This document shows, piece by piece, positions 1 through 64,000 of a stretch of DNA of 64,000 bases (its first letter is position 1; each line of letters opens with the position of its first letter). The DNA lies in assembly GCF_007752535.1 (NCBI RefSeq), contig NZ_CP036426.1:6076001-6140000 (forward strand). Direction: 5' to 3'. Origin of the DNA: Tautonia plasticadhaerens (GTDB taxonomy: Bacteria > Planctomycetota > Planctomycetia > Isosphaerales > Isosphaeraceae). The position numbers were made by a program, and so were the translations under genes. Below the pieces are notes generated by a model, which saw only the letters and a program-made list of their open reading frames with translations, was not told the DNA's origin and searched no databases.

Positions 1-722
1 ACGAGGAGGCCGTCCGACGGCTGGTCCACCTCGTCTCGAACGGCGAACCCCGGGGAGAGATCCGGGGAGAGGATGGGATCGGCAAGTCGATGACGCTCGA
101 TGAGGCCGTCCGGCGGCTCCGACGACCCGACCGGCGGATCCTCTCGGTCCGACGGCCGGCGGACGGGGGGAGCGTCCTCCGGGGACTCGCCTCCGCGCTG
201 GGGCATCGACTCGACCATGGCCCGGGTCGCCCGGAACTCATCGCCCGACTGCTCGACTCGGCCAGGCTCGCACGATCCCAGAACATCGGCCTGCTGGTCG
301 CCGTCGACGACGACGGGCTCCTCGACCTCGAGGAGGACCTCCGGCTGCTCGAGCGGGTCGAGGCAATCGGCCGGCAGTCCGGGTGCCGCTTCACCATGCT
401 CGTCACCGGCCGGTCCACCCCCGATCGCGTCGCCTCGTGGCCCCTGGTCATCCGTCTCGATCGCCTGACTCATCGCGAAAGCTCGGCCTATCTCGCCGAG
501 AAGTTGCGGGCCGCCGGGGCCGGGCGATGGCCGTTCTCCGACCGCGCCCTGCTCCGGCTCCACGCGCTTTCGGGGGGCGTCCCCGCCGCGATCGACCGGC
601 TCTCGGGGCTGGCGCTCCGGGCCGGGGCGATCGACGAGGTCCCGGAGATCCCCGAACAGCTCATCGAAGGGATCGCCCGGGAGTGTGAGGGCCCCCGGCA
701 CGCGGCCCTCGGCCGAACCTAG
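1..722 (+). CDS. AAA ATPase, 3' part (gene starts before the window)
   Basis: The reading frame is open from base 3 and runs to TAG at 720-722, so the true start lies upstream. The residues before the first internal ATG (base 90) include GEDGIGKS, a P-loop (Walker A) that an ATG-90 start would cut off. A hydrophobic stretch ending in VAVDDD (around base 300) fits a Walker B. The remainder resembles the lid region of ExeA-type or AAA_22-type ATPases (LTHRESSAYLAEKL, then LSGGVPAAIDRLSGLAL). Such ATPases often sit with secretion or polysaccharide-export machinery, but the partner genes are outside the window. AAA fold is fairly sure; the specific role is unknown. Confidence 0.75.
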   Translation, partial: EEAVRRLVHLVSNGEPRGEIRGEDGIGKSMTLDEAVRRLRRPDRRILSVRRPADGGSVLRGLASALGHRLDHGPGRPELIARLLDSARLARSQNIGLLVAVDDDGLLDLEEDLRLLERVEAIGRQSGCRFTMLVTGRSTPDRVASWPLVIRLDRLTHRESSAYLAEKLRAAGAGRWPFSDRALLRLHALSGGVPAAIDRLSGLALRAGAIDEVPEIPEQLIEGIARECEGPRHAALGRT

Positions 723-743
723 GCAAGCGGGCCCGGGCCATGC

Positions 744-749
744 TAGATT
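744..749 (+). promoter_or_regulatory. Possible extended -10 element
   Basis: TGCTAGATT at 741-749 contains TAGATT (744-749), 56 bp before the start of the small membrane protein gene at 805. No convincing -35 lies 17 bp upstream. It is listed because GCTAnnnT recurs before other genes in the window. Confidence 0.25.
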
Positions 750-804
750 GGACGGCCGGATCGACCTGCCCCTCCCTCCCGGATCGAGCCCGAAGCCGCC
801 GCCG

Positions 805-1398
805 ATGGACCGATCGACGACCGTCACGGATACCCCCCTGAAGAATCGCTCCCTCGCGGCCCTGCTCGCCGCGACGTGGCCCGGCTTGGGCCACCTGTAC
901 CAGGGGCGTTACCGCAAGGGCTTGCTCTACCTGATCTGCATCTTCGGGCTCTACGCCGTCGGCTTCGCCCTGGGTGACGGCGCGAACGTCTACTGGAGCT
1001 GGACGAATCCGCTCCGGGACCCGGAACATTTCCGCCTGTACTACCTCGGGCAGTTCTGGGTCGGACTGCCCGCCTGGCCCGCCGTGCTCCAGGCGACGCT
1101 CGTCCATTTCGGCCATCAGCCGCTGTTCAACGGGTTCATGGCGGCCCCGCTGTTGGATCCGTCGATGGACGAGAATGTCCGGCGGGTGATGGAAGGGGTC
1201 GTCCGCCGCGCCTTCTCTCTGCACCAGAAGTATGGCGGACTCAAGGAGATCGGCGACATCTACACGACGATCGCCGGCTTGCTGAACGTCCTGGCCATCT
1301 ACGACGCCTTCGAGGGGCCCGCCCACCGGGACGAGACGACCGCCGACGAGCCCGACCACGAGTCGTCCGGGACCAAGGCCGAGGGGGCGACCGCCTGA
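805..1398 (+). CDS. Multi-pass membrane protein (DUF6677-like)
   Basis: The protein has 197 residues. It opens with a short polar head, then a glycine-rich hydrophobic hairpin (AALLAATWPGLGHLYQGRYRKG) typical of small membrane proteins with a PGLGHxYQG turn, followed by further hydrophobic segments and an acidic tail. I recognise this as resembling the planctomycete DUF6677 family, from memory only. The ATG at 805 was chosen because upstream in-frame codons (from 685) encode low-complexity Arg/Pro sequence overlapping the previous gene. The stop overlaps the next start (TGATG), so the two genes are probably co-translated. Function unknown. Confidence 0.7.
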   Translation: MDRSTTVTDTPLKNRSLAALLAATWPGLGHLYQGRYRKGLLYLICIFGLYAVGFALGDGANVYWSWTNPLRDPEHFRLYYLGQFWVGLPAWPAVLQATLVHFGHQPLFNGFMAAPLLDPSMDENVRRVMEGVVRRAFSLHQKYGGLKEIGDIYTTIAGLLNVLAIYDAFEGPAHRDETTADEPDHESSGTKAEGATA

Positions 1399-1598
1399 TG
1401 TTCGTCCCCATCCTCGGCGTCATCAACGCCTACTGGTTCGCCTTGCCGCTCATCCTGGCAATCAGCCTCGTCTACGCCGCGTCCCGGCACGAGGCCTGGG
1501 GCCGCATCCTCCGGCACGCCGCCCGGCTGTTCGTCATGATCACCGGGGTGCTCGCCCTGGCCACGGCGATCTTGTTGCTGATCAACACGCAGGTCTGA
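1398..1598 (+). CDS. Small two-helix membrane protein
   Basis: The protein has 66 residues, with two predicted membrane helices (about residues 5-27 and 43-63) joined by a basic loop (RHEAWGRILRHAARL). Its ATG overlaps the TGA of the upstream membrane protein by one base, arguing for a two-gene unit. It ends 14 bp from the convergent LptB gene. I do not recognise a family. It may be an accessory subunit of its upstream neighbour. Confidence 0.6.
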   Translation: MFVPILGVINAYWFALPLILAISLVYAASRHEAWGRILRHAARLFVMITGVLALATAILLLINTQV

Positions 1599-1612
1599 TC
1601 CCGGCCCGCCGG

Positions 1613-2641
1613 TCATCTAGACGAGGGGCCCTGACCCGATCCCATCCCGTAATCGTCCTCCTCCTCGGCCTCGCCTTGCCCGAACGACGGGTCGAGGATG
1701 ACGGGTCCGAAGGCATCGAGGAGGGGGTCGTAGTCGACCTCGGGATAGCTCCCTTCGTGCAGCGGCACCGGGGGAGCCGGCGGGACGGGCGGCGCGGGGG
1801 CGACCCGGGGAGGGGGCTGGATGGCCGTCGGCTCTTGCGACTGCGACTGGGGTCGGTGCGGTTGCGGGACCGCCCGGGGGGGAGGCGTGTGCGGCGGGCG
1901 GTCGAGCAGGTGGCCGACGTCGGCCCGATCGCCGAGATAGTAGCGTCGGACGTCGGGGTTCTCCAGGAATTCGACCCGGTTCCCCTCGGCCACCACTCGA
2001 CCCTGGTAGATCAGGTAGTTGCGGTCGGTGACTTCGAGCGTCTCTCGGAACTCGTGGTCCGTCAACAGGATGCCGATATTGAACCGCTCGGCCAACTCAC
2101 GTATCGAGACCTGGATCTCCTTGACCGTCTTCGGGTCGATGCCCGCGAACGGTTCGTCGAGCATGATCAGGCTCGGCTCGGTGATCAGGCATCGGGCGAT
2201 CTCCAGCCGCCGCTTCTCGCCGCCGGAGATGAACTGGGCCTTGGTCTTGCGGATGTGATCGAGGCCGAACTGGTCGAGCAATTGATCGCGACGCTGGCGT
2301 CGTTCTCGGCGGGAGAGGTCCGAACGGGTCTCCAGGATCGCCATCAGGTTATTCTCGACCGTCAGTTGCCGGAAGACGCTGGTCTCCTGGGGCAGGTAGC
2401 CGAGGCCGGCCCGGGCGCGGCGGAACATCGGCAAGTGGGTGATGTCCCGCCCGCCGAAGGTGATCGCGCCGCCGTCGGCGGCGATGAGGCCGATCGTCAT
2501 GCGGAAGCTGGTCGTCTTGCCGGCCCCGTTGGGGCCCAGCAGCCCGACGACCTGGCCCTGCTCGACCTCGAAGTCGACGCCGCAGACGACCTGGCGCTTG
2601 CCGTACCACTTCTGCAGGTCGCGGACTTCCAGCAGGGCCAT
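1613..2641 (-). CDS. lptB: LPS-export ABC transporter ATPase LptB, with C-terminal extension
   Basis: This is the ATPase that powers lipopolysaccharide extraction from the inner membrane with LptFG. Visible motifs in order are Walker A GPNGAGKTT (about residue 36), Q-loop LPQETSVF, signature ISGGEKRRLEIAR, Walker B LIMLDEPFAGIDP and H-switch LLTDHEFRETL. VRRYYLGD marks the usual LptB end near residue 240. About 100 further residues follow that are rich in Pro, Gln and acidic residues, ending in EAEEEDDYGMGSGQG; this tail is unusual. No lptF/G genes are nearby. It is the last gene of a minus-strand run with the signal peptidases, 58 bp after the nearer one. A GGAGG lies 11 bp before the ATG. 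Confidence 0.9.
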   Translation of the reverse strand: MALLEVRDLQKWYGKRQVVCGVDFEVEQGQVVGLLGPNGAGKTTSFRMTIGLIAADGGAITFGGRDITHLPMFRRARAGLGYLPQETSVFRQLTVENNLMAILETRSDLSRRERRQRRDQLLDQFGLDHIRKTKAQFISGGEKRRLEIARCLITEPSLIMLDEPFAGIDPKTVKEIQVSIRELAERFNIGILLTDHEFRETLEVTDRNYLIYQGRVVAEGNRVEFLENPDVRRYYLGDRADVGHLLDRPPHTPPPRAVPQPHRPQSQSQEPTAIQPPPRVAPAPPVPPAPPVPLHEGSYPEVDYDPLLDAFGPVILDPSFGQGEAEEEDDYGMGSGQGPSSR

Positions 2642-2699
2642 GGGGCCGATCCTCCCTGATCGGTGGCGGGGCGGGTGCGACGGGCGTGCGCCCGGCTCG

Positions 2700-4451
2700 T
2701 CATCGGATCCACTGCATCCGCTCGAGATAAGGCCGGAACGGGATGCGGAAGTCCCGGGAGAGGCGGATATCCGGTCCGAAGGGCTTGCCGTGGGGCCAGT
2801 AAACGAAGAAGGCCTTGCCGACGATCAGCTCCTCGGGCACCTCGTGGGGGGCCCGGTCGAACTCCGACCAGGGGCCGATCCTCCAGCGACGGCCGGCATC
2901 GTCGTCATAGATCCCTTCCAGGTCGAACCGGTCCCAGGCGCGACTGTCCTTGCTCCTGGGACTGTTGTCCCCCATCATCATGTACCGACCGGGTCGGATC
3001 TCGAAGGTCCGGGGCTCGTCGAGACGGGCGAGTTCGGGGAAACGACTCGGGTCCGACATCGCCCGGACCAGCCACCGGTACTCGTCCCAGCTCCGCAGGG
3101 TCCCGAAGCCCTCCAGGTCCGAGGCGTTCGGACTTAACGTATAGTAAATGTCGCGTCGGACCACAAGGTCGCTTACCCGGACCCGGGCCAGGGACGCGCC
3201 GATGCCGATCGGCGACAGGTCGGCCAGTTCCGGTTGCTGGGGTTCCTCGTGGTCGACCTCGTAGGAGACTCCCTCGCCGAACGGGGTCCGGCCGTCGACC
3301 CAGAGCGTGAGTCGGTCATCTACGTTGGCGAGGCCGACCCGGTAGCGCCCGGGGCCGTCGATCCCGCACGCCTGGGGCGTGCCGAGGATCACCCCATCCC
3401 GGGTCAGGGTCGCCTGCCCCTCGGCCAGGTCGATCGTGCAGCGCATCGGGACGCCCGCCTCGATCAGCTCGACCACTACCCGACCCCGGCCAGACTCGAC
3501 CTCGAGGTCGAACTCGACCGCCAGGTCGCCGACCCAGTGCGGCTCGATGATCGGCGGGGAACCCAGCTCAGTCTTCCCCTGATTGGAGTTGTACGAGAGG
3601 AAGTCCTCGACCAATGAAGGGGCCGGCCCGCCCTCGGGCTCCTGACCGCGCTGGATCGAACGCCATTGCTCCTGGTCAGGCACGAGATGTCGGTAGCGGA
3701 GCCAGGAAAGCCGTTCCCCGTCCTTGACCGACGACGCGAAGGTGCCGGGTTCGTCCGCCGACTCCTCCCAGTCCCCCGAATCGAGCGCATCCCAGCGTCG
3801 CCAGGAGGGCATCGAGGTAAGTGCCGTCGCCCGGTGGCGGTCGTCGTAGACCGGCATCAGCATCGCGCGGAGATGCCGCAGGGGCTTGCGGAGGATCCGG
3901 AACGGCTCGTCGCCGCCCAGGGGGCGGGAGTAGAGGTCGCCCCCCCGGATCATCAGCTCCTCGCCGGGCAGGCCGATCAGCCGCTTGATGTAATTCTGCT
4001 CCGGGGCCTCGGGATAATGGAAGACGACCACGTCCCAGCGCTCGGGCCGGTCCGCGAAGGGCAGGAACGGCAACTTGTAGGGGAACTTCATCACGAGGAT
4101 GCGGTCGCCATTGAAGCTGGGCAGGTCGTCGACCTGCGTCCGGCTCCGGCAGTTGAAGCAGGTGCCGAAGGTGACCGGTCGACCGGTCCGGGGCTCGTCG
4201 GCGGCGTTGACGGTGAAGGTGATCCCGCATTGCGGGCAGTCCACCTCCTTGTGACGGCCCATCAGGGTCGGGGCCATCGATCCGGTCGGGATCACGAATG
4301 CCTCGGCCGAGAACCCCCGGATGACCAGCGCGAGGATGAAGGCGACGACGATCGACTCGATCGTTTCTCGGTGGGACTCGGCCGGACGGGTCGCCTCGGG
4401 GCGCGGGGCGGGAGGGGAGGACGCCTTGCGTCGGGCGGCGGTCCGGGTCAT
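2700..4451 (-). CDS. lepB: Signal peptidase I with zinc-ribbon and large inserted domain (copy 1)
   Basis: Type I signal peptidases cleave leader peptides on the outer face of the inner membrane with a Ser/Lys dyad. This 583-residue copy has one membrane helix (about 31-48), the serine box IPTGSMAPTL (Ser58), the lysine box NYIKRLIGLPGE (Lys156) and the C-terminal box GDNSPRSKDSRAW (from 494). A CPQC...CFNC zinc-ribbon-like pair (72-75, 98-101) sits between Ser and Lys. About 290 extra residues (190-480) include a beta-rich stretch resembling a LamG/concanavalin-like fold (WVGDLAVEFDLEVESG, RYRVGLANVDDRLTLWVDG). E. coli LepB has 324 residues. The next gene upstream is a paralogue of the same design, 51 bp away. 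Confidence 0.88.
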   Translation of the reverse strand: MTRTAARRKASSPPAPRPEATRPAESHRETIESIVVAFILALVIRGFSAEAFVIPTGSMAPTLMGRHKEVDCPQCGITFTVNAADEPRTGRPVTFGTCFNCRSRTQVDDLPSFNGDRILVMKFPYKLPFLPFADRPERWDVVVFHYPEAPEQNYIKRLIGLPGEELMIRGGDLYSRPLGGDEPFRILRKPLRHLRAMLMPVYDDRHRATALTSMPSWRRWDALDSGDWEESADEPGTFASSVKDGERLSWLRYRHLVPDQEQWRSIQRGQEPEGGPAPSLVEDFLSYNSNQGKTELGSPPIIEPHWVGDLAVEFDLEVESGRGRVVVELIEAGVPMRCTIDLAEGQATLTRDGVILGTPQACGIDGPGRYRVGLANVDDRLTLWVDGRTPFGEGVSYEVDHEEPQQPELADLSPIGIGASLARVRVSDLVVRRDIYYTLSPNASDLEGFGTLRSWDEYRWLVRAMSDPSRFPELARLDEPRTFEIRPGRYMMMGDNSPRSKDSRAWDRFDLEGIYDDDAGRRWRIGPWSEFDRAPHEVPEELIVGKAFFVYWPHGKPFGPDIRLSRDFRIPFRPYLERMQWIR

Positions 4452-4501
4452 CGGAAATCCTTGCGAGGCGCAGTGATCTGATCGGGTCGCGGCGACCGAG
4501 G

Positions 4502-6034
4502 CTATCGAATGTATCGGATTTCTCGGAGGTCGGGAACCCAGTAAGGCTCGTCGCCGAAGACGCGAAGCGGCACCCCTCGACTCGGCAGGTGGACCAGGAA
4601 TGGCTTCCCCAGCATCATCGAGCCCGGCACCACGGGGCTCGTCGGCCAGAACCGGGAGTCGTTGGAGACGGGGCTGTTGTCACCCAGGACGAAATACTCT
4701 TCTTGACCGAGGGGATAGGGGGCCCCGACGCCGAAGGGCCGCCCCGGGGCGTGGCTGAGGCCATCGGTGTAGTAGATGTCGCGGAAGACTTTCAATCGGT
4801 CGATCCTCGCGTCCCCCCCCCGGAGCCCGAAGGCCAGCGGGGACGCTTCGAGTGGACCCGGTGCAGGAGTGGTCTCGGGAGGCTCCAAGTCGAGCGGCTC
4901 GAACGCGAGATCGCCGTCGAACGCGACGATCAGGCGGTGATCGACGAACGACGCCTCCAGCCTTCTTTCGCCGGGCCGAGCGGCCCATTCGCGGGCCAGT
5001 CGGGCCGCGCCCTCTTGCGTGCGGTACTCCCTGCCCCCGAATTCAGCTCGAGGGGGTTCCTGACCGTCGAGGGGGATCGTCAGCCGGAGCGCACCCGGCC
5101 CAACCCGGAAGCGGAGCGCGAGCGCCTCGACCCGCCCCGTGAATTCGAGTCGGGCGTCGATCGCCAGGTCGTCGACCCGGCTCCCGGAGCCGAGTCGGGC
5201 GCCGTTGTACGCGATGAAGTCGCGGATCGGGCCATAGTCTGCCCGATCGGGGTCGACGTGGCGGTATTCGATCCAGTCGACGGCCCGGTCGTCCCCGACG
5301 GTCCGATCGGGGGCCGCCTCATGATGCAGGACCCCGCGATCCTCGGACCAGCAGGAGGGCCCGCCGTCGTCACTCCGGAATCGCCAGCGGGGGAACCAGG
5401 CGGACTCGGGAGGCCGGAAGGAGCTGTCATGGACGAGCAGCCGCATCCCCCGGAGTTCCTTGAGGTCCTTGCGGGCGATCATCCCGTCGATGAACACGTC
5501 CCCGTGCTTCAGCTCGACCGACTCTCCCGGCAGCCCCACCACCCGCTTCACGTAGGCCTGATCGGGCTCGGCCGGGTTGAGGAAGACGACGACCTCCCAT
5601 CGCTTCGGGGATCGCCAGTGGAAGAAGTTCTTCTGGACCAGCAGGCGGTCCCCCGTGCGCTCGACGGCCGGGGCCTGCTCCAGGTCGGCGCCGCAGTTGG
5701 GGCACAGGGGTTGACCGGCCTGCCCGTCCTCGTCGACCCCGAGCGCGAACTGGAACCCGCAGTCGGGGCAGGAGACGTCCCGGTGGATCCCGAGCAGGGT
5801 CGGGGCCATGGAGCCGGTGGGGACGATGTACGCCTCGGCGGCGAAGGTCCGGACCAGGAGCATCCCGATGAAGAGGATCGGCACCGACTCGATGAGCGGC
5901 CGGGAGGTCGTTCGCAGCGCCCCCTCGTCGGGTTCCGGGCCCCGGGACGTCGCCCTCCGCTCGACTCCCGGGGGCGGCAGGGACGACGCGGCCCGGGGGG
6001 CTTCGAACGTGTCGGATGCCTCGATCTGGTCCAT
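4502..6034 (-). CDS. lepB: Signal peptidase I with zinc-ribbon and inserted domain (copy 2)
   Basis: This is a second type I signal peptidase, 510 residues from ATG 6034. Serine box VPTGSMAPTL (Ser75) follows a membrane helix (about 48-68). Cysteine pairs SCPDC and CPNC (89/92, 111/114) form a zinc-ribbon-like insert. The lysine box is AYVKRVVGLPGE (Lys163) and the C-terminal box GDNSPVSNDSRFW starts at 451. The region between again carries a long insert with a beta-rich module. A TTG at 6085 would add 17 residues of Pro/Arg-rich sequence; the ATG is preferred. It lies directly downstream of lepA, as in the classical lepA-lepB operon, so this copy may be the ancestral one. Confidence 0.88.
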   Translation of the reverse strand: MDQIEASDTFEAPRAASSLPPPGVERRATSRGPEPDEGALRTTSRPLIESVPILFIGMLLVRTFAAEAYIVPTGSMAPTLLGIHRDVSCPDCGFQFALGVDEDGQAGQPLCPNCGADLEQAPAVERTGDRLLVQKNFFHWRSPKRWEVVVFLNPAEPDQAYVKRVVGLPGESVELKHGDVFIDGMIARKDLKELRGMRLLVHDSSFRPPESAWFPRWRFRSDDGGPSCWSEDRGVLHHEAAPDRTVGDDRAVDWIEYRHVDPDRADYGPIRDFIAYNGARLGSGSRVDDLAIDARLEFTGRVEALALRFRVGPGALRLTIPLDGQEPPRAEFGGREYRTQEGAARLAREWAARPGERRLEASFVDHRLIVAFDGDLAFEPLDLEPPETTPAPGPLEASPLAFGLRGGDARIDRLKVFRDIYYTDGLSHAPGRPFGVGAPYPLGQEEYFVLGDNSPVSNDSRFWPTSPVVPGSMMLGKPFLVHLPSRGVPLRVFGDEPYWVPDLREIRYIR

Positions 6035-6108
6035 AGACGCGCCCTGGACTGGCTCGATTCGAGAAGGCCGAGGGGGGCCAGGCAAGTCCCGGTCCCCGGG
6101 CTGCGGCG

Positions 6109-7914
6109 TCAGGCCTCACCGGCTTCGAGCACCGAGAGGAAGGCCTCCTGGGAAATCTCGACGTTGCCGACCTGCTTCATCCGCTTCTTGCCCTCCTTTT
6201 GCTTCTCCAGGAGCTTCCGCTTCCGGGTGATGTCGCCGCCGTAGCACTTGGCGGTGACGTTCTTCCGGAGTGCCGAGATCGTCTCCCGGGCGATCACCTT
6301 GGAACCGATCGCGGCCTGGATCGCCACCTCGAACTGGTGACGGTCGATCTCCTCCTTCAGCTTCTTGACGAGCTTGCGGCCCCGACGGTCGGCGAAGTCC
6401 CGGTGGACGACCACCGACAGGGCGTCCACCCGGTCCCCGGCCACCAGCACGTCGAGCCGGACGAGGGTATTCGGCCGGAAGCCGAGCAGTTCGTAGTCCA
6501 TCGTCCCGAAGCCTCGGGTGGCGGACTTGAGCTTGTCGTACAGGTCGTAGATCATCTCGGCCAGCGGCAGCTCGTACGTCACGATGACCCGGGTCGGCGT
6601 GATGTAGTCGGTCTTGATGTAATCCCCCCGGCGTTCCTCGCAGAGGGTCATGATCACGCCGATGTTGTCCGCCGGGATGAGGAAATTGACCCGGGCGTAG
6701 GGCTCCCGGAACTCTTCGATCTCGCCGGGCTCCGGGATCCGGGTCGGGTTGGAGACGTAGAGCGTCTCCCCCTTCCGGGTGACGATCTCGTAGGTGACGT
6801 TCGGCGCGGTCTGCACCAGCGACAGGTCGCTTTCCCGCTCCAGCCGCTGCTGGACGATCTCCATGTGCAGCATGCCGAGGAAGCCGCACCGGAAGCCGAA
6901 GCCGAGGGCGTCGGAGGTCTCCGGCTCGAAGGTGAAGCTGGAATCGTTCAGGGCGAGCTTCTGGAGCGCGGTCCGCAGGTCCTCGAACTGGTTGTGCGTC
7001 GCCGGGAACAGGCCGCAATATACGACCTGGCTGGGCTCCTTGTAGCCGGCGAGGGCCTTCTCGGCACCCCGGTGGGCCGCGGTGATCGTGTCACCGACCC
7101 GGACGTCGACGAGCTGCTTGATGTTGGCGACGACGAAGCCGACCTGGCCGACCCCCAGCTCGTCGCAGGCCACCTCCCTGGGGCGGAATTGGCCGAGGCC
7201 GATGACCTCGTATTCCTGGCCCATCGCCATCAGCTTGATCTTCTGGCCGACCCGGATCGTCCCGTCGACCACCCGGACGTAGACGACCACCCCCTGGTAG
7301 TCGTTGTACTTCGAGTCGAAGATCAGCGCCCGGAGTGGGGCTTTCTGGTCCCCCGAAGGGGCCGGGATGCGATCGATGAGCGTCCGGAACAGCTCGGGGA
7401 CGCCGACGCCTGTCTTGCCGCTGACGGCGAGGATCTCGTCGGGATCGAGGCCCAGGGTGTTGAAGACCTCCTCCTTCACCTCGTCCGGCCGGGCGGCCTG
7501 CATGTCGATCTTGTTCAGCGCCGCCACCAGGGTCAGGTCCCCGGCGATGGCGAGGTAGGCGTTGGCGACGGTCTGCGCCTGGACCCCCTGCGAGGCGTCG
7601 ACCAGCAGGATCGCGCCCTCGCAGGCGGCGAGGCTACGGGAGACCTCGTAGTGGAAGTCGACGTGGCCGGGGGTGTCGATCAGGTTCAGCTCGTACTTCT
7701 GGCCGTCGAGCGTGTAATGCAGGCTGACGGCCCGGGCCTTGATCGTGATCCCCCGCTCGCGTTCGAGGTCCATGTCGTCGAGGAGTTGTTCTCGGAACTC
7801 TCGCTGGGAGATGGCGCCGGACTGCAACAACAGCTGGTCGGCCAGCGTGCTCTTGCCGTGGTCGATGTGGGCGACGATCGAGAAGTTGCGGATGAACTTG
7901 GGATCGTGGGCCAT
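6109..7914 (-). CDS. lepA: Elongation factor 4 (LepA), ribosomal back-translocase GTPase
   Basis: The protein has 601 residues, essentially the family length (E. coli 599). The N-terminus MAHDPKFIRNFSIVAHIDHGKST gives the G1 box. G2/G3 (RERGITIKARAV, DTPGHVDF) and G4 (NKID) follow, then domain II, EF-G-like domains, and the LepA-specific C-terminal domain (GSKVIARETISALRKNVTAKCYGGDITRKRKLLEKQK). ATG 7914 was chosen because the in-frame extension to 8163 is low complexity and overlaps the ROK gene. It heads a probable operon lepA - signal peptidase - signal peptidase - lptB. Confidence 0.97.
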   Translation of the reverse strand: MAHDPKFIRNFSIVAHIDHGKSTLADQLLLQSGAISQREFREQLLDDMDLERERGITIKARAVSLHYTLDGQKYELNLIDTPGHVDFHYEVSRSLAACEGAILLVDASQGVQAQTVANAYLAIAGDLTLVAALNKIDMQAARPDEVKEEVFNTLGLDPDEILAVSGKTGVGVPELFRTLIDRIPAPSGDQKAPLRALIFDSKYNDYQGVVVYVRVVDGTIRVGQKIKLMAMGQEYEVIGLGQFRPREVACDELGVGQVGFVVANIKQLVDVRVGDTITAAHRGAEKALAGYKEPSQVVYCGLFPATHNQFEDLRTALQKLALNDSSFTFEPETSDALGFGFRCGFLGMLHMEIVQQRLERESDLSLVQTAPNVTYEIVTRKGETLYVSNPTRIPEPGEIEEFREPYARVNFLIPADNIGVIMTLCEERRGDYIKTDYITPTRVIVTYELPLAEMIYDLYDKLKSATRGFGTMDYELLGFRPNTLVRLDVLVAGDRVDALSVVVHRDFADRRGRKLVKKLKEEIDRHQFEVAIQAAIGSKVIARETISALRKNVTAKCYGGDITRKRKLLEKQKEGKKRMKQVGNVEISQEAFLSVLEAGEA

Positions 7915-8015
7915 AGAAAGTCCGGGCTCATCGGGCCGGGGGGCGATCGGGCAGGCGGGGGGCGTCGCGCGGGATCGGTCCCGGAGGGGCCGACGAGGGC
8001 GTGCTCCACCCCCCA

Positions 8016-8021
8016 ATAGTA
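8016..8021 (-). promoter_or_regulatory. Possible extended -10 for lepA
   Basis: On the minus strand the sequence reads TTGCTACTAT, a TGn-extended -10 (TACTAT), about 100 bp before the lepA start. There is no good -35 at 17 bp. This is a weak call supported mainly by its likeness to other GCTAnnnT sites in the window. Confidence 0.3.
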
Positions 8022-8125
8022 GCAACGCCGGGGCCTTCGGGCGAGATGGGCCGGGCGGATCGGCGGAACTTCGGCCGGACCCCCGGCGCTCGACGGCGAG
8101 GTCGGGTCCCCTGGGCCGGGACGGT

Positions 8126-9124
8126 TCAGCCGCCGGAGTCGGCACCGAAGGCCATCCGGGCACACCCGGCGGCGCCGATGTACCCGGCGTCCCCGCCGAG
8201 CGTGGCGTAGTCGATCTTCGTGTGCGAGGCGGGCAGCGGGAAGGCCATCCGCTTGACCCCCTCCCGGATCAGGTCGATGAACTCGGGGCCGGCGTTGGAC
8301 ATGCCGCCGCCGAAGAGGACGAGGTCCGGGTTGATCGTGTGCATCACGCAGACGGCACCGACGGCGAGATAGTGGGCCGTCTCCCGCATCAGCCGGGCCG
8401 CCAGCGGGTCGTTCGCCAGGGAGGCCTCGTTGATCGACCGGGCGGTGAGGGTCCCGGCGGCGAGGTGGCGGCGGAGGGCCGTCGATTCGTCGGACTGCTC
8501 CAGGGCCTCGATGGCCCGCTTGACCAGCGCCGTGGCCGAGGCGTAAGCCTCCAGGTGGCCGTAGCCGCCGCAGCCGCACTGTCGGCCGTTCTCCATCTGG
8601 ATGATGATGTGGCCGCACTCGCCCCCGTGGCTGTTCCGGCCCTCGATGATCCGGCCATCCTCCACGATGCCGCCGCCGATCCCCGTGCCCATCGTAAACA
8701 GGACCAGGCTCCTCACCCCCCGGCCGGCGCCGGCCCAGTACTCGCCGTAGGCGGCGGCGTTGGCGTCGTTCTGAAGGATCGTCCGCGCTCGAAGCACCTC
8801 CGCGAGGCGATCGCGCACCGGGAAGTGATCCCAACCGGGGAGATTCGGCGGCTCCAGGAGCATCCCGGCGGGGATGTCCATCGTGCCCGGCGTCCCGAGG
8901 CCGACCCCGGCGATCTCGCCCCAGGAGAGCCCGCTGGCCTCGACCGCCTCGCGGCCGGCCTCCGCCAGGGTGGCCACCCCCGCCTCCGGCCCGCGACTTG
9001 CGTGGGTCTCGAGGCTGACGGACGAGAGCGACCGGCCGTCGTCGTCGACGACCCCGCTCTTGACGTTGGTCCCGCCCAGATCGATCCCCAGGTAGAAGGG
9101 CGGGCGACGTTCCTTGACACTCAT
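8126..9124 (-). CDS. ROK-family sugar kinase (glucokinase-like)
   Basis: ROK kinases phosphorylate glucose or related sugars with ATP in the cytoplasm. The 332-residue protein has the phosphate motif GIDLGGTN (13-20), catalytic Asp120 in QNDANAAAYGE, GTGIGGGIV (147-154) and the ROK zinc region GECGHI...CGCGGYGHLE. The zinc ligands appear to be His172, Cys183, Cys185 and, where the family usually has a third Cys, His190. No DNA-binding head is present, so it is a kinase rather than a ROK repressor. It has its own good promoter and is separated from lepA by 211 bp. Substrate cannot be fixed from sequence. Confidence 0.88.
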   Translation of the reverse strand: MSVKERRPPFYLGIDLGGTNVKSGVVDDDGRSLSSVSLETHASRGPEAGVATLAEAGREAVEASGLSWGEIAGVGLGTPGTMDIPAGMLLEPPNLPGWDHFPVRDRLAEVLRARTILQNDANAAAYGEYWAGAGRGVRSLVLFTMGTGIGGGIVEDGRIIEGRNSHGGECGHIIIQMENGRQCGCGGYGHLEAYASATALVKRAIEALEQSDESTALRRHLAAGTLTARSINEASLANDPLAARLMRETAHYLAVGAVCVMHTINPDLVLFGGGMSNAGPEFIDLIREGVKRMAFPLPASHTKIDYATLGGDAGYIGAAGCARMAFGADSGG

Positions 9125-9187
9125 GCCGGACCTCGGACGATTCCCGGGAGGGCCGGGAAGGATCGTTGCAAGTTGTTTGAGCGAATC

Positions 9188-9216
9188 ACTCTAGCCGCAT
9201 CGGACGGCCCGGTCAA
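9188..9216 (-). promoter_or_regulatory. Promoter of the ROK kinase gene
   Basis: The minus strand reads TTGACC (9216-9211), a 17-bp spacer, then TAGAGT (9193-9188). The -10 is 64 bp before the ATG at 9124. The -35 matches the sigma-70 consensus at five of six positions and the spacing is ideal. This is the best-scoring promoter by eye in the window. Confidence 0.6.
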
Positions 9217-9313
9217 TCGCGAGCCTCGCCCGGATCCCCGCCCACGCCCGGGTCCGGATCGGGCCGGGCGCCGACGCGAGGGCCGGTGGCTCGTCGGCGG
9301 CTCGCTCCCCTTG

Positions 9314-9319
9314 TAAAAT
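9314..9319 (+). promoter_or_regulatory. Possible -10 of the hydrolase gene within a small inverted repeat
   Basis: TAAAAT (9314-9319) is a five-of-six match to the -10 consensus, 66 bp before the hydrolase start. It sits in the loop of an inverted repeat CCCTTG (9308-9313) / CAAGGG (9323-9328), which could be an operator. No -35 was found. Confidence 0.35.
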
Positions 9320-9384
9320 CTCCAAGGGACGGCCGAGGCGACCGGCCCATCCCGGCGACGCACCACCTCGAGACGCATCCCATC

Positions 9385-10329
9385 ATGAGACGCCGCAGGA
9401 ACCTGGGTTGGGGCGTAATCGCCCTGGCCGCGATGTCGGTCAGCCTCGCCGCCGCCCAGCAGCTCCCGAAGGAGCGGCCGGACCCGGACCGCTCCGACGT
9501 GAGATACGGCCCCCACGGGCGGAACGTGCTCGACTTCTGGTCGGCCGAGTCGGGGACGCCCGCCCCCCTGCTCGTCTACATCCACGGCGGAGGGTTCCGG
9601 GGGGGGGACAAGAAGGGCATCCCCCCGGGCCTGCTCCGCGGCTGCCTGGAATCGGGCATCTCGGTGGCCTCCATCAACTACCGGCTCTCGCACCAGGCCC
9701 CCTTCCCCGCCCCGATGCTCGACGGGGCCCGGGCGATCCAGTTCCTCCGGTCGAAGGCCGAGGAATTGGAGATCGACCTCGACCGGATCGCCGCCTCCGG
9801 GGGTTCCGCCGGGGCCGGGATCTCCCTGTGGGTCGGATTCCACGACGACCTGGCCGAGCCCGAGAGCGACGACCCGGTGGCCCGGCAATCGAGCCGGCTG
9901 GCCTGCATGGCCGTCGTCGGGGCCCAGACCACCTACGACCCCAGGGTGATCGCCACGATCATCGGCGGCCGGGCCCATCAACACCCCGCCCTCCCCCCCT
10001 TCTTCGGCCTGCCCGAGGACATGCTGGACTCGGACGAGGCCTACGAGCTCTTCGAGCGGGCCTCGCCGGATTCGTACCTCTCGGCCGACGACCCGCCCGC
10101 CTACCTTTTCTATACCGAGCCGAGGGGCCCCCTGCCCCCCGACGCCCCGCCGGGCCTGGGGATCCACCACCCGAATTTCGGGGAATACCTGGGCGTCAAG
10201 ATGGACGGCCTGGGGATCGAGTGCGTCACCCGTCATCGGGACGAGTTCCCCGAGGGCTCGGACGACGAGGATGCCGACCTGATCGGGTTCCTCCTCAGGC
10301 AGTTTGGGATGGACGAACCGGGCCGATGA
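9385..10329 (+). CDS. Secreted alpha/beta hydrolase (esterase/lipase-like)
   Basis: The protein has 314 residues from ATG 9385, starting with a clear signal peptide (RRRRNLGWGVIALAAMSVSLAAAQQ). Hallmarks of the HSL/BD-FAE-type fold are the oxyanion-hole motif HGGGF, the region before the nucleophile (LDRIAASG), the nucleophile elbow GGSAGAG (Ser in GxSxG), and late Asp/His candidates near the C-terminus. Such proteins hydrolyse carboxyl esters, for example acetylated carbohydrates. The start was chosen for the signal peptide; an in-frame start at 9286 adds unrelated Arg/Pro-rich residues. The next gene begins 9 bp after its stop, so they are probably co-transcribed. Substrate unknown. Confidence 0.8.
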   Translation: MRRRRNLGWGVIALAAMSVSLAAAQQLPKERPDPDRSDVRYGPHGRNVLDFWSAESGTPAPLLVYIHGGGFRGGDKKGIPPGLLRGCLESGISVASINYRLSHQAPFPAPMLDGARAIQFLRSKAEELEIDLDRIAASGGSAGAGISLWVGFHDDLAEPESDDPVARQSSRLACMAVVGAQTTYDPRVIATIIGGRAHQHPALPPFFGLPEDMLDSDEAYELFERASPDSYLSADDPPAYLFYTEPRGPLPPDAPPGLGIHHPNFGEYLGVKMDGLGIECVTRHRDEFPEGSDDEDADLIGFLLRQFGMDEPGR

Positions 10330-10338
10330 GCCGGAGGA

Positions 10339-11331
10339 ATGGCGGTGACGCGACCGAGAACCCCCTCCGATGCGGATCCCGGCCGACGCCGATGGCTGGC
10401 GACGGCCTTCGCCTCGGCCTGGATCCTGGCGAGCCGCGCGGAGGGCCGCCCCCGGGCCGAGGAGGCCGGCCCCGCCGGCGTGGAACGTGATCGGATCGCG
10501 TCGATCCGCGCGCGGGCCGAGGAGGCCGGGATCGCCGGGCTCCGGCTCGAGGAAGGGGACCGCTACGTCGCGCTCGGCACTGCCCGGGACGACTTCGTCC
10601 GGGGCGCACTCGCCCTCTGCGAGGGCCTCGCCGACGACTACCTCGACCACTTCAAGGATCGGGGGTTCGAGGTCACTGCCCCGACCGATCGGATGACCAT
10701 GCTCGCCCTGGCCACCGAGGAGGAGTTCGGCCGGATCCTCGGCGCGGGGCGACACCCGCAGGTGACGGGGATCTACGAGGTGGGGGAGAACTACCTCGTC
10801 CTCTACGATGGCCGAGGCGGCGGGCCCGCCGGCCCCCGGGCCGAGCGGGCGAACACCATCACCTTGTTCCACGAGGCGACCCACCAGCTGACCTTCAACT
10901 CCGGTTTGCTCGAACGGTTCGCCGCCGACGTCCCCCTGGTCGTGAGCGAGGGCCTCGGCATGTACGGCGAGGTCCGACGGCCCGACGGCCGGACGAAGGT
11001 CGGTGCCCTGAACCGGGAACGGCTCGCGGTGATCGCCCAGGAGCTGCGCCTGGGGAGGTCGCTGATCCCCCTGCTTGAGCTGCTCGAAGACGCCACTTTC
11101 GAACGGGAGGAATCGGTCCAGCTCGCGTATGCCCAGTCGTGGCTGTTCGTCTACGGCGTGATGCGGAGCGACCCGGCGAGGGACCGCTTCCGCACCTATC
11201 TCAATGCCCTGCGGGCGGGTGCGGACGGCCCGGGGCGGCGGCTCGATCTGGCTCGGGAACATCTCGGGGACCTGGAGGAGCTGGATGACGGCCTGAGGGC
11301 CTATGCCTCCCGGCTCCTCCGGGGTCGTTGA
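10339..11331 (+). CDS. Secreted DUF1570-like protein with HExxH metalloprotease motif
   Basis: The protein has 330 residues. The N-terminus RRRWLATAFASAWILAS looks like an export signal. The centre contains LFHEATHQL (HExxH at 178-182), the zinc-binding and catalytic signature of gluzincins, followed by SEGLGMYGE, where a third ligand would be expected. Planctomycetes carry many such DUF1570 proteins, generally uncharacterised. It starts 9 bp after the hydrolase stop, suggesting a two-gene unit acting outside the cytoplasm. Peptidase activity is an inference from the motif. Confidence 0.7.
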   Translation: MAVTRPRTPSDADPGRRRWLATAFASAWILASRAEGRPRAEEAGPAGVERDRIASIRARAEEAGIAGLRLEEGDRYVALGTARDDFVRGALALCEGLADDYLDHFKDRGFEVTAPTDRMTMLALATEEEFGRILGAGRHPQVTGIYEVGENYLVLYDGRGGGPAGPRAERANTITLFHEATHQLTFNSGLLERFAADVPLVVSEGLGMYGEVRRPDGRTKVGALNRERLAVIAQELRLGRSLIPLLELLEDATFEREESVQLAYAQSWLFVYGVMRSDPARDRFRTYLNALRAGADGPGRRLDLAREHLGDLEELDDGLRAYASRLLRGR

Positions 11332-11356
11332 GATTCGTTCGAATGGTCCGGCCGGG

Positions 11357-13321
11357 TCAGCCGAGGACGGGGTTGAGGCCCATATTCTCCCGCATCTCGG
11401 CGCGGTGCTTCTCGTAGTGCATGAGCAGGCGGCGGTCCTTGCGGTGCTGCCTCTCCTTCTTCGCCTGGGCCCGGACGAAGAGTCGTCGGGAGGCGGGGCT
11501 GGTCAACTCGCCCCGGTTGGCGTAACGGGTGCGGAGCCGCCGGGCGGGCTTCTCGCCGAAGGCCTCGAGCAGTTCGTCCTCGAGCGAGACGAAGAACTGG
11601 GCGTGGCCGGGGTCGCCCTGGCGGGCACACCGGCCGGCGAGCTGGCGATCGATCCGGAAGGATTCGTGCCGCTCGGTGCCGATGACGTGCAGGCCGCCGC
11701 TCCGGGCGACCTCGTCGCCGAGCTTGATGTCGGTGCCTCGGCCCGCCATGTTCGTCGCCACCATGACCCGCCCCGGCTGACCCGCCTGGGAGACGATCTG
11801 GGCCTCGATGGCGTGGTTCTTGGCGTTGAGGACCTGGTGCTCGATCTTCGCCTCGTTGAGCAAGGCGCTGAGCTTCTCCGACTTCTCGATCGACCGGGTG
11901 CCGATGAGCACCGGCACCCCCTTCTCGTTCAGTCGGACGATCTCCTCGGCGACGGCGCGGAACTTCTCATCCTCGGTCGAGAAGACGCGGTCCTTGATCC
12001 AGACCCGTCGGCTCGGCTTGTTGGTCGGCACGGGGAAGACGTGGACCTTGTAGGTCCGACGAAGCTCGGAGGCGTCGCTACGGGCGGTGCCGGTCATCCC
12101 GGAGAGCTTCTTGTACCGCTTGAAGAACTCCTGAACGGTGACGCGGGCGGCGGTGATCGTCTCCAGGGTGATCTCCAGCCGCTCCTTGGCCTGGATCGCC
12201 TGGTGCAGGCCGTCCTGCCACTGCCGGCCGGGCATGAGACGGCCGGTGAACTCGTCGACGATGACCACGTCGGGCTGGCCCTTCTCGTTCGGGGCCACGA
12301 CGTAGTCCTTGTCCTTGATGTAGGCGATCTGGGCGCGGAGGGCCCGCTCGACATACTCGTACAGCTGGTCGACGGTGAGCATCGAGAAGGCCGAGAGCCC
12401 GGCCTTGAGCTGGACCTTCCGCCGGCCGGAGGCGTTCAGCTCGGCCTTCCGCTCCAGGGGGTCGTACTTGAAGTCCTTGGTGCGGACGAGGGTGGCGGCG
12501 ATCTCGTCGGCGCCGTAATAGGCGGAGGCCTCCTCCTGCGTCGGCTGGTTGTTGGCGCCGATGATGAGGGGGGTCCGGGCCTCGTCGATTAGGATGGAGT
12601 CGGCCTCGTCGATGATGGCGAAGTGGTGGGGACGCTGGACGGGCTTGGCGGCGTCGGCGGTGGCCCCGGTGCTGACGAAGGCCTGCATGAAGGTCTTGCG
12701 GTGGTTCTCGCCGTGCTGGTGCTTCTTGAGCTGGTCCCGGAGGAAGTCGAAGCCCAGTTCCTTGCCGGTGCCGTAGACGACGTCGCAGTTGTAGGCGGCG
12801 CGTCGGATCGAGTCGTCCTGGCCGGTCTGGATGCAGCCGACGGTGAGGCCGAGCTTCTGGAAGATCGGCGCGTTCCACTCGGCGTCCCGGTGGGCGAGGT
12901 AGTCGTTCACGGTGACGACGTGCACGCCCTTGCCGCTCAGGGCATTGAGGTAGGCCGGCAGGGTGCAGACGAGCGTCTTGCCCTCGCCGGTCTCCATCTC
13001 CGCGATGGACCGGAAGTGGATGGCGATGCCGCCCATGAGCTGCACGTCGTAATGCCTCATGCCGACGGTCCGCTTGGCCGACTCCCGGACCAGGGCGAAC
13101 GCCTCGGGCAGCAACTTGTTGACCGAGTCCCCCTGCCGGGCCCGCTGTCGGAGGGCGAAGCTCCGGGCGGCGACCTGCTCGTCGGACTCCCGTTCGAGCG
13201 TCGGCTCCAGGGCGTTGATCTGGTCGACCAGGACGGCGAAGCGCCCGTATCGAGCCGGGTAGGTCGGGCCGGCGATCGCCTTCGCGCGGTTCAGCCAGGA
13301 GGGCCCCAGTCGACTTGCCAT
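11357..13321 (-). CDS. secA: SecA-type translocase ATPase lacking the C-terminal domains
   Basis: The 654-residue protein from ATG 13321 matches SecA across both nucleotide-binding folds. It has METGEGKT Walker A (109-116), GTGKELGFDFLRD, IIDEADSILIDEARTPLII, the peptide-crosslinking region, DEFTGRLMPGRQWQDGLHQA, MTGTA, GTRSIEKSE, NMAGRGTDI, GTERHESFRIDRQLAGRCARQGD and FFVSLEDELLEAF. It ends about 60 residues after this last motif, within what aligns to the first long scaffold helix (RRLLMHYEKHRAEMREN). Housekeeping SecA (800-900 or more residues) continues with the helical wing, two-helix finger and zinc-binding tail; all are missing here without any sign of a frameshift. It is probably a paralogue (SecA2-like), not the main SecA. 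An in-frame extension to 13573 is low complexity. Confidence 0.85.
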   Translation of the reverse strand: MASRLGPSWLNRAKAIAGPTYPARYGRFAVLVDQINALEPTLERESDEQVAARSFALRQRARQGDSVNKLLPEAFALVRESAKRTVGMRHYDVQLMGGIAIHFRSIAEMETGEGKTLVCTLPAYLNALSGKGVHVVTVNDYLAHRDAEWNAPIFQKLGLTVGCIQTGQDDSIRRAAYNCDVVYGTGKELGFDFLRDQLKKHQHGENHRKTFMQAFVSTGATADAAKPVQRPHHFAIIDEADSILIDEARTPLIIGANNQPTQEEASAYYGADEIAATLVRTKDFKYDPLERKAELNASGRRKVQLKAGLSAFSMLTVDQLYEYVERALRAQIAYIKDKDYVVAPNEKGQPDVVIVDEFTGRLMPGRQWQDGLHQAIQAKERLEITLETITAARVTVQEFFKRYKKLSGMTGTARSDASELRRTYKVHVFPVPTNKPSRRVWIKDRVFSTEDEKFRAVAEEIVRLNEKGVPVLIGTRSIEKSEKLSALLNEAKIEHQVLNAKNHAIEAQIVSQAGQPGRVMVATNMAGRGTDIKLGDEVARSGGLHVIGTERHESFRIDRQLAGRCARQGDPGHAQFFVSLEDELLEAFGEKPARRLRTRYANRGELTSPASRRLFVRAQAKKERQHRKDRRLLMHYEKHRAEMRENMGLNPVLG

Positions 13322-13520
13322 CGCCCCGATCTCCTCGATGCTCCCGGTGTTCGGCCTCAGGGACGCGACGATCGGGCCCCCGACGGTCGGACCGGGGACG
13401 CCGTGCGCATCCGCTCTCCCCCCAACGGGACACGCCCCCCGGCCTCCTTCCCGGCCCCCCTCCCCGGATCGTCCCCTCGCCGCCCACCGGGCCCCGGACC
13501 GCGGCCATGCCATCGGGGAG

Positions 13521-13540
13521 CCGGTGCGCCCCGGTGCGCC
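13521..13540. repeat. Tandem 10-bp repeat CCGGTGCGCC x2
   Basis: Two adjacent identical 10-mers. The same GGTGCGCC core returns at 13726. Confidence 0.7.
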
Positions 13541-13592
13541 CGCGATGATCGGGCGATTTCCCTGAACTGGCAATGAGTTCCGTCAAGTCAAA

Positions 13593-13851
13593 TGGGTTCG
13601 TTCCGTCACACGCCACTCCACCCCGGCCCGGGAGACGAGGGCGTCCCCCCTGGTCGGCCGCCGAAATGGCAGGTGGGTTCGTTTTTCCTCGGGTTCGAGG
13701 GGATCGAGCCATCGCTGTGACACTCGGTGCGCCTCCGGTGCGCCTCCGGTGCGCCGAGGCCTTTGTAGGCTCAATCGTTTGGGGATCAGGAGTTGTGTCG
13801 ATCCGATTGGTGCCGTTTCGTCCCCCGTCCCCGCGAGGATGGGTTCGTTTC
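13593..13851 (+). repeat. Three dispersed copies of TGGGTTCGTT
   Basis: Same-strand copies are at 13593-13602, 13674-13683 and 13840-13849, spaced 81 and 166 bp apart. Each is followed by a T/C-rich pair (CC, TT, TC). Flanks differ, so this is a short interspersed element rather than a duplicated gene. Confidence 0.6.
13726..13755. repeat. Tandem 11-bp repeat GGTGCGCCTCC, 2.7 copies
   Basis: Units are 13726-13736, 13737-13747 and a partial 13748-13755. It shares the GGTGCGCC core with the repeat at 13521. Confidence 0.75.
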
Positions 13852-13873
13852 GCGACTTCAAGTCGTGTCGAAA
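13848..13873 (+). repeat. Hairpin attached to the third TGGGTTCGTT copy
   Basis: TTTCG and CGAAA form the outer stem and GACTT/AAGTC the inner stem of an imperfect 26-bp hairpin overlapping the end of the third repeat copy. It could fold in RNA or single-stranded DNA. Confidence 0.5.
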
Positions 13874-14116
13874 CCGACTCACCCCGTGTGCGTCCCCCCC
13901 CTCTGGAGGGCGGCGAGCCGTCGGAGTCCCGGCCGGCCTCGATCCGGAGGGATCCGGCAGGGGCGGAGCGATTCGCCCCGGGGTGACCCGGAGTCTCTGA
14001 TTCACCAATGCGATCATGGATGCAATTTCTGCGACATGGGATGCGAATCGGACAGGCCCTCCGCCATAAATATCGGGAAAATCCGCCTCGGCAGTCTGCA
14101 ATTCCGGGGAGATCGG

Positions 14117-15190
14117 TCAATCGAGGCGGCCGCGCCACTCGGGTCCCTGGGGCTTGAAGTAGAGGGCGCCCGGGAGGAATGGTTCGTAGGTGTCCCTCCG
14201 GGAGAGCCACTGCCGGAGCATGGCCATCTTCTCGGCGGAGTCCGGCTCCCGCTCGGGGTCTTCGGCGCCGGGGGGGCTCCGCCAGCAGACCCAGAAGTCC
14301 TTGCCGTCGGGCATGGCGACCAGGACGTAGAGCCAACGGAGTTGCGTCTGTCGGACCTGGTCCTCGTCGGGGTCGGTCCCCCCGGACTCGGCGAGGAAGG
14401 TCGAGACCGCGTCGTCGCGGTTGAGGGGCTGGATCTTGAGGATCTGGACCGGACGGCCGTCCCGGGTGGTGGGCATTCCCTGGGAGCTGACCTCGCGGAG
14501 CAGGAATCCGGCGAGCCGGGAGGCGGCGAGGGCGACCGGATTGGGGTCGGAGGGGGCGTCGGGGAGGGCCCAGGGGGAGCCGGGGAAGGTGGTGGGGGGG
14601 GGCTCGATCCCTTGGAGGCGGATCAGGGGTCCGAGGTCCCGGAGCGCGGCCCCGGAGGTCTCGGCGAGGATGCTCCCGGATTCGTCGATGAAGTGGTCGG
14701 CCATGCCCCCGGGCCCCGGCAGGTGGGCCAGGGCGACCGGCCAGCCCTGATAGCGGAGGGAGACGGTGATTCGGTCGGGGTAGGATCTCCGGACGGAGAC
14801 GACCCCGTCGACCCATCGGGCGCGTCGGAAGGCCCGCTCCAGGGCATCCAGGGGGAAGCCGATCGAGGAGCCGTCGACCGAGTCGGAGAGGGTCCCCGAG
14901 ACCGCGTCGAGCAGGGCGTCCCGGCCCCCGGGGAGCCAGGGGGGCGGCGGGGGGTCGAGGACCACCTCGTCGACCGACCAGGCGTATTCCGGGCGGGCGT
15001 GGACCCAGGCCGAGAGCCGGGTCGGCACCCCGAGGACCACCAGCACGCTCAGGGCGAGTACGGAGGCCGCGGTCACTGCGGCCAGGGTGCCCCGGGGGCC
15101 GAGCAGGGCCCGGAGGAGTCCCCACCAGCCGGGACGGGCCCCCGGCTCGAGCTCGGGCTGCTCGTCCGATTCGATCGCAAGGCGCAGCAT
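14117..15190 (-). CDS. FtsQ/DivIB-like cell-division membrane protein
   Basis: The protein has 357 residues from ATG 15190, with a cytoplasmic head, one membrane helix (about 36-55) and a large outer domain. The part after the helix has the look of a POTRA segment (GFPLDALERAFRRARWVDGVVSVRRSYPDRITVSLRYQ). FtsQ links early and late divisome proteins and often follows murB or murC in dcw clusters. Here it lies 76 bp downstream of murB on the same strand, which is the main support. Similarity is by architecture; a direct family hit was not tested. It probably shares the murB promoter. Confidence 0.6.
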   Translation of the reverse strand: MLRLAIESDEQPELEPGARPGWWGLLRALLGPRGTLAAVTAASVLALSVLVVLGVPTRLSAWVHARPEYAWSVDEVVLDPPPPPWLPGGRDALLDAVSGTLSDSVDGSSIGFPLDALERAFRRARWVDGVVSVRRSYPDRITVSLRYQGWPVALAHLPGPGGMADHFIDESGSILAETSGAALRDLGPLIRLQGIEPPPTTFPGSPWALPDAPSDPNPVALAASRLAGFLLREVSSQGMPTTRDGRPVQILKIQPLNRDDAVSTFLAESGGTDPDEDQVRQTQLRWLYVLVAMPDGKDFWVCWRSPPGAEDPEREPDSAEKMAMLRQWLSRRDTYEPFLPGALYFKPQGPEWRGRLD

Positions 15191-15266
15191 CCGCCGATCC
15201 TCGGGCCGGGCGGGGCCTGGTCCTCTCCCTCGGAGTCGGGGGGGGCCCCGTCCAACCTGGATCGGC

Positions 15267-16148
15267 TCACCAGATCTGGATCTGTAGCTCCAGCTCGTAG
15301 CCGAACTGGCGGAGGACCTCCTCACGCGTCAGGTCGATCAACTCGAGCACGTCGGCCACCGACGCGCCGGGGTCGGCGATGACGTAATTCGCGTGGCGGT
15401 CGGAGATCTCGGCCTCGCCGATCCGCCGGCCGGAGAGGCCGGCCTGGTCGATCAGGGTCCCCGCGGAGATCTCCGGCGTCGGGTTCTTGAAGATGCAGCC
15501 GGCCGACTGGTGCCCGTAGGGCTGATTCTCCTTCTTGACGATCCAGATGCGTCGCATCCGGCGGACCACCGCCTCGAGGTCGTCGTGTTCCAGCTCCAGC
15601 TCGACGGAGAGGATGACGCAGTCGTCCAGGTTGGAGCGGCGGTAGGAGAAGATCAGGTCGTCCTGGGCCCGGGTCCGGATCTGGCCGTCGGGCTCTAGCA
15701 CGGTGGCCCGGCGGACGAACTGCCCGATGGCACCCTGCCGTCCCCCGCTGTTGCCCCGGACGGCGCCGCCGACGGTGCCGGGGATGCCGGTCAGCGTCTC
15801 CAGGCCGGCCAGGCCCGCCCGGGCGGTCTGGGAAATCAGGGCAGTCAGCGGGACTGCGGAGCCGCAGACGATCCGGGCCCCCTCGATCGTCACGTCGGAG
15901 AACGAGGGGCTCTCCAGGTGGATCACCAAGCCCCGGACCCCCTCGTCCCGGACGAGGACGTTCGAGCCGCCGGCCAGGACGTGCCAAGGCAACCCGGCCT
16001 GAGTGCACTGCTGGACCAGCCCGGAGAGTTCCTCGGCGGAGGAGGGCCTGGCCAGGAAATCGGCGGGGCCTCCGAGTCGGAACCAGGTCAGCGGCGCCAG
16101 GGGCTCGGACGCCCGGACGACCCCGTGAAACTCGTCGAACGGCTGCAT
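15267..16148 (-). CDS. murB: UDP-N-acetylenolpyruvoylglucosamine reductase MurB (type II)
   Basis: MurB reduces UDP-GlcNAc-enolpyruvate to UDP-MurNAc with NADPH via bound FAD, a committed step of peptidoglycan synthesis. The 293-residue protein has the FAD motifs LAGGSNVLV (59-67) and GIPGTVGGAV (121-130), the substrate motif FSYRRSNL, and SAGCIFKNP (215-223). At the proton-donor position the E. coli enzyme has Ser; here it is Cys218. C-terminal GEAEISDRHANYVIADP is typical. Its length and lack of the extra Tyr-loop insertion fit the short type II class. ATG 16148 was chosen over an Arg-rich extension to 16256. Confidence 0.95.
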   Translation of the reverse strand: MQPFDEFHGVVRASEPLAPLTWFRLGGPADFLARPSSAEELSGLVQQCTQAGLPWHVLAGGSNVLVRDEGVRGLVIHLESPSFSDVTIEGARIVCGSAVPLTALISQTARAGLAGLETLTGIPGTVGGAVRGNSGGRQGAIGQFVRRATVLEPDGQIRTRAQDDLIFSYRRSNLDDCVILSVELELEHDDLEAVVRRMRRIWIVKKENQPYGHQSAGCIFKNPTPEISAGTLIDQAGLSGRRIGEAEISDRHANYVIADPGASVADVLELIDLTREEVLRQFGYELELQIQIW

Positions 16149-16254
16149 CGTCGGTCGACACCTCGGCCGGGAAGCGGGCCGACGCTCGTCGGATCGAGGG
16201 GAACAGACAGGTTCCCGACGCATCGCGAACGCCCTCCATGGCGAGAATTGGGGC

Positions 16255-16284
16255 ATCCTAGCCCCGGGGATGCCGGCGAGTCAA
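16255..16284 (-). promoter_or_regulatory. Promoter of murB and the ftsQ-like gene
   Basis: The minus strand reads TTGACT (16284-16279), an 18-bp spacer and TAGGAT (16260-16255), about 107 bp before the murB ATG. The -10 is preceded by GGC, giving the GCTAnnnT pattern. Confidence 0.5.
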
Positions 16285-16331
16285 GGTGTCGGGGTCGTCG
16301 AACGGTTTCCATCGGGGTCGAGCGGCCTCGA

Positions 16332-19007
16332 TCAGTCCTCGACCGGCGAACCGGGCCCGAGCAAGGCGTTGAACAACGGCCGGAACGTCGCGTGCGGCTG
16401 GCCCCGGTGCTGGGGAGGGAAGCCGAAGAGGACGACCTGGCCATCACCGACGGAGACCTCGACGACCGCCGCCTTCCCCTGGAGGTGCTCCGGACCGAGC
16501 AGCCACCCGCTTTCCAGGAGGTTGGTCGGTGCGTACCGGCAGGCGACACGGACCGAGTCGGCCCCCTCTCCGGTCGGCTCGAAGCCCATCGAACTGGAGA
16601 AGTAGGCCGAGCCGTCCTGCGGCATCCCGACGGCGAGGTAAGACTCGTCGTCGTAGCGGACCGAGAGGATCGAGCCGGGGCAATAGAAGTCGTTGGGAGA
16701 GATGCCGTCGAGGACATCCCTGACCGGAAGTCCGAGGGCCTCGATGGCGAAGGCGGCGGACTCCTCCAGGCAGACGAGCCGGCCGCCGTCCTGGACGAAC
16801 CGGCGGATCGCCTCGACGCCGACCCCGGCCAGGCCGCCGACGTAGGCCGGCTCGGTCTCGTCCGGCCCATAGCCGTCGAGCATGGTCCGACGGCCGACGG
16901 ACGGGAGGACGATGACGTCGAATCGCTCGTCCAGGTCGCCGGCGAGGATGGCGGCGTTGTGAAGCGTCTCGTAGGGGATCCGGAATTCTTCGAAAACGAG
17001 CCGGGTCCACCCCTCGTCCATGCTCGGCACCCAGGGCTGGTAGAGGCCGATTTGGGGCATGGAAAGGGCGAACCGGCGTGGCATGGGCCCGTCCTCGTCC
17101 TCCATGGCGGGGGGATAATGATTCGGGTCCTCCTCGGCCGATCCACCCGGCTCGGGCGTCGGTTCCGGCTCATCGACCGCGAGCGCGACCGCGGAGACGG
17201 TCGGGAGGATCGACTCGAGCAGGGCCCGGGCCTCATCGCTAACGGGGACGCGGAGGGCACCCTGGGGGAGTTCCAGGCCGTCGAAGGTGGCCGGTCCGGC
17301 CAGCCGTTCGACCGCGATGCCCGCGTCGAGCAGGGCGAGGGCGACGGTCACGTCGTCGTTGGCCCGATTCCGGAGGTAGATTGCGTCGGCGGACGCGAGA
17401 TCGCCTTCGATCCGCCCCCCGCCGAGGTCGACGGACTCGACCGGCTCGGAAGGGGCGTCGAAGGGCTCGGCGACGGCGGCAGACTTGACGCCCATCTGGA
17501 GGGGGAGCGTCCAGCCGGCCACGTCGTAGGGGCGCTCGGGGCGGCCGTCGGGGCCGACGCGTCGGGGGTACTCCTGGCGCTCCATCATGTCCTTGAGGTG
17601 CGGCCGATAGGGCTGGGCGGCGGGGAAGATCCAGGAGCCGGCGGGGAAGGAGACGCCGCCGGCCTGGAAGTCCTCGGTGGCCCGCCGGGCCTCGATCCCC
17701 GAGGCGACGAGGATCTCCACCAGCCTCGCGGCCGAGCCCGGATCCCGCTGGTCGGCCGGGACGATCCAGGCGAAGGGGGGGCGGTCGATGCCGTGCCGGA
17801 TCTGGTCGAGGGCGACGGCGCGGTAGTTGGACTGGAACCAGTCCTTGTAGCGGGAGGCGAGGGTGAGCAGGGCCCGGGCCGAGGTGAGTTCGTACGCGAC
17901 GATGTCGCCGATCCGCCACCAGCCGCCGGGCCAGGGGTCGACAAAGGTGACCTTGGCTTCGTGGTCGTCGAAGCCCCGGCCGCCGCCCCGGAGGTCGCCC
18001 CGGTCGAGGAAGATCGGCGAGGCGAGCTTGACGCTGGCCGCCTCGGTGAGGATGCCGACCATGTTGTGCCGCTGGGGGACCGTCCGGTTGCCGCCGTTCC
18101 ACCAGTTGTCGTACATGACGTGCGTCGCCACGCCCTTCTTCCCCTCCCGGGCGAGGTCGGCGGCGAGGTGGGCGCCGATGAGGAAGATGCCCTGGCTGAT
18201 CCGGGGGTCGAGGTTCGGGTTCACCGGGTCGTGGAAGGGGGGGACGAACAGCCTGGGGCCGTTGGAACCCATCTGGTGGACGTCCCAGGTGATCGTCGGG
18301 AACCACTCCTCGTAGAGCAACCGGGTGAGCAGCCGGGTCTCGTCGAGGTTGAGCATGAACCAGTCCCGGTTCGTGTCGTGCCCGGCATAGGGGTGGTAGA
18401 GCCGGGGCATCCCCGAGCCTTCCCAGGGGGTCCCCTTGGAGCGTTCGTACCAGTCGTGGACGATGTCGACGCCGTCCGGGTTGACCGAGGGGACGAGCAG
18501 GACGATCGTCTCGTCGAGGATCGCCCGGATCTCGGGGGTGTCCCCGGTGGCCAGGTCGTGCAGCAGCGCGCAGGCCATGAGGGTCGAGGCCGTCTCGGAG
18601 GAATGGATCGTGCAAGTGATCAGGACCGTCGTCTTGCTCCGACCGACCAACTCGGCGACCTCCTCGGGGGAGGCATCGGGGTCGGGGTGCGAGAGCCGGC
18701 GCTGCATGTCCTTGTAGCGGTCGAGGTCGGCGATCGTCTCCTCGGAGGAGATGGCCGCGACGACGAAGGGTCGGCCCTGGGTCGACTCGCCCAGCGTGTC
18801 GACCCGGACCCGGGCGGACGACGCGCCGACAGCCCGGACGTACTCGACCACGTCGGCCCAGGGGGCGAGCTCGAAGTCGGCCCCCGGCTCGAATCCGAGG
18901 ACGACGGCCGGCTCGGGCACCCCGGCCGGCTGCCCGGGGGCGATCGGCGGGGAGACCAGGGCGGCCAGCCAGGCCGCCGCCATCACGACGGGTCTTCGAG
19001 CGGTCAT
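16332..19007 (-). CDS. Secreted M14-family zinc carboxypeptidase-like protein
   Basis: The 891-residue protein from ATG 19007 starts with a signal peptide (MAAAWLAALVSPPIAPG). The peptidase domain shows the M14 zinc pair HSSE (135-138) and His244 (DVHQMGSNG), plus NPDG (176-179) and the substrate-arginine region GHDTNRDW. A later part (roughly 680-800) reads like a class-I amidotransferase-like fold used as a non-catalytic module (FDVIVLPSVGRR, VEAIRRFVQDGGRLVCLEES). This architecture is known from large secreted M14-like proteins of Bacteroidetes and planctomycetes. It probably degrades extracellular peptides. An in-frame extension to 19106 lacks a signal-like sequence. Confidence 0.85.
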   Translation of the reverse strand: MTARRPVVMAAAWLAALVSPPIAPGQPAGVPEPAVVLGFEPGADFELAPWADVVEYVRAVGASSARVRVDTLGESTQGRPFVVAAISSEETIADLDRYKDMQRRLSHPDPDASPEEVAELVGRSKTTVLITCTIHSSETASTLMACALLHDLATGDTPEIRAILDETIVLLVPSVNPDGVDIVHDWYERSKGTPWEGSGMPRLYHPYAGHDTNRDWFMLNLDETRLLTRLLYEEWFPTITWDVHQMGSNGPRLFVPPFHDPVNPNLDPRISQGIFLIGAHLAADLAREGKKGVATHVMYDNWWNGGNRTVPQRHNMVGILTEAASVKLASPIFLDRGDLRGGGRGFDDHEAKVTFVDPWPGGWWRIGDIVAYELTSARALLTLASRYKDWFQSNYRAVALDQIRHGIDRPPFAWIVPADQRDPGSAARLVEILVASGIEARRATEDFQAGGVSFPAGSWIFPAAQPYRPHLKDMMERQEYPRRVGPDGRPERPYDVAGWTLPLQMGVKSAAVAEPFDAPSEPVESVDLGGGRIEGDLASADAIYLRNRANDDVTVALALLDAGIAVERLAGPATFDGLELPQGALRVPVSDEARALLESILPTVSAVALAVDEPEPTPEPGGSAEEDPNHYPPAMEDEDGPMPRRFALSMPQIGLYQPWVPSMDEGWTRLVFEEFRIPYETLHNAAILAGDLDERFDVIVLPSVGRRTMLDGYGPDETEPAYVGGLAGVGVEAIRRFVQDGGRLVCLEESAAFAIEALGLPVRDVLDGISPNDFYCPGSILSVRYDDESYLAVGMPQDGSAYFSSSMGFEPTGEGADSVRVACRYAPTNLLESGWLLGPEHLQGKAAVVEVSVGDGQVVLFGFPPQHRGQPHATFRPLFNALLGPGSPVED

Positions 19008-19322
19008 CAGGGCCCTCCTGCGGTCGATCTCGGCAATGCCTCGGGTCGGCGAGGCGGAGGGTCCATGATTCCGGGATCCCCGGGGCGACGCAACCGGCCA
19101 ACCCATCGAACGAGGCGTGCCGGACCCGATGTCAGGCGTAATCTAGGCATCGTTTTCCGCCTTCATTGACGGGGAGCGTGGGATCGAGTGGGATTATTTC
19201 GTCACGGATCGGGCCTCGACTCGACCGGAGGGTTTATGCGTGCTAGCATGTCGCCCGTCGTGAGGGTGGAAATGGAGGGACGGTGCCGTCTCCTCCCGAC
19301 CCTCGGCGCTGAGGGCGTCCCG
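19008..19322. other. Divergent intergenic region (315 bp)
   Basis: This separates the leftward M14 peptidase gene and the rightward PEP-CTERM gene. It holds a possible minus-strand -10 (TAGATT, plus-strand 19140-19145, preceded by GCC) for the peptidase and the plus-strand promoter listed at 19221. No small gene was recognised. Confidence 0.5.
19221..19249 (+). promoter_or_regulatory. Promoter of the PEP-CTERM/HAF gene
   Basis: TCGACC (19221-19226), a 17-bp spacer and TAGCAT (19244-19249) with an upstream TGC give an extended -10 (TGCTAGCAT). The -10 is 73 bp before the chosen ATG at 19323, which argues against a start at 19188. Confidence 0.45.
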
Positions 19323-20666
19323 ATGAGCAGCCTGGTGCGGTCCTGGATGGGTCTGGTCTCGGCGGCGGTGGCGGCGGCCTCGGGGAGTCCCGCCGCGGCG
19401 GAGGGCTTCTTCGGTCTGGGGGATCTGTCCGGGGGGGCGAGCACCAGCCGGGCCTGGGCGATCTCGTCGGACGGGTCGACGATCGTGGGGGAGAGCGTGT
19501 CCGCCTCCGGGACCCAGGCGTTCCGGTGGACGCAGGCCGGCGGGATGGCCGGGCTGGGGGACCTCGCGGGGGGGGAGTCCGGCAGCGTCGCCTACGGGGT
19601 GTCGGCCAACGGCTCGGTGGTCGTCGGCTCGGGCCGGTCGACGGCCTCGGGGACCGGTCGGGAGGCGTTCCGGTGGACGCAGGCCGGCGGGATGGCCGGG
19701 CTGGGGGACTTCGACGGGGGTCGGTTCGACAGCGTGGCGTTCGGGGTGTCGGGCGACGGCTCAGTGGTCGCCGGCTCGGGGAGCGTGGCGTTCGAGGGCG
19801 TCGACTCGACGAACGCGGCCTTCCGGTGGACCTCGGCCGGGGGGCTCTCGGACATCACGCCCCTTTCGGCGTACGGCCCGGGCTCCCCGAACCGGGGGGC
19901 GGCGTATGGGGTCTCGGCCGACGGCTCGGTGGTCGTCGGTCGGTCGACCTCGCCCAACCCCTACGAGGACGCGAGGCCCGGCCGATGGAACGCCGACGGG
20001 GGCTGGTCGGCATATCCCGGGGCCACGTCGACCGACATGAGCGGCCAGGCGATGGCCGTCTCGGGGGACGGCTCGGTGGTCGTGGGTTCGGTCAACGCTC
20101 CCCCGATGGGGCTCTCGCACCATGCCTTCCGCTGGGAGCAAGGGGACGGGGCCGGGTTCCTGCACGACGTGCCGTCGGACATGCCCTCCCCGTTCGGCAA
20201 TACCATCGCCAACGCCGTGACGCTCGACGGGGCAATCGTCGTCGGTACCTCCAACGCCGCCGGGATGCCGCTGGACCTGGGGCAGCGGCCGGGGCTCTCG
20301 ACATACACCCGCGCGTTCGTCTGGGACGCGGTCAACGGGTTCCGGTCCCTCCAGGAGGAGCTGATCGGCTTCGGGCTGGATCTCTCCGGCTGGATCTTGC
20401 TGGAGGCCCAGGGGATCTCCGGGGACGGGACCGTCCTGACCGGGACCGGGATCAATCCCTCCGGTCGGTTCGAGGCGTGGGTCGCCATGCTCGGCGGTTC
20501 GACCGGGGGTGCCTCTCCCCCGGGGGTGGTCCCGGAGCCGTCGACGCTGGCGATGATGCTGCTCGGGGGCGGGGCGATCGCCCTCGGGCGTCACCGCCGG
20601 CGGGGGATCCGCCGGGGATCGGGCCCGGATCCGCGGTTTGACCCCCCCGGCCGCCCGTCCGTATGA
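19323..20666 (+). CDS. Exported HAF-repeat protein with PEP-CTERM sorting signal
   Basis: The 447-residue protein begins with an export signal (SSLVRSWMGLVSAAVAAASGSPAAAEG). It has several HAF-type repeats of the form AFRWTQAGGMAGLGDL..GVSADGSVVVG, about 49-55 residues each. It ends with the PEP-CTERM tripartite tail VPEPSTLAMMLLGGGAIALG followed by RHRRRGIRR. PEP-CTERM tails are read by exosortase, which removes the anchor and is linked to exopolysaccharide systems. No exosortase gene is in the window. ATG 19323 was chosen for the signal peptide and promoter position. Function of the repeats is unknown. Confidence 0.85.
   Translation: MSSLVRSWMGLVSAAVAAASGSPAAAEGFFGLGDLSGGASTSRAWAISSDGSTIVGESVSASGTQAFRWTQAGGMAGLGDLAGGESGSVAYGVSANGSVVVGSGRSTASGTGREAFRWTQAGGMAGLGDFDGGRFDSVAFGVSGDGSVVAGSGSVAFEGVDSTNAAFRWTSAGGLSDITPLSAYGPGSPNRGAAYGVSADGSVVVGRSTSPNPYEDARPGRWNADGGWSAYPGATSTDMSGQAMAVSGDGSVVVGSVNAPPMGLSHHAFRWEQGDGAGFLHDVPSDMPSPFGNTIANAVTLDGAIVVGTSNAAGMPLDLGQRPGLSTYTRAFVWDAVNGFRSLQEELIGFGLDLSGWILLEAQGISGDGTVLTGTGINPSGRFEAWVAMLGGSTGGASPPGVVPEPSTLAMMLLGGGAIALGRHRRRGIRRGSGPDPRFDPPGRPSV
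19516..19709 (+). repeat. Two identical 47-bp direct repeats inside the HAF gene
   Basis: Bases 19516-19562 and 19663-19709 are identical and start 147 bp (49 codons) apart. They encode the same FRWTQAGGMAGLGD segment. DNA identity, not just protein identity, suggests recent duplication or gene conversion between repeats. Confidence 0.8.
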
Positions 20667-20667
20667 T
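20638..20667 (+). promoter_or_regulatory. Promoter of the aminotransferase gene, inside the HAF gene end
   Basis: TTGACC (20638-20643), an 18-bp spacer and TATGAT (20662-20667) match the sigma-70 consensus at five of six positions each. It overlaps the last codons of the HAF gene. The coding start is 157 bp downstream of the -10, giving a leader of roughly 150 bases. Confidence 0.55.
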
Positions 20668-20823
20668 TTCGAAAGACACTCCGGGGCGTCGCCGATCGGC
20701 GACGAGGGCACGGCGGGGGACGATCGCGGTCCCCCCGGTCCCCGGCTCCCCGTCGACCACCCCGCCCCGGTCGTCCCGTTCACCGTCCGAACCGCGCTCG
20801 ACGAGCCGCAGGAGCGAGCACCG

Positions 20824-22191
20824 ATGTCCGCCGACCCCGCCCTGCACCGCAGCGAGCCGAGGATCCTGACCGAGCGGCTCCCCGGTCCGAAGGCCGCCTC
20901 CTGGATCCGCCGTGATGAGCGGACCACCTCCCCCTCGTACACCCGGATGTACCCGCTGGTCGTCCGCAGGGCGAAGGGGGCGATGATGGAGGACCTGGAC
21001 GGCAACCGGTTCCTCGACTTCACCGCCGGGATCGCCGTGACCAACGCCGGCCATTGCCACCCCCGGGTGGTCCGGGCGATCCGGGCCCAGGCCTCCCGGC
21101 TGGTGCACATGTCGGGGACCGACTTCTACTACCGCCCCCAGATCCGGCTGGCCGAGCGGCTGGCCGGGCTCGCCCCCGGGCCGGGGCCGAAGCGCGTCTT
21201 CTTCAGCAACAGCGGCGCGGAGGCGATCGAGGCCGCCCTCAAGCTGGCCCGCTACCACTCGAAGCGGCCGAGGGTGGTCGCCTTCCGGGGCGCCTTCCAC
21301 GGCCGGACGTACGGCGCGATGAGCCTGACCGCCTCCAAGGCGATCCAGCGCAAGGGGTTCTCGCCGCTGGTGCCGGAGATCCAGCACGCTCGATACGGCG
21401 ACCTGGCCAGCGTCCGGGAGCTGTTCCGGACCACCTGCCCCCCCGAGGAGACGGCCGCGATCTTCGTCGAGCCGATCCAGGGCGAGGGGGGATACATCGT
21501 CCCCCCGGACGACTTCCTGCCGGGGCTCCGGGCGCTGTGCGACGAGCACGGGATCCTGCTGGTGATCGACGAGATCCAGTCCGGGATCGGCCGGACGGGT
21601 CTCCTGTTCGCCTCGGAGCACTGGGGGGTGCACGGCGACATCGTCTGCCTGGCCAAGGGCCTGGCCAACGGCCTGCCCTTGGGGGCGATCGTCGCGCCGG
21701 AGTCGGTGATGGACTGGGCCCCGGGCAGCCATGCGAGCACCTTCGGGGGCAATCCCGTGGCCTGCGCCGCGGCGATCGAGACGCTGGACCTGGTGGTCGG
21801 GAAGTACACCCGGAACGCCGACGCCCGGGGTCGGCAGCTCATGGCCGGGCTCCGTGAACTGGCCAAGGCCCACCCCTGCATCGTCGACGTGAGGGGCAAG
21901 GGCCTGATGGTCGGCATGGAGATCGGCTCCGACGCCGGGCCGGGCCCCAACCTCCGGGATCGGATCATCCTCGAGGCCTTCCACCGGGGCCTGTTGCTGC
22001 TGCCCTGCGGCCCGAGCACGATCCGGTTCTGCCCCCCGCTCTGCCTGACGGCCCGGCAGGTCGAGGTCGGACTTTCGCTGCTCTCGCACGCGATGGACGC
22101 CCTCTGCGGCGATTGCCCCTGCTCCCCCCGCCGGCCCGACGTCGCCCACGCGAAGTCCGGCGATCACCTGCCGTCGGACGAGGCGTCCTGA
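20824..22191 (+). CDS. Class-III PLP aminotransferase (acetylornithine/4-aminobutyrate type)
   Basis: The 455-residue PLP enzyme shows FFSNSGAEAIEAALK (127-140), GAFHGRTYGAMSLT, the PLP-ring Asp in LLVIDEIQSGIGRTG (245-259), and the Schiff-base Lys278 in CLAKGLANGLPLGAI. HASTFGGNPVACAAA completes the fold. The family transfers amino groups from omega-amino acids or acetylornithine; the sequence most recalls the broad acetylornithine-aminotransferase-like group also common in archaea. The C-terminal 25 residues contain an unusual CGDCPC cluster. An uncharacterised gene follows 54 bp later on the same strand. Confidence 0.85.
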   Translation: MSADPALHRSEPRILTERLPGPKAASWIRRDERTTSPSYTRMYPLVVRRAKGAMMEDLDGNRFLDFTAGIAVTNAGHCHPRVVRAIRAQASRLVHMSGTDFYYRPQIRLAERLAGLAPGPGPKRVFFSNSGAEAIEAALKLARYHSKRPRVVAFRGAFHGRTYGAMSLTASKAIQRKGFSPLVPEIQHARYGDLASVRELFRTTCPPEETAAIFVEPIQGEGGYIVPPDDFLPGLRALCDEHGILLVIDEIQSGIGRTGLLFASEHWGVHGDIVCLAKGLANGLPLGAIVAPESVMDWAPGSHASTFGGNPVACAAAIETLDLVVGKYTRNADARGRQLMAGLRELAKAHPCIVDVRGKGLMVGMEIGSDAGPGPNLRDRIILEAFHRGLLLLPCGPSTIRFCPPLCLTARQVEVGLSLLSHAMDALCGDCPCSPRRPDVAHAKSGDHLPSDEAS

Positions 22192-22245
22192 GGCACCCTC
22201 GCCCACCGGTCGATCCCCCGAGGTCCCCGCACCGAGCCCGATTTC

Positions 22246-23667
22246 ATGACGACCGCCCCCCGAGTCGAGAGCGTCCCTCCGCCGTTCGACTGGCAGCGAT
22301 GGCCCGAGACCGAGGCCTTCCTGGCCGAACGAGTCCGATCGGCGTTGGAACACAACCCCTTCGCCGCGGACCTGGCCCGGCGGATGGCCGCCGAGACGAG
22401 CACGAGGATCATCGACTGGGTCGACCACCTGGTGCTGGCCGAACGTCCGGGCCTGGTGGAGGAACTGGGCGGGCTCGGTTACGCCGTCGCGGACGATGCG
22501 TACGGCGTCAGCGAGCCGAGCTTCCGGCACCCCGGGGGGCAATTCCCGGCGGTCGCGGTCGCCCGCCGACCCGGGGGGGGGCCGGAGGTGGCGGCGATGG
22601 CCCTGAAGGTGGAGTCGATCGCCGCCTTCAGCGGGGCGAACGACCTCGGCCTGGAGCCGGTCGGCTACCCGATGGGGCCGTACCGGTTCGCCAAGGTGGA
22701 GGTGGCCGGGGCGGGCACGGCGCTGCTGGTCGTCGAGCGTCGGGGGTATCTCGGGTTCGAGCCCTTCCCCAGCTCCTGGGCGAGGCTGGGACGGATGGCG
22801 CCGCATGCGGCCCGGGACGCGATGGCCGCGAGGGAACTCTGGCAGGGGCGCCGGAGGCGGTTCGGGGAGGACGAGGAGGGGTTCGACGCCGTCGACGCGG
22901 TGCTGGCCAGGGTGATCGAGCGGGCGGGTTCGACCGACCTCGCGTGCCACCTCGTCTTCGAGGTCGAGCGGGATTACTGGGAGTCCCGGAACGCGGCGGC
23001 GACGGTGCAGAAGCGTCGTCAGGACCGGCTCGGGCTGGGGTGGGCGAATCACGATCACCACACCTTCCGGTGCTCCCGGCAATTCTTCCCCCGGACGATC
23101 GGGATCTTCGAACGACTCGGATTCACGCTCCGGGAGTCGTTCCATGCCGGCAAGGAGGCCGGCTGGGGCGCCCAGGTGCTGGAGCACCCGACGACCGGGA
23201 TCGTCATCTTCGCCGACCTGGACCTGGCCCCCGAGGAGGCCGAAGACGACTTCGCCCACGGGTTCCTGCCGGGGCTGGATCGGCCCAACACCGTCGGCCT
23301 CTGGGTCGGCCTGCACGGGGAGTCGCTCCTGGACGCCGGGATGCACCACCTGGAGGCGCAGTTCGACTTCGACGCGCTGGGCGACGACCTCCGGGCCGAG
23401 GCCGACATCGAGACGATGGCGCCCTTCAGCGACTTCCCGTTCCTGCGGCAGGCGTTCACGAGGGGGGAACGCTGGCCGGTGCCGGTGCACCGGGCCGATC
23501 GGCTGCTGCGATTCGGTTGGATCGACGCCGCCCAGCATGCGAAGTTCCTGGCTGAGGGGGCGATCGGCAGCCACCTGGAGAACCTCCAGCGCGGGGAGGG
23601 CTTCAAGGGATTCAATCAGAAGGCCGTCAGCGCGATCATCGCCGAGACCGACCCGAGGCGGCATTGA
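22246..23667 (+). CDS. Uncharacterised protein, possibly VOC-like
   Basis: The protein has 473 residues with no signal peptide or membrane helix. I do not recognise the family. The C-terminal half has alternating strand/helix sequence with several metal-ligand-like residues (NHDHHTFRCS, TIGIFERLGFTLRESFHAG, GVIFADL-like IVIFADLDLAPEE, GMHHLEAQFD). This is reminiscent of the vicinal-oxygen-chelate (glyoxalase/dioxygenase) fold and of DUF1338-type oxoacid dioxygenases, but it is not a confident match. It follows the aminotransferase on the same strand, so an amino-acid catabolic role is possible. ATG 22246 is the first plausible start after that gene. Confidence 0.55.
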   Translation: MTTAPRVESVPPPFDWQRWPETEAFLAERVRSALEHNPFAADLARRMAAETSTRIIDWVDHLVLAERPGLVEELGGLGYAVADDAYGVSEPSFRHPGGQFPAVAVARRPGGGPEVAAMALKVESIAAFSGANDLGLEPVGYPMGPYRFAKVEVAGAGTALLVVERRGYLGFEPFPSSWARLGRMAPHAARDAMAARELWQGRRRRFGEDEEGFDAVDAVLARVIERAGSTDLACHLVFEVERDYWESRNAAATVQKRRQDRLGLGWANHDHHTFRCSRQFFPRTIGIFERLGFTLRESFHAGKEAGWGAQVLEHPTTGIVIFADLDLAPEEAEDDFAHGFLPGLDRPNTVGLWVGLHGESLLDAGMHHLEAQFDFDALGDDLRAEADIETMAPFSDFPFLRQAFTRGERWPVPVHRADRLLRFGWIDAAQHAKFLAEGAIGSHLENLQRGEGFKGFNQKAVSAIIAETDPRRH

Positions 23668-23700
23668 CCCCGGCAGGCTGGCCCGGCTGCGAGGCCGTGG

Positions 23701-23706
23701 TAGAAT
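23701..23706 (+). promoter_or_regulatory. Possible -10 (TAGAAT)
   Basis: TAGAAT is a five-of-six match, 140 bp before the next start at 23846. No -35 is correctly spaced (a TTGACC at 23664 is 31 bp away). Confidence 0.25.
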
Positions 23707-23845
23707 GGCTCGGGAACCCATCGGTCGTCCCCGGCGTCGAAGTTCGAGACGCGCCTGATCATCGCACCGACGGGCCCGAGCCATTCATTGCGATCCGGAC
23801 CGCCCGGTCGGTCGGAACTCACGTCCCCAGCAAGGTCCGCGAATC

Positions 23846-25297
23846 ATGATCGATGCGAACGCCCCGGCATGGCCCCGGGGCCTCGGACGTCGGCTTGCGA
23901 CGCTCCTGGCCGCCGTCGGGCTGCCCCTGGTCGTCAGCTCCTCGTCCCCGGCCCGTCAGCAGGACGTCCCCCAGGACCCCTCCGGGACCCAGGCCGAGCC
24001 CGAGGGCGACGCCGACGCCGAGGAGGAAGAGGCCACCCCCGAACAGGAGGACGCCGCCGACGTCCTGGCCGATTCGATATACGTCGACCCGAAGGCCACC
24101 GCCGCGATGCGGGGGACCTTCGAGCAGCTCCACGCCTCCGTCCGGGTCCCCCTGAACACCGACCGCGCCATCGCCCAGATGGTCCGAGGCGGCCGGGTCG
24201 ACGCGGGCCTGATCGACCGGTTCATCAAGGACGCGGCCCGGCAGCTAACCGACCCGGCCAACATCCAGGCCGTGATGCAGCCCGACGGGTCGCAGCGGAA
24301 CATCCAGGAGATCCAGGACGCGGGCCGATACCTGATGCTCCCCTACCTGGAGGTCCCCGCCGGTGAACGCGACCGGCGGTTCATCCAGGAATTCAACACG
24401 AGGCTCCTGGCGGTCGTCCCGGACCTGCTGAAGAACCACCTGTACTCCCGGGTCCAGGCGATGCAGGCCCTCAGCCAGATGGGGGATCCCCTCGCCCTGG
24501 ACCTGCTGATCGCCCAGCTCGGCGACCCGGAACAACCGCTGATCGTCAAGCAACTGGCCGCCGAGGGGATCGACCGGATCGCCCGGGACGCCTCCGGCAG
24601 CCTGACCCCGAATCAGCGGGAGAAGGCCGCCAACGCCCTGGTCGACTTCCTCCGGAACAACCGGGAGGCGTACTGGCTCGCCCATGCCCGGGCCTTGCAG
24701 GCGCTCGGCTCGCTCCGGTCGATCTCGGGCATCCAGAACCGCAACGAAGCGGTCTTCGCCGACGAGGTACTCCAGGCCATCAGCTCGATCGACCTCCGCC
24801 TGGAGACGAGGGCCTGGGCCGCCTGGGCGGCGGGGATGTTCGAGATCCCGCCGTCCTATCCCCAGCTGAACTTCTCGCTGGCCTCGTACATGATCGGCCA
24901 GCTGGCGGTCGAGGTGGGCGAGCGGATCGTCGAGCTGAGCGACCCGAGGGAGGACGGGTCGTTCGACCCCGAGCGGGTGAAGTACCAGACCGCCCTGCTC
25001 GTCTCCCCGATCTTCCAGTCGCTCGAGGGCTCCCGGGAGCTCCGGGGATCCGGCTTGAAGAACACGAACGCGGTCGGGCCCCATCAGGCCTACGTGAACC
25101 GGGTGCACCAGTTGATCCGGCAACTCGCGGCCTCGTCGGTCGAGCTGACCCGGGCGGTCGGCGGGCAGCGGCCGGCGGCGAGGGACGGGGTGATCCGGAG
25201 CCTCAACGAGCTCCGGACCTTCCTCGAGCAGAATCCCCCCGACGACCGGACCTTCGTCCCCGGCGGCCGGGAGTTCGCGCTGAATGACGCATCCTGA
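23846..25297 (+). CDS. Exported HEAT-repeat-like protein
   Basis: The 483-residue protein has an N-terminal signal (LGRRLATLLAAVGLPLVVSSSSPARQQ), then a very acidic linker (GDADAEEEEATPEQED), then a helical body. Repeat-like units such as YSRVQAMQALSQMGDPLALDLLIAQLGD and HARALQALGSLRSI look like HEAT/armadillo helices. Planctomycetes carry many such scaffold proteins; no enzymatic motif was seen. The last 14 bp overlap the start of the next gene, so the pair is probably translationally coupled. Role unknown. Confidence 0.65.
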   Translation: MIDANAPAWPRGLGRRLATLLAAVGLPLVVSSSSPARQQDVPQDPSGTQAEPEGDADAEEEEATPEQEDAADVLADSIYVDPKATAAMRGTFEQLHASVRVPLNTDRAIAQMVRGGRVDAGLIDRFIKDAARQLTDPANIQAVMQPDGSQRNIQEIQDAGRYLMLPYLEVPAGERDRRFIQEFNTRLLAVVPDLLKNHLYSRVQAMQALSQMGDPLALDLLIAQLGDPEQPLIVKQLAAEGIDRIARDASGSLTPNQREKAANALVDFLRNNREAYWLAHARALQALGSLRSISGIQNRNEAVFADEVLQAISSIDLRLETRAWAAWAAGMFEIPPSYPQLNFSLASYMIGQLAVEVGERIVELSDPREDGSFDPERVKYQTALLVSPIFQSLEGSRELRGSGLKNTNAVGPHQAYVNRVHQLIRQLAASSVELTRAVGGQRPAARDGVIRSLNELRTFLEQNPPDDRTFVPGGREFALNDAS

Positions 25298-25970
25298 GCC
25301 CGAGCGGACCGAGGACCCGAGGACCCCGGCCGTCGAGATCCCGGTCGCCCTCGTCCGAGACTACCAGCAGATCAATCGAGAGCTGATCCGCGCCCTCGAC
25401 CTCGGCCTGCCCCGGATCCGGCTGGTCGACGTCGAGGGGCAGCGGTTGCTGGCCTTCGGGCTCCGGGGCCCATGGCGGGCGACGATCGAGGTAGTCGGCA
25501 ACGCCGGCCCCGAACTCGCCGCCGACCTCGACGCCGAGGGGGTGACGGTCCTCTGCACCGGCTCGGCCGGCGACGGCGCCGGCCGGGGCCTCCGGGCCGG
25601 TCGCCTGGCCATCTGCCGGGACGCCGGGGACGCCGTCGGGGCCGGGATGACCGGCGGCTCGATCCTCGTCGCCGGCCGGGCCGGTCATCGGGCCGGGCTC
25701 AGGCTCCGCGGCGGGACGTTGTTGATCCTCGGCCCGGCCGGACGCCTCATGGCCGACCGACAGGAGGGCGGGATCGTGATCGCCGACCCTCGTTCGTCCC
25801 AGGGGCCGGGCGGCCGGGCCGGGGGCGGCGGCGGTCGAATCGACCTCCGGGCTCGGCGGGACGACCGGTCCGACCTCGACGTCCCCGATGTCGATCCCGA
25901 TCCCGATGCCCTGGTCGCCTCGATGACCGCGATCGCCGAGGCGCTCTCCGACGCAGCCGGCGACCCGTGA
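25284..25970 (+). CDS. Stand-alone GXGXG-motif protein (glutamate-synthase C-terminal/FwdC-like)
   Basis: The 228-residue protein contains a repetitive Gly-rich right-handed helix region (GRGLRAGRLAICRDAGD, GAGMTGGSILVAGRAGH, RLRGGTLLILGPAG). These match the GXGXG repeats found in the C-terminal domain of glutamate synthase and in formylmethanofuran dehydrogenase subunit C (FhcC/FwdC). It is far shorter than glutamate synthase and no partner subunits are nearby. A C-terminal acidic tail of Asp/Pro repeats follows. It overlaps the upstream HEAT-like gene by 14 bp. Its enzymatic role, if any, is unknown. Confidence 0.65.
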   Translation: MTHPEPERTEDPRTPAVEIPVALVRDYQQINRELIRALDLGLPRIRLVDVEGQRLLAFGLRGPWRATIEVVGNAGPELAADLDAEGVTVLCTGSAGDGAGRGLRAGRLAICRDAGDAVGAGMTGGSILVAGRAGHRAGLRLRGGTLLILGPAGRLMADRQEGGIVIADPRSSQGPGGRAGGGGGRIDLRARRDDRSDLDVPDVDPDPDALVASMTAIAEALSDAAGDP

Positions 25971-25972
25971 TT

Positions 25973-25990
25973 CATCCCCGACCGGGGATG
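25973..25990 (+). terminator. Hairpin just after the GXGXG gene
   Basis: CATCCCC (25973-25979) and GGGGATG (25984-25990) form a perfect 7-bp stem with a GACC loop, two bases after the stop codon. No U-tract follows; it may be a weak or Rho-aided terminator, or an mRNA 3' structure. Confidence 0.4.
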
Positions 25991-26030
25991 GGTCCGATCG
26001 TGGCGGTGGCGCGGCCCGGACGCATCAACT

Positions 26031-26035
26031 GGAGG
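26031..26035 (+). promoter_or_regulatory. Strong ribosome binding site before a TTG start
   Basis: GGAGG five bases before TTG at 26041. It favours the TTG over the GTG at 26077 as the start of the lipoprotein gene. Confidence 0.5.
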
Positions 26036-26040
26036 GGGGA

Positions 26041-26469
26041 TTGTTGAAGATCGCCCATGGCGCGGGCAGAATATCGGTGAGGCGATTGCTCGTCGCGATC
26101 CTGCTCGCCACAGCGGGTTGCGCCGAGGAGGCGGGCCCCGAGCCGATGCCGACGGCACCGGTGGACGGCCTCGTGCTCCTGTCGGGCCGTCCCCTGCCGG
26201 GAGGGTGGCTGGAATTCCTCCCGGTCGAGGGCACGGTCGGCCGCCTCCGATCGGCCCGGATCGGGCCCGACGGGTCGTTCCGGGCCGAGGGCGTGGCCGA
26301 GGGGACCGTGGCCGTCCGGGTGGCGGGGGCGGCATTGCCGCCGCCATACGCCGCCCTGCTGGGTCAGGTCTTCCTGATCCGACGTGACGTCCCCCCCGGG
26401 GGGGCGACCGGCCTGGTCATCGACCTCGACCGGGAGTACCGGTCGACGGCCGCCGACCCGCCCCGCTGA
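26041..26469 (+). CDS. Small lipoprotein with carboxypeptidase-regulatory-like fold
   Basis: The protein has 142 residues if translated from TTG 26041, or 130 from GTG 26077. The signal sequence RRLLVAILLATAGC ends in a lipobox cysteine. The mature part resembles the beta-sandwich seen in planctomycete carboxypeptidase-regulatory-like lipoproteins (VDGLVLLSGRPLPGGWLEFLPVEG, ARIGPDGSFRAEGVAEGTVAVRV). These are abundant in the phylum and have no known role. The strong GGAGG supports TTG, while the shorter form gives the more typical lipoprotein head. It lies 28 bp before recJ. Confidence 0.65.
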   Translation: MLKIAHGAGRISVRRLLVAILLATAGCAEEAGPEPMPTAPVDGLVLLSGRPLPGGWLEFLPVEGTVGRLRSARIGPDGSFRAEGVAEGTVAVRVAGAALPPPYAALLGQVFLIRRDVPPGGATGLVIDLDREYRSTAADPPR

Positions 26470-26497
26470 ACCCTTCTCCCGGCCGACGGAGGCGAGG

Positions 26498-28267
26498 ATG
26501 ACATCCCACCGCTGGCACCTCCGGCCCAGCGACCCCTCCCGGGTGGCCTGGCTCGGATCGGAGGCGCGGATCCCGCCGCTCGTCGCCCAGATCCTGCTGC
26601 ACCGGGGGATCGACGATCCGGCCAAGGCCCGGGAGTTCATCGAGGTCCGTCGCCGGAGCCTCCACGACCCGGAGCTGCTCCCCGGCGCGGTCGATGCCGC
26701 CGATCGGATCGTCCGGGCCGTCCGGGACGGGCGGAAGATCATCATCTACGGCGACTACGACGTGGACGGCGTCTGCGGGACGAGCATACTCTGGTCCTGC
26801 CTCCGGCTCGCCGGGGCGAGGTCGACCGAGTACTACATCCCCCGTCGGGTCGAGGAGGGGTACGGCCTCAATGCCGAGGCGCTCAGGAAGCTCGCCATCG
26901 AGCACAAGGCCGAGGTGGTCGTCACGGTCGACTGCGGGATCACGTCGGTGAAGGAGGCGGCGATCGCCCGGGAATTGGGCCTGGAGCTGATCGTCACCGA
27001 CCACCACACGATCGGCCCGGAGCTTCCCGGGGCGGCCGCCCTGGTCCATCCCCGTCTCCCCGGCGGGGCGTATCCGTTCGGCGAGCTTTGCGGGGCGGGG
27101 GTGGCGTTCAAGCTGGCCTGGCAGGTCTGCAAGAGCTTCGGGGACGGCAAGAAGGCCTCGCCGCACCTGAGGGACTTCCTGCTCGGGGCCTTCGGCCTGG
27201 TGGCGCTGGCGACGATCGCCGACATGGTGCCGCTGGAGGACGAGAATCGGATCTTCGTCCGACACGGCCTGGAGTCGATCCACGCCGACCCGTCGACCGG
27301 CCTGAATGCCCTGATGCGGGTGTCGAATTGCCTGGGCAAGCGGAAGCTGACGACCGGGAACGTGGGCTTCGGGCTGGCGCCGAGGATCAACGCGGCGGGG
27401 AGGCTCGAATGCGCAATGCTCGCCGTCGAGATGCTCACGACGGCCGACCCGGGCCGGGCGGAGAACATCGCCGAGCGGCTCGACGCCTGCAATCGGCAGC
27501 GGCAGGAGATCGAGCGGACGATCGTGGCCGAGGCGAGGCAGATGGTCGAAGCCTCCGGGGGGCTCGGCGAGCGGGGGGCGGTGGTCGTCGGTCACACCGA
27601 GTGGCACCCGGGGGTCATCGGCATCGTCGCCGGCCGCCTGGCGGAGTCCTTCCACCGGCCGAGCATCGTGATGGCCTTGCGTGACGACCTGTGCCAGGGC
27701 TCCGGCCGGTCGATCGCCGGGTTCGACCTCTACGAGGCGATCCGGAGCTGCTCCGACGGCCTGCTCGGCTTCGGCGGCCACCGCGCGGCGGCGGGCCTCC
27801 GGATGCGGCCGGACCACTTCGCCGCGTTCGCCGAGCGATTCGAGGCCCATTGCCGGGAGATCCTCACCGAGGAGCAGAAGCAACGCCGCCTGGACATCGA
27901 CGCCGAGGTCCGCCTCGCCGAGTTGAGCCTGCCGGTCGTCGAATGGATCGAGTCGCTCGAGCCCTACGGGATCGGCAACCCCCGCCCGGTCTTCTCGGCC
28001 GAGGGGGTCCGGGTCATCGGCGAGCCGAGGGTCGTGGGGGAGGGCAAGAAGCACGTGCAGCTCCGGCTCTCCCAGAACGGGACGGCCGTGAAGGCGATCG
28101 CCTGGAACATGGCCGATCGACTGGGGTCGCTGGGCCCCGGGACCGACTGCGCGGTCGCCTTCTTGCCCTCGGTGAATGAGTGGAACGGTCGTCGCGAGGT
28201 CCAGCTCGAGATCCGGGACGTGCAGATCTCCTCGAGCGGAGGTGCCCATCATGCCCGATCCGCATGA
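26498..28267 (+). CDS. recJ: Single-stranded-DNA 5'-3' exonuclease RecJ
   Basis: RecJ resects 5' ends in RecF-pathway recombination and mismatch repair. The 589-residue protein has the DHH motifs YGDYDVDGVCGTSIL, TVDCGITS and VTDHHTIG (metal-binding Asp/His), a linker, and the DHHA1 motif FGGHRAAAGLRM, then the RecJ OB region (EPYGIGNPRPVF). ATG 26498 has a good GGAGGCGAGG just upstream. Its stop overlaps the pcm start by 17 bp, so they form a coupled pair. Length and motif order are normal for the family. Confidence 0.95.
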   Translation: MTSHRWHLRPSDPSRVAWLGSEARIPPLVAQILLHRGIDDPAKAREFIEVRRRSLHDPELLPGAVDAADRIVRAVRDGRKIIIYGDYDVDGVCGTSILWSCLRLAGARSTEYYIPRRVEEGYGLNAEALRKLAIEHKAEVVVTVDCGITSVKEAAIARELGLELIVTDHHTIGPELPGAAALVHPRLPGGAYPFGELCGAGVAFKLAWQVCKSFGDGKKASPHLRDFLLGAFGLVALATIADMVPLEDENRIFVRHGLESIHADPSTGLNALMRVSNCLGKRKLTTGNVGFGLAPRINAAGRLECAMLAVEMLTTADPGRAENIAERLDACNRQRQEIERTIVAEARQMVEASGGLGERGAVVVGHTEWHPGVIGIVAGRLAESFHRPSIVMALRDDLCQGSGRSIAGFDLYEAIRSCSDGLLGFGGHRAAAGLRMRPDHFAAFAERFEAHCREILTEEQKQRRLDIDAEVRLAELSLPVVEWIESLEPYGIGNPRPVFSAEGVRVIGEPRVVGEGKKHVQLRLSQNGTAVKAIAWNMADRLGSLGPGTDCAVAFLPSVNEWNGRREVQLEIRDVQISSSGGAHHARSA

Positions 28268-28916
28268 CCATCCCGCCGAGGAGCTTTGCCGACAGCTCCG
28301 GGCCCGAGGGATCCATGACGACCGCGTCCTGGGTGCGATCGCCTCGGTCCCCCGGGACCGGTTCGTCCCCGCCTCCCGGCGAGACGCCGCCTGGGAGGAC
28401 CGGGCCTTGCCGATCGGCTGCGACCAGACGATCAGCCAGCCGTTCATGGTCGCCTTGATGACGCAGGAGCTGGGCCTTCGGGGGGACGAGCGGGTGCTGG
28501 AGATCGGCACCGGGAGCGGCTACCAGACGGCGATCCTCTCGGCCCTGGCCCGCGCCGTGTTCACGGTGGAGCGCCTCGAGCCGCTCTCCCGGGACGCCCG
28601 GGGGTTGCTGGAGGGGTCGATCGGCTGCCGGAACGTGCATTTCCTCGTCGGCGACGGCACGCTCGGCTGGCCCGAGGCCGCCCCGTACGACCGGATCCTG
28701 GTGACGGCCGCCGCCCCGGAATTGCCCTCTCTCCTGTTCGAGCAGCTCGGCGAGGGCGGGAGACTCGTCGTGCCGATCGGCTCGGAGCAATCGCAGCAGC
28801 TGTACGTCGTCGAGCGGCGCGGGGGCGAGCCGGTCGAACACGCGTCGGTGACCTGCCGGTTCGTGCCGCTGGTCGGCGAACGAGGGTGGGACGGCCACCC
28901 CCGAGGGCCGGGCTGA
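28251..28916 (+). CDS. pcm: Protein-L-isoaspartate O-methyltransferase
   Basis: Pcm methylates isoaspartyl residues in damaged proteins with S-adenosylmethionine. The 221-residue protein has the family head RVLGAIASVPRDRFVP, the loop YGxQTISQP-like (PIGCDQTISQPFMVALM), SAM motif I VLEIGTGSGYQTAIL, and motif II/III features (APYDRILVTAAAPELP, GGRLVVPIG). ATG 28251 follows a GGAGG. It overlaps recJ, an association suggestive of stress-repair co-regulation but not a known operon. Confidence 0.93.
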   Translation: MPDPHDHPAEELCRQLRARGIHDDRVLGAIASVPRDRFVPASRRDAAWEDRALPIGCDQTISQPFMVALMTQELGLRGDERVLEIGTGSGYQTAILSALARAVFTVERLEPLSRDARGLLEGSIGCRNVHFLVGDGTLGWPEAAPYDRILVTAAAPELPSLLFEQLGEGGRLVVPIGSEQSQQLYVVERRGGEPVEHASVTCRFVPLVGERGWDGHPRGPG

Positions 28917-28960
28917 GCCCGGCATTCGGAGATCGCGCCCCCGATCGGCCGCGAACCGCC

Positions 28961-28966
28961 TATAAT
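28961..28966 (+). promoter_or_regulatory. Consensus -10 (TATAAT) of the MBL-fold gene
   Basis: An exact TATAAT, 82 bp before the MBL gene start. No -35 match at 16-18 bp, so it may depend on an activator. Confidence 0.4.
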
Positions 28967-29048
28967 GGGCCCCGTGACGACACCGGCAGCATGCCCCGGC
29001 GCCCGGGGGGCGCGGCGGTTCGTCAAACCCAGGGCGAGCGATTCTGTC

Positions 29049-29831
29049 ATGGTCGAGCGACGATACCTGTTCCCCGGAGTCATCGAGCTGAACGTCCAGG
29101 CCCGCCGGCGGCTGGGCGTGAACATCTACCTGATCGACGGCGGGTCGGAGTACCTCCTGATCGACGTCGGCTTCCTCGACGAACTGGGGGACGTTCTCGA
29201 GCTGATCCGCCAGATGAACTACAGCCTCTCGGCCTGCAAGATGATCGTCGCCACCCACGCCGACGCCGACCACACCCAGGGGCTGGCCCGGGCGAGGGAG
29301 GTGCTCAAGTGCCCCGTGGCGGCGCACCCGAAGTCGGTCGCCCTGCTGGAGACCGGCGACGAGATCGCCACCTTCTCCCGGATCGACGCCCAGAACATCC
29401 ACATCCCGATGCCCCCTTGCAAGGTGGACACGACCGTCGACGAGGGGGACGTGCTGAAGGTCGGCGACCGGTCGCTGCAGGTCTGGAGCACCCCGGGGCA
29501 CACCGCCGGGCAGCTCTCCTTCCGGATGGGGGAGTTGCTGTTCTCGGGCGACAACATCTTCCGGGACGGCAGCGTCGGGGTAATCGACGCGCACCACGGG
29601 TCGAATCTCACGGACTTCGCCGCCAGCCTGAGGCGGATCCGGGACGCCGACGTCGAGTTCCTGCTCCCCTCCCACGGGCCGATCTTCCGCAAGGACCGCG
29701 CCCTAATCGACGCGACGATCGCGAGGCTGGAGACCTACATGCACCTGGCCGACTTCGGCACCTGCGCCATCGACTGGCCCCTGCTGGATCAGTGGGAGGA
29801 GGAGCTGGCCTCGGGCAAGCTCCCCGTCTGA
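29049..29831 (+). CDS. Metallo-beta-lactamase-fold hydrolase with altered metal motif
   Basis: The 260-residue cytoplasmic protein has the MBL fold: ATHADADHTQG (69-79), TPGHTAGQLSF, FSGDNIF and LPSHGPIF supply the metal ligands. The canonical HxHxDH reads His70-Ala-Asp72-Ala-Asp74-His75, so the second histidine is Asp. Glyoxalase-II-like hydrolases and others share the fold; the substrate is unknown. ATG 29049 was chosen because the upstream extension to 28965 covers the promoter. It appears to be a single-gene unit. Confidence 0.8.
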   Translation: MVERRYLFPGVIELNVQARRRLGVNIYLIDGGSEYLLIDVGFLDELGDVLELIRQMNYSLSACKMIVATHADADHTQGLARAREVLKCPVAAHPKSVALLETGDEIATFSRIDAQNIHIPMPPCKVDTTVDEGDVLKVGDRSLQVWSTPGHTAGQLSFRMGELLFSGDNIFRDGSVGVIDAHHGSNLTDFAASLRRIRDADVEFLLPSHGPIFRKDRALIDATIARLETYMHLADFGTCAIDWPLLDQWEEELASGKLPV

Positions 29832-30053
29832 TCCTCCCGGTGCCGTCCGGATGGGGTGACATCGCGGGCCGACGCTACCGAATCTGTCGCTGGGTGTTCA
29901 ATAGGAGGTCCGAGCGTGATTGGATCTCGAACGGGCAGGCCGACTCCGGTGATCCATCGATCCTGATCGGCCCGCGAGTGTCCCGGGACGCCCCGGGGGC
30001 GGGCCCGACGGGCCGAGCGACCGGGTCCGGCCGGATCCTGGGAGAAGACGCAG

Positions 30054-30794
30054 ATGAACGCGACCCGAAGAATGACGATCGCCCTCGGCATCGTCGCCCT
30101 CCTGGCCGCCCCGGCGGCCGCCCAGCGCGGCGGTGGCCAGGGCCAGGGGCGGTTCGGCCAGGGCATGAGGATGGGGATGCCGGGCGGCTTGGCCCAGCTG
30201 GCGATGGCCCCCCCCGTGCAGGAAGAACTCGCCCTGAGCGACGACCAGATCGCGAAGATCGAACCGATCGGCGAGCAGCTCCGTTCGGACATGATGAGCC
30301 GGATGCAGGAGATGCGCGATCAGCTCGGCGACCTCGCCCCCGAGGCACGCCGCGACCGGTTCGAGCAGATGTCCCGGGAACTGAACGCCGCGGCGAAGGT
30401 CCGCCTCGAAGCGGTGCTGAAGCCGGAGCAGCTCGACCGTCTGGTCCAGATCGAGCTCCAGCAGCAGGGAGTCCAGGCGTTCTCCGAGCCCGCTGTGGTC
30501 GAGACGCTGAAGCTGACCGACGACCAGAAGGCCGAGATCGACGGGCTCCTGGAGACCTACCGCACCGAGGTCCGCGAGGCGTTCGAGGCCGCCCGAGGGT
30601 CCGAGGACCGCGGGGCCGTGATGCGGGAGCTGGTCGAGCTGCGTCAATCCAGCATGGACGCGGCGATGGCCGTGTTGACCGACGACCAGAAGGCCTCATG
30701 GGAGGAGCTGACCGGTGAGCCCTTCCAGATGGGCCCCGGCTTCGGACCCGGCGGCGGCCGTGGCGGGCCCGGCGGCGGCCGCCCGAACGACTGA
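30054..30794 (+). CDS. Spy/CpxP-like LTxxQ periplasmic protein
   Basis: The 246-residue protein has a signal peptide (MTIALGIVALLAAPAAAQ), then a Gly/Met/Gln-rich linker. Repeated helical segments carry LTxxQ-like motifs (LALSDDQIAKI, LKPEQLDRL, LKLTDDQKAEI, LTDDQKASWEEL). In Spy/CpxP these form a chaperone-like cradle in the periplasm; planctomycetes have many such proteins of unknown role. The tail is a Gly/Arg/Pro-rich string. Convergent with the cytochrome gene across a strong hairpin. Confidence 0.75.
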   Translation: MNATRRMTIALGIVALLAAPAAAQRGGGQGQGRFGQGMRMGMPGGLAQLAMAPPVQEELALSDDQIAKIEPIGEQLRSDMMSRMQEMRDQLGDLAPEARRDRFEQMSRELNAAAKVRLEAVLKPEQLDRLVQIELQQQGVQAFSEPAVVETLKLTDDQKAEIDGLLETYRTEVREAFEAARGSEDRGAVMRELVELRQSSMDAAMAVLTDDQKASWEELTGEPFQMGPGFGPGGGRGGPGGGRPND

Positions 30795-30808
30795 TCGGGC
30801 CGACCGTC

Positions 30809-30853
30809 GGGACCGGGTGCCCGCCCCCGGACGGACCGGGCACCCGGGGTCCC
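30809..30853. terminator. Bidirectional terminator between convergent genes
   Basis: CCGGGTGCCCG (30813-30823) and CGGGCACCCGG (30837-30847) form a perfect 11-bp stem with a 13-base loop, extended by GGGAC/GTCCC. It lies 15-20 bp from the stops of both converging genes. No U-tract, as usual for GC-rich hairpins here. Confidence 0.6.
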
Positions 30854-30867
30854 GCCCGGGCCGCGCG

Positions 30868-33636
30868 TCAGGGATCCGGCGTGATCTCGACCCGGATCCG
30901 AACGGCCCATTGGCCCTCCTCGACCCGGCTTCCCCGGACGAGGAGGGCCGCGTCACTCCCGTCTCCGCCCACCGATCGGACGATCATCCCGCCCCCGAGC
31001 ACGTCCTCGACCCGGACGGTCGCGCCCTCGACCCGGACGAGCCCCGGACGAGTCCCCTTGGCCAGGGGCCCGTCCCCGACGAGGACGACGGGGAGGAGGT
31101 CGTCCGGGGTCCCGACCACCTCGACCGATCGCTCCCAGCCATCGGGCCGAGGCCGGAGGCGCTCGGACACCTCGACCGGGACGTCCCCGGGGGCCTCCAG
31201 CTCATAGACCAGGCGGACGCCGTCCGGCTCAAACCGCAGTTCGGCGAACGAGCCGAAGCGGCCCCGATCCTCCCGGGGCGGCACGATCGCCCCCGCCCCG
31301 TCCTCGAAGACCACGGGGGGATTCGACCGGGTGGAGACCCAGAGACGCCTGCCTTCCGGGTGCCATTCCCAGAGCCGCCCCCGCTTGGTCCGGGAGAGGA
31401 ACCCGCCGTCCCACCAGCGGATCCAGGCGAGGCGATCGGCGTCGAAGAGCAGCGAGCTCCCGTTCCGGAGGCCGACGACCAGGCCCCGGGGGTAGTGCGT
31501 GGACGGGGTGTCGTCGGGGACGATCATGTCCCGGACGACGAGGTCGCGGTCCTCGGGAGGGACCAGGAATTGCCGGGTGGCCATCGAGGTCCGCTCGGCG
31601 AGCCGGTCATCTCCCAGGGCCTCCCAGATCGCGCCGAGCTGCTCGTCGACCGTGCCGTGGATGCCAGGGGCGGGCGTAAGGAACTGCGGCATCGGCGTGC
31701 CGGGGATGATCCGCTGGGGATCCCCGAGCCATCGGTCGTAATACGGGCGGGTCATGCGTCGATGGGCCAGCCCGAGATCGGGTCCGAGCGTCTCCGCCTC
31801 CCCCCCCGGCGGGATCCGTCCGCCGACCACGTGGCAGGAGACGCAGCCGAACCCCTCCCGGCCGAGCAGGGTCAAGCCCACCTCGCCTCCCAGGGACGGG
31901 GGCTCGTGATCGGCGGGCCGGGCGCCCTCGACCCGGTCGTGATTCCTGAAGTAGGAGGCGATCGCGTCGGCCTCTCCCGGCTCGAAGGCGTAGCGGGGCA
32001 TTCGCATCGAGAGCCAGGGCCTCGCGACCGGCGCCTCCCCGGTCAGGGCCAGGTCGAGGTACTCGGGCCTGAGCTTCCCGCCGACCGAGGAGAGGTCGGG
32101 GGGGGTCAGCGTGCCTTTCAGCGCATTCAGCTCGCGGTCCTCTCCGAGCAGGAGGGCGAGCCGGGATCCGAGCGCCTCGCCGCCCGAGCCGTCCCGGGAA
32201 TGGCAGCCGAGGCAGTTTCGCCGTCGGAGGTGGTCCTCCGCGAGGGTCGAGGCCGGGATCGGGACGGGACGATCGGGGATCTCGGCGACGAAGGCCCGCA
32301 GCCGCTCCCGTTCCTCGTTGTTCAGCCCGAATCGGGGCGTCCGGGGGGGAGGTTCGTCGGCGAGGCAGCCGGCAGCCGGGTCCGAGGTATGGGAGAGGGC
32401 CCCGATCCCGATCGGCGGGCGAAGGCCCGGGATCTCGTGGCAGGAAGTGCAGCCGATCGACTCGGCCAGGGCCCGGCCCCGGTCAGGATCACCGGGATTC
32501 GAGAGCGTCGACCCGGCGTCCGGTGCCGGAACCTCTCCTTCGGTGAGGTAAGCGGCGAGGTGGGCTGCCGCGTCGGGGGTGAGGCCTAGGGAAGGGCGGT
32601 GGCGTCCCGGGTCGTTCCGGCCCGACCCGCCGAGATAGGAGGAAACGGCCTCCCTCGATCGCTTGAGTCCCAGCCCACCGAGGTCCGGGGCCGTTCGGAC
32701 GTGTCTGGTCTCGTCGGCGTCTCCCCGGGTATGGCAGGCGAGGCAACCGGCGGAGCGGAACAGGAGCCGACCCCGGCCCGGATCGGCGACGTTCAGCGCC
32801 ATCTGCCCCTCGAGATCCGGGCGGGCCTCGGGCCCGGAGACGGAGCCGAGGAAGGCGGCGAGGTCGGCGGCCTGGGCCCGGTCGAGCCCGAAACCGGGCA
32901 TCGGGGTCCCGGGGCGGGCCGCCGGAGGGTCGACCAGCCAACCCCGGATCCAGTCGGCCCGGAGGTCCGTTGAGGAGTCGAGCGTGGGCCCGAACGCGCG
33001 GTGCCCCGGCATTCCCAGCACCTCGTGACAGCTCGCGCAGCCGAGACGATCCGCCAGTCGCCTCCCCTGCTCGAACCGGTCGACCGGCGGCCTTAACGAT
33101 GCCTCGTGGAACAGGAGATGGGCGGGCACGTGCTCGGTGGCGAAGTCGGGTCCCTCCCAGTCGAGCAAGATGCGTGCATTCCCGCGTTCGTGTGCGGATT
33201 CCAGGCGGATCTTGGCCAGCCCGGGTCGAAGCTCGACCGTGCCGGAGGGGTCCGTCCCCTCCCCCGCGGTCACGACCGGACGCCCGTCGATGAGCAGGCG
33301 GGCCCGTCCCCCTGTCGAGAGTTGGAAGCGATGGGGCCCAGGGTTCCGGATCAGCACCCAGCCGTCCCAGGTGGCCGAGAAGGAGTGGGATGACAGGCGA
33401 GGGTCGGGCACGCCGCCTCCCCAGTCGTGCACCAGATCCCGATCGACCCGCCTCAGGACCGTCGGCACATCCCCGGGTCCTTCGTCGGTCGGGCGGAACT
33501 CGGCCACGAGGCCGGGGAGGAGCTGCTCGGGATCGGGTGGCTCGTCTCCCCCCATCGCCGGTGTGGCAAGCAGTGCGGTCGCCAGGAGTACGAGCAGCGA
33601 CCCGATCGGTGAACGACGAGAGGGTGTCCGTTGCAT
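30868..33636 (-). CDS. Exported pentahaem c-type cytochrome with PA14 domain
   Basis: The 922-residue protein has a signal peptide (SLLVLLATALLATPAMG), a PA14-like domain (about 45-175; FSATWDGWVLIRNPGPHRFQLSTGG) and five CxxCH haem sites at 200-204 (CASCH), 298-302 (CLACH), 395-399 (CTSCH), 474-478 (CLGCH) and 597-601 (CVSCH). A C-terminal beta-rich domain (about 690-922) follows. Each haem is followed by PMPxF or MPRY-type Met candidates. This layout is typical of planctomycete multi-haem proteins that pair carbohydrate-binding with redox domains, of unproven function. ATG 33636 is chosen for the signal peptide. Confidence 0.85.
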   Translation of the reverse strand: MQRTPSRRSPIGSLLVLLATALLATPAMGGDEPPDPEQLLPGLVAEFRPTDEGPGDVPTVLRRVDRDLVHDWGGGVPDPRLSSHSFSATWDGWVLIRNPGPHRFQLSTGGRARLLIDGRPVVTAGEGTDPSGTVELRPGLAKIRLESAHERGNARILLDWEGPDFATEHVPAHLLFHEASLRPPVDRFEQGRRLADRLGCASCHEVLGMPGHRAFGPTLDSSTDLRADWIRGWLVDPPAARPGTPMPGFGLDRAQAADLAAFLGSVSGPEARPDLEGQMALNVADPGRGRLLFRSAGCLACHTRGDADETRHVRTAPDLGGLGLKRSREAVSSYLGGSGRNDPGRHRPSLGLTPDAAAHLAAYLTEGEVPAPDAGSTLSNPGDPDRGRALAESIGCTSCHEIPGLRPPIGIGALSHTSDPAAGCLADEPPPRTPRFGLNNEERERLRAFVAEIPDRPVPIPASTLAEDHLRRRNCLGCHSRDGSGGEALGSRLALLLGEDRELNALKGTLTPPDLSSVGGKLRPEYLDLALTGEAPVARPWLSMRMPRYAFEPGEADAIASYFRNHDRVEGARPADHEPPSLGGEVGLTLLGREGFGCVSCHVVGGRIPPGGEAETLGPDLGLAHRRMTRPYYDRWLGDPQRIIPGTPMPQFLTPAPGIHGTVDEQLGAIWEALGDDRLAERTSMATRQFLVPPEDRDLVVRDMIVPDDTPSTHYPRGLVVGLRNGSSLLFDADRLAWIRWWDGGFLSRTKRGRLWEWHPEGRRLWVSTRSNPPVVFEDGAGAIVPPREDRGRFGSFAELRFEPDGVRLVYELEAPGDVPVEVSERLRPRPDGWERSVEVVGTPDDLLPVVLVGDGPLAKGTRPGLVRVEGATVRVEDVLGGGMIVRSVGGDGSDAALLVRGSRVEEGQWAVRIRVEITPDP

Positions 33637-33682
33637 GTCGATCCGTAGTCCGCGTCCGAGGTGATGGCCCGATCCGGACGCG

Positions 33683-33712
33683 AGTCTAGGGGGCACGGCG
33701 GATGCGATGCAA
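33683..33712 (-). promoter_or_regulatory. Weak promoter of the cytochrome gene
   Basis: The minus strand reads TTGCAT (33712-33707), an 18-bp spacer and TAGACT (33688-33683), 47 bp before the ATG. Confidence 0.3.
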
Positions 33713-33731
33713 GCCGGACGTGAACGACGAC

Positions 33732-33764
33732 GAGGCCGCCCGGTCGGTCGGACCGGGCGGCCTC
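33732..33764 (-). terminator. Terminator of the polysaccharide-export gene
   Basis: GAGGCCGCCCGGTC and GACCGGGCGGCCTC form a perfect 14-bp stem with a five-base loop, 45 bp beyond the stop at 33810 on the minus strand. One of the strongest hairpins in the window. Confidence 0.65.
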
Positions 33765-33809
33765 GGCGGGTTAGTGTGGATCGAGCGAGTCGAGCCGGGA
33801 CGACTCGGC

Positions 33810-34724
33810 CTAACGAACGCCCAGCGCCGGGTTGGTGGCGTTCGGCAGGACGACGTTGTTGGTATTGCCGCCGAGATTGTTGTCTATCGGCCGATTCAAG
33901 AACCGGAGGCTCTGGGCCGCGAAGGAGTAGATCTGGATGCCGTTGAGCACCGAGAAGAACGGCTCGGCCAGCCGGTTGATGAACACGGTCGTCCGCACGA
34001 TCGGGTCGCGATAGATGACAATCCGGTCGCCGGGCATGATCTGGTAGTTGGTAGTCGTGTCCCCGGCGTTGACGATCGCCGCGAGGTTCACCGGCAGGAC
34101 CTGCGTGCAGCACGCCCCGGGGGGGGCCGGGCGGACGAGTCGGATGTTCTGGGTCGCCGCGGTGGGCAGCAAGCCCCCGGCGTAGTTGATCGCGTCGAGC
34201 ACCGTCTCGTTGCCCGTCAGGACGAGGCGGCCCGGCTGGATCACGTCACCCTGGATGTAATAGACCTTGCTGTTGTACGAGGAGACGTCGACGAAGATGC
34301 GGTTGGACTCCTTCGGCGGGATCTTCTCGTATTCGAGGGTGTCCGGATCCAGCTCGATGAGGCCGAGCGCCTCGTCGGTGAGGAACTGGCGGAGGTGGAT
34401 GATGACCTTCTCCTTGATCTCGGAGATGGTCAGGCCGGCGACATAGATGTCGCCGTAGAAGTCGAGCGAGATCTTCCCGTCGGGCCGGACCAGCCGCTCG
34501 CCGGTGACCGGGCGGCCTGGGAGGGCCTCCAGCACCTCGATCCGGATCAGGTCGGGGGGCTCGACCACGTACTCGGGCATCGACGTCTTCTCGAGCTCCC
34601 GAGGCAGGTTGCTCTGGGCGATCTTCTCCTCGGGCGTCCTGACCGTCTGGCATCCGCAGGCGATCAGGGCGAGCAGCGGCACGACCCAGGCCAGCCGCCA
34701 TCGAGCCGTCCGTGTGCAATCCAT
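33810..34724 (-). CDS. Polysaccharide biosynthesis/export lipoprotein (Wza-like)
   Basis: The 304-residue protein has a lipoprotein signal (LLALIACGC). It carries a Poly_export domain (YVVEPPDLIRIEVLEALPG, LVRPDGKISLDFYGDIYVAGLTISEI) and SLBB-like segments (KVYYIQGDVIQPGRLVLTGNETVLDAINYAGGLLPTAATQNIRLVRP; later DYQIMPGDRIVIYRDP-type). Wza/KpsD-like outer-membrane lipoproteins export capsule or exopolysaccharide. No Wzc kinase, polymerase or glycosyltransferase lies beside it, so its partners are elsewhere. It may relate to the exopolysaccharide system that PEP-CTERM proteins imply. Confidence 0.85.
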   Translation of the reverse strand: MDCTRTARWRLAWVVPLLALIACGCQTVRTPEEKIAQSNLPRELEKTSMPEYVVEPPDLIRIEVLEALPGRPVTGERLVRPDGKISLDFYGDIYVAGLTISEIKEKVIIHLRQFLTDEALGLIELDPDTLEYEKIPPKESNRIFVDVSSYNSKVYYIQGDVIQPGRLVLTGNETVLDAINYAGGLLPTAATQNIRLVRPAPPGACCTQVLPVNLAAIVNAGDTTTNYQIMPGDRIVIYRDPIVRTTVFINRLAEPFFSVLNGIQIYSFAAQSLRFLNRPIDNNLGGNTNNVVLPNATNPALGVR

Positions 34725-34795
34725 GCGACACTCCTGCCCGTCGAACCGGGTCCGGCCGTCGGTGGGACCACGTCACCCCCCGACACCAAGGGGCC

Positions 34796-34813
34796 GCCCG
34801 ACTCGAGTCGGGC
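34796..34813. promoter_or_regulatory. 18-bp perfect palindrome upstream of the export gene
   Basis: GCCCGACTCGAGTCGGGC is an 18-bp perfect palindrome with no loop, 72 bp before the start of the export lipoprotein gene. It may be a protein-binding site (operator). Confidence 0.3.
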
Positions 34814-34944
34814 CGGTGAGGCCACCGTCACTCCTTGAAACCACGAGGCCTGACCTTGACACGGGGCCCAGGACCGACCTCCAACTGCCTTATCCATCGG
34901 CAAGAACGCGCCGGGTCTCGACTCGGAACGATGACCCGACGCGA

Positions 34945-35358
34945 TTATCGGCCCCGGTTGCCGAAGTGCCCACCCAGCCGGTTGAACCGGGCCGGGGCCG
35001 CCGTGCCCGGCGTCGACGGCATTGGAGTCCTGCGTCCGAAGTAGGTCGACGCGCTCGATCCCCCGGGTTGCATCTGGTGGTAGCGAGACGCCGACGGCCC
35101 GCTCGGCGTCGACATCGACTCCTGCTCGGCCCTCGCCATCCGGGCCGCCTGGTATTGCGACGCCAGGAAGAAGAGGAACGCGTCGTTCCCGGTCGAGGCC
35201 CGGGGCCAGGCATAAGGCTGAAGCGCCGGATTCCCGTAGATCCCCCGCCCCAGTCCCGAGACCTGCCCACCGACCTGCTGGGCCTGACCCGGGCGCCCCG
35301 CAGCGGCCAGGGCCATCACCGACATCACGAGTGCCGCCGCTCGAAGCCGACTCCGCAT
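34945..35358 (-). CDS. Small secreted protein, unknown
   Basis: The protein has 137 residues with a signal peptide (MRSRLRAAALVMSVMALAAAG). The remainder is Ser/Gly/Pro/Gln-rich with no cysteines and no recognisable domain. It lies upstream of the polysaccharide-export gene on the same strand, 220 bp away, and diverges from another secreted unknown. A structural or matrix role is conceivable, but there is no evidence. Confidence 0.5.
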   Translation of the reverse strand: MRSRLRAAALVMSVMALAAAGRPGQAQQVGGQVSGLGRGIYGNPALQPYAWPRASTGNDAFLFFLASQYQAARMARAEQESMSTPSGPSASRYHQMQPGGSSASTYFGRRTPMPSTPGTAAPARFNRLGGHFGNRGR

Positions 35359-35695
35359 CCGATCACCTCCTTCGCGTCCGGACCACGGGGCCCGGTCAAT
35401 CTCGACAATCCGGGACGGCCGACATCACCGCCCCATTCCCACACCCCTAGAGAGATCGACCCGCGGTCCTCGTCGAGACAGGGATTCGGGCGGTTTAACC
35501 CGTCTGGAGGTGTCGCCAGGAACGGCAAATCCCCCATTCTCGCCAAACTGCTCTAGCTCGCAGGGCAGCTCAGATTCTCTGAAGTCCTCAATTCCAAACG
35601 CCCGATCGAAAAGAGCGAACGGGCAGGGACGCCGGACTCGGGGAAGGTCCCGGAGGGTCCCTCGCCGAGGATTCTCGCAGCGAGGGGATGTACCG
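35359..35695. other. Divergent intergenic region (337 bp)
   Basis: Noticeably less GC-rich than its surroundings. It should contain promoters for both secreted-protein genes, but I could not identify a convincing -35/-10 pair on either strand. No small gene seen. Confidence 0.4.
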
Positions 35696-36685
35696 ATGAA
35701 GGGCAGGAGGAGCGTGAGGCCCCTGGCGATGGGGGCGCTGATGGTCGCCGTGCTGGCGCCGGGGGCTGCCGAGGCTCAACTATTCCCGAACCTCCCGGCA
35801 CGAAAACGGGAGAAGATCGACTGCTCGCAAGAGCTGCCCGTCTACGGGCTCTATCGCAATAAGTATTACGGGTACTATCCGACCTGCTGGCGAGGCTTCC
35901 CGCCCGGCTGGGGTTGCCCGACCCCGGAATCGCCGGACTGGGAAGCGGAGCTCGCCGACCGCCCGCTGGACATCCCCGATGAGGCGGGCTTCGGGGGTGG
36001 GGAGGGTTCGGGTCCGGACCCGCTCGGCGGCATGGGGCTCGACGACCTGTTGCCCGACCTCCCCGGGCAGCGGTCGCCCTTCGAAATGGACCGCCTCAAC
36101 GAGGGCGCCTCCCCGTTCGACCCGCCGCAGGGAGGGGGACGGTCCCCGTTCCAGGACGACCCGTTCGCCCCGACGGATCCGTCGGCGCCGGGGGGCCTTC
36201 CCTCGGATCGATCGGGAGACCCGCCCTCCCCGTTCGACCTGCCCGGCGCCTCGAATGTCCCGTCGGGCCTGCCGGCGATCGGGCCCCCGGTGACCGGGAC
36301 ACGACCCCTCGGGGGCGAGACTCCCCGGGCGGATGCCCCGCCGACGCCGCCCGCGATCCCCGAGCTCGCCGTGATCCCGGACGCGAGGCCGAGGCCGGTC
36401 CGGCTCCCTTCGGGCGACTCGGTCCCGATCTCCTACTCCCCCCCCGTGGCCATGCCGGGGACGGCGCCGATCGGGATGGCCCCGGGCGCCCTCCCCCCGG
36501 GAGTCCTGGACCCGGGAGCCTCGTACTCGATGGTCGAGGGGGAGGCCGGGTTGGTCGACCCAATGACGGGAGGGATCATCATGGCCGACCCCGGGATTCC
36601 CCCCTCCGGACCGATGATGATCGGTGAGCAGGAGGAGCGGCCACGCCGCCGGTTCCTCTCCGGATTGTTCAACCGTCGACGGTGA
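35696..36685 (+). CDS. Secreted Pro/Gly-rich protein with YGYYPTCWR motif
   Basis: The 329-residue protein starts with a signal peptide (RPLAMGALMVAVLAPGAAEAQ). After a short segment containing YYGYYPTCWRGFPPGWGCP (a motif I associate with planctomycete secreted proteins), the rest is low complexity with repeated Pro/Gly/Asp (SPFDPPQGGG, SPFQDDPF, SPFDLPGA) and a basic C-terminus (RRRFLSGLFNRRR). The repeated SPF units may be a binding or assembly motif. Function unknown. ATG 35696 is chosen; ATG 35688 is out of frame. Confidence 0.6.
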   Translation: MKGRRSVRPLAMGALMVAVLAPGAAEAQLFPNLPARKREKIDCSQELPVYGLYRNKYYGYYPTCWRGFPPGWGCPTPESPDWEAELADRPLDIPDEAGFGGGEGSGPDPLGGMGLDDLLPDLPGQRSPFEMDRLNEGASPFDPPQGGGRSPFQDDPFAPTDPSAPGGLPSDRSGDPPSPFDLPGASNVPSGLPAIGPPVTGTRPLGGETPRADAPPTPPAIPELAVIPDARPRPVRLPSGDSVPISYSPPVAMPGTAPIGMAPGALPPGVLDPGASYSMVEGEAGLVDPMTGGIIMADPGIPPSGPMMIGEQEERPRRRFLSGLFNRRR

Positions 36686-36732
36686 TCCGGGGGTCGATTC
36701 CTCCCCGGAGACCTCATGCCTGAGCGGCGATA

Positions 36733-36772
36733 CGGCCGGTTTCGTCCCTCGAGAGGGGAAGGAGGCCGGCCG
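36733..36772 (+). terminator. Terminator after the secreted Pro/Gly-rich protein gene
   Basis: CGGCCGG and CCGGCCG form a 7-bp outer stem enclosing a second small stem (TCCC/GGGA) and followed by GTTTCGG, 47 bp after the stop. Confidence 0.45.
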
Positions 36773-37057
36773 TTTCGGTCTTGCCCTTCCGGGTCCCTCG
36801 GCGAGTCGGAGGTCGCTCGAGTTCCGTGGCGTCGAAGTCGGCGAACCGGGGTCGGCCGGCGGATGGGGCCGTGTCGCCTCCGGCATGGCCAGCCGCCCGG
36901 CGATGGCGAGGCGCAACCCGGCGGCGATCGGCGGGCGAGGCCTCGATCCTTCCCGGGGCGAGACTTCCGTCGAGGGGCGGGTGTTTTTCCAGGTCGAGGC
37001 TACCGTCGTCGCGGTCGGGCCGCTATAGTCATCGAGATTCCAGGGATCGACACCCAG

Positions 37058-37101
37058 GGCCGTCGGTCCCCGGACGGGGCCACGATCGGGGACCGACGGC
37101 C
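37058..37101. repeat. 15-bp perfect inverted repeat upstream of the histidine kinase
   Basis: GGCCGTCGGTCCCCG (37058-37072) and its exact reverse complement (37087-37101) with a 14-base spacer. It is 146 bp before the kinase start and just downstream of the possible -10 at 37024. It could be an RNA hairpin (attenuator) or an operator. Confidence 0.65.
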
Positions 37102-37235
37102 GGGTCCAGACATCATGCCGGGAGGTTCCTCGGGCACCGAACGGGACGGCACCACCCCGGATCGCGGCCGTCGATCGGCATCCCCGGGGGCGTGGAGGGT
37201 GCCCGGATCCTCGGGAGGGCGGCCGAGGAATTCAT

Positions 37236-37240
37236 GGAGG
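37236..37240 (+). promoter_or_regulatory. Ribosome binding site supporting a TTG start
   Basis: GGAGG seven bases before TTG at 37248, the chosen start of the histidine kinase. Confidence 0.5.
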
Positions 37241-37247
37241 GAGTGCG

Positions 37248-40046
37248 TTGGATTCCGCGGGAGTGATCGCTCGAGATCCGATCCTCGACGCACTGGCCGA
37301 CGCAGTCATCCTGGTCGATCCCCTCGGTCGGATCGTCCAGGCGAACCGGGCAGCCCAGGAGCTCGCCGGCCGGCCAGAGGGGCCGCTCTCGGGCCTGGAT
37401 CTCTCGGAGCTGCTCTCGGAAGTCGAGCGGACGGAGGTCGATGCGGATCCGATGTGGTCCCACCGGGCCCGGGTCGTCAGGCCGGACGGGACGTCGGTCC
37501 GGGTCGAGTATGCCTCGAACCCCGCGCAGGTGGAATCGGGAGAGGAGCTGAGCGTCCTGACCGTCCGCCCCCGGAAGGGCGGCCTGGGGGCCGGGGGGCG
37601 GGATGCCCTGCTCGAGTACCTGAGGATGACGGCCAAGGTCACCAACCGACTCGGCTCCCGGCCCAGCCTGGAGTTGGTGCTGTCGACGGCGGTGGAGACG
37701 CTGATCGAGGGATTCGATGCGGCCCTGGCCAGGGTCTGGATCGTCGACCGGGGGACGGGCCGGTATCGGCTCGCGGCCTCGGGGGCACCGGGACGATCGA
37801 TCCGGATCGGTTCCTCGCTGAAGGATGAGTCGGCCGATCCGCCGGTCGAGGTCGTCGAGGTGGCTCGGAGCGGGATGCACTTCCTCGTCGAGGGGCTCCG
37901 GGACGACGATCGGTTCGACCCGGCCTGGATCGAGCGGCACGGCCTCGGTTCCCTGATCGCCCTGCCGCTAGCGGTGGCGGGCGAGCGCCACGGGATCCTC
38001 GTGGCGGGGATGCGAACCGAACCGACCGAGGAGTGCCTGGACGCCCTGCTCGGCTTCTCGACGATCATCTCGGCCTCGTTCAACGACGTGCAGTTGCTCC
38101 TGGGGGAGCTGGCCGCGCGGGTCGACGCCGAGGCCGAGCACCGGCGATTCCAGACGATCGTCGACCTGATCCCCATCGGCGTGGTGCTGGCCACCGGCCC
38201 CGGCCCCGAGGTCGCGCTGATCAACCCGAGCGGCCGAGAACTGCTGGGCACCGACGGGTCGATCTCGCTGGACGATTTCGCCCACCGACTGCCGGTGAGG
38301 GCCGTCGACGGGGGGCCGATCCTCGATGCCGACCGGCCCTTGTGGCGAGCCTTCAACCGCGGGGAGCAGGTGAGGGAGACGCTCCGGCTGGAACGTCCCG
38401 ACGGGCAGGAGCGGATCCTGGAGGTCATCGCCGGGCCCTTCCCCGGGCCCGACGGCGGGGCGATCGCCACCTTCATGGACATCACTGAGCGGAGCGAGCT
38501 CCAATCGGACCTGGCGATGCGGGCGGCGCAGCTCAAGGCGCTGCTGGACCACCTGCCGGTCGGCGTCGCCTACTTCGACCCCGACTGCCGATGCCGGGCC
38601 TGCAACGGCCCGGCCTGGCGGATCCTCGGCCGATCGCGGTCGAAGATCATCGGGGCCTCGGCCGAGGAGCTGTTCGTCGAATCCCCCGGGCTGCTCGCGG
38701 CGGTCCGCCGCTGCGTCTCGGAGCATGAGCCCCACGCGCAGATCAACGCCCCGTGGTCCGAGGAGCCGGGGGCCGACTCGCCCCGGTACCTGGAATGGCG
38801 GTTCGAGCCGCTGATGACCTCGACCAGGGAGCCGATCGGCGCCCTCGCGTTGATCGTCGACGTGACCGCCCGCAAGCGGACCGCCGACGCGATGCAGAAG
38901 GCCCGGGACGACGCCGAGCGATCGGCCCGCAACAAGGCCCGATTCCTCTCGGCGATCAGCCACGACCTGAGGACGCCGGTCAACGCCTTGAACCTGCTGG
39001 CCGAGGCCCTCGACCGGCGGCTCCGGGGCCTGCCCGAGGACGCCGAGCTGGCCCGGCTCTCGTCCTACCTCCGACGAGCCTCGGGGAACCTGGCCGAGCT
39101 GGTCAGCGACCTCCTGGATCTGACCTGCTTCGACTCCGGCGAGGTGACGCAGCACCTGATCGACTTCCCGCTGGCCGAATGGCTCGACTCCACCCTCGGG
39201 CCGATGGCGATGGCCGCCCAGCAGAAAGGACTGGAGTTCACCTGGTCGATCGAGGCCGGGGTGACCTGGATCCGGGCCGATCGGGTGAAACTCGGCCGGG
39301 TGCTGACCAACCTCGTCGGCAACGCCATCAAATTCACCGACTCCGGCTCGGTCCGGGTTTCGGCCGGGCTGCCCCCCGACGGGCGGTTGGTCCTGAGCGT
39401 CGAGGACACCGGGCCGGGGATCCCGGACGCCCAGCTCGGCCGGATCTTCGACGAGTTCGCCCAGCTCCGCAATCCCGAACGGGACCGCAACAAGGGGACC
39501 GGCCTCGGCCTGGCGATCTGCCGGAGGCTGGTCGAGGCGGTCGGCGGCCGGCTGGAAGTCACCAGCCTCGCGGACAACGGCAGTCGATTCTCGGCGCTGT
39601 TCCCGGTCGTCCCGCTGCCCGGGCCCACGACCGGCTCGACTGGCCGTTTCCCCGACGGTCCCTGCACGAGCGACCGCCCCCAGGTGTTGCTGGTCGAGGA
39701 CGACGAGACGACCCGCCTGCCGATGAGCCAACTGCTGGAACTCTCCGGCTTCGACGTCTCGACCGCGAGTGACGGCGCGGGGGCGTTGGAGCTGCTCTCG
39801 ACGGGCCGACCCGCCCTGGTCCTGCTGGACCTGATGATGCCGAGGATGGACGGCATCGAGGTCCTCCGTCGCATCCGCAGCGACCCGGTCCTCTGGGATC
39901 TGCCCGTCCTGATCCTCTCCGGAGACGTGCTCGACGAGCGGGCCAGGCAGCTGGACGCCCTCGGCGTCAGCGGCACGCTGGCCAAGCCCATCGACTTCGA
40001 CCGGCTGCTCCAGGTGCTCGATCAGGTCGCCCCCCGGACGCCATGA
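37248..40046 (+). CDS. Hybrid sensor histidine kinase (PAS-GAF-PAS-PAS-HisKA-HATPase-REC)
   Basis: The 932-residue protein is apparently cytosolic. Order: PAS (about 10-110), GAF (about 135-290), PAS (about 300-415), PAS (about 425-545), HisKA with His572 (SAISHDLRTPVN), HATPase with N-box LTNLVGNAIKFTDSG (686-700) and G-boxes DTGPGIP, GTGLGL, and a C-terminal receiver with Asp861 (LLDLMMPRMDG) and acidic pair VEDDE. It autophosphorylates on His and passes phosphate to its own receiver; the downstream partner is not identified. TTG start is chosen because of its GGAGG. The FIST sensor follows 121 bp later. Confidence 0.93.
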   Translation: MDSAGVIARDPILDALADAVILVDPLGRIVQANRAAQELAGRPEGPLSGLDLSELLSEVERTEVDADPMWSHRARVVRPDGTSVRVEYASNPAQVESGEELSVLTVRPRKGGLGAGGRDALLEYLRMTAKVTNRLGSRPSLELVLSTAVETLIEGFDAALARVWIVDRGTGRYRLAASGAPGRSIRIGSSLKDESADPPVEVVEVARSGMHFLVEGLRDDDRFDPAWIERHGLGSLIALPLAVAGERHGILVAGMRTEPTEECLDALLGFSTIISASFNDVQLLLGELAARVDAEAEHRRFQTIVDLIPIGVVLATGPGPEVALINPSGRELLGTDGSISLDDFAHRLPVRAVDGGPILDADRPLWRAFNRGEQVRETLRLERPDGQERILEVIAGPFPGPDGGAIATFMDITERSELQSDLAMRAAQLKALLDHLPVGVAYFDPDCRCRACNGPAWRILGRSRSKIIGASAEELFVESPGLLAAVRRCVSEHEPHAQINAPWSEEPGADSPRYLEWRFEPLMTSTREPIGALALIVDVTARKRTADAMQKARDDAERSARNKARFLSAISHDLRTPVNALNLLAEALDRRLRGLPEDAELARLSSYLRRASGNLAELVSDLLDLTCFDSGEVTQHLIDFPLAEWLDSTLGPMAMAAQQKGLEFTWSIEAGVTWIRADRVKLGRVLTNLVGNAIKFTDSGSVRVSAGLPPDGRLVLSVEDTGPGIPDAQLGRIFDEFAQLRNPERDRNKGTGLGLAICRRLVEAVGGRLEVTSLADNGSRFSALFPVVPLPGPTTGSTGRFPDGPCTSDRPQVLLVEDDETTRLPMSQLLELSGFDVSTASDGAGALELLSTGRPALVLLDLMMPRMDGIEVLRRIRSDPVLWDLPVLILSGDVLDERARQLDALGVSGTLAKPIDFDRLLQVLDQVAPRTP

Positions 40047-40063
40047 CGACCGCCCATGGCCGA

Positions 40064-40082
40064 ACCGACCGCTAGGGTCGGT
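40064..40082 (+). terminator. Hairpin after the histidine kinase gene
   Basis: ACCGACC (40064-40070) and GGTCGGT (40076-40082) form a 7-bp stem with a five-base loop, 18 bp after the stop. It overlaps the -35 of the FIST promoter by two bases. Confidence 0.4.
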
Positions 40083-40109
40083 GACTTCCCCCTCGGGGGT
40101 CGCTACAAT
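40081..40109 (+). promoter_or_regulatory. Promoter of the FIST gene
   Basis: GTGACT (40081-40086), a 17-bp spacer and TACAAT (40104-40109; GCTACAAT context), 58 bp before the ATG at 40168. The -10 matches five of six positions. Confidence 0.5.
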
Positions 40110-40167
40110 CGGCCGAGGAGCCTTCCCCGCTCATTTCCGAGCCGATCCCCACCCCGGAGCATCTCCG

Positions 40168-41325
40168 ATGGCCATCGCCGCCGAGGCCCTCTCGACCGAA
40201 TCGGCGAGCGAGGAGGCCATCCGGGACGTCCTCGACCGGGTCGGGCGTCATTTCGAGGGTGGGAGGGCGAACCTCGCCCTGGTCTTCGCCTCTCCCCACC
40301 ACCTCGAAGCCATGCCGACGATCGCCGATCGGCTCCGCGAGCAGGACCTGGCCGACTGCGTGATCGGCTGCTCCGCGGAGTCGATCCTGGGCGAGGGTCG
40401 GGAGGTCGAGACGGGACCGGCGCTGGTGCTCTGGGCGTTGCGGATGCCGGGGATCCGGGCCCGGCCCTTCCGTGCGGACTCGCCCGAGGTGATCGCCTCC
40501 CTGGACATCGGGCCGCCGGATGGGACGTCGCCGACCCGGGCCATGATCCTGCTGGGCGACCCATACTCGTTCCCGGCCGAGGACTGGATCGGGGCGATGA
40601 ACAGTCGTCATCCCGGACTCCCGGTGGTCGGCGGGATGGCCAGCGCGGCCAACGCCCCCGGTGAGAACCGGCTCATCCTCGACGGCGAGACGGTCCGTGA
40701 CGGCGCGGTTGGGATCCTGATCGACGGCCCGGCCCTCCTGAGGACCGTGGTCAGCCAGGGTTGCCGCCCGATCGGCCGCCCGATGATCGTCACGAAGTCG
40801 GACCGCAACGTCATCCTGGAGTTGGGCCGAGTGCCCGCGGTCGAGGTGCTCAAGGAGTTGCTGGAATCCCTCGCTCCCGGGGAGATGGACCGGGTCCGGC
40901 AGGGGCTCCACCTCGGGCGAGTGATGAGCGAGTACCGAGACTCGTTCGGGCGGGGTGATTTCCTGGTCCGGAACGTGATCGGGGTCGACCCGAGGGGCGG
41001 GGTCGCCGTCGCCGACCACATCCGGGTCGGCCAGACCGTCCAGTTCCATGTCCGCGATGCGGAGTCGGCCGATGAAGATCTCCGGGAACTGCTGGACCGC
41101 TCGGGCGCCGGGTCGCCCGTGGCCGGCCTGCTATTCACCTGCAACGGCAGGGGGTCCCGCCTCTTCGGGACGCCGGACCACGACGCCTCGGTCCTGGCCG
41201 ACCGCCTCGGGCCGATCCCCATCACCGGATTCTTCGCGATGGGAGAGCTGGGGCCGGTCTCAGGCCACAACTACCTGCATGGCTTCACCGCCAGCGTCTT
41301 GTTGTTCGAGCCCCCGGGACCGTGA
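40168..41325 (+). CDS. FIST N/C-domain sensor protein
   Basis: The 385-residue protein has no signal or membrane helix. The N-terminal half (LALVFASPHHLEAMPTIADRLRE, VIGCSAESILGEGREVETGPALVLWAL) and C-terminal half (FLVRNVIGVDPRGGVAVADHIRVGQTVQFHVRD, GLLFTCNGRGSRLFGTPDHDA, GFFAMGELGPVSGHNYLHGFTASVLLF) match the FIST and FIST_C domains, thought to be small-ligand (amino-acid) sensors of signal transduction proteins. Placement directly behind a histidine kinase is consistent with an input role. Confidence 0.88.
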   Translation: MAIAAEALSTESASEEAIRDVLDRVGRHFEGGRANLALVFASPHHLEAMPTIADRLREQDLADCVIGCSAESILGEGREVETGPALVLWALRMPGIRARPFRADSPEVIASLDIGPPDGTSPTRAMILLGDPYSFPAEDWIGAMNSRHPGLPVVGGMASAANAPGENRLILDGETVRDGAVGILIDGPALLRTVVSQGCRPIGRPMIVTKSDRNVILELGRVPAVEVLKELLESLAPGEMDRVRQGLHLGRVMSEYRDSFGRGDFLVRNVIGVDPRGGVAVADHIRVGQTVQFHVRDAESADEDLRELLDRSGAGSPVAGLLFTCNGRGSRLFGTPDHDASVLADRLGPIPITGFFAMGELGPVSGHNYLHGFTASVLLFEPPGP

Positions 41326-41363
41326 TCCCCCGGCCGACCGACCTGCGGAGAGGGTCCGGGGGA
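41326..41363 (+). terminator. Terminator after the FIST gene
   Basis: TCCCCCGG (41326-41333) and CCGGGGGA (41356-41363) form an 8-bp perfect stem with a 22-base loop, immediately after the stop. The right arm is followed by AAGTTCC, no U-tract. Confidence 0.45.
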
Positions 41364-41515
41364 AAGTTCCGCGGGATCCTGTCCAATCCCTCGGGGTCGT
41401 GATCGAATAGATTCGGACCGGGAGGCGTCATGTGCGCCGAGAGTCCGTCGCGGTTGACAAATGCATGCAAGCGATCCCCTGGGCAGGACCGAGATGAGCC
41501 TTTGCCGGAGGCAGG

Positions 41516-44218
41516 ATGATGACCGGGTCGCTCGAACCTCGACGTCTCGCCTCGGAGCCGACGACGGCCTCGAATTCTTCCGGCGATGATCCCCGACTGA
41601 TCCGGGCCCTCGAGCACTACCTGGAGGCGGCCGAGGCGGGGGAGCCACCGGATCGGGACGCCTTCCTGTCGTGCCATCCCGAGATCGCCTCCCGGCTGGC
41701 CCAGTGCCTCGAAGGGATGGATGCCATCCGAGGGGGCGTTTCAGGCCCGGGGGAGCTCGGGGAGGAGTCGGGGCTGACGACCGACGCCGAACTCTTCCAC
41801 GCACCGACCCCGCCGATCCAGCTCGGAGACTACCTGCTGCTCCGGGAGCTGGGGCGGGGTGGCATGGGGGTGGTGTACGAGGCCCGTCAGCTCTCGCTCG
41901 GCCGGCGGGTGGCGCTCAAACTGCTGCCTTTCTCCTCCACGCTCGACCCCCGACAACTCCGGCGGTTCCGGACCGAGGCCAGGGCGGCGGCCTGGCTCCA
42001 ACACGATCACATCGTCCCGGTCTTCGCCTTCGGCTCGGGTCAGGGGCTCCCCTTTTACGCGATGCGGTTGATCGAGGGGCGTTCGCTCTCGACCTTGATC
42101 GCGCAGTGGCGTGACGGGGTCGTCGATGGGGGTGAGGGGGCCACCGCCCGGGGAGACGCGATCGCCGGTTACGTCGCCTCGCTGGGGATCCAGGCGGCCG
42201 AGGCGCTCGACTACGCGCATGGACAGGGGGTCCTGCATCGCGACATCAAGCCCGCGAACCTGCTGGTCGACGACGGCGGGCATCTCTGGATCACCGACTT
42301 CGGGCTGGCCCGGTTCCGGGAACGGGAGAGCGTGACACGCTCGGGAGACCTGATCGGCACAATTCGCTACATGAGCCCCGAGCAGGCGCTCGGCAAGCAC
42401 TCCGAGGTCGACCATCGGACGGACGTGTACAGTCTCGGCGCGACCCTCTACGAACTGCTGACACGCGCCCCACTCTTCGAGGCATCGGACACGAGGGAAC
42501 TGGTCAATCGGGTCCTCCTCGACGCCCCGCGCCCCCCCCGGTCACTCGACCCTTCGATCCCGAGGGATCTCGAGACGATCGTGCTGAAGGCCCTGGCCAA
42601 GGAGCCCGGCGAGCGATATGCCACCGCCGCGGATCTGGCCGACGACCTCAGGCGTTACAGGGCGGACCTGCCGATCCGGGCACGCCGACCCTCGGCGACC
42701 GAGCGGCTGACCTGCTGGGCGAGGCGACACCGGGCCGCGGTCCTCACCGCCGCGATCCTCCTCGCCGTCGCCCTGATCGGGCAATCGGCCACCATCTTGA
42801 TGTTGACGAACGAGGAACGTCGGTCTCGGGACCACGCCTTCCAGGCCAGCGAGAACAGCCAGCAGCTCTTCGAATTCGCGGATGCACTCTACCGGCAAGT
42901 CGAAGGACGGGTCGGGACCGACCCGGAGGACTCGGAGGCCGATCGTCGCCTGCTGGGGACCTCCCTCGGCATCTTCGAACGCTTCACCCGACAGGCGGAT
43001 CGGGATCCCAGGCACGACTCCCTGGTCACCTCCGCCCTGATCAGGGCGGGGGACATCCACCTCCGTCTCGGCCATCATCCCGAGGCCTCACTCTGCTACC
43101 ATCGCGCCCTCGTCCACCTCGACCCGCGACCGACCCCGGGGAACTTGACCGAGGATCGCGGCGACGACCTGGCCCACACGCTGAATCGCCTCGGTCAGGT
43201 GGAACTACTGACCGGCAATCCTCACCGCGCGTTCGAGCATTTCTCCCGGGCCGTCACCGTCCAGGAGGGCTGGATCGGTCGGCGGGGCGGGGATGAGGGA
43301 CGACTGGACCTGGTCTCCTATCTCATCGACGTCGGTCGGTTCTCCGGTGTCTCGTCCCTCGCAGTCCAGGCGGATCGGGCCCTCTCGAGGGCGCTCGACC
43401 TCGCCGATGCGATGGCGGCACGCCGTTCCACCTCGGACGCCCTCCCGGGGACCCCCGAGGAGGCCGAAGCCCTGAAACGGCTGATCCGGGGACGCCTGCT
43501 CCGCAGCGACCGCCACTTCTCGGACGCCATCGACCAGTACAGGGCGGCATTGGACCTGTACCGACGCCTTTCCGCCGCTCATCCCGACCGGGCCGAGTTC
43601 CCCCAACGTGCCTCGGAGGCCGCGTTCCAGCTCGCCTGGTTCCTCGCCACCTGCTCCGAATCCTCGGTGCGAGACGAGGGCGAGGCGGTCACCCTGGTGC
43701 AACACGTCCTGGAAGACCAACCCGACGACCCGGGACTGCTCTCCCAGGCGGGGGTCTTCTTCATGCAAGTGGACCGATATGAGGAGGCGGAGCGGGCCAT
43801 GCGCGCCGCGCTGGCCTCCGCCCCGGATCGGGCCGACCTGTACAACAACCTCGCCTGGCTCCTCGCAACCCGCCCCGAACCTCGACGACCTGATCCGGCC
43901 GAGGCGACCCGGCTGGCCGAGGAGGCGATCAAGTTGGCCCCGGGAGTGGGCATTTACTGGAACACGCTCGGAGTCGCACACTATCGATCAGGTCGGCTGA
44001 AGGAGGCGATCGCCTCGCTCGAGACCTCGATGCAGCTGAGCGACGGCGGCAACGGCTTCGACTGGTTCGTGACCGCGCTCGCCCTCTGGAAACTCGGCGA
44101 TCGGGACTCCGCCGCAGTCCTCTACGACAAGGCCGTCGATTGGATGGACCTCCTGCCCGCACGGGATCCGACCCTTCATCGCTTCCGGGAGGAGGCCGAC
44201 CTGGCATTCGACGCCTGA
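41516..44218 (+). CDS. Ser/Thr protein kinase with membrane helix and TPR-like tail
   Basis: The 900-residue Hanks-type kinase has the G-loop ELGRGGMGVVYEA (111-123), Lys135, catalytic HRDIKPANLL (241-250), DFGLA (261-265) and SPEQALGK. Then come a membrane helix (about 410-435; AAVLTAAILLAVALIGQSATILML) and a helical C-terminal half with tetratricopeptide-like pairs (YNNLAWLLATRPEPR, YWNTLGVAHYRSGRLKEAIASLETSMQLS). Before the kinase, about 100 residues resemble the planctomycete pre-kinase segment (LEHYLEAAEAGEPPDRDAFLSCHPEIASRLAQCLEG). GGAGGCAGG precedes the ATG. Target unknown. Confidence 0.92.
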   Translation: MMTGSLEPRRLASEPTTASNSSGDDPRLIRALEHYLEAAEAGEPPDRDAFLSCHPEIASRLAQCLEGMDAIRGGVSGPGELGEESGLTTDAELFHAPTPPIQLGDYLLLRELGRGGMGVVYEARQLSLGRRVALKLLPFSSTLDPRQLRRFRTEARAAAWLQHDHIVPVFAFGSGQGLPFYAMRLIEGRSLSTLIAQWRDGVVDGGEGATARGDAIAGYVASLGIQAAEALDYAHGQGVLHRDIKPANLLVDDGGHLWITDFGLARFRERESVTRSGDLIGTIRYMSPEQALGKHSEVDHRTDVYSLGATLYELLTRAPLFEASDTRELVNRVLLDAPRPPRSLDPSIPRDLETIVLKALAKEPGERYATAADLADDLRRYRADLPIRARRPSATERLTCWARRHRAAVLTAAILLAVALIGQSATILMLTNEERRSRDHAFQASENSQQLFEFADALYRQVEGRVGTDPEDSEADRRLLGTSLGIFERFTRQADRDPRHDSLVTSALIRAGDIHLRLGHHPEASLCYHRALVHLDPRPTPGNLTEDRGDDLAHTLNRLGQVELLTGNPHRAFEHFSRAVTVQEGWIGRRGGDEGRLDLVSYLIDVGRFSGVSSLAVQADRALSRALDLADAMAARRSTSDALPGTPEEAEALKRLIRGRLLRSDRHFSDAIDQYRAALDLYRRLSAAHPDRAEFPQRASEAAFQLAWFLATCSESSVRDEGEAVTLVQHVLEDQPDDPGLLSQAGVFFMQVDRYEEAERAMRAALASAPDRADLYNNLAWLLATRPEPRRPDPAEATRLAEEAIKLAPGVGIYWNTLGVAHYRSGRLKEAIASLETSMQLSDGGNGFDWFVTALALWKLGDRDSAAVLYDKAVDWMDLLPARDPTLHRFREEADLAFDA

Positions 44219-44240
44219 GTCGGGCCGTAGTCGGGGGAGA

Positions 44241-45887
44241 TCATCGGAGTTCCGGCACCCGGTCGAGAAGCTCGCGGTCGAGTTCGGGGAGCCGTCCGCA
44301 CATCTCCCGATACCAACGATACCGTTCCCGGAACGCCCGGCCGAGCATCCGAGTCCGGGCGACGTGCCGGTAGGCGGCCTGTCGCAACCGATCTCGGAGG
44401 GGATGGTCGAGGATCAGGAGTCTCAGCAGCGTTTCGAACTCGGTGACCGAACGGTAGATCAAGCCCGTCGATCCGTGTTGGATCGGGCCGTCATAGACGG
44501 TCGGCGAGGCGAGGCAGACGACCCCGCTGGCTGCACATTCGATGAACTTCAGGTCGGACTTGCAACGGTTGAAGCGACTCGGGGCCAGCGGGAGCAGGGC
44601 GATGTCGCACCGCCCAAGGACGGCGAGGTACTCGTCGAAGGGGAGGAAGGGGCGAAAGGTCTTGTCGACCTCGGGCAAGGCGTCGAAGAATGGCCGATCG
44701 TGAAGGACCTCGACCCGGACTCGATCCGAGAGCGCGACCAGCACCCGTCGGAGTCCGGGGAGGATCTCCCGCCAGTCCTCCTCCCGATTCAGCGCGCCGA
44801 AGAGGATCGTCGCCGGGAGATCCTTCGAAGGGTCCCTCGGTGACGGCAACTCGGCGACCTCGTTCCGAAAGACCCGGACGTGCGGATTGTAACTCCGAAG
44901 CAACTCAGCCAGGGGTTCGGTCGAGGTCTGGACGCAGTGGCATGCCCGGAAGGTCAGATGGCGATTCGACGCGATCTCCGGGAAGATGGACGGGTCGTCG
45001 TCCCATTCGCAGACGATCAAATACCCGGCCCGTCTCAGGGCGTCCTGGGCCTTCATGTCGTTCGGCCCGAGGATGTTCCGCTGCCGGATGTGGACGCGAT
45101 CCCCGACAATGTCCCGGTCGAGCAAGGGCGACGTGCCAGTATCCGTCCGGGTCCTCACGCCCGGGATCGTCCGGAGCGCGGAACCGGGCTCCTCGGTTCG
45201 GATCCGCGAGCAGATCGGCGTGGCGGCCAGCGTCTGGATCGTCATCCGTCCGGCCCCCTCGAGCGTCCGACCGGCCCGGATGATCACGCGGCCCGACGTC
45301 GATCGGGACGGGTGGTGCGGGCAAGTGTCCGAGTCGTCGAATGGGGTGGAGCCGGGGGGCCAGGGTTCGAGTTCGATGGCTTGCAAGCCGGCCCTGGCGA
45401 ACCTCTGGGACCAGTGCTTGGCCTGATCGATCCCTCCCATCGACCATCCCAGGACGACCCCAGTCGGACCGAGGACACGGTCGATGTCGTCGAAAAAATT
45501 GCCTGAGGTCGGGCAGTCCCTCAAGGGCGGGATGATGGTCAGGCAGTCAACGCTGCCGGGGGCCATCCAGGACGGATCGACCAGGTGGCCCGGAGTCGGA
45601 CCGATTCGGACCCGGTCTTCCGATCCGAAGGCGCGAGGCACCGTTGCAGGATCGCAGAGGATCGACGTGACGAACGCGGTCGGATTCCGCCTTCGGATCG
45701 CATCATGCGAGTCGAGATGCGAGGAATCGTATTGGACGACGACCCTGGCATCGGGCGGAATGAGGGGAATCCAGTCGATCGAGTCGAGAAGGCCCCGACG
45801 TCTCGTGTCCATTCGGCTCGACTCCTCGACCAGGTCGCGGAGGAACCCTCGGGGATCGATCTCGACCACGGATCGGGATGCGACCAA
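44241..45887 (-). CDS. Two-domain protein: degenerate methyltransferase-like head and GT-B glycosyltransferase
   Basis: The 548-residue protein from TTG 45887 (a GTG at 45869 is an alternative) has a C-terminal half like family GT4/GT1: ATILFGALNREEDW, LLPLAPSRFNRCKSDLKFIECAASGVVCLASPTVYDGPI, then a helical tail. The N-terminal 200 residues resemble a SAM-methyltransferase strand/helix pattern (GSVDCLTIIPPLRDCPTSGNFFDDIDRVLGPTGVVLGW) but lack the Gly-rich SAM loop, so it may be inactive. Convergent with the kinase gene. Could act on envelope glycans. No signal peptide seen. Confidence 0.65.
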   Translation of the reverse strand: MVASRSVVEIDPRGFLRDLVEESSRMDTRRRGLLDSIDWIPLIPPDARVVVQYDSSHLDSHDAIRRRNPTAFVTSILCDPATVPRAFGSEDRVRIGPTPGHLVDPSWMAPGSVDCLTIIPPLRDCPTSGNFFDDIDRVLGPTGVVLGWSMGGIDQAKHWSQRFARAGLQAIELEPWPPGSTPFDDSDTCPHHPSRSTSGRVIIRAGRTLEGAGRMTIQTLAATPICSRIRTEEPGSALRTIPGVRTRTDTGTSPLLDRDIVGDRVHIRQRNILGPNDMKAQDALRRAGYLIVCEWDDDPSIFPEIASNRHLTFRACHCVQTSTEPLAELLRSYNPHVRVFRNEVAELPSPRDPSKDLPATILFGALNREEDWREILPGLRRVLVALSDRVRVEVLHDRPFFDALPEVDKTFRPFLPFDEYLAVLGRCDIALLPLAPSRFNRCKSDLKFIECAASGVVCLASPTVYDGPIQHGSTGLIYRSVTEFETLLRLLILDHPLRDRLRQAAYRHVARTRMLGRAFRERYRWYREMCGRLPELDRELLDRVPELR

Positions 45888-45908
45888 ACGACTTAACCCG
45901 AAGCGAAC

Positions 45909-45937
45909 GGCCGACCGGAGTCGTCCACCGGTCGGCC
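45909..45937 (-). terminator. Terminator of the respiratory operon
   Basis: GGCCGACCGG (45909-45918) and CCGGTCGGCC (45928-45937) form a perfect 10-bp stem with a nine-base loop, 77 bp beyond the coxD stop. It also lies before the glycosyltransferase start. Confidence 0.55.
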
Positions 45938-46013
45938 GGACTTGTTTGCTCGGATGGAGGCGAAGTCGATGCGGCGACGCGATCGGGCTCTCCGGCCCCG
46001 ATCGCGGAATCGG

Positions 46014-46454
46014 TCAATGGTCGGGACGTGCCCCCCGATCGGGATATGAATCGCCACCCGACTCACCGGTCGTCTCGTGGGTCGACAGTGACAGGTTGCT
46101 GTCCGGATCGGGGAGGGAGCCGAAGTAATCCTGGGCGTAATCGCGGGTCGTGCCGGTCGTCACGATCGGCGAGAGCCAGCCCCGACTCAGGAAGTCGGAC
46201 ATGGAGAAGGCGATCAGGATCAACAACCAGAAGGTGCCCGATCCGGCGAAGAGCCAGGTCAATCTGCTGCTGAATCTCAGGTGCATGAAGTAAAGCATGA
46301 TCAGGATCGCCTTGACGAATGCGATCGTCAGGGCAATCGGGATCTCCAACGCACCCAGGTCGAGCGTGGAGACGGCGACCGTGAGGGCCAGTAGGGCCAT
46401 CAGGATCGCGAAGATGATCAGGTTGGTCCGGATCGTGAAGACGTGCTGGCTCAT
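46014..46454 (-). CDS. coxD: Cytochrome c oxidase subunit IV-like membrane protein
   Basis: The 146-residue protein has three membrane helices (about 9-31, 36-58, 68-89) and a long hydrophilic tail. The segment IALTIAFVKAILIMLYFMHLRFSSRLTWLFAG matches the prokaryotic caa3-type subunit IV family. It stabilises the oxidase core. Start ATG 46454 overlaps the coxC stop by 4 bp (ATGA). Last gene of the respiratory operon. Confidence 0.85.
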   Translation of the reverse strand: MSQHVFTIRTNLIIFAILMALLALTVAVSTLDLGALEIPIALTIAFVKAILIMLYFMHLRFSSRLTWLFAGSGTFWLLILIAFSMSDFLSRGWLSPIVTTGTTRDYAQDYFGSLPDPDSNLSLSTHETTGESGGDSYPDRGARPDH

Positions 46455-47131
46455 CGGTTTATCAGGTAGAGGATCGGGTAGAGGAAGACCCAGACGATGT
46501 CGACGAAGTGCCAGTAGAGGCCGAGCATCTCGACCTGGGTCGCACCACCGCCCGAGAACCATCGACGCCAGACGAGCACCGCCATGATCGCCATGATCAC
46601 GATGCCGATGATCATGTGCAGCGCATGGATGCCGGTCAACGTGAAGTAGAAGGACCAGAAGAGGATCTGGCGACCCGGATACAGATCCAGTCTGAAGCCG
46701 AGCCCCGGGACGAGCCCCAGGTGGTAGTCGTGGATCCACTCGTACGCCTTGACGCCGAGGAAGGCCGAGCCGAGCACGATGGTCGCGATCAGCAGCCAGA
46801 TGGTCTCTCGGTCCCGGCGGAGTTGGGCGGCCCGGACGGCCAGGGCCATCGCCAGGCTGGAGACGAGCAGGACGCCGGTGTTGACGGCGCCGAGCATCAC
46901 GTCGAGGTGATGGCTCGCCAGCCGCATCGCGGGGGCGTACATCGTCTGGAAGATCGCGAAGGCCCCGAGGACCCCCCCGAAGAAGAGGACTTCCGTGGCG
47001 AGGAAGGCCCACATCCCGAGGGAGGAACTCTCGTGCTGCTGGTTCAGGTCGTCGAAGTGATGGTACAGGTACGTATCGTCCTGACCATAGGTATTGTCGT
47101 GGGCGTGGGCGGTGGCGCTAGACAATGCCAT
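46451..47131 (-). CDS. coxC: Cytochrome c oxidase subunit III
   Basis: The 226-residue membrane protein has about five helices and matches caa3/[28 protein letters not shown] with the typical Glu in helix, [35 protein letters not shown] and [19 protein letters not shown]. Subunit III supports proton uptake and stability of subunit I. ATG 47131 overlaps coxA end by 14 bp. An in-frame extension to 47182 would overlap coxA further and is unlikely. Confidence 0.92.
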
Positions 47132-48797
47132 GCTCCTGGACTGCGCGATGCATGTCGGCGAATTCCTGCAACTCGTAGTCATAGGGACCGCCGGTGACGA
47201 TCGGGGATTCCTCGAAGTTGTGCGGCGAGGGGGGGCTGCTGGTCTGCCACTCGAGGCCGTAGGCGCCCCAGGGATTCTTGCCGGCGACCTTGCCGATGAC
47301 CAGAGAGAGCGGCAGGTAGATCAGCGGCATCAGGTAGCCGACCGCCAGGATCGAGGCCCCGGCCGTCGACATCACGTTGAGGACCTGATATTCCTGCGGG
47401 TACTCGTAGTATCGCCTCGGCATGCCGACGTACCCCAGGATGAACTGGGGGAAGAAGGTCAGGTTGAAGCCGATGAAGATGGTGAGGGCCGACAGGGCGC
47501 CCCAGAACTCGGAATACAACCGACCCGTAATCTTCGGCCACCAGAAGTGGAGCCCGCCCATGTACGCCATCAACATGCCGCCGACCATGACGTAATGGAA
47601 ATGGGCGACGATGAAGTAGGTGTCATGGACGTGGACGTCGACGGCCATCGTCGCCAGGAACAGGCCGGTGAGGCCGCCGATGGTGAACAGGCCGATGAAG
47701 CCCAGGGCGTACAGCATCGGGGTCTTGAAGCTGACCGATCCCTTGTAGAGGGTGGCCGTCCAGTTGAAGACCTTGATCCCCGAGGGCACGGCCACGAGGA
47801 AGCTGAGCACCGAGAAGATCATCCCGGCGTACATCGACTGGCTGGAGACGAACATGTGGTGCCCCCAGACCAGGAAGCCGAGCACGGCGATCGCGAGTAA
47901 CGCCCCGGCCATGAACGTGTAGCCGAAGATCTTCTTCCGGGCGAAGGCGGTCACGATCTCGCTGATCACCCCGAACCCCGGGAGGATCATGATGTAGACT
48001 GCGGGGTGGCTGTAGAACCAGAAGAGGTGCTGGAACAGCAGCGGGTCGCCGCCGTAGGCCGGGTCGAAGATGCCGACCTGGAAGAGACGCTCGACGGCGA
48101 CGAGCAAGATCGTGATCGCCAGCACCGGCGTGCCGAGCACGATGATGATGCTGGTCGCGTAATGGGCCCAGACGAAGAGCGGCAAGCGGAGCCAGGTCAT
48201 CCCCGGCGCACGCATCGTGTGGATCGTCACGATGAAGTTCAAGGCCGTCAGGATCGACGAGAAGCCGACGATGAAGATACCCATCGCCGCGGCGATCACC
48301 TGGGTGTTCGAGAACATCGTCGAGTAGGGCGTGTAGAAGGTCCAGCCCGTGTCGACGCCCCCGGACACCAGGGCGTACATCGTGAAGAGGCCGCCGGCCA
48401 TGTAGACGTACCAGCTCAGCAGGTTGAGCCGGGGGAAGGCCAGGTCCCGCGCCCCGATCATGATCGGCAGCAGGAAGTTCCCGAACACCGCCGGGATGGA
48501 GGGGATCAGGAAGAAGAAGATCATGAACACGCCGTGGATGGTGAACGCCCGGTTGTAGTCGTCCGGCGTGTTGAAGACGTCGCCCCGGGGCGTCATCAGC
48601 TCCATCCGGACCAGGGATGCGGCGGCGCCCCCGAAGATGAAGAAGACGGTGATCGACGCCAGGTAGAGCAGCGCAATCCGCTTGTGGTCGGTCGTGAGCA
48701 GCCAGCTCTTGATCGAGTAATCGGCCCCGAGATAGCCTCGGGTCGAATCGGAGGCCTCGATGGACCTCGGATCATCGGCCCTGGATTCGGTGCTCAT
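47118..48797 (-). CDS. coxA: Cytochrome c oxidase subunit I (A2-type, caa3)
   Basis: The 559-residue, 12-helix core subunit binds haem a, haem a3 and CuB. His88 (TIHGVFM) is a haem a ligand. YSHPAVY (262-268) carries a CuB His and the cross-link Tyr. His313/314 (WGHHMF) are CuB ligands, and [17 protein letters not shown] gives haem ligands. The sequence before HPxVY is YS with Ala instead of the Glu of A1 oxidases (GHPEVY), the mark of A2-type oxidases such as those of Thermus and Rhodothermus. It is followed directly by coxC (overlap 14 bp). Confidence 0.96.
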
Positions 48798-49858
48798 CGC
48801 TCGTTCCCTCCGTTATCCTGCTGGGGCATCCCCGTGATCTCTGTGACGTTGGTCACGGCCCCCTCTCCCGGGTCCATGCCTCGGTCGTCGAGGGCTCGGG
48901 TCGGGCGTCCCCGGCCGATCGACTTGATGTAGGCGATGAGCTTCAGCACGTCTTCTTCCGGGATCTGGCCGGCGAAGGAGGGCATGAGCGGCTCGTAACC
49001 GGCAACGACCTCGTTCTTGGGAAGCAGGATGGAATCCCGGACGTATCGTTCATCGGCCCTGATGAGCTTGACGCCGCTCTGCGGGTCGGCCGGGTCGTTG
49101 AGAAGCGGCACCGGGCCCCCGTAAACCCCCTCCAGCGGCGGGGCCTTCACGGTCGAGTTGGTCCCGTGGCACCCGCTGCAGTGGTACTGGCGGAAAAGCG
49201 CCGCGCCTTCGGCGGCCATGCCGGTCGTCTCGCTGCTGCCTTCGAGCCACGCCTCGTACTCGGCGGGCTCCATCACGGTGACCCAGCCCCCCATCCGGGA
49301 ATGCTCGGTACCGCAATACTCGGTGCAGAAGAGGCGGTACCGCCCGACCTTGGTGGGCAAGAACCACATCGTCGTATAGCGGCCGGGCAGGACGTCCTGC
49401 TTCACCCGGAAGTCGGGGATGAAAAAGCTGTGGATCACGTCCTGCGAGGTCATGATCAACCGGACCGGCTTCCCCACGGGGACGTGCAGTTCGTTGATCT
49501 CTTTGCTGCCCTCGGGGTGCTGGGCCTTCCACATCCACTGCTTGCCGATGACGTAGATCTCGACCGAGTCGCCGGGGGGGGCGATCAGGTCGAAATAAAC
49601 GATTGCCCCCCAGACGAACAGGCCGATGCCGAGCAGCGTGGGCACGGTGATATAGAACGCCTCGGCGATCGGGCTGGAGTCCTTGATGTTGGACCGATCG
49701 GCCCGCGAGCCTCGACGGTATTTCACCGCGAAGAACAGCACGAAGAAGGCGAAGGCGAAGGTGAACGCCGCGCTGACGAGCAACAGGCCGATGTAGAGTG
49801 CGTCGACCCTCGGCGCGTGCGTCGATGCGGAGTCGGGGAAGAGTGGGAAGTCCCACAT
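48794..49858 (-). CDS. coxB: Cytochrome c oxidase subunit II with fused cytochrome c domain
   Basis: The 354-residue protein has two membrane helices (about 19-43 and 70-93), then a CuA cupredoxin domain with HSFFIPDF and [12 protein letters not shown] (the two Cys, His and Met ligands). A C-terminal cytochrome c (CSGCH) with a later MPSF Met follows. This fusion defines caa3 oxidases. No lipobox. The start ATG is at 49858, 16 bp after the SCO gene stop; its stop overlaps coxA by 4 bp. Confidence 0.96.
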
Positions 49859-49874
49859 GGGTCCGGGTTCTCGC

Positions 49875-50783
49875 TTAGCGGTCCTGATGGGCGTTCGAAG
49901 AGGGGATGAGCCCGGCGGGGTTCGCCGCGGCCCGCCGCCGGTCCCTGAGGAACATCGCGATCATGTAGGAGCCGAGCAACAGCAGCGTCCCGACGCCGAG
50001 GATCCGGATCACGTTCATGATGGCGAAGCTGTAGGTCCCGCTCTCGGGATCGTATGCGTAGCAGAGCAAGAGGGCCTGTTCCGCGACGCCGCCGATCTTG
50101 CCCTGAGACGCCTCGGTTAATGCCAGCCTCAGGTCGCGGGCCGGGTAGCTGATCCCGTAGACGTACCGTGAAACCTTCCCATCGGGCGTCAAGAAGACGA
50201 TCCCGGCGGCGTGGGCGTAGAGGTTGGTCTCGGGATTGAACGAGTAGCGGAAGCCGACCGAGTCGGCGAGGGCGTCGATCGCCCCGACGTCGTCGCTGGT
50301 CAGGAAGTGCCAGCCCTGGCGGGCCTCCTCGCCGGCGTAGTGGTAGGCCCTCAGGACGGCCGCCTCCTTGGCAATCGCCGATTGCGGCGTGTCTTTCGGG
50401 TTGATGCTGACGCTGACCACGTCGAAATCGGTGCCGACGGTGTAATCATCGAGGACGTTGAGGCTGCGGACCAAGGCGTCGAGGACCTGGTTGCACAGCA
50501 GCGGGCAGTCGAAGTAGACGAGGTTCAGGACGACCGGCCGGTCGCCGATCACGTCGCCGAGGCGTACGGATCGCCCCCGCTCGTCCGTGAAGGCCAGGTC
50601 GAGCGGCACCTGGGCCCCGGGCTTCTGCTCGAACTTGACCCGGCTCAGGACCCCGGGTTGCGGGGCCAGTACCGGGCGTTCCGTCCGCGTCACCGACGGC
50701 TGGGCCCACGCCGGGGCGGCGGGGGCCGCGACCAGGGTGAGCGCCGCGACGGCGAGGATCCGCGAACGGGCCGAACGATTCAT
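49875..50783 (-). CDS. SCO1/SenC-like copper chaperone with C-terminal membrane helix
   Basis: The 302-residue protein has a signal peptide (ILAVAALTLVAAPAAPAWAQ) and a thioredoxin-like SCO fold. The copper motif CPLLC (about residue 96) and a downstream His (NLYAHAAGIVFLTPDGK) are present. A C-terminal helix (VIRILGVGTLLLLGSYMIAMFL) anchors it. SCO proteins assemble CuA in CoxB, encoded next in the operon. It starts 4 bp inside the preceding small gene. Confidence 0.92.
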   Translation of the reverse strand: MNRSARSRILAVAALTLVAAPAAPAWAQPSVTRTERPVLAPQPGVLSRVKFEQKPGAQVPLDLAFTDERGRSVRLGDVIGDRPVVLNLVYFDCPLLCNQVLDALVRSLNVLDDYTVGTDFDVVSVSINPKDTPQSAIAKEAAVLRAYHYAGEEARQGWHFLTSDDVGAIDALADSVGFRYSFNPETNLYAHAAGIVFLTPDGKVSRYVYGISYPARDLRLALTEASQGKIGGVAEQALLLCYAYDPESGTYSFAIMNVIRILGVGTLLLLGSYMIAMFLRDRRRAAANPAGLIPSSNAHQDR

Positions 50784-51211
50784 TCCGAGTCCCCTCGATC
50801 GATGTCGTCTCGGGCCGGGAGTCCGTTCTCCGCGGTGATCTGCATGGCGCGTTCGATCGGGATGTGGGCGACGCCATTTCCCCGGTCGACCCAGCCGTAG
50901 GATTCCAATCGCCGAGTCACGTCCGTCCTCATCTTCGACATATCCCGGCCCGGATCCTCCTGGAGCCTGGCGCCGGGATAGAGGTCGGGGTCGTTCAGGG
51001 AGAAGACGGCGGGGCGCCGCTGGTCGATCCGCTGCTTGCTCAGGCTGAAGCGGTCCATCATTGCGGCGACCGCGAAGAAGACCACGACCACGACCACGAC
51101 GAGTCCGACGGCGAAGATGCCGATGGAGGCGACGTTGATCCGGTCTTCCTGGTGGCCCCGGGCGTGGGGATTCAGGGTCTCGTCCGGAGTGATCTGTTGA
51201 TGATCGGCCAT
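50780..51211 (-). CDS. Small membrane protein of the respiratory operon, uncharacterised
   Basis: The 143-residue protein has one N-terminal helix (NVASIGIFAVGLVVVVVVVFFAVAAMM) and a hydrophilic C-terminal domain with LNDPDLYPGARLQEDPGRDM and WVDRGNGVAHIPIERAMQI. The latter reads like a conserved pattern found next to SCO or cox genes, but I cannot name the family. It lies between actF and the SCO gene, 4 bp from both neighbours. It may be an assembly factor or small subunit. ATG 51211 is chosen. Confidence 0.6.
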   Translation of the reverse strand: MADHQQITPDETLNPHARGHQEDRINVASIGIFAVGLVVVVVVVFFAVAAMMDRFSLSKQRIDQRRPAVFSLNDPDLYPGARLQEDPGRDMSKMRTDVTRRLESYGWVDRGNGVAHIPIERAMQITAENGLPARDDIDRGDSE

Positions 51212-51215
51212 CGGT

Positions 51216-52580
51216 TCAGGCCCTCGCCTGCGGAGGTTGAGGGTGGGCATGCGCCCGGAGTTCGATCAGGCCCGGGTCGTGCCGGACCACCAGGGGCCGC
51301 GACTTGAGGACGAAGAGGTAGGCGGCCAACCAGAGCCCGCCGACGCCGATCATCGCGGCCAGGTCGAGCAGGTGAGGCACCGGGCGATCATAGCCGAGTG
51401 ACGGGGCGAGCAGCCAGAACACGTCGACCACGTGGGCGCCCAGGATCAGGGCCGAGATGGCCCGCAACCGGGAGGTGCTCTCCTTGTTCGCCCGGAACAG
51501 CAACACGGTGAATGGCAGGAAGAAGTGGAAGATCGCCAGGAACCCGACCACGTACTGCCAGCCGTGGGCCGAACGGTCGAGATACCAGGGGATTTCCTCG
51601 CTCAGGTCGCCGCTCCAGATGATCAGGAACTGGCTGTAGGAGGTGTAGGCCCACAGCATCACGAAGGCGAGCATCAGGTTGCCGAGGTCCCGCAGCCGCT
51701 TGGGCTGGGGGAGATCCTCGAGCGCCCCCCGGTCGGCCAGCAGGGTAGTCACGATATTGATGACCGCGAAGGTCATCAGGCCCATGCCGATGATCAGCAT
51801 CGCCCCGTAGAGCGTGGAATACCAGGCCGGGTCGAGCGACATGGCCCAGTCGAACAGGGCGAAGGTGGCGGTCAGGAAGACGAGGATGATCCCGGGTGCG
51901 GCAACCTTTCCCATCTTCCGGGTGGCGGGCCAGGGATCCTCCGATCGATCCTGTTCGGTCGACCACCGGACCATGAAGGAGGCGAAGACGGACCAGACGG
52001 CGAAGTAGCCGATCGCCCGACCGAAGAAGAAGGCCCGGTTGAACCAGATTTCCTTGTGGTTATAGCCGGAGGCGTGCCCGCCGTCGGAGCCCTCGACGAC
52101 CTCGTCCAGGGCGAAGGTGTATCTAGGGCCGAGGGATCCGGTCGTCCCCTCGGCCTCGGCGTGCCCCTCGTCGTCGCCCTCGACGTGCTCGGCGTGAGAC
52201 TCGCCGTGGACAGCCCCGGCCCAGGGGTAGAGCTGCCCGATGCCGATGGCGATGGGGAGGAAAAGCGGGATCATCAGGGCCAGGGTCGAGGCCCCCGCCT
52301 CGAGCGGACGTCGGACGACCAGGCCCCAGGTGCCCGAGGCGAGGTGGTTGATCAGCAGGAGCAGCGTGCTGCCGATCGGCACCCCGAGCCAGAAGAGGTA
52401 GGCCATCAGGTACGATCCGAGCACCTGCCGGACGTCGAAGGCCGCCCCCACGATGCAGACGCCCAGCCCGGCGAGGCCGACGACGCCCGAGATGCGGAAC
52501 AGCCGATCGAGTCGGGAGGAGATCCCCTCGCCATCGCCCTGGCCGTTCCCGCCGGTGGTGTTCCCGAAGAACCTGCTCAC
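51216..52580 (-). CDS. actF: Alternative Complex III subunit ActF
   Basis: The 454-residue, about ten-helix protein matches the second NrfD-like integral subunit of ACIII (quinol:cytochrome c oxidoreductase): HKEIWFNRAFFFGRAIGYFAVW, LFDWAMSLDPAWYSTLYGAMLIIG. A His/Glu-rich loop (about residue 120-135, HGESHAEHVEGDDEGHAEAE) is notable. GTG 52580 overlaps actE's stop (GTGA); a longer in-frame extension to 52691 is unlikely. Confidence 0.88.
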   Translation of the reverse strand: MSRFFGNTTGGNGQGDGEGISSRLDRLFRISGVVGLAGLGVCIVGAAFDVRQVLGSYLMAYLFWLGVPIGSTLLLLINHLASGTWGLVVRRPLEAGASTLALMIPLFLPIAIGIGQLYPWAGAVHGESHAEHVEGDDEGHAEAEGTTGSLGPRYTFALDEVVEGSDGGHASGYNHKEIWFNRAFFFGRAIGYFAVWSVFASFMVRWSTEQDRSEDPWPATRKMGKVAAPGIILVFLTATFALFDWAMSLDPAWYSTLYGAMLIIGMGLMTFAVINIVTTLLADRGALEDLPQPKRLRDLGNLMLAFVMLWAYTSYSQFLIIWSGDLSEEIPWYLDRSAHGWQYVVGFLAIFHFFLPFTVLLFRANKESTSRLRAISALILGAHVVDVFWLLAPSLGYDRPVPHLLDLAAMIGVGGLWLAAYLFVLKSRPLVVRHDPGLIELRAHAHPQPPQARA

Positions 52581-53206
52581 TGGGCCGCCTCCTGGGGCTG
52601 CTCGAGCCGCTGCCGATCCGCCTCGGGGAGGCCGTCGACCTGGGCGTACTGGCTCAGTTGTAGGGCCTTGACGTAGGCGACCACGGCCCATCGGTCGCGG
52701 GGCTTGATGCGATGAGCATAGGAATACATCGCGCCATAACCCCGGGTGATCACGTCGAAGAAATGGCCGACGGGCACCTCCCGGAGCCGCTGCTCGTGGA
52801 AGCTCGGCGGCTTGGGCAACCCGCGCTGGACGATCATGCCGTCGCCGTTCCCCAGCCCACCGTGGCAGGGGACGCAGAAGGACTCATATCGGACTCGCCC
52901 CCGGGCGAGGACCGCCTCGTCCACCTCGAAGGGGAAGCTGTCGACGAGCAGGCCGCCTTCCCGGCCGTATTCGAGGTGTTCGTCCTGCCGGGCCCAGCCC
53001 CGGGGGACGGTCCCCGCCACCAGCGGCCTCGCGGAAATGCCGTCCTCGAAGAAGACGCTGGGCTCGAAGGTGTCGTAGCGGGGCTGGTCGTACATCTCGT
53101 TCCGGCAGCCGCCGAGGCCGAGCAGCGTCGACCCGCCCAGCAGCAGCGCGACGGCCATTCGCCCGGCGAAGGAGGCGACCGCGAGGGGTCGGATCGATCG
53201 AATCAC
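52577..53206 (-). CDS. actE: Alternative Complex III subunit ActE (lipoprotein cytochrome c)
   Basis: The 209-residue lipoprotein (LLGLGGC, Cys34) continues with RNEMYDQPRYDTFEPS, the characteristic ActE segment, and one haem c (CVPCH, 111-115) with a GMI-type Met region. It carries electrons from the complex to the oxidase. GTG 53206 overlaps actD's stop (GTGA). Confidence 0.9.
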   Translation of the reverse strand: MIRSIRPLAVASFAGRMAVALLLGGSTLLGLGGCRNEMYDQPRYDTFEPSVFFEDGISARPLVAGTVPRGWARQDEHLEYGREGGLLVDSFPFEVDEAVLARGRVRYESFCVPCHGGLGNGDGMIVQRGLPKPPSFHEQRLREVPVGHFFDVITRGYGAMYSYAHRIKPRDRWAVVAYVKALQLSQYAQVDGLPEADRQRLEQPQEAAQ

Positions 53207-53745
53207 GGCCTCACCTCCGACAACGTCTCTGGGTTGAGCCCTTCCAGGAAGGTGCGCGTCTCGACCTCGTCGAACGCCTCGTCGTCCCAGCGGATGAAGA
53301 GGAAGAAACGGTCGCTGGACGCCCGGGCGAACTCCGGTGCGTTGAAGACGGGGTGGTACGGCAGGGGCAGGCCGTTGAGCAGGATCATGCCGACCACGGC
53401 CGACAGGGCGGCGGCGAGCACGGTGCACTCGAACGTCACCGGGATGAAGGCCGGCCAGCTATTGAGCGGCTTGCCGCCGACGTTCAGCGGGTAGTCGATC
53501 ACCGCCGAGAAGTACTGCATCCCGAAGCCGCCGAGCCCGCCGAGCAGGCCCCCGAGGAAGACGATCGCCGGGATCCGGTTCTTGCGGAAACCGATCGCCT
53601 CGGCCAGTCCCTCGACCGGCATGGGCGAATGGGCCTCCATCCGCCGGAACCCGGCCTCGTGCGCCCGGTTGGCCGCGTCGACCAGTTCTTCCGGCGTCTT
53701 GAACCCGGCGAGGTAGCCGTAGAGTTCCGGGTGGGTGATATCCAT
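53203..53745 (-). CDS. actD: Alternative Complex III subunit ActD (DUF3341)
   Basis: The 180-residue protein has two membrane helices (about 55-80 and 98-120) and a soluble head: LYGYLAGFKTPEELVDAANRAHEAGFRRMEAHSPMPVEG. This matches DUF3341. It packs against the membrane core. ATG 53745 is chosen; a GTG at 53760 would add five residues. Confidence 0.88.
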   Translation of the reverse strand: MDITHPELYGYLAGFKTPEELVDAANRAHEAGFRRMEAHSPMPVEGLAEAIGFRKNRIPAIVFLGGLLGGLGGFGMQYFSAVIDYPLNVGGKPLNSWPAFIPVTFECTVLAAALSAVVGMILLNGLPLPYHPVFNAPEFARASSDRFFLFIRWDDEAFDEVETRTFLEGLNPETLSEVRP

Positions 53746-53766
53746 CGTTTCCGGTTCCACTCCCGA

Positions 53767-55203
53767 TCAGGCGTGCGAAGAGTCGCCGTTGCCGTGCTCG
53801 TTGCCCCGTCCCTGCCCGTGACCTTCCCGGTGCTGCACCTCGTGGACGAGTTCCTTCATCTCGGTGATCGAGATGGCGGGCAGGACCCGGACGAAGAGGA
53901 ACATCAGGCTGAGGAAGACGCCGATCGTCCCCAGGTAGAGCGACCAGTCCCAGACGGTGGGCGTGTAGTGCTCCCAGGCGGCCGGCACGAAGTCGCTGCT
54001 GAGGCTCGTGACGACGATGATGAACCGCTCGAGCCACATGCCGACGTTGATCGCCATCGAGATCAGCCAGAGCACGATCACGTTCTTCCTGCAGAACCGG
54101 ACCCAGAGCAATTGCGGGATCACGATGTTGCAGGCGATCAGGCCCCAGTAGTACACGCGGTAGGGGCCGAACGGCCGATTGCGGAGGATCATGAAATGCT
54201 CGTATTCGTTCTCCCCGTACCAGGCGATGAAGTCCTCCATCAGGTAGCCGTAGGCGACGATCAGGCCGGTCGTGAGCATGACCTTGGCCATGTTGTCGAG
54301 GTGGCGGTCGGTGATGAAGTCCTGCATCCCGTAGACCGCCCGCATCGGGATCGCCAGGGTCAGCACCATCGCGAATCCGGCGAAGACCGCCCCGGCGACG
54401 AAATACGGCGGGAAGATCGTCGTGTGCCAGCCGGGGACGATGCCGACGGCGAAGTCGTACGACACGATCGTGTGCACAGAGACGACCAGCGGCGTCGCCA
54501 GACCGGCGAGCAGCAGGTAGGCCGTCTGATACCTCGACCAGTGGCGGGCCGATCCCCGCCAGCCCATCGCGCCGATCCCGTAGAGCACCTTGGCGACCCG
54601 GTGCTTCGCCTTATCCCGCAGGGTGCCGAGGTCGGGGATCAGCCCGATGTACCAGAACAGCAGCGAGACGGTCGCGTAGGTCGACACCGCGAAGACGTCG
54701 AACACCAGCGGGCTGCGAAACTGGGGCCAGAGGGCCATGGTGTTCGGGTACGGCATCAGCCAGTAGAACACCCAGGGGCGGCCGAGGTGGAGGATCGGAT
54801 ACATGCCGGCGCAGGCGACGGCGAAGAGGGTCATCGCCTCGGCGAACCGGTTGATCGAGGTCCGCCAGTCCTGCCTCAGGAGCAGCAAGATCGCCGAGAT
54901 CAGCGTGCCGGCGTGGCCGATGCCGATCCACCAGACGAAGTTGATGATCGCGAAGCCCCACATCACGGGCACGTTCAGCCCCCAGATGCCCGTGCCGTTG
55001 GCCAGCAGCCAGACGACCGAGACCAGGAAGAGCTGGAGGAGCCCGAAGGAGGCCGCGAAGCCGATCAACCACTGCTTCTTGAACCCCTTGGTCAGGACAA
55101 CATCGCTGATCTTGTCCGTGACGGAGGTGAAGTCGTGGCCGGGGCCGATGATCGGCGCGACCTGGGTGCCGCCGCTCTCGCGTTCGTTCTTCTCGTTCGC
55201 CAT
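53767..55203 (-). CDS. actC: Alternative Complex III subunit ActC (NrfD/PsrC family)
   Basis: The 478-residue, about ten-helix NrfD-type protein is the quinol-binding membrane subunit. Features include the N-terminal helices (GIGHAGTLISAILLLLRQDWRTSINRFAEAM), the quinol-site-like SVHTIVSYDFAVGIVPGWHTTIFPPYFVAGAVF and a long C-terminal tail. A 10-bp gap separates it from actB. Confidence 0.93.
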   Translation of the reverse strand: MANEKNERESGGTQVAPIIGPGHDFTSVTDKISDVVLTKGFKKQWLIGFAASFGLLQLFLVSVVWLLANGTGIWGLNVPVMWGFAIINFVWWIGIGHAGTLISAILLLLRQDWRTSINRFAEAMTLFAVACAGMYPILHLGRPWVFYWLMPYPNTMALWPQFRSPLVFDVFAVSTYATVSLLFWYIGLIPDLGTLRDKAKHRVAKVLYGIGAMGWRGSARHWSRYQTAYLLLAGLATPLVVSVHTIVSYDFAVGIVPGWHTTIFPPYFVAGAVFAGFAMVLTLAIPMRAVYGMQDFITDRHLDNMAKVMLTTGLIVAYGYLMEDFIAWYGENEYEHFMILRNRPFGPYRVYYWGLIACNIVIPQLLWVRFCRKNVIVLWLISMAINVGMWLERFIIVVTSLSSDFVPAAWEHYTPTVWDWSLYLGTIGVFLSLMFLFVRVLPAISITEMKELVHEVQHREGHGQGRGNEHGNGDSSHA

Positions 55204-55213
55204 CGACTCCGCC

Positions 55214-58200
55214 TCACGCCGTCGCGATCTCGGGGTTCGGATTGGTCACTCGGGCCAGGTAGGTCGTCCGGGGGCGGGTATTCAGCTCCTCGGCGAGCAT
55301 CCCGTAGTTGCGCGGCGACTTCTTCAGTCGGGTCACCTCGGAGGTCTCGTCGTTCAGATCGCCGAAGACCAGGGCCCGGGTCGGGCAGGCGGCCTGACAC
55401 GCGGTGACGATCTCGCCGTCTCGCACGCGACGCCCCTCCAGCTCCGATTGGATCTTGCCCTCGTAGATCCGCTGCACGCAGTAGGTGCACTTCTCCATGA
55501 CGCCCCGGGACCGTACGGTGACGTCCGGATTGTGCAGGAGGACCAGCGGGGTGATCCCGGAGCTGAGGGAGGTGTCCTCGAGCTCCATCTTGGAGTACTT
55601 CAGGAAATTGAAGTGGCGGACCTTGTAGGGGCAGTTGTTGGAGCAGTACCGCGTGCCGACGCAGCGGTTGTACACCATGTTGTTCAGCCCCTCGTGATCG
55701 TGCACGGTCGCGCCGACCGGGCAGACCGGCTCGCACGGGGCCTTCTCGCAGTGCATGCAGAAACGGGGCTGGAAGGCGACCTTGGGATTTCCGAGGTCAT
55801 GCGTCGGGGCGTCCCGGCCCTCGACGGCGAAGTAGCGGTCGACTTCCATCCAGTGCATGATCCGGCCGCGCTTGACCTCGCGCTTGCCGACCACGGGGAT
55901 GTTGTTCTCCGCCTGGCAGGCCACGACGCAGGCCGCACAGCCGACGCATCGGTTCAGGTCGACCGTCATGCCCCAGGCGTAGCCGGGGTAGCCGTTCCAG
56001 CCCTCTCCCCGGTCCGCGGAGTAATCGAAGCTCGGATAGAGCGACGGGGTCTCCTCGCCGTGCCTGGCCGAGACGTGGTGCCCGGCGTGGGCGAAGTCGG
56101 GATTGGCCTGGTACTGCTCGAGCGTCGCCTCGCGGATCAGGTCCCGACCCTCGATCGAGCGCTGGAGTTGCGTCGAGGCCAGCTCATAGGTCTGGCCGGT
56201 CGCATTCAGCGAGACGCCGGGGATGATCCAGGGAGTACCCGACGGCCGGATCTCGTAGGCGTTGAACCCGGTCCCATCGCCGACCCGTCCGGCACGGCGT
56301 CGGCCGTAGCCCAGGTGCAGCGTGACCGCGCCTTCCGCGTGGCCGGGCATCACGAAGATCGGGACGTTTACAGTGACCGTGCCGACGGTCAGCCCGACCA
56401 CGTCCCCCATCTCCAGTCCCGAGAGCGGCCCGCCGGAATCCTCGGCGACCAACGAGGCCGGGACCATCAGGGCGTTGTCCCAGGTCAGCTTCGTGACCGG
56501 CTTCGGGCACTCCTGGAGCCAGGCGTTATTGGCGTATCGCCCGTCATAAATGGTGGGATCCGGCGCGAGCACCAGTTCCAGTTCCCCGCCCTCGGCCGCC
56601 AGGGTGTCATCGGCCGTCACCAGCGACCCGGGTTCCTGGATCGAGACCTCGACCGCCTCGGACCCGGTCTCCGGGACGAGCCCATCGTGCAGGATCTTCC
56701 GCCAGCGTTTCTGGAAGCCGGGATCCTCGGTGGGGGATTCGACGCCCTCGGCGAGTCGGCCGCCCCAGTATTGCTCCAGCAGGACCCGCCCCTCGGGGTT
56801 TCGCTCGACGAGCAGGGCCGCGAGGACTTCGATGGCGGACTTGCCGCCGTAGAGCGGGGCGATCAACGGCTGGGCGAGCGTGGCGGTGCCGTCGAAGGCC
56901 CGGCCGTCTCCCCAGGCCTCGAGGAAATGGGCCTCGGGGACATGCCACTGGCACAGCTCTCCCGTCTCGTCGAGGTAGAGCCCGGAGTGGATCCGGAGCA
57001 CCTTCTCGTTCACCATCGCCTCGCCGAAGCCGAGGTCGACCGGCGCGTCGTACACGGGGTTGACCCCGATCATGACGAGAATGTCGACCTCGCCGGCCTT
57101 GAGGTCGTCGACCAAGTCGCGGAGATCCTCGGCCTGATCGACCGACCGGGCTTCGACAGGATTGATGAATTTGACCGTCTTGCCGACGTTCCCGAGCGCG
57201 AGATTCATGGCGTGGGCCAGGGCGTGGACCGACGGCGGCTGACCCTCTCCCGCGAGGACGAGCGAGGTCCCCTGGTGTTCGGCGAGGTCCCGGGCGAGGG
57301 GACCGACCCAGGCCGTAGCCTCCTCGGGAAGCTCCGCGGACGGCTCGGGCAGCCCATCGACGCCGACCTGCCGCGCGAGGGCGAGGGCGAAGTCCTTGAT
57401 CCGGCTGGCCGCCAGTGGGAGGCGATGATCCGCCTTGGAGCCGGTCACCGTGAGGTTGCACTCGACCGAGTAGAGCCGGTTGATTCCCCTCGGGTGGTCC
57501 GGATCCCGACGGTCGGCATAGCCCCGGGCGAGGACCAGGTGGCCGGGCCCGAAGTAGAGGAAATCTGCGTCGAGCGAGAGGATGCGGTCGGCCTGTTCGA
57601 GGTCGAAGACCGGCTGCACATCCTCGCCGAAGGCCCGGATGGCGCCCCGCCGGGCGTTGTCGCGATTGACCGGCTCATACTGATGCCATCGGGCGCCGGG
57701 CAAGGCTTCGGTCAGCCGGGCGATCTGGTCGGCCAGGGTCGGGGAAGTGATGGTGCCGGTGAGGATTCGGAGCCCCTCGCCGGAGCCCTTGGCCCTCCGC
57801 GCCTCGTACTGATCGGCCATCGCCTCCTGGAAGTCCTCCCAGGTGCTGGGGCGACCGTTGCGGAGGATGGATTGGGAGCGGTCCGGGTCGTAGAGGGAGA
57901 GCAGTTCGGCCTGCGCGAAGATGTCCGTCGCCCCGACGGCCGTCGAGATCTCGGCCCGGTCCGGGTCGGCCCCGGGGTCCGGCTCCCTCGGCGGCAGGCA
58001 GGCGGGAGAGGCGGGGTGAAGGGCATTCCCCTCGATCTTGATCGGCCGCCCCTCCTGGCTCTCGACCAGCAGGCCGACGGCATCGCCGTCGAGGCCCTTC
58101 ATGGAGGTGGCGAAGAAGAGCGGCCTGCCCTGGACCATCTCCTCGGGGGCCTTGACGTACGGGACGATCCGCTCGGGGGGCGAGAAAGCGCAGCCGCTGA

Positions 58201-58438
58201 CGCCGGCCAGCGCGAGCGACGCGGCCATCAGCTTGAGGAACTGGCGACGGCTGGTCGGGTCGTCCCAGGTGTCGGCCTGCTCAGGGAATTCCCGCTGGAC
58301 GTAGCGGAGGAATTCCTCGGACTCGGACAACTGCTCCAGGCCTCGCCAGTACTGCGGACCGGAGGCCCCATCCAGGCGAGAGCGGAGCGCGGACAGGTTC
58401 AGGGGGGTCCGCTTCGGCGCGTGCTGGGGCTCTCTCAT
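55214..58438 (-). CDS. actB: Alternative Complex III subunit ActB (Mo-pterin-like plus Fe-S)
   Basis: The 1074-residue protein has a Tat signal (SRRQFLK, RR at 64-65) preceded by the ACIII N-terminal YWRGLEQLSESEEFLRYVQREFP segment. It continues with a molybdopterin-oxidoreductase-like half, which in ACIII lacks the cofactor. The C-terminal ferredoxin-like domain has four cysteine clusters (CVGCAACVVAC, CMHCEKAPCEPVC, CVGTRYCSNNC and CTYC...CQAACP), fitting three [4Fe-4S] plus one [3Fe-4S]. ATG 58438 overlaps actA's stop (ATGA). Confidence 0.95.
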   Translation of the reverse strand: MREPQHAPKRTPLNLSALRSRLDGASGPQYWRGLEQLSESEEFLRYVQREFPEQADTWDDPTSRRQFLKLMAASLALAGVSGCAFSPPERIVPYVKAPEEMVQGRPLFFATSMKGLDGDAVGLLVESQEGRPIKIEGNALHPASPACLPPREPDPGADPDRAEISTAVGATDIFAQAELLSLYDPDRSQSILRNGRPSTWEDFQEAMADQYEARRAKGSGEGLRILTGTITSPTLADQIARLTEALPGARWHQYEPVNRDNARRGAIRAFGEDVQPVFDLEQADRILSLDADFLYFGPGHLVLARGYADRRDPDHPRGINRLYSVECNLTVTGSKADHRLPLAASRIKDFALALARQVGVDGLPEPSAELPEEATAWVGPLARDLAEHQGTSLVLAGEGQPPSVHALAHAMNLALGNVGKTVKFINPVEARSVDQAEDLRDLVDDLKAGEVDILVMIGVNPVYDAPVDLGFGEAMVNEKVLRIHSGLYLDETGELCQWHVPEAHFLEAWGDGRAFDGTATLAQPLIAPLYGGKSAIEVLAALLVERNPEGRVLLEQYWGGRLAEGVESPTEDPGFQKRWRKILHDGLVPETGSEAVEVSIQEPGSLVTADDTLAAEGGELELVLAPDPTIYDGRYANNAWLQECPKPVTKLTWDNALMVPASLVAEDSGGPLSGLEMGDVVGLTVGTVTVNVPIFVMPGHAEGAVTLHLGYGRRRAGRVGDGTGFNAYEIRPSGTPWIIPGVSLNATGQTYELASTQLQRSIEGRDLIREATLEQYQANPDFAHAGHHVSARHGEETPSLYPSFDYSADRGEGWNGYPGYAWGMTVDLNRCVGCAACVVACQAENNIPVVGKREVKRGRIMHWMEVDRYFAVEGRDAPTHDLGNPKVAFQPRFCMHCEKAPCEPVCPVGATVHDHEGLNNMVYNRCVGTRYCSNNCPYKVRHFNFLKYSKMELEDTSLSSGITPLVLLHNPDVTVRSRGVMEKCTYCVQRIYEGKIQSELEGRRVRDGEIVTACQAACPTRALVFGDLNDETSEVTRLKKSPRNYGMLAEELNTRPRTTYLARVTNPNPEIATA

Positions 58439-59184
58439 CGGTGGCACACCGCGCAATTGGTCATGGGGGTGTCATGGCCGAGCGTGGGGACTTCGTACAT
58501 CGCGGCGAGCAGGTATCCCAGCTCCTCCTGCGAGACGTAGTCGTCGGCCGTCAAGCTCTGGTAGGTCCCCGCGTCGGCCTCGCGTTGGACGAACTCGCGG
58601 ACCGCGTCCTGATCGGCGGCGACCGACCAGTCGAGGTTGTAGATCTCCTCCCTGGGGCGGAGGTGCTTCTCGGGGTTGCGGTGGCACTCCAGGCACCAGC
58701 CCATGTTCATCGACTCCTCCTTCCAGGCCAGCGGCATCTCGTCGACCCGGCCGTGGCAGGAATAGCAGCCGACGCCCTTCTTGACGTGGATGGAGTGATT
58801 GAAGTAGGCGTAGTCGGGGACGTCGTGGACCCGGTTCCACTCGATCGGCCGGTCCAGGGCCAGGCTCTCCCGGACAGGGGCCAGCATCGGCGCGTCGGTC
58901 CAGACCTGGGAGTGGCAGCTCATGCAGGTGTAGGTCGGGGGCATCCCGGCGAAGTAGGATTCCTCGACCGACCCGTGGCAGTACCGGCAGTCGATCCCCA
59001 GTCCGCCGACGTGGTGCTCGTGGGAGAAGGGGATCGGTTGATCCTTCACGACGTCGACACCCGTCTGGTAGGGCGACGAGATGATCAGGTATGACACCCC
59101 AACCGCTCCCAGGGCCGCGAGGGCCCCGCCGAGGATGCTCACTCGGGCGAGGGTATTGGCGCTCGGGTGGAAAATCTGGGCCAT
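58435..59184 (-). CDS. actA: Alternative Complex III subunit ActA (pentahaem cytochrome c)
   Basis: The 249-residue protein starts with a membrane anchor (ARVSILGGALAALGAVGVSYLI). It has five CxxCH sites: 66-70 (CRYCH), 87-91 (CMSCH), 140-144 (CYSCH), 164-168 (CLECH) and 244-248 (CAVCH). This is the usual number for ActA. The haems relay electrons from the Fe-S clusters of ActB. First gene of the respiratory operon; ATG 59184 chosen, as an eight-residue extension has no support. Confidence 0.95.
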   Translation of the reverse strand: MAQIFHPSANTLARVSILGGALAALGAVGVSYLIISSPYQTGVDVVKDQPIPFSHEHHVGGLGIDCRYCHGSVEESYFAGMPPTYTCMSCHSQVWTDAPMLAPVRESLALDRPIEWNRVHDVPDYAYFNHSIHVKKGVGCYSCHGRVDEMPLAWKEESMNMGWCLECHRNPEKHLRPREEIYNLDWSVAADQDAVREFVQREADAGTYQSLTADDYVSQEELGYLLAAMYEVPTLGHDTPMTNCAVCHR

Positions 59185-59314
59185 CGCTCTCCTCAACTCG
59201 CCGACCACGAAGGACGACTCGGACGCCTACACCGAGACCGCCGGCGCCCCCGGCCGCCCGACAAACCCGTCGGGACGACCACGACGGCCTGATCGGTCCG
59301 GGTCGACGTTGCAG

Positions 59315-59334
59315 TTCGTGATTTATTTCACGAA
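59315..59334. promoter_or_regulatory. Crp/Fnr-type operator candidate before actA
   Basis: TTCGTGATTTATTTCACGAA is a perfect palindrome with 7-bp arms and a 6-bp AT-rich spacer. Its GTGA-N6-TCAC core matches the Crp/Fnr-family consensus. It lies 131-150 bp before the actA ATG. If the -35/-10 at 59345-59322 is real, the site overlaps the -10. Confidence 0.5.
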
Positions 59335-59350
59335 GTCGGGCGAAATGCAA
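59322..59350 (-). promoter_or_regulatory. Possible promoter of the act/cox operon
   Basis: Minus strand TTGCAT (59350-59345), 17-bp spacer, AATAAA (59327-59322). Half-conserved -35, four of six at -10. Leader to actA would be about 130 bases. Confidence 0.3.
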
Positions 59351-59711
59351 GGGCCGACTCCACCCGCCTTCGAAACGGTAGGGACCTCTCATCCGAGGGA
59401 GATCGAGACCAAGAGGGCGGGCGGAATCGATGTGCCGCGATCGGATGGAGTGCGTGCCATCCGTCGCGGAGGGGGTCGACCCCGTTCGCCTCTGAGTGCG
59501 GGTCGACCCGTCTCCATAAAGGTACCCGGGCGGGCAGACCTCGGCAAGACTCCTCCCCCCCGACCTCCGGGTTGATGCCGGCCTCCTCGCTCGAAGACGC
59601 TCCGATCCGTCAACGGCAACGCGTTCCGCTGGGGAAATTGGAGGCGTCCCGAGGTTGATACGGTCGGAATCGCCCGGCACTCGGCGAACCATCCTCGAGG
59701 ACCCCCTCGCG

Positions 59712-61274
59712 TCAGCCGCCGTCCGAATGGTCGCTGGAATCCTCCCGAGACGCTGCCGAGGCGGGGATCGCGTCCGGACCCCGGCCCCGGCCCAGGGAGA
59801 CGAACAGGAGGATGAGCCAGATCAACGCGAGGATCCGGGCCGGCCAGCGGTCGATGAAGGCGATCGCGGAGCCGTCGGCGGACGTGAGGACCTGGATCAG
59901 TCGCTCCTCGAGCGGGCCGCCGAGGATGATCCCCAGCACCACCGGCCCGAGCGGGACCCCCCGCCGCTCCAGGGCGAAGCCGGCCAGTCCGGACGCGAGC
60001 ATCACGCCGATGTCGAATGTACTCCCGTTGATCGCGTACGAGCCCAGGACGCAGAACAGGAGGATCACCGGCATCAGGATACGCCTCGGGGCCCGGAGCA
60101 CCAGGCCCCCGGCCTTGATCGCGAGCAGGCCGATCGGCAACAACGCCAGGTTCGCGAGGATGAAGATCAGATACAGGCCGTAGACGATGATCGGCTGCTT
60201 CTCGAAGATCTCGGGGCCGGGCCGGAGATCCTTCATCATGAGCACGCCGATGACGATCGCGGTGACCGAGTCTCCGGGGATCCCGAAAATCAGGGCGGGG
60301 ATCCAGGCACCGGCCAGCGCCGAGGAATTCGCCGTGGTCGCGTCGCTCAATCGGTCGAGCGCCGCCTCGTCGTCGGGCGTGTCGGGCTCGGGCTTCGACC
60401 GGCTCGAGACGCCGAGCGAGACCCAGCTGGCGATGTCCGCGCCGGCGCCGGGGAGCATCCCGATCAATGCGCCGATCGAGCCGGATCGGAATGCCGAGAC
60501 CGGCCTCCGGAACAGCCGGCGGAGCGACCCGGGCAAAGCATGGAGCACCCGGACCCTCGAGACGTCGGCGACCGAGGTAGGCCCGGGAACTCCCGGTTCC
60601 AGGGTCAACAAGTTCTTCAGGACCTCGGAGACCCCGAAGAGGCCGATCATCGCCGGGATGAAGCCGATCCCCTGGTAGAGTTCCGGGTACCCGAGCGTGA
60701 AACGGGCACTCGCGTGGACCGCGCTCAGGCCGACCGTCGACACGAGCAGACCGAGCAAGACGGCCAGTGCCCCCTTGAGCGGGGCGTCCTTCGACACGAC
60801 CACGGCGCAGGTCAGGCCGAGCACATAGAGCCAGAAGTGCTCGGCCGGACTGAAGAGCGTCCCGACCTGGGCGAGCTGGCTGCCCAGCACGATGAGGACG
60901 ACCGCGCCGAACAGGCCCCCGGCCACGCTGAATACCAGGGCCGTGACCAGCGCCTCGTCCCCCTTGCCCCGGCTCGACAGGCCGCTCCCGATGTCGGCAT
61001 AGGCCGCCGAGGCGGGGGTGCCGGGGATGCGGAGCAGGATCGTCGGGATGTCCCCGGAGAAGATCGCGCAGGCGACCATCGTGACCACCGCCGCCAGCGC
61101 GGGCAGGGGAGGCATCCAGTAAGTGACGGGGACGAGCAACGCCATCGCCATCGTCGCCGTGAGGCCCGGTACGGCCCCGACGAAGACCCCGTAGACCGCC
61201 GCCCCGAGCACGGCGGCCCAGATCATCGGGTCGAGGAGGACCTGCCGAAAGGCCTCGAGGATCGCAGGGTCCAT
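59712..61274 (-). CDS. tctA: Tripartite tricarboxylate transporter large permease TctA
   Basis: The 520-residue, roughly 12-helix protein has family motifs GAVPGLTATMAMALLVPVTYWM, IPTILLRIPGTPASAAYADIG, ALIGMLPGAGADIASWVSLG and IFGIPGDSVTAIVIGVLMM. TctA works with a periplasmic binding protein and a small membrane subunit to import citrate or other carboxylates. The TctC-TctB fusion gene lies directly upstream, 36 bp away. Substrate cannot be told from sequence. Confidence 0.93.
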   Translation of the reverse strand: MDPAILEAFRQVLLDPMIWAAVLGAAVYGVFVGAVPGLTATMAMALLVPVTYWMPPLPALAAVVTMVACAIFSGDIPTILLRIPGTPASAAYADIGSGLSSRGKGDEALVTALVFSVAGGLFGAVVLIVLGSQLAQVGTLFSPAEHFWLYVLGLTCAVVVSKDAPLKGALAVLLGLLVSTVGLSAVHASARFTLGYPELYQGIGFIPAMIGLFGVSEVLKNLLTLEPGVPGPTSVADVSRVRVLHALPGSLRRLFRRPVSAFRSGSIGALIGMLPGAGADIASWVSLGVSSRSKPEPDTPDDEAALDRLSDATTANSSALAGAWIPALIFGIPGDSVTAIVIGVLMMKDLRPGPEIFEKQPIIVYGLYLIFILANLALLPIGLLAIKAGGLVLRAPRRILMPVILLFCVLGSYAINGSTFDIGVMLASGLAGFALERRGVPLGPVVLGIILGGPLEERLIQVLTSADGSAIAFIDRWPARILALIWLILLFVSLGRGRGPDAIPASAASREDSSDHSDGG

Positions 61275-61310
61275 CGGTCGTTCGCCCCCCAGGCCCGTCT
61301 CGAATCGGGA

Positions 61311-62660
61311 TCACCAGCCGAGCCATCCCCAGGGCAGCGGCACCCTGAGGCCGACGGCGAAAATCTGATAGGTCGCCGGCACGAGGGCCGCCGAAGTCGC
61401 CAGCGCGACCGGCCAGCGGACGCCCAGCGCCAGCAGCATCCCCAACAGCAGCGTCGACGCCGAGAGGAGATAGCCGACCTGGCCCGCCAGGGCCATGTAG
61501 CTGACGACGAACAGGACGACCAGCCCCATCCGGGCCAGTCCGGCCCGGTCGAGGCGGGGGGCCCCGGGATCGCGCCGCAAGCTTCCCCTGAGGAGCAGGA
61601 CCGCGAGCGAGGCGCCGAGCAAGGCGAGGATCACGATCGGGAAGATCATCGGGCCGTACCGGGTCCGACGGACCGACTGGAACGCCTCCCCCATGAGGAT
61701 GTCCCCCATCTGGCGGTCGAACTGCTCCATGATCTCCCGGAATTCCCCCGGCGGTGCGGGCGAGACGTTGAAGCCGGTGTGCTCCATGAAGCCGAGGTAG
61801 TCCTCGCTCCGGATGACCCGGTCGACGGCCGAGACGAGCAGCTCGGCGCGGTCCTCGGGCACGCCCAGCGGCAGGCCGAGCCCTCGCCAGCCTCCCATCG
61901 ACCAGTCGGAGCCCTGCTCCCCGAAGGTCGGGACGTCGGGGAAATCCGGGATCCGGGCCTCGGCCATCACCCCGAGGCAGCGGACGCGCCCGGCCTCCAT
62001 CAGCGAGGAGGCCTCGGGGAGGCTGCAACAGACCATGTCGATTCCGCCGGACATCAGGGCATCGAGCGAAGGCCCGGCGCCGTTGATCGGGATCCAGAGG
62101 ACGTCGTCGGCCCGGAGGCCTTCGGCGTCGAGCCAGCCGGCGAGGCTCACGTGCCAGATGCCCCCCTGGGCGGTGCCCGAGGCCTTGAGGGACCTCGGTG
62201 CCTCGGCGACCGCCGCCCGGACATCCGAGATCGAGCCCCAGGGGGAATCGGCCGGGACGAAGAGGGCCGCGGCGTCCTGGTTCAGGAGCATGACGGGGCG
62301 GAAGTCGTCGGGCCCGATGTTCGTGAGCCCCCGCCAGTGGAGCATGTTCAACTCCACAGTGATCATCGTGATCGAGTGGCCGTCCGGCGGCGCCAACGCC
62401 CCCCGGGTGTGTCCGGTGACCCCGGACCCCCCGGTCGCGTTCACCACGTTGACCGGGACGCCGAGATCCTGCTCCAGCATCGCGGCCACCTTGCGGGAGA
62501 CGGTGTCCGTCCCCCCCCCGGCAGACCAGGGACAGATGAGCATGATCGGCCGGTCCGGGAATCGCTCCTCGCCGGAGCATCCGGCGAGGACGACCGCGGT
62601 CGATGCCAGGATCAGCGGCAGGAGCCGCCCCGGGGGTCGGATCGAGCGGGATCGGATCAT
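61311..62660 (-). CDS. TctC-TctB fusion: carboxylate-binding lipoprotein plus small membrane subunit
   Basis: The 449-residue protein has a lipoprotein signal (PLILASTAVVLAGC, Cys28). Residues about 30-330 match the TctC/Bug binding-protein family (PIMLICPWSAGGGTDTVSRKVAAML, VVNATGGSGVTGHTRGA, INGAGPSLDALMSGGIDM, VPTFGEQG). Residues about 345-449 have four hydrophobic helices like TctB (DUF1468). In most genomes these are two separate genes; here one frame covers both with no internal start needed. ATG 62660 is chosen over an extension to 62777. Confidence 0.85.
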   Translation of the reverse strand: MIRSRSIRPPGRLLPLILASTAVVLAGCSGEERFPDRPIMLICPWSAGGGTDTVSRKVAAMLEQDLGVPVNVVNATGGSGVTGHTRGALAPPDGHSITMITVELNMLHWRGLTNIGPDDFRPVMLLNQDAAALFVPADSPWGSISDVRAAVAEAPRSLKASGTAQGGIWHVSLAGWLDAEGLRADDVLWIPINGAGPSLDALMSGGIDMVCCSLPEASSLMEAGRVRCLGVMAEARIPDFPDVPTFGEQGSDWSMGGWRGLGLPLGVPEDRAELLVSAVDRVIRSEDYLGFMEHTGFNVSPAPPGEFREIMEQFDRQMGDILMGEAFQSVRRTRYGPMIFPIVILALLGASLAVLLLRGSLRRDPGAPRLDRAGLARMGLVVLFVVSYMALAGQVGYLLSASTLLLGMLLALGVRWPVALATSAALVPATYQIFAVGLRVPLPWGWLGW

Positions 62661-62853
62661 CGTCGCCCCGGGGGAACTCGTCGACGAGGGCCGGGTCGCC
62701 CATGCGGCGATGCCAGGCAACAAACGGATACACGCGAATCCGGGCAGGGCACGGCGGCGGGGAGGGTCGCCTCGCATCGGGAACTCGGCCTCAACGATAG
62801 GCGGTCATCGGCATCGGGGAAAGGGCCCGGCCGTCGAGACCGCCGGATCCGGC

Positions 62854-63222
62854 TCAAAGCGGTTGTTGGAGGTGGAGGAAGACGCTGTAGACGACCACCC
62901 CCGAGGCGGCGAGGATCCCGACTCGGAGCACGAACTTGCCGCGCCCCGGCTTGATCCGCTCGACCAGTTCCGCGATGACCACGACCGCGGCGATCAGCCC
63001 GAATTTGTACGCGACGAGCCCCGCGATGTTGAATCGCATGTAGAACCACGCGGCGATCGGGTTCGACTCGACGAATTGCGGGCCCCGATGCAGCAGGGCG
63101 GTGGTCAGCAGGATATCCAGGATGCTCACCAGCAGCAGCCAGGAAATCTCGGACTCCAGGAGCAGGCTCCGGCCATGCCAGGGCTGCTCGCCGCCGGATC
63201 GGGGGCCGTCGGAATCGTTCAT
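62854..63222 (-). CDS. DUF5658-like small membrane protein
   Basis: The 122-residue protein has three membrane helices (SWLLLVSILDILLTTALL, IAGLVAYKFGLIAAVVVIAELV, GILAASGVVVYSVFLHL). The pattern D.LLTTALL..G...ESNPIAAWF matches DUF5658. Function unknown. ATG 63222 chosen; the next gene is divergent. A GCCGGATCCGGC palindrome abuts the stop. Confidence 0.7.
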   Translation of the reverse strand: MNDSDGPRSGGEQPWHGRSLLLESEISWLLLVSILDILLTTALLHRGPQFVESNPIAAWFYMRFNIAGLVAYKFGLIAAVVVIAELVERIKPGRGKFVLRVGILAASGVVVYSVFLHLQQPL

Positions 63223-63314
63223 TCGAGATCGAATCCCCTGCTCGAACCGGGAGGATGCCCGCCCACAGAGGATGACCGCTCGGCTCGCGGGACGCAACGA
63301 GCCGGCGGCCTCGA

Positions 63315-63344
63315 TTGACATTGGGGCCGATCACCCCGTAGCGT
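63315..63344 (+). promoter_or_regulatory. Promoter of the TPR gene
   Basis: Perfect TTGACA (63315-63320), an 18-bp spacer and TAGCGT (63339-63344), with the -10 overlapping the inverted repeat at 63341. Confidence 0.45.
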
Positions 63345-63357
63345 GAGATTCTCACGC
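63341..63357. promoter_or_regulatory. Inverted repeat at the TPR gene promoter
   Basis: GCGTGAG-ATT-CTCACGC: 7-bp arms, three-base centre, at the predicted transcription start, 43 bp before the ATG. Operator candidate. Confidence 0.4.
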
Positions 63358-63399
63358 CCGAGCGGGAGCCAATGCGCCGTGCCGGTTGGAGGAGCCTCG

Positions 63400-63729
63400 A
63401 TGGCAGATTCCCGGAAGTCCGCCCGCCGCCTGGCACTCGAAGAAAGCCTGGCGGCCGACCCGACCGACGCCTTCCTCCGCTACGGCCTGGCGATGCAATG
63501 CCTCCGAGACGGCGAGGTCGAGGAGGGCAGACGCATGCTCGAGTCCCTGATCGCCGATCATCCCGACGATCAGGTGCCTGCGTACCAGCAGCTCGGCCAG
63601 TCGTACATGGACGAGGGGGACGCCGATCGGGCCCGGATCTGGTTCACCCTGGGGATTGCCCGGGCCCAGTCCGTCGGCGACCTGAAGGCGGCCGGCGAGA
63701 TGCAAGGATTCCTCGAATTGTTCGGCTGA
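63400..63729 (+). CDS. Small TPR-like protein
   Basis: The 109-residue protein has helical TPR-like repeats (AFLRYGLAMQCLRDGEVEEGRRMLESLIADHPDDQ, AYQQLGQSYMDEGDADRARIWFTLGIARAQ). Small TPR proteins act as adaptors; no partner known. GGAGGA precedes ATG 63400. It ends 11 bp before the alcohol dehydrogenase gene, so they may be co-transcribed. Confidence 0.75.
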   Translation: MADSRKSARRLALEESLAADPTDAFLRYGLAMQCLRDGEVEEGRRMLESLIADHPDDQVPAYQQLGQSYMDEGDADRARIWFTLGIARAQSVGDLKAAGEMQGFLELFG

Positions 63730-63740
63730 GGACTTTGGAA

Positions 63741-64000
63741 ATGCCGGGCGGTCCCGACGCGATCTCGACGTTCACCTTCCCGAACCGCATCCGATTCGGG
63801 GCGGGGGCGATCGGGGAATTGCCCCCGGAACTCGAACGGCTGGGGGTGCATCGACCGCTCGTCGTCACGGATGCCGGCCTCGTCGCCTCCGGCCTTCTGG
63901 GAGCGACCCTGGCACGCATCCCGGCAATCACGGTTTTCGACGGAGTCCACCCCAACCCGACCGAACGGGACGTCGCCGATGCCATGGCAGTCTACAGAGA
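63741..64000 (+). CDS. Iron-containing alcohol dehydrogenase, 5' part (cut by window end)
   Basis: 86 codons are visible from ATG 63741. FPNRIRFGAGAIGELPPELERLG...PLVVTDAGLVASGL and FDGVHPNPTERDVADAMAVY match the N-terminal nucleotide-binding domain of group III (Fe-type) alcohol dehydrogenases. The metal-ligand half is beyond the window, so substrate and metal cannot be judged. Confidence 0.85.
   Translation, partial: MPGGPDAISTFTFPNRIRFGAGAIGELPPELERLGVHRPLVVTDAGLVASGLLGATLARIPAITVFDGVHPNPTERDVADAMAVYR

Follow-up and report, generated by a model that had tools for sequence, protein, structure and literature searches.

The intergenic region in front of the alternative complex III operon of Tautonia plasticadhaerens contains a perfect 7-6-7 inverted repeat (positions 59315–59334 of the 64,000-nucleotide stretch analysed here, hereafter the window), which reads TTCGTGATTTATTTCACGAA on the plus strand. 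The palindrome is very probably an operator placed before a respiratory-chain operon, and we consider it likely that its reader is the NAD(H)-sensing repressor Rex. On the minus strand, the proposed Rex operator is TTCGTGA-AATAAA-TCACGAA with the 18-bp core TCGTGAAATAAATCACGA; the assignment draws on its sequence, its conservation and its score on a position matrix.

The palindrome and the downstream genes

The palindrome is located in a 527-bp gap between tctA and actA, both of which lie on the minus strand. An earlier sequence-only reading had described a perfect 7-6-7 repeat with a GTGA-N6-TCAC core at this place, which the sequence confirms. Its wording "just before actA" was generous, as the palindrome is upstream of actA at a distance of 130 bp from the ATG (59184, minus strand). 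At 61311–62777 (minus strand), adjoining tctA, a single reading frame fuses a TctC solute receptor to a TctB membrane subunit.

All genes of the downstream run are on the minus strand. The first is actA (58435–59184), which encodes the multihaem cytochrome c subunit of alternative complex III. It is followed by actB (55214–58456, start not fixed), encoding a molybdopterin-oxidoreductase-like and Fe-S subunit, actC (53767–55203), encoding an NrfD-like membrane subunit, actD (53203–53760; Pfam ActD, 216 bits), a gene for an actE-like cytochrome c (52577–53242, start not fixed) and a probable actF (51216–52577, start not fixed), which has no Pfam match and is assigned by position and size only. 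The run continues with genes for a SCO1/SenC family protein (49875–50783), a caa3-type cytochrome oxidase subunit II to which a cytochrome c domain is fused (coxB, 48794–49858), cytochrome c oxidase subunit I (47118–48797), and the cytochrome oxidase subunits III (46451–47182) and IV (prokaryotic type, 46014–46454). The gene order and shared strand suggest a single act-cox operon, so that the operator would control complex III and complex IV together.

The GTGA-N6-TCAC core occurs twice in the window against an expectation of 0.70, and 15 of 100 shuffled windows reach two copies. Because this count is at chance level, the core motif alone was dropped as evidence, and the significance of the palindrome was taken from its conservation instead. 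The second copy (48843–48856) is within the coxB frame, scores −8.1 on the matrix described below and probably arose by chance. As regards further copies of the site, which had been suggested as a check, the full 20-mer with a free spacer and no mismatch is found once in the 9.4-Mb genome. The same search at three mismatches was too noisy to use (327 matches versus 119 in the reversed control), and CGTGA-N6-TCACG was abandoned as a definition of the regulon (11 places genome-wide versus 2 in the reversed control).

Conservation of the act site

The act site is present in all four Tautonia genomes, where its 18-bp core begins 147–150 bp before actA. In the four-way alignment it forms the longest invariant run, of 20 columns; the next runs, of 11 and 9 columns, lie near the start codon. 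Among the other ungapped intergenic columns of the four act leaders, 73 of 259 are invariant, and none of 20,000 column shuffles produced an invariant run of 20. Outside the site, the six Tautonia pairs are 43–82% identical. The spacer AATAAA is also invariant, being as conserved as the arms. Such a 20-bp invariant island in diverged DNA makes it very probable that the palindrome is an operator, and supports the claim that it serves a respiratory operon.

A hairpin in the 5′ leader RNA, or a chance repeat, is hardly credible as an explanation of the palindrome. The arms do pair in the predicted fold of the minus-strand transcript; however, the 161-nt leader folds with a z-score of only −1.59, and 10 of 200 shuffled sequences fold as well. 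The scan of 59150–59760 revealed no terminator-like site, and no Rfam model matched above its gathering score. Moreover, the loop of 6 nt varies no more than the arms do, the same motif recurs before nuo and atp (discussed below), and a chance repeat is unlikely given the shuffling result.

Conservation upstream of actA in relatives, on which the sequence-only reading had staked its proposal, stops at the border of the genus. None of the 26 non-Tautonia actA loci examined in the family has the site, the best match covering 9 of 12 positions and the best matrix score being 12.3 bits (L082). One of these loci (L078) offered only 115 bp, and 16 further actA matches fall outside this count. The site is thus conserved at genus depth only, which implies either that act joined the regulon late or that the other lineages lost the site.

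In 57 distant actA loci (L091–L147; L090 was left out as a repeat of a Tautonia copy), L120 matches 11 of the 12 Rex positions, and L123, L144 and L147 match 10. The matrix gives at least 6 bits in eight of these loci, namely L097 (21.5), L098 (14.6), L144 and L147 (13.6), L119 (11.9), L101 (10.7), L132 (7.1) and L115 (6.4), with L120 and L123 falling below this value. The element TTGTGTAA-TT-TTACACA is located approximately 290–306 bp before actA in L097, L098 and L101, which come from two Anaerolineales MAGs and one MAG labelled Acidobacteria; it is a different palindrome from the act site. In the two Chthonomonas MAGs (L144 and L147), TTCGTGAAAAAATGCACAGA is found 133 bp before actA at an equal place, which is a weak hint of independent recruitment.

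Rex-type sites before nuo and atp

The published Rex operator, TTGTGAA-N4-TTCACAA, contains GTGA-N6-TCAC (PMC5355995, PMC5317091, PMC2883068). The core TCGTGAAATAAATCACGA differs from this consensus at 3 of 14 specified positions (C/G at position 2 and its mirror, and one inner T to A); as a point against Rex, its right half is GTGAT in place of the Rex-typical GTGAA. When the 9.4-Mb genome was searched for TTGTGA-N6-TCACAA with at most one mismatch, three places were found: upstream of nuoA (no mismatch), upstream of the atp operon and on contig C4. At up to two mismatches there are 24 places versus 14 in the reversed control, act being one of the 21 with exactly two, so that a match at this level carries little weight by itself.

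Among the Tautonia genomes, a more stringent pattern matches nuo, atp, act and C4 in this one (four places), four places in G040 (act, nuo, atp and one other), five in G041 (act, nuo and three others) and two in G042 (act and nuo), with 0 or 1 per genome in the reversed control; it was drawn after the act, nuo and atp sites had been seen and is therefore not independent of them. The atp sites of G041 and G042 are one base off this pattern. At the four extra matches in G040 and G041, no respiratory gene was evident among the reading frames listed.

The family set comprised 45 genomes, in which 30 nuoA, 30 atpB and 30 rex loci were examined. A Rex-type site that agrees with the consensus in 10 or more of its 12 positions precedes nuoA in 28 of the 30 loci and begins 43–74 bp before the start. 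It is missing in L173 (G021) and L183 (G023), which belong to one genus and both encode Rex. With the threshold set at 9 of 12 positions, all 30 loci have a site before the atp operon. The regions upstream of the 30 rex genes (1000 bp in 28 cases, less in two) served as a control; none reached 10 of 12 positions or 10 bits, and autoregulation of rex was rejected for lack of a site, whereas rex-hem is a Rex target in Streptomyces avermitilis (PMC5355995). In the nuo loci (L156–L185), a terminator-like G+C-rich repeat followed by a T-tract was often seen by eye directly before the nuo operator.

A 22-column matrix was built from 50 non-Tautonia sites (24 nuo and 26 atp). Its top match in the window is the act site with 28.3 bits, the next match having 5.1 bits and simulated sequence of 8 Mb peaking at 13.5 bits. 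Over 67 stretches of this genome (206 kb including overlaps), the highest scores are those of C4 (35.8), nuo and atp (33.1) and act (28.3), followed by 24.4 bits at C1:8295380 and 21.9 bits before an aminotransferase gene. Because the training sites were picked by the Rex consensus, the matrix places act with nuo and atp and does not speak to the identity of the regulator. A match of 33.2 bits within a long reading frame of G041 (L279), together with that at C1:8295380, indicates that high scores also occur where no respiratory target is visible. With an 18-column version, the act site scores 23.4, the hppA site of S. avermitilis 24.5, the other S. avermitilis Rex sites 9.9–21.2, the Thermotoga maritima Rex operator 29.0, and a CRP consensus taken from general knowledge 0.1. 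A Rex regulon that spans the family appears to have gained the act operator specifically in Tautonia.

The Rex-type site with the highest score in these stretches, that on C4 (L018:1501–1520, G000:C4:103012–103031), precedes a gene for a 93-residue Pro/Cys-rich protein with no Pfam match. The 21.9-bit site (L051:1501–1518, G000:C1:2645406) coincides with the start of a gene for a class V aminotransferase; in Caldicellulosiruptor bescii, the Rex targets include an aminotransferase of this class (PMC6391272). The 24.4-bit site (L149:1581–1598, G000:C1:8295380) has no evident respiratory gene adjoining it.

Candidate regulators

A single Rex protein is encoded in this genome (C1:7377368). Rex is found in all four Tautonia genomes and in 42 of the 45 family genomes, with models exceeding the NCBIfam cut-offs; those without it are G003 (92% complete) and two genomes of 64 and 68% completeness. 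The base-reading segment AQVRKDL is identical in the alignment of all 30 rex loci. T. maritima Rex reads bases via Arg48 and Lys49, and its Arg60 makes a minor-groove contact (PMC8836258). The family segment carries the Arg and Lys that align with these base readers, and Pro replaces Arg60. The parts for NAD(H) sensing are likewise encoded: the GxGNLG motif is conserved in 29 of 30 loci (GLGHLG in L232), and VDLS in 28 of 30 (IDLS in L229 and L231). In G003, for which no Rex match was obtained, the nuo half-site is altered to TTTTGA (11 of 12 positions), and the atp site, with 9 of 12, is among the four lowest; this pattern weakly suits Rex.

Another transcription factor with a shared motif might control nuo, atp and act, which we regard as unlikely. 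Half-site sequence does not suffice to name a protein, and the atp site is asymmetric in a conserved way that is not usual among Rex sites. Against this, the motif is that of published Rex operators, nuo and atp are published Rex targets, and Rex itself is conserved across the family.

The sequence-only reading assigned the palindrome to the Crp/Fnr family, that is, to a dimer sensing cAMP, oxygen or redox state that would bind GTGA-N6-TCAC. The CRP operator is TGTGA-N6-TCACA; core and spacing are those of the act site, whereas the flanking and spacer bases differ. The very low score of the CRP consensus on the 18-column matrix also speaks against this family. As proposed in that reading, the genome was searched for Crp/Fnr proteins. 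One clear Crp/Fnr helix-turn-helix protein was found (C1:3590665), which has no cNMP domain in Pfam, and one also occurs in G042; a second helix-turn-helix match (C1:7564293) is a GntR-type regulator and was rejected. Such proteins are thus present in two Tautonia genomes but are not common to all four. The sequence-only reading had named the lack of an encoded regulator of this family as refuting its proposal. G041 (99% complete) has no Crp/Fnr helix-turn-helix match, and the single match in G040 (97%) reaches 23 bits against a cut-off of 27; nonetheless, both keep the act site. Each of these two genomes has one cNMP-domain protein, which appears from its sequence to stand alone, without a DNA-binding domain. 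The Crp/Fnr proteins of this genome (G000) and of G042 align over 52 residues only and are therefore not clear orthologues.

CRP reads GTGA through an Arg-Glu...Arg arrangement. The recognition helix of the protein of this genome, LGARRASVTEALRPL, lacks the Glu and the second Arg, and that of the G042 protein, IGATRETVTIVLGQM, has Arg-Glu and lacks the second Arg. Across the family, Crp/Fnr helix-turn-helix matches occur in 35 of 45 genomes and exceed the cut-off in 21. Ten genomes have no match, and the nuo locus was examined in seven of them (G003, G006, G007, G017, G026, G038 and G041; completeness is 85% for G006 and 89% for G017, and the Crp/Fnr scoring of G038 covered 101 of 111 candidates). 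The nuo site is kept in all seven with at least 10 of 12 positions, and Rex is present in six.

Some positional and comparative evidence would suit a Crp/Fnr reader. The atp site lies near −61 of its inferred start (see below), and −61 is the usual class I position of CRP. In contrast, the nuo sites, measured from alignment-based starts, leave too little room for a centre at −61 in 25 of 28 loci, and in several even for one at −41. A Crp/Fnr protein of Staphylococcus aureus, ArcR, binds a Rex-like motif; it bound several of the same upstream regions as Rex in vitro and had no significant effect on transcription of the shared genes tested (PMC2883068). Given a conserved site in two genomes with no Crp/Fnr factor over the cut-off, and a recognition helix mismatched to the CRP residues, we consider this family quite unlikely to be the reader of the act site. 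No conserved Crp/Fnr transcription factor was found in Tautonia.

The cNMP-domain proteins include a glucose-6-phosphate dehydrogenase-like protein with a C-terminal cNMP-binding domain in two Tautonia genomes, the identity of the enzyme resting on reading of the sequence, and a ferredoxin-type protein with several cNMP domains (loci of both proteins: L286 and L287; L291 and L294).

Promoter arrangement and proposed mechanism

A consensus scan of 59150–59760 detected no sigma-70 promoter. The word CCTTG (59348–59352, minus strand) is invariant in all four Tautonia genomes, always equally far upstream of the operator, and it is the only other invariant word of five bases further upstream in the alignment. 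It may be part of a −35 element (TTGnnT). With TTGnnT as the −35 element and a 17-nt spacer, the −10 region would fall on the operator. The −10 sequence is a weak match and the scan was empty, so the promoter position is provisional. Of the repression through −10 overlap put forward in the sequence-only reading, a position compatible with repression therefore stands, whereas the candidate −10 element is weak.

At nuo, 25–56 nt separate the operator from the start codons (as set by the alignment), so that polymerase and Rex should compete there, and the spacing at act suggests the same competition. The atp site is located 15–19 nt upstream of TTGAC in all 30 loci (L186–L215), the distance being 17 nt in 20 of them. 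This would place it near −61 of the inferred start, which is an activator-like place where a repressor is less expected.

Rex binds DNA with NAD+ and is released by NADH (PMC2883068, PMC5355995). A Rex-NAD+ dimer on the palindrome would cover the act promoter, so that the genes for alternative complex III and the caa3-type oxidase would be transcribed less. A build-up of NADH would release Rex and allow the act operon to be made; more quinol would then be oxidised and NADH would fall. We infer Rex binding, the sign of the control, the promoter position and the response to NADH from comparative sequence data. The tie of aerobic electron transport to redox sensing proposed in the sequence-only reading is probably correct in its link to redox state, with Rex rather than a Crp/Fnr protein as the likely sensor.

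Relation to known systems

Rex and its operators are already known, and in Streptomyces so is Rex control of complex I and ATP synthase. The Rex targets of S. avermitilis include cyd as well as nuo and atp, the latter two being repressed directly (PMC5355995), so the shared targets have precedent. The Rex operators (ROP) of that organism resemble those described here in being 18-bp inverted repeats with a GTGA-N6-TCAC core and in their nuo and atp targets, and the half-sites of its hppA site, TCGTGAATCAATTCACGA, are those of act, TCGTGA/TCACGA (PMC5355995). The S. avermitilis targets compared here also include cyd, rex-hem, ndh2, hppA and wblE, and none of them is an alternative complex III (PMC5355995). 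The S. aureus Rex consensus, TTGTGAAW4TTCACAA, is the same motif; the S. aureus targets compared here are mainly fermentation and nitrate genes, whereas those in Tautonia are operons of the aerobic chain (PMC2883068). A literature search that did not extend to the main Rex survey found neither a description of Rex control of alternative complex III nor a printed account of a planctomycetal Rex regulon.

Genome comparison can tell palindromes of the Crp type from those of the Rex type, a question already met in Staphylococcus (PMC2883068).

To our knowledge, little is known about the regulation of respiration in Planctomycetota. Because the same type of operator stands before nuo and atp, a single switch would govern how much of the proton-pumping chain is made. 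We put forward the following complete scheme for Tautonia tentatively, and consider it unlikely that all of its parts hold together: a single NADH/NAD+ sensor would act over nuo, act with the caa3-type oxidase, and atp; the act operator would have been added within the genus to an older, family-wide nuo-atp regulon; and Rex would act as a repressor on the nuo and act promoters, whereas at atp, with its site approximately 61 bp upstream of the inferred start, its effect would be positive (or neutral).
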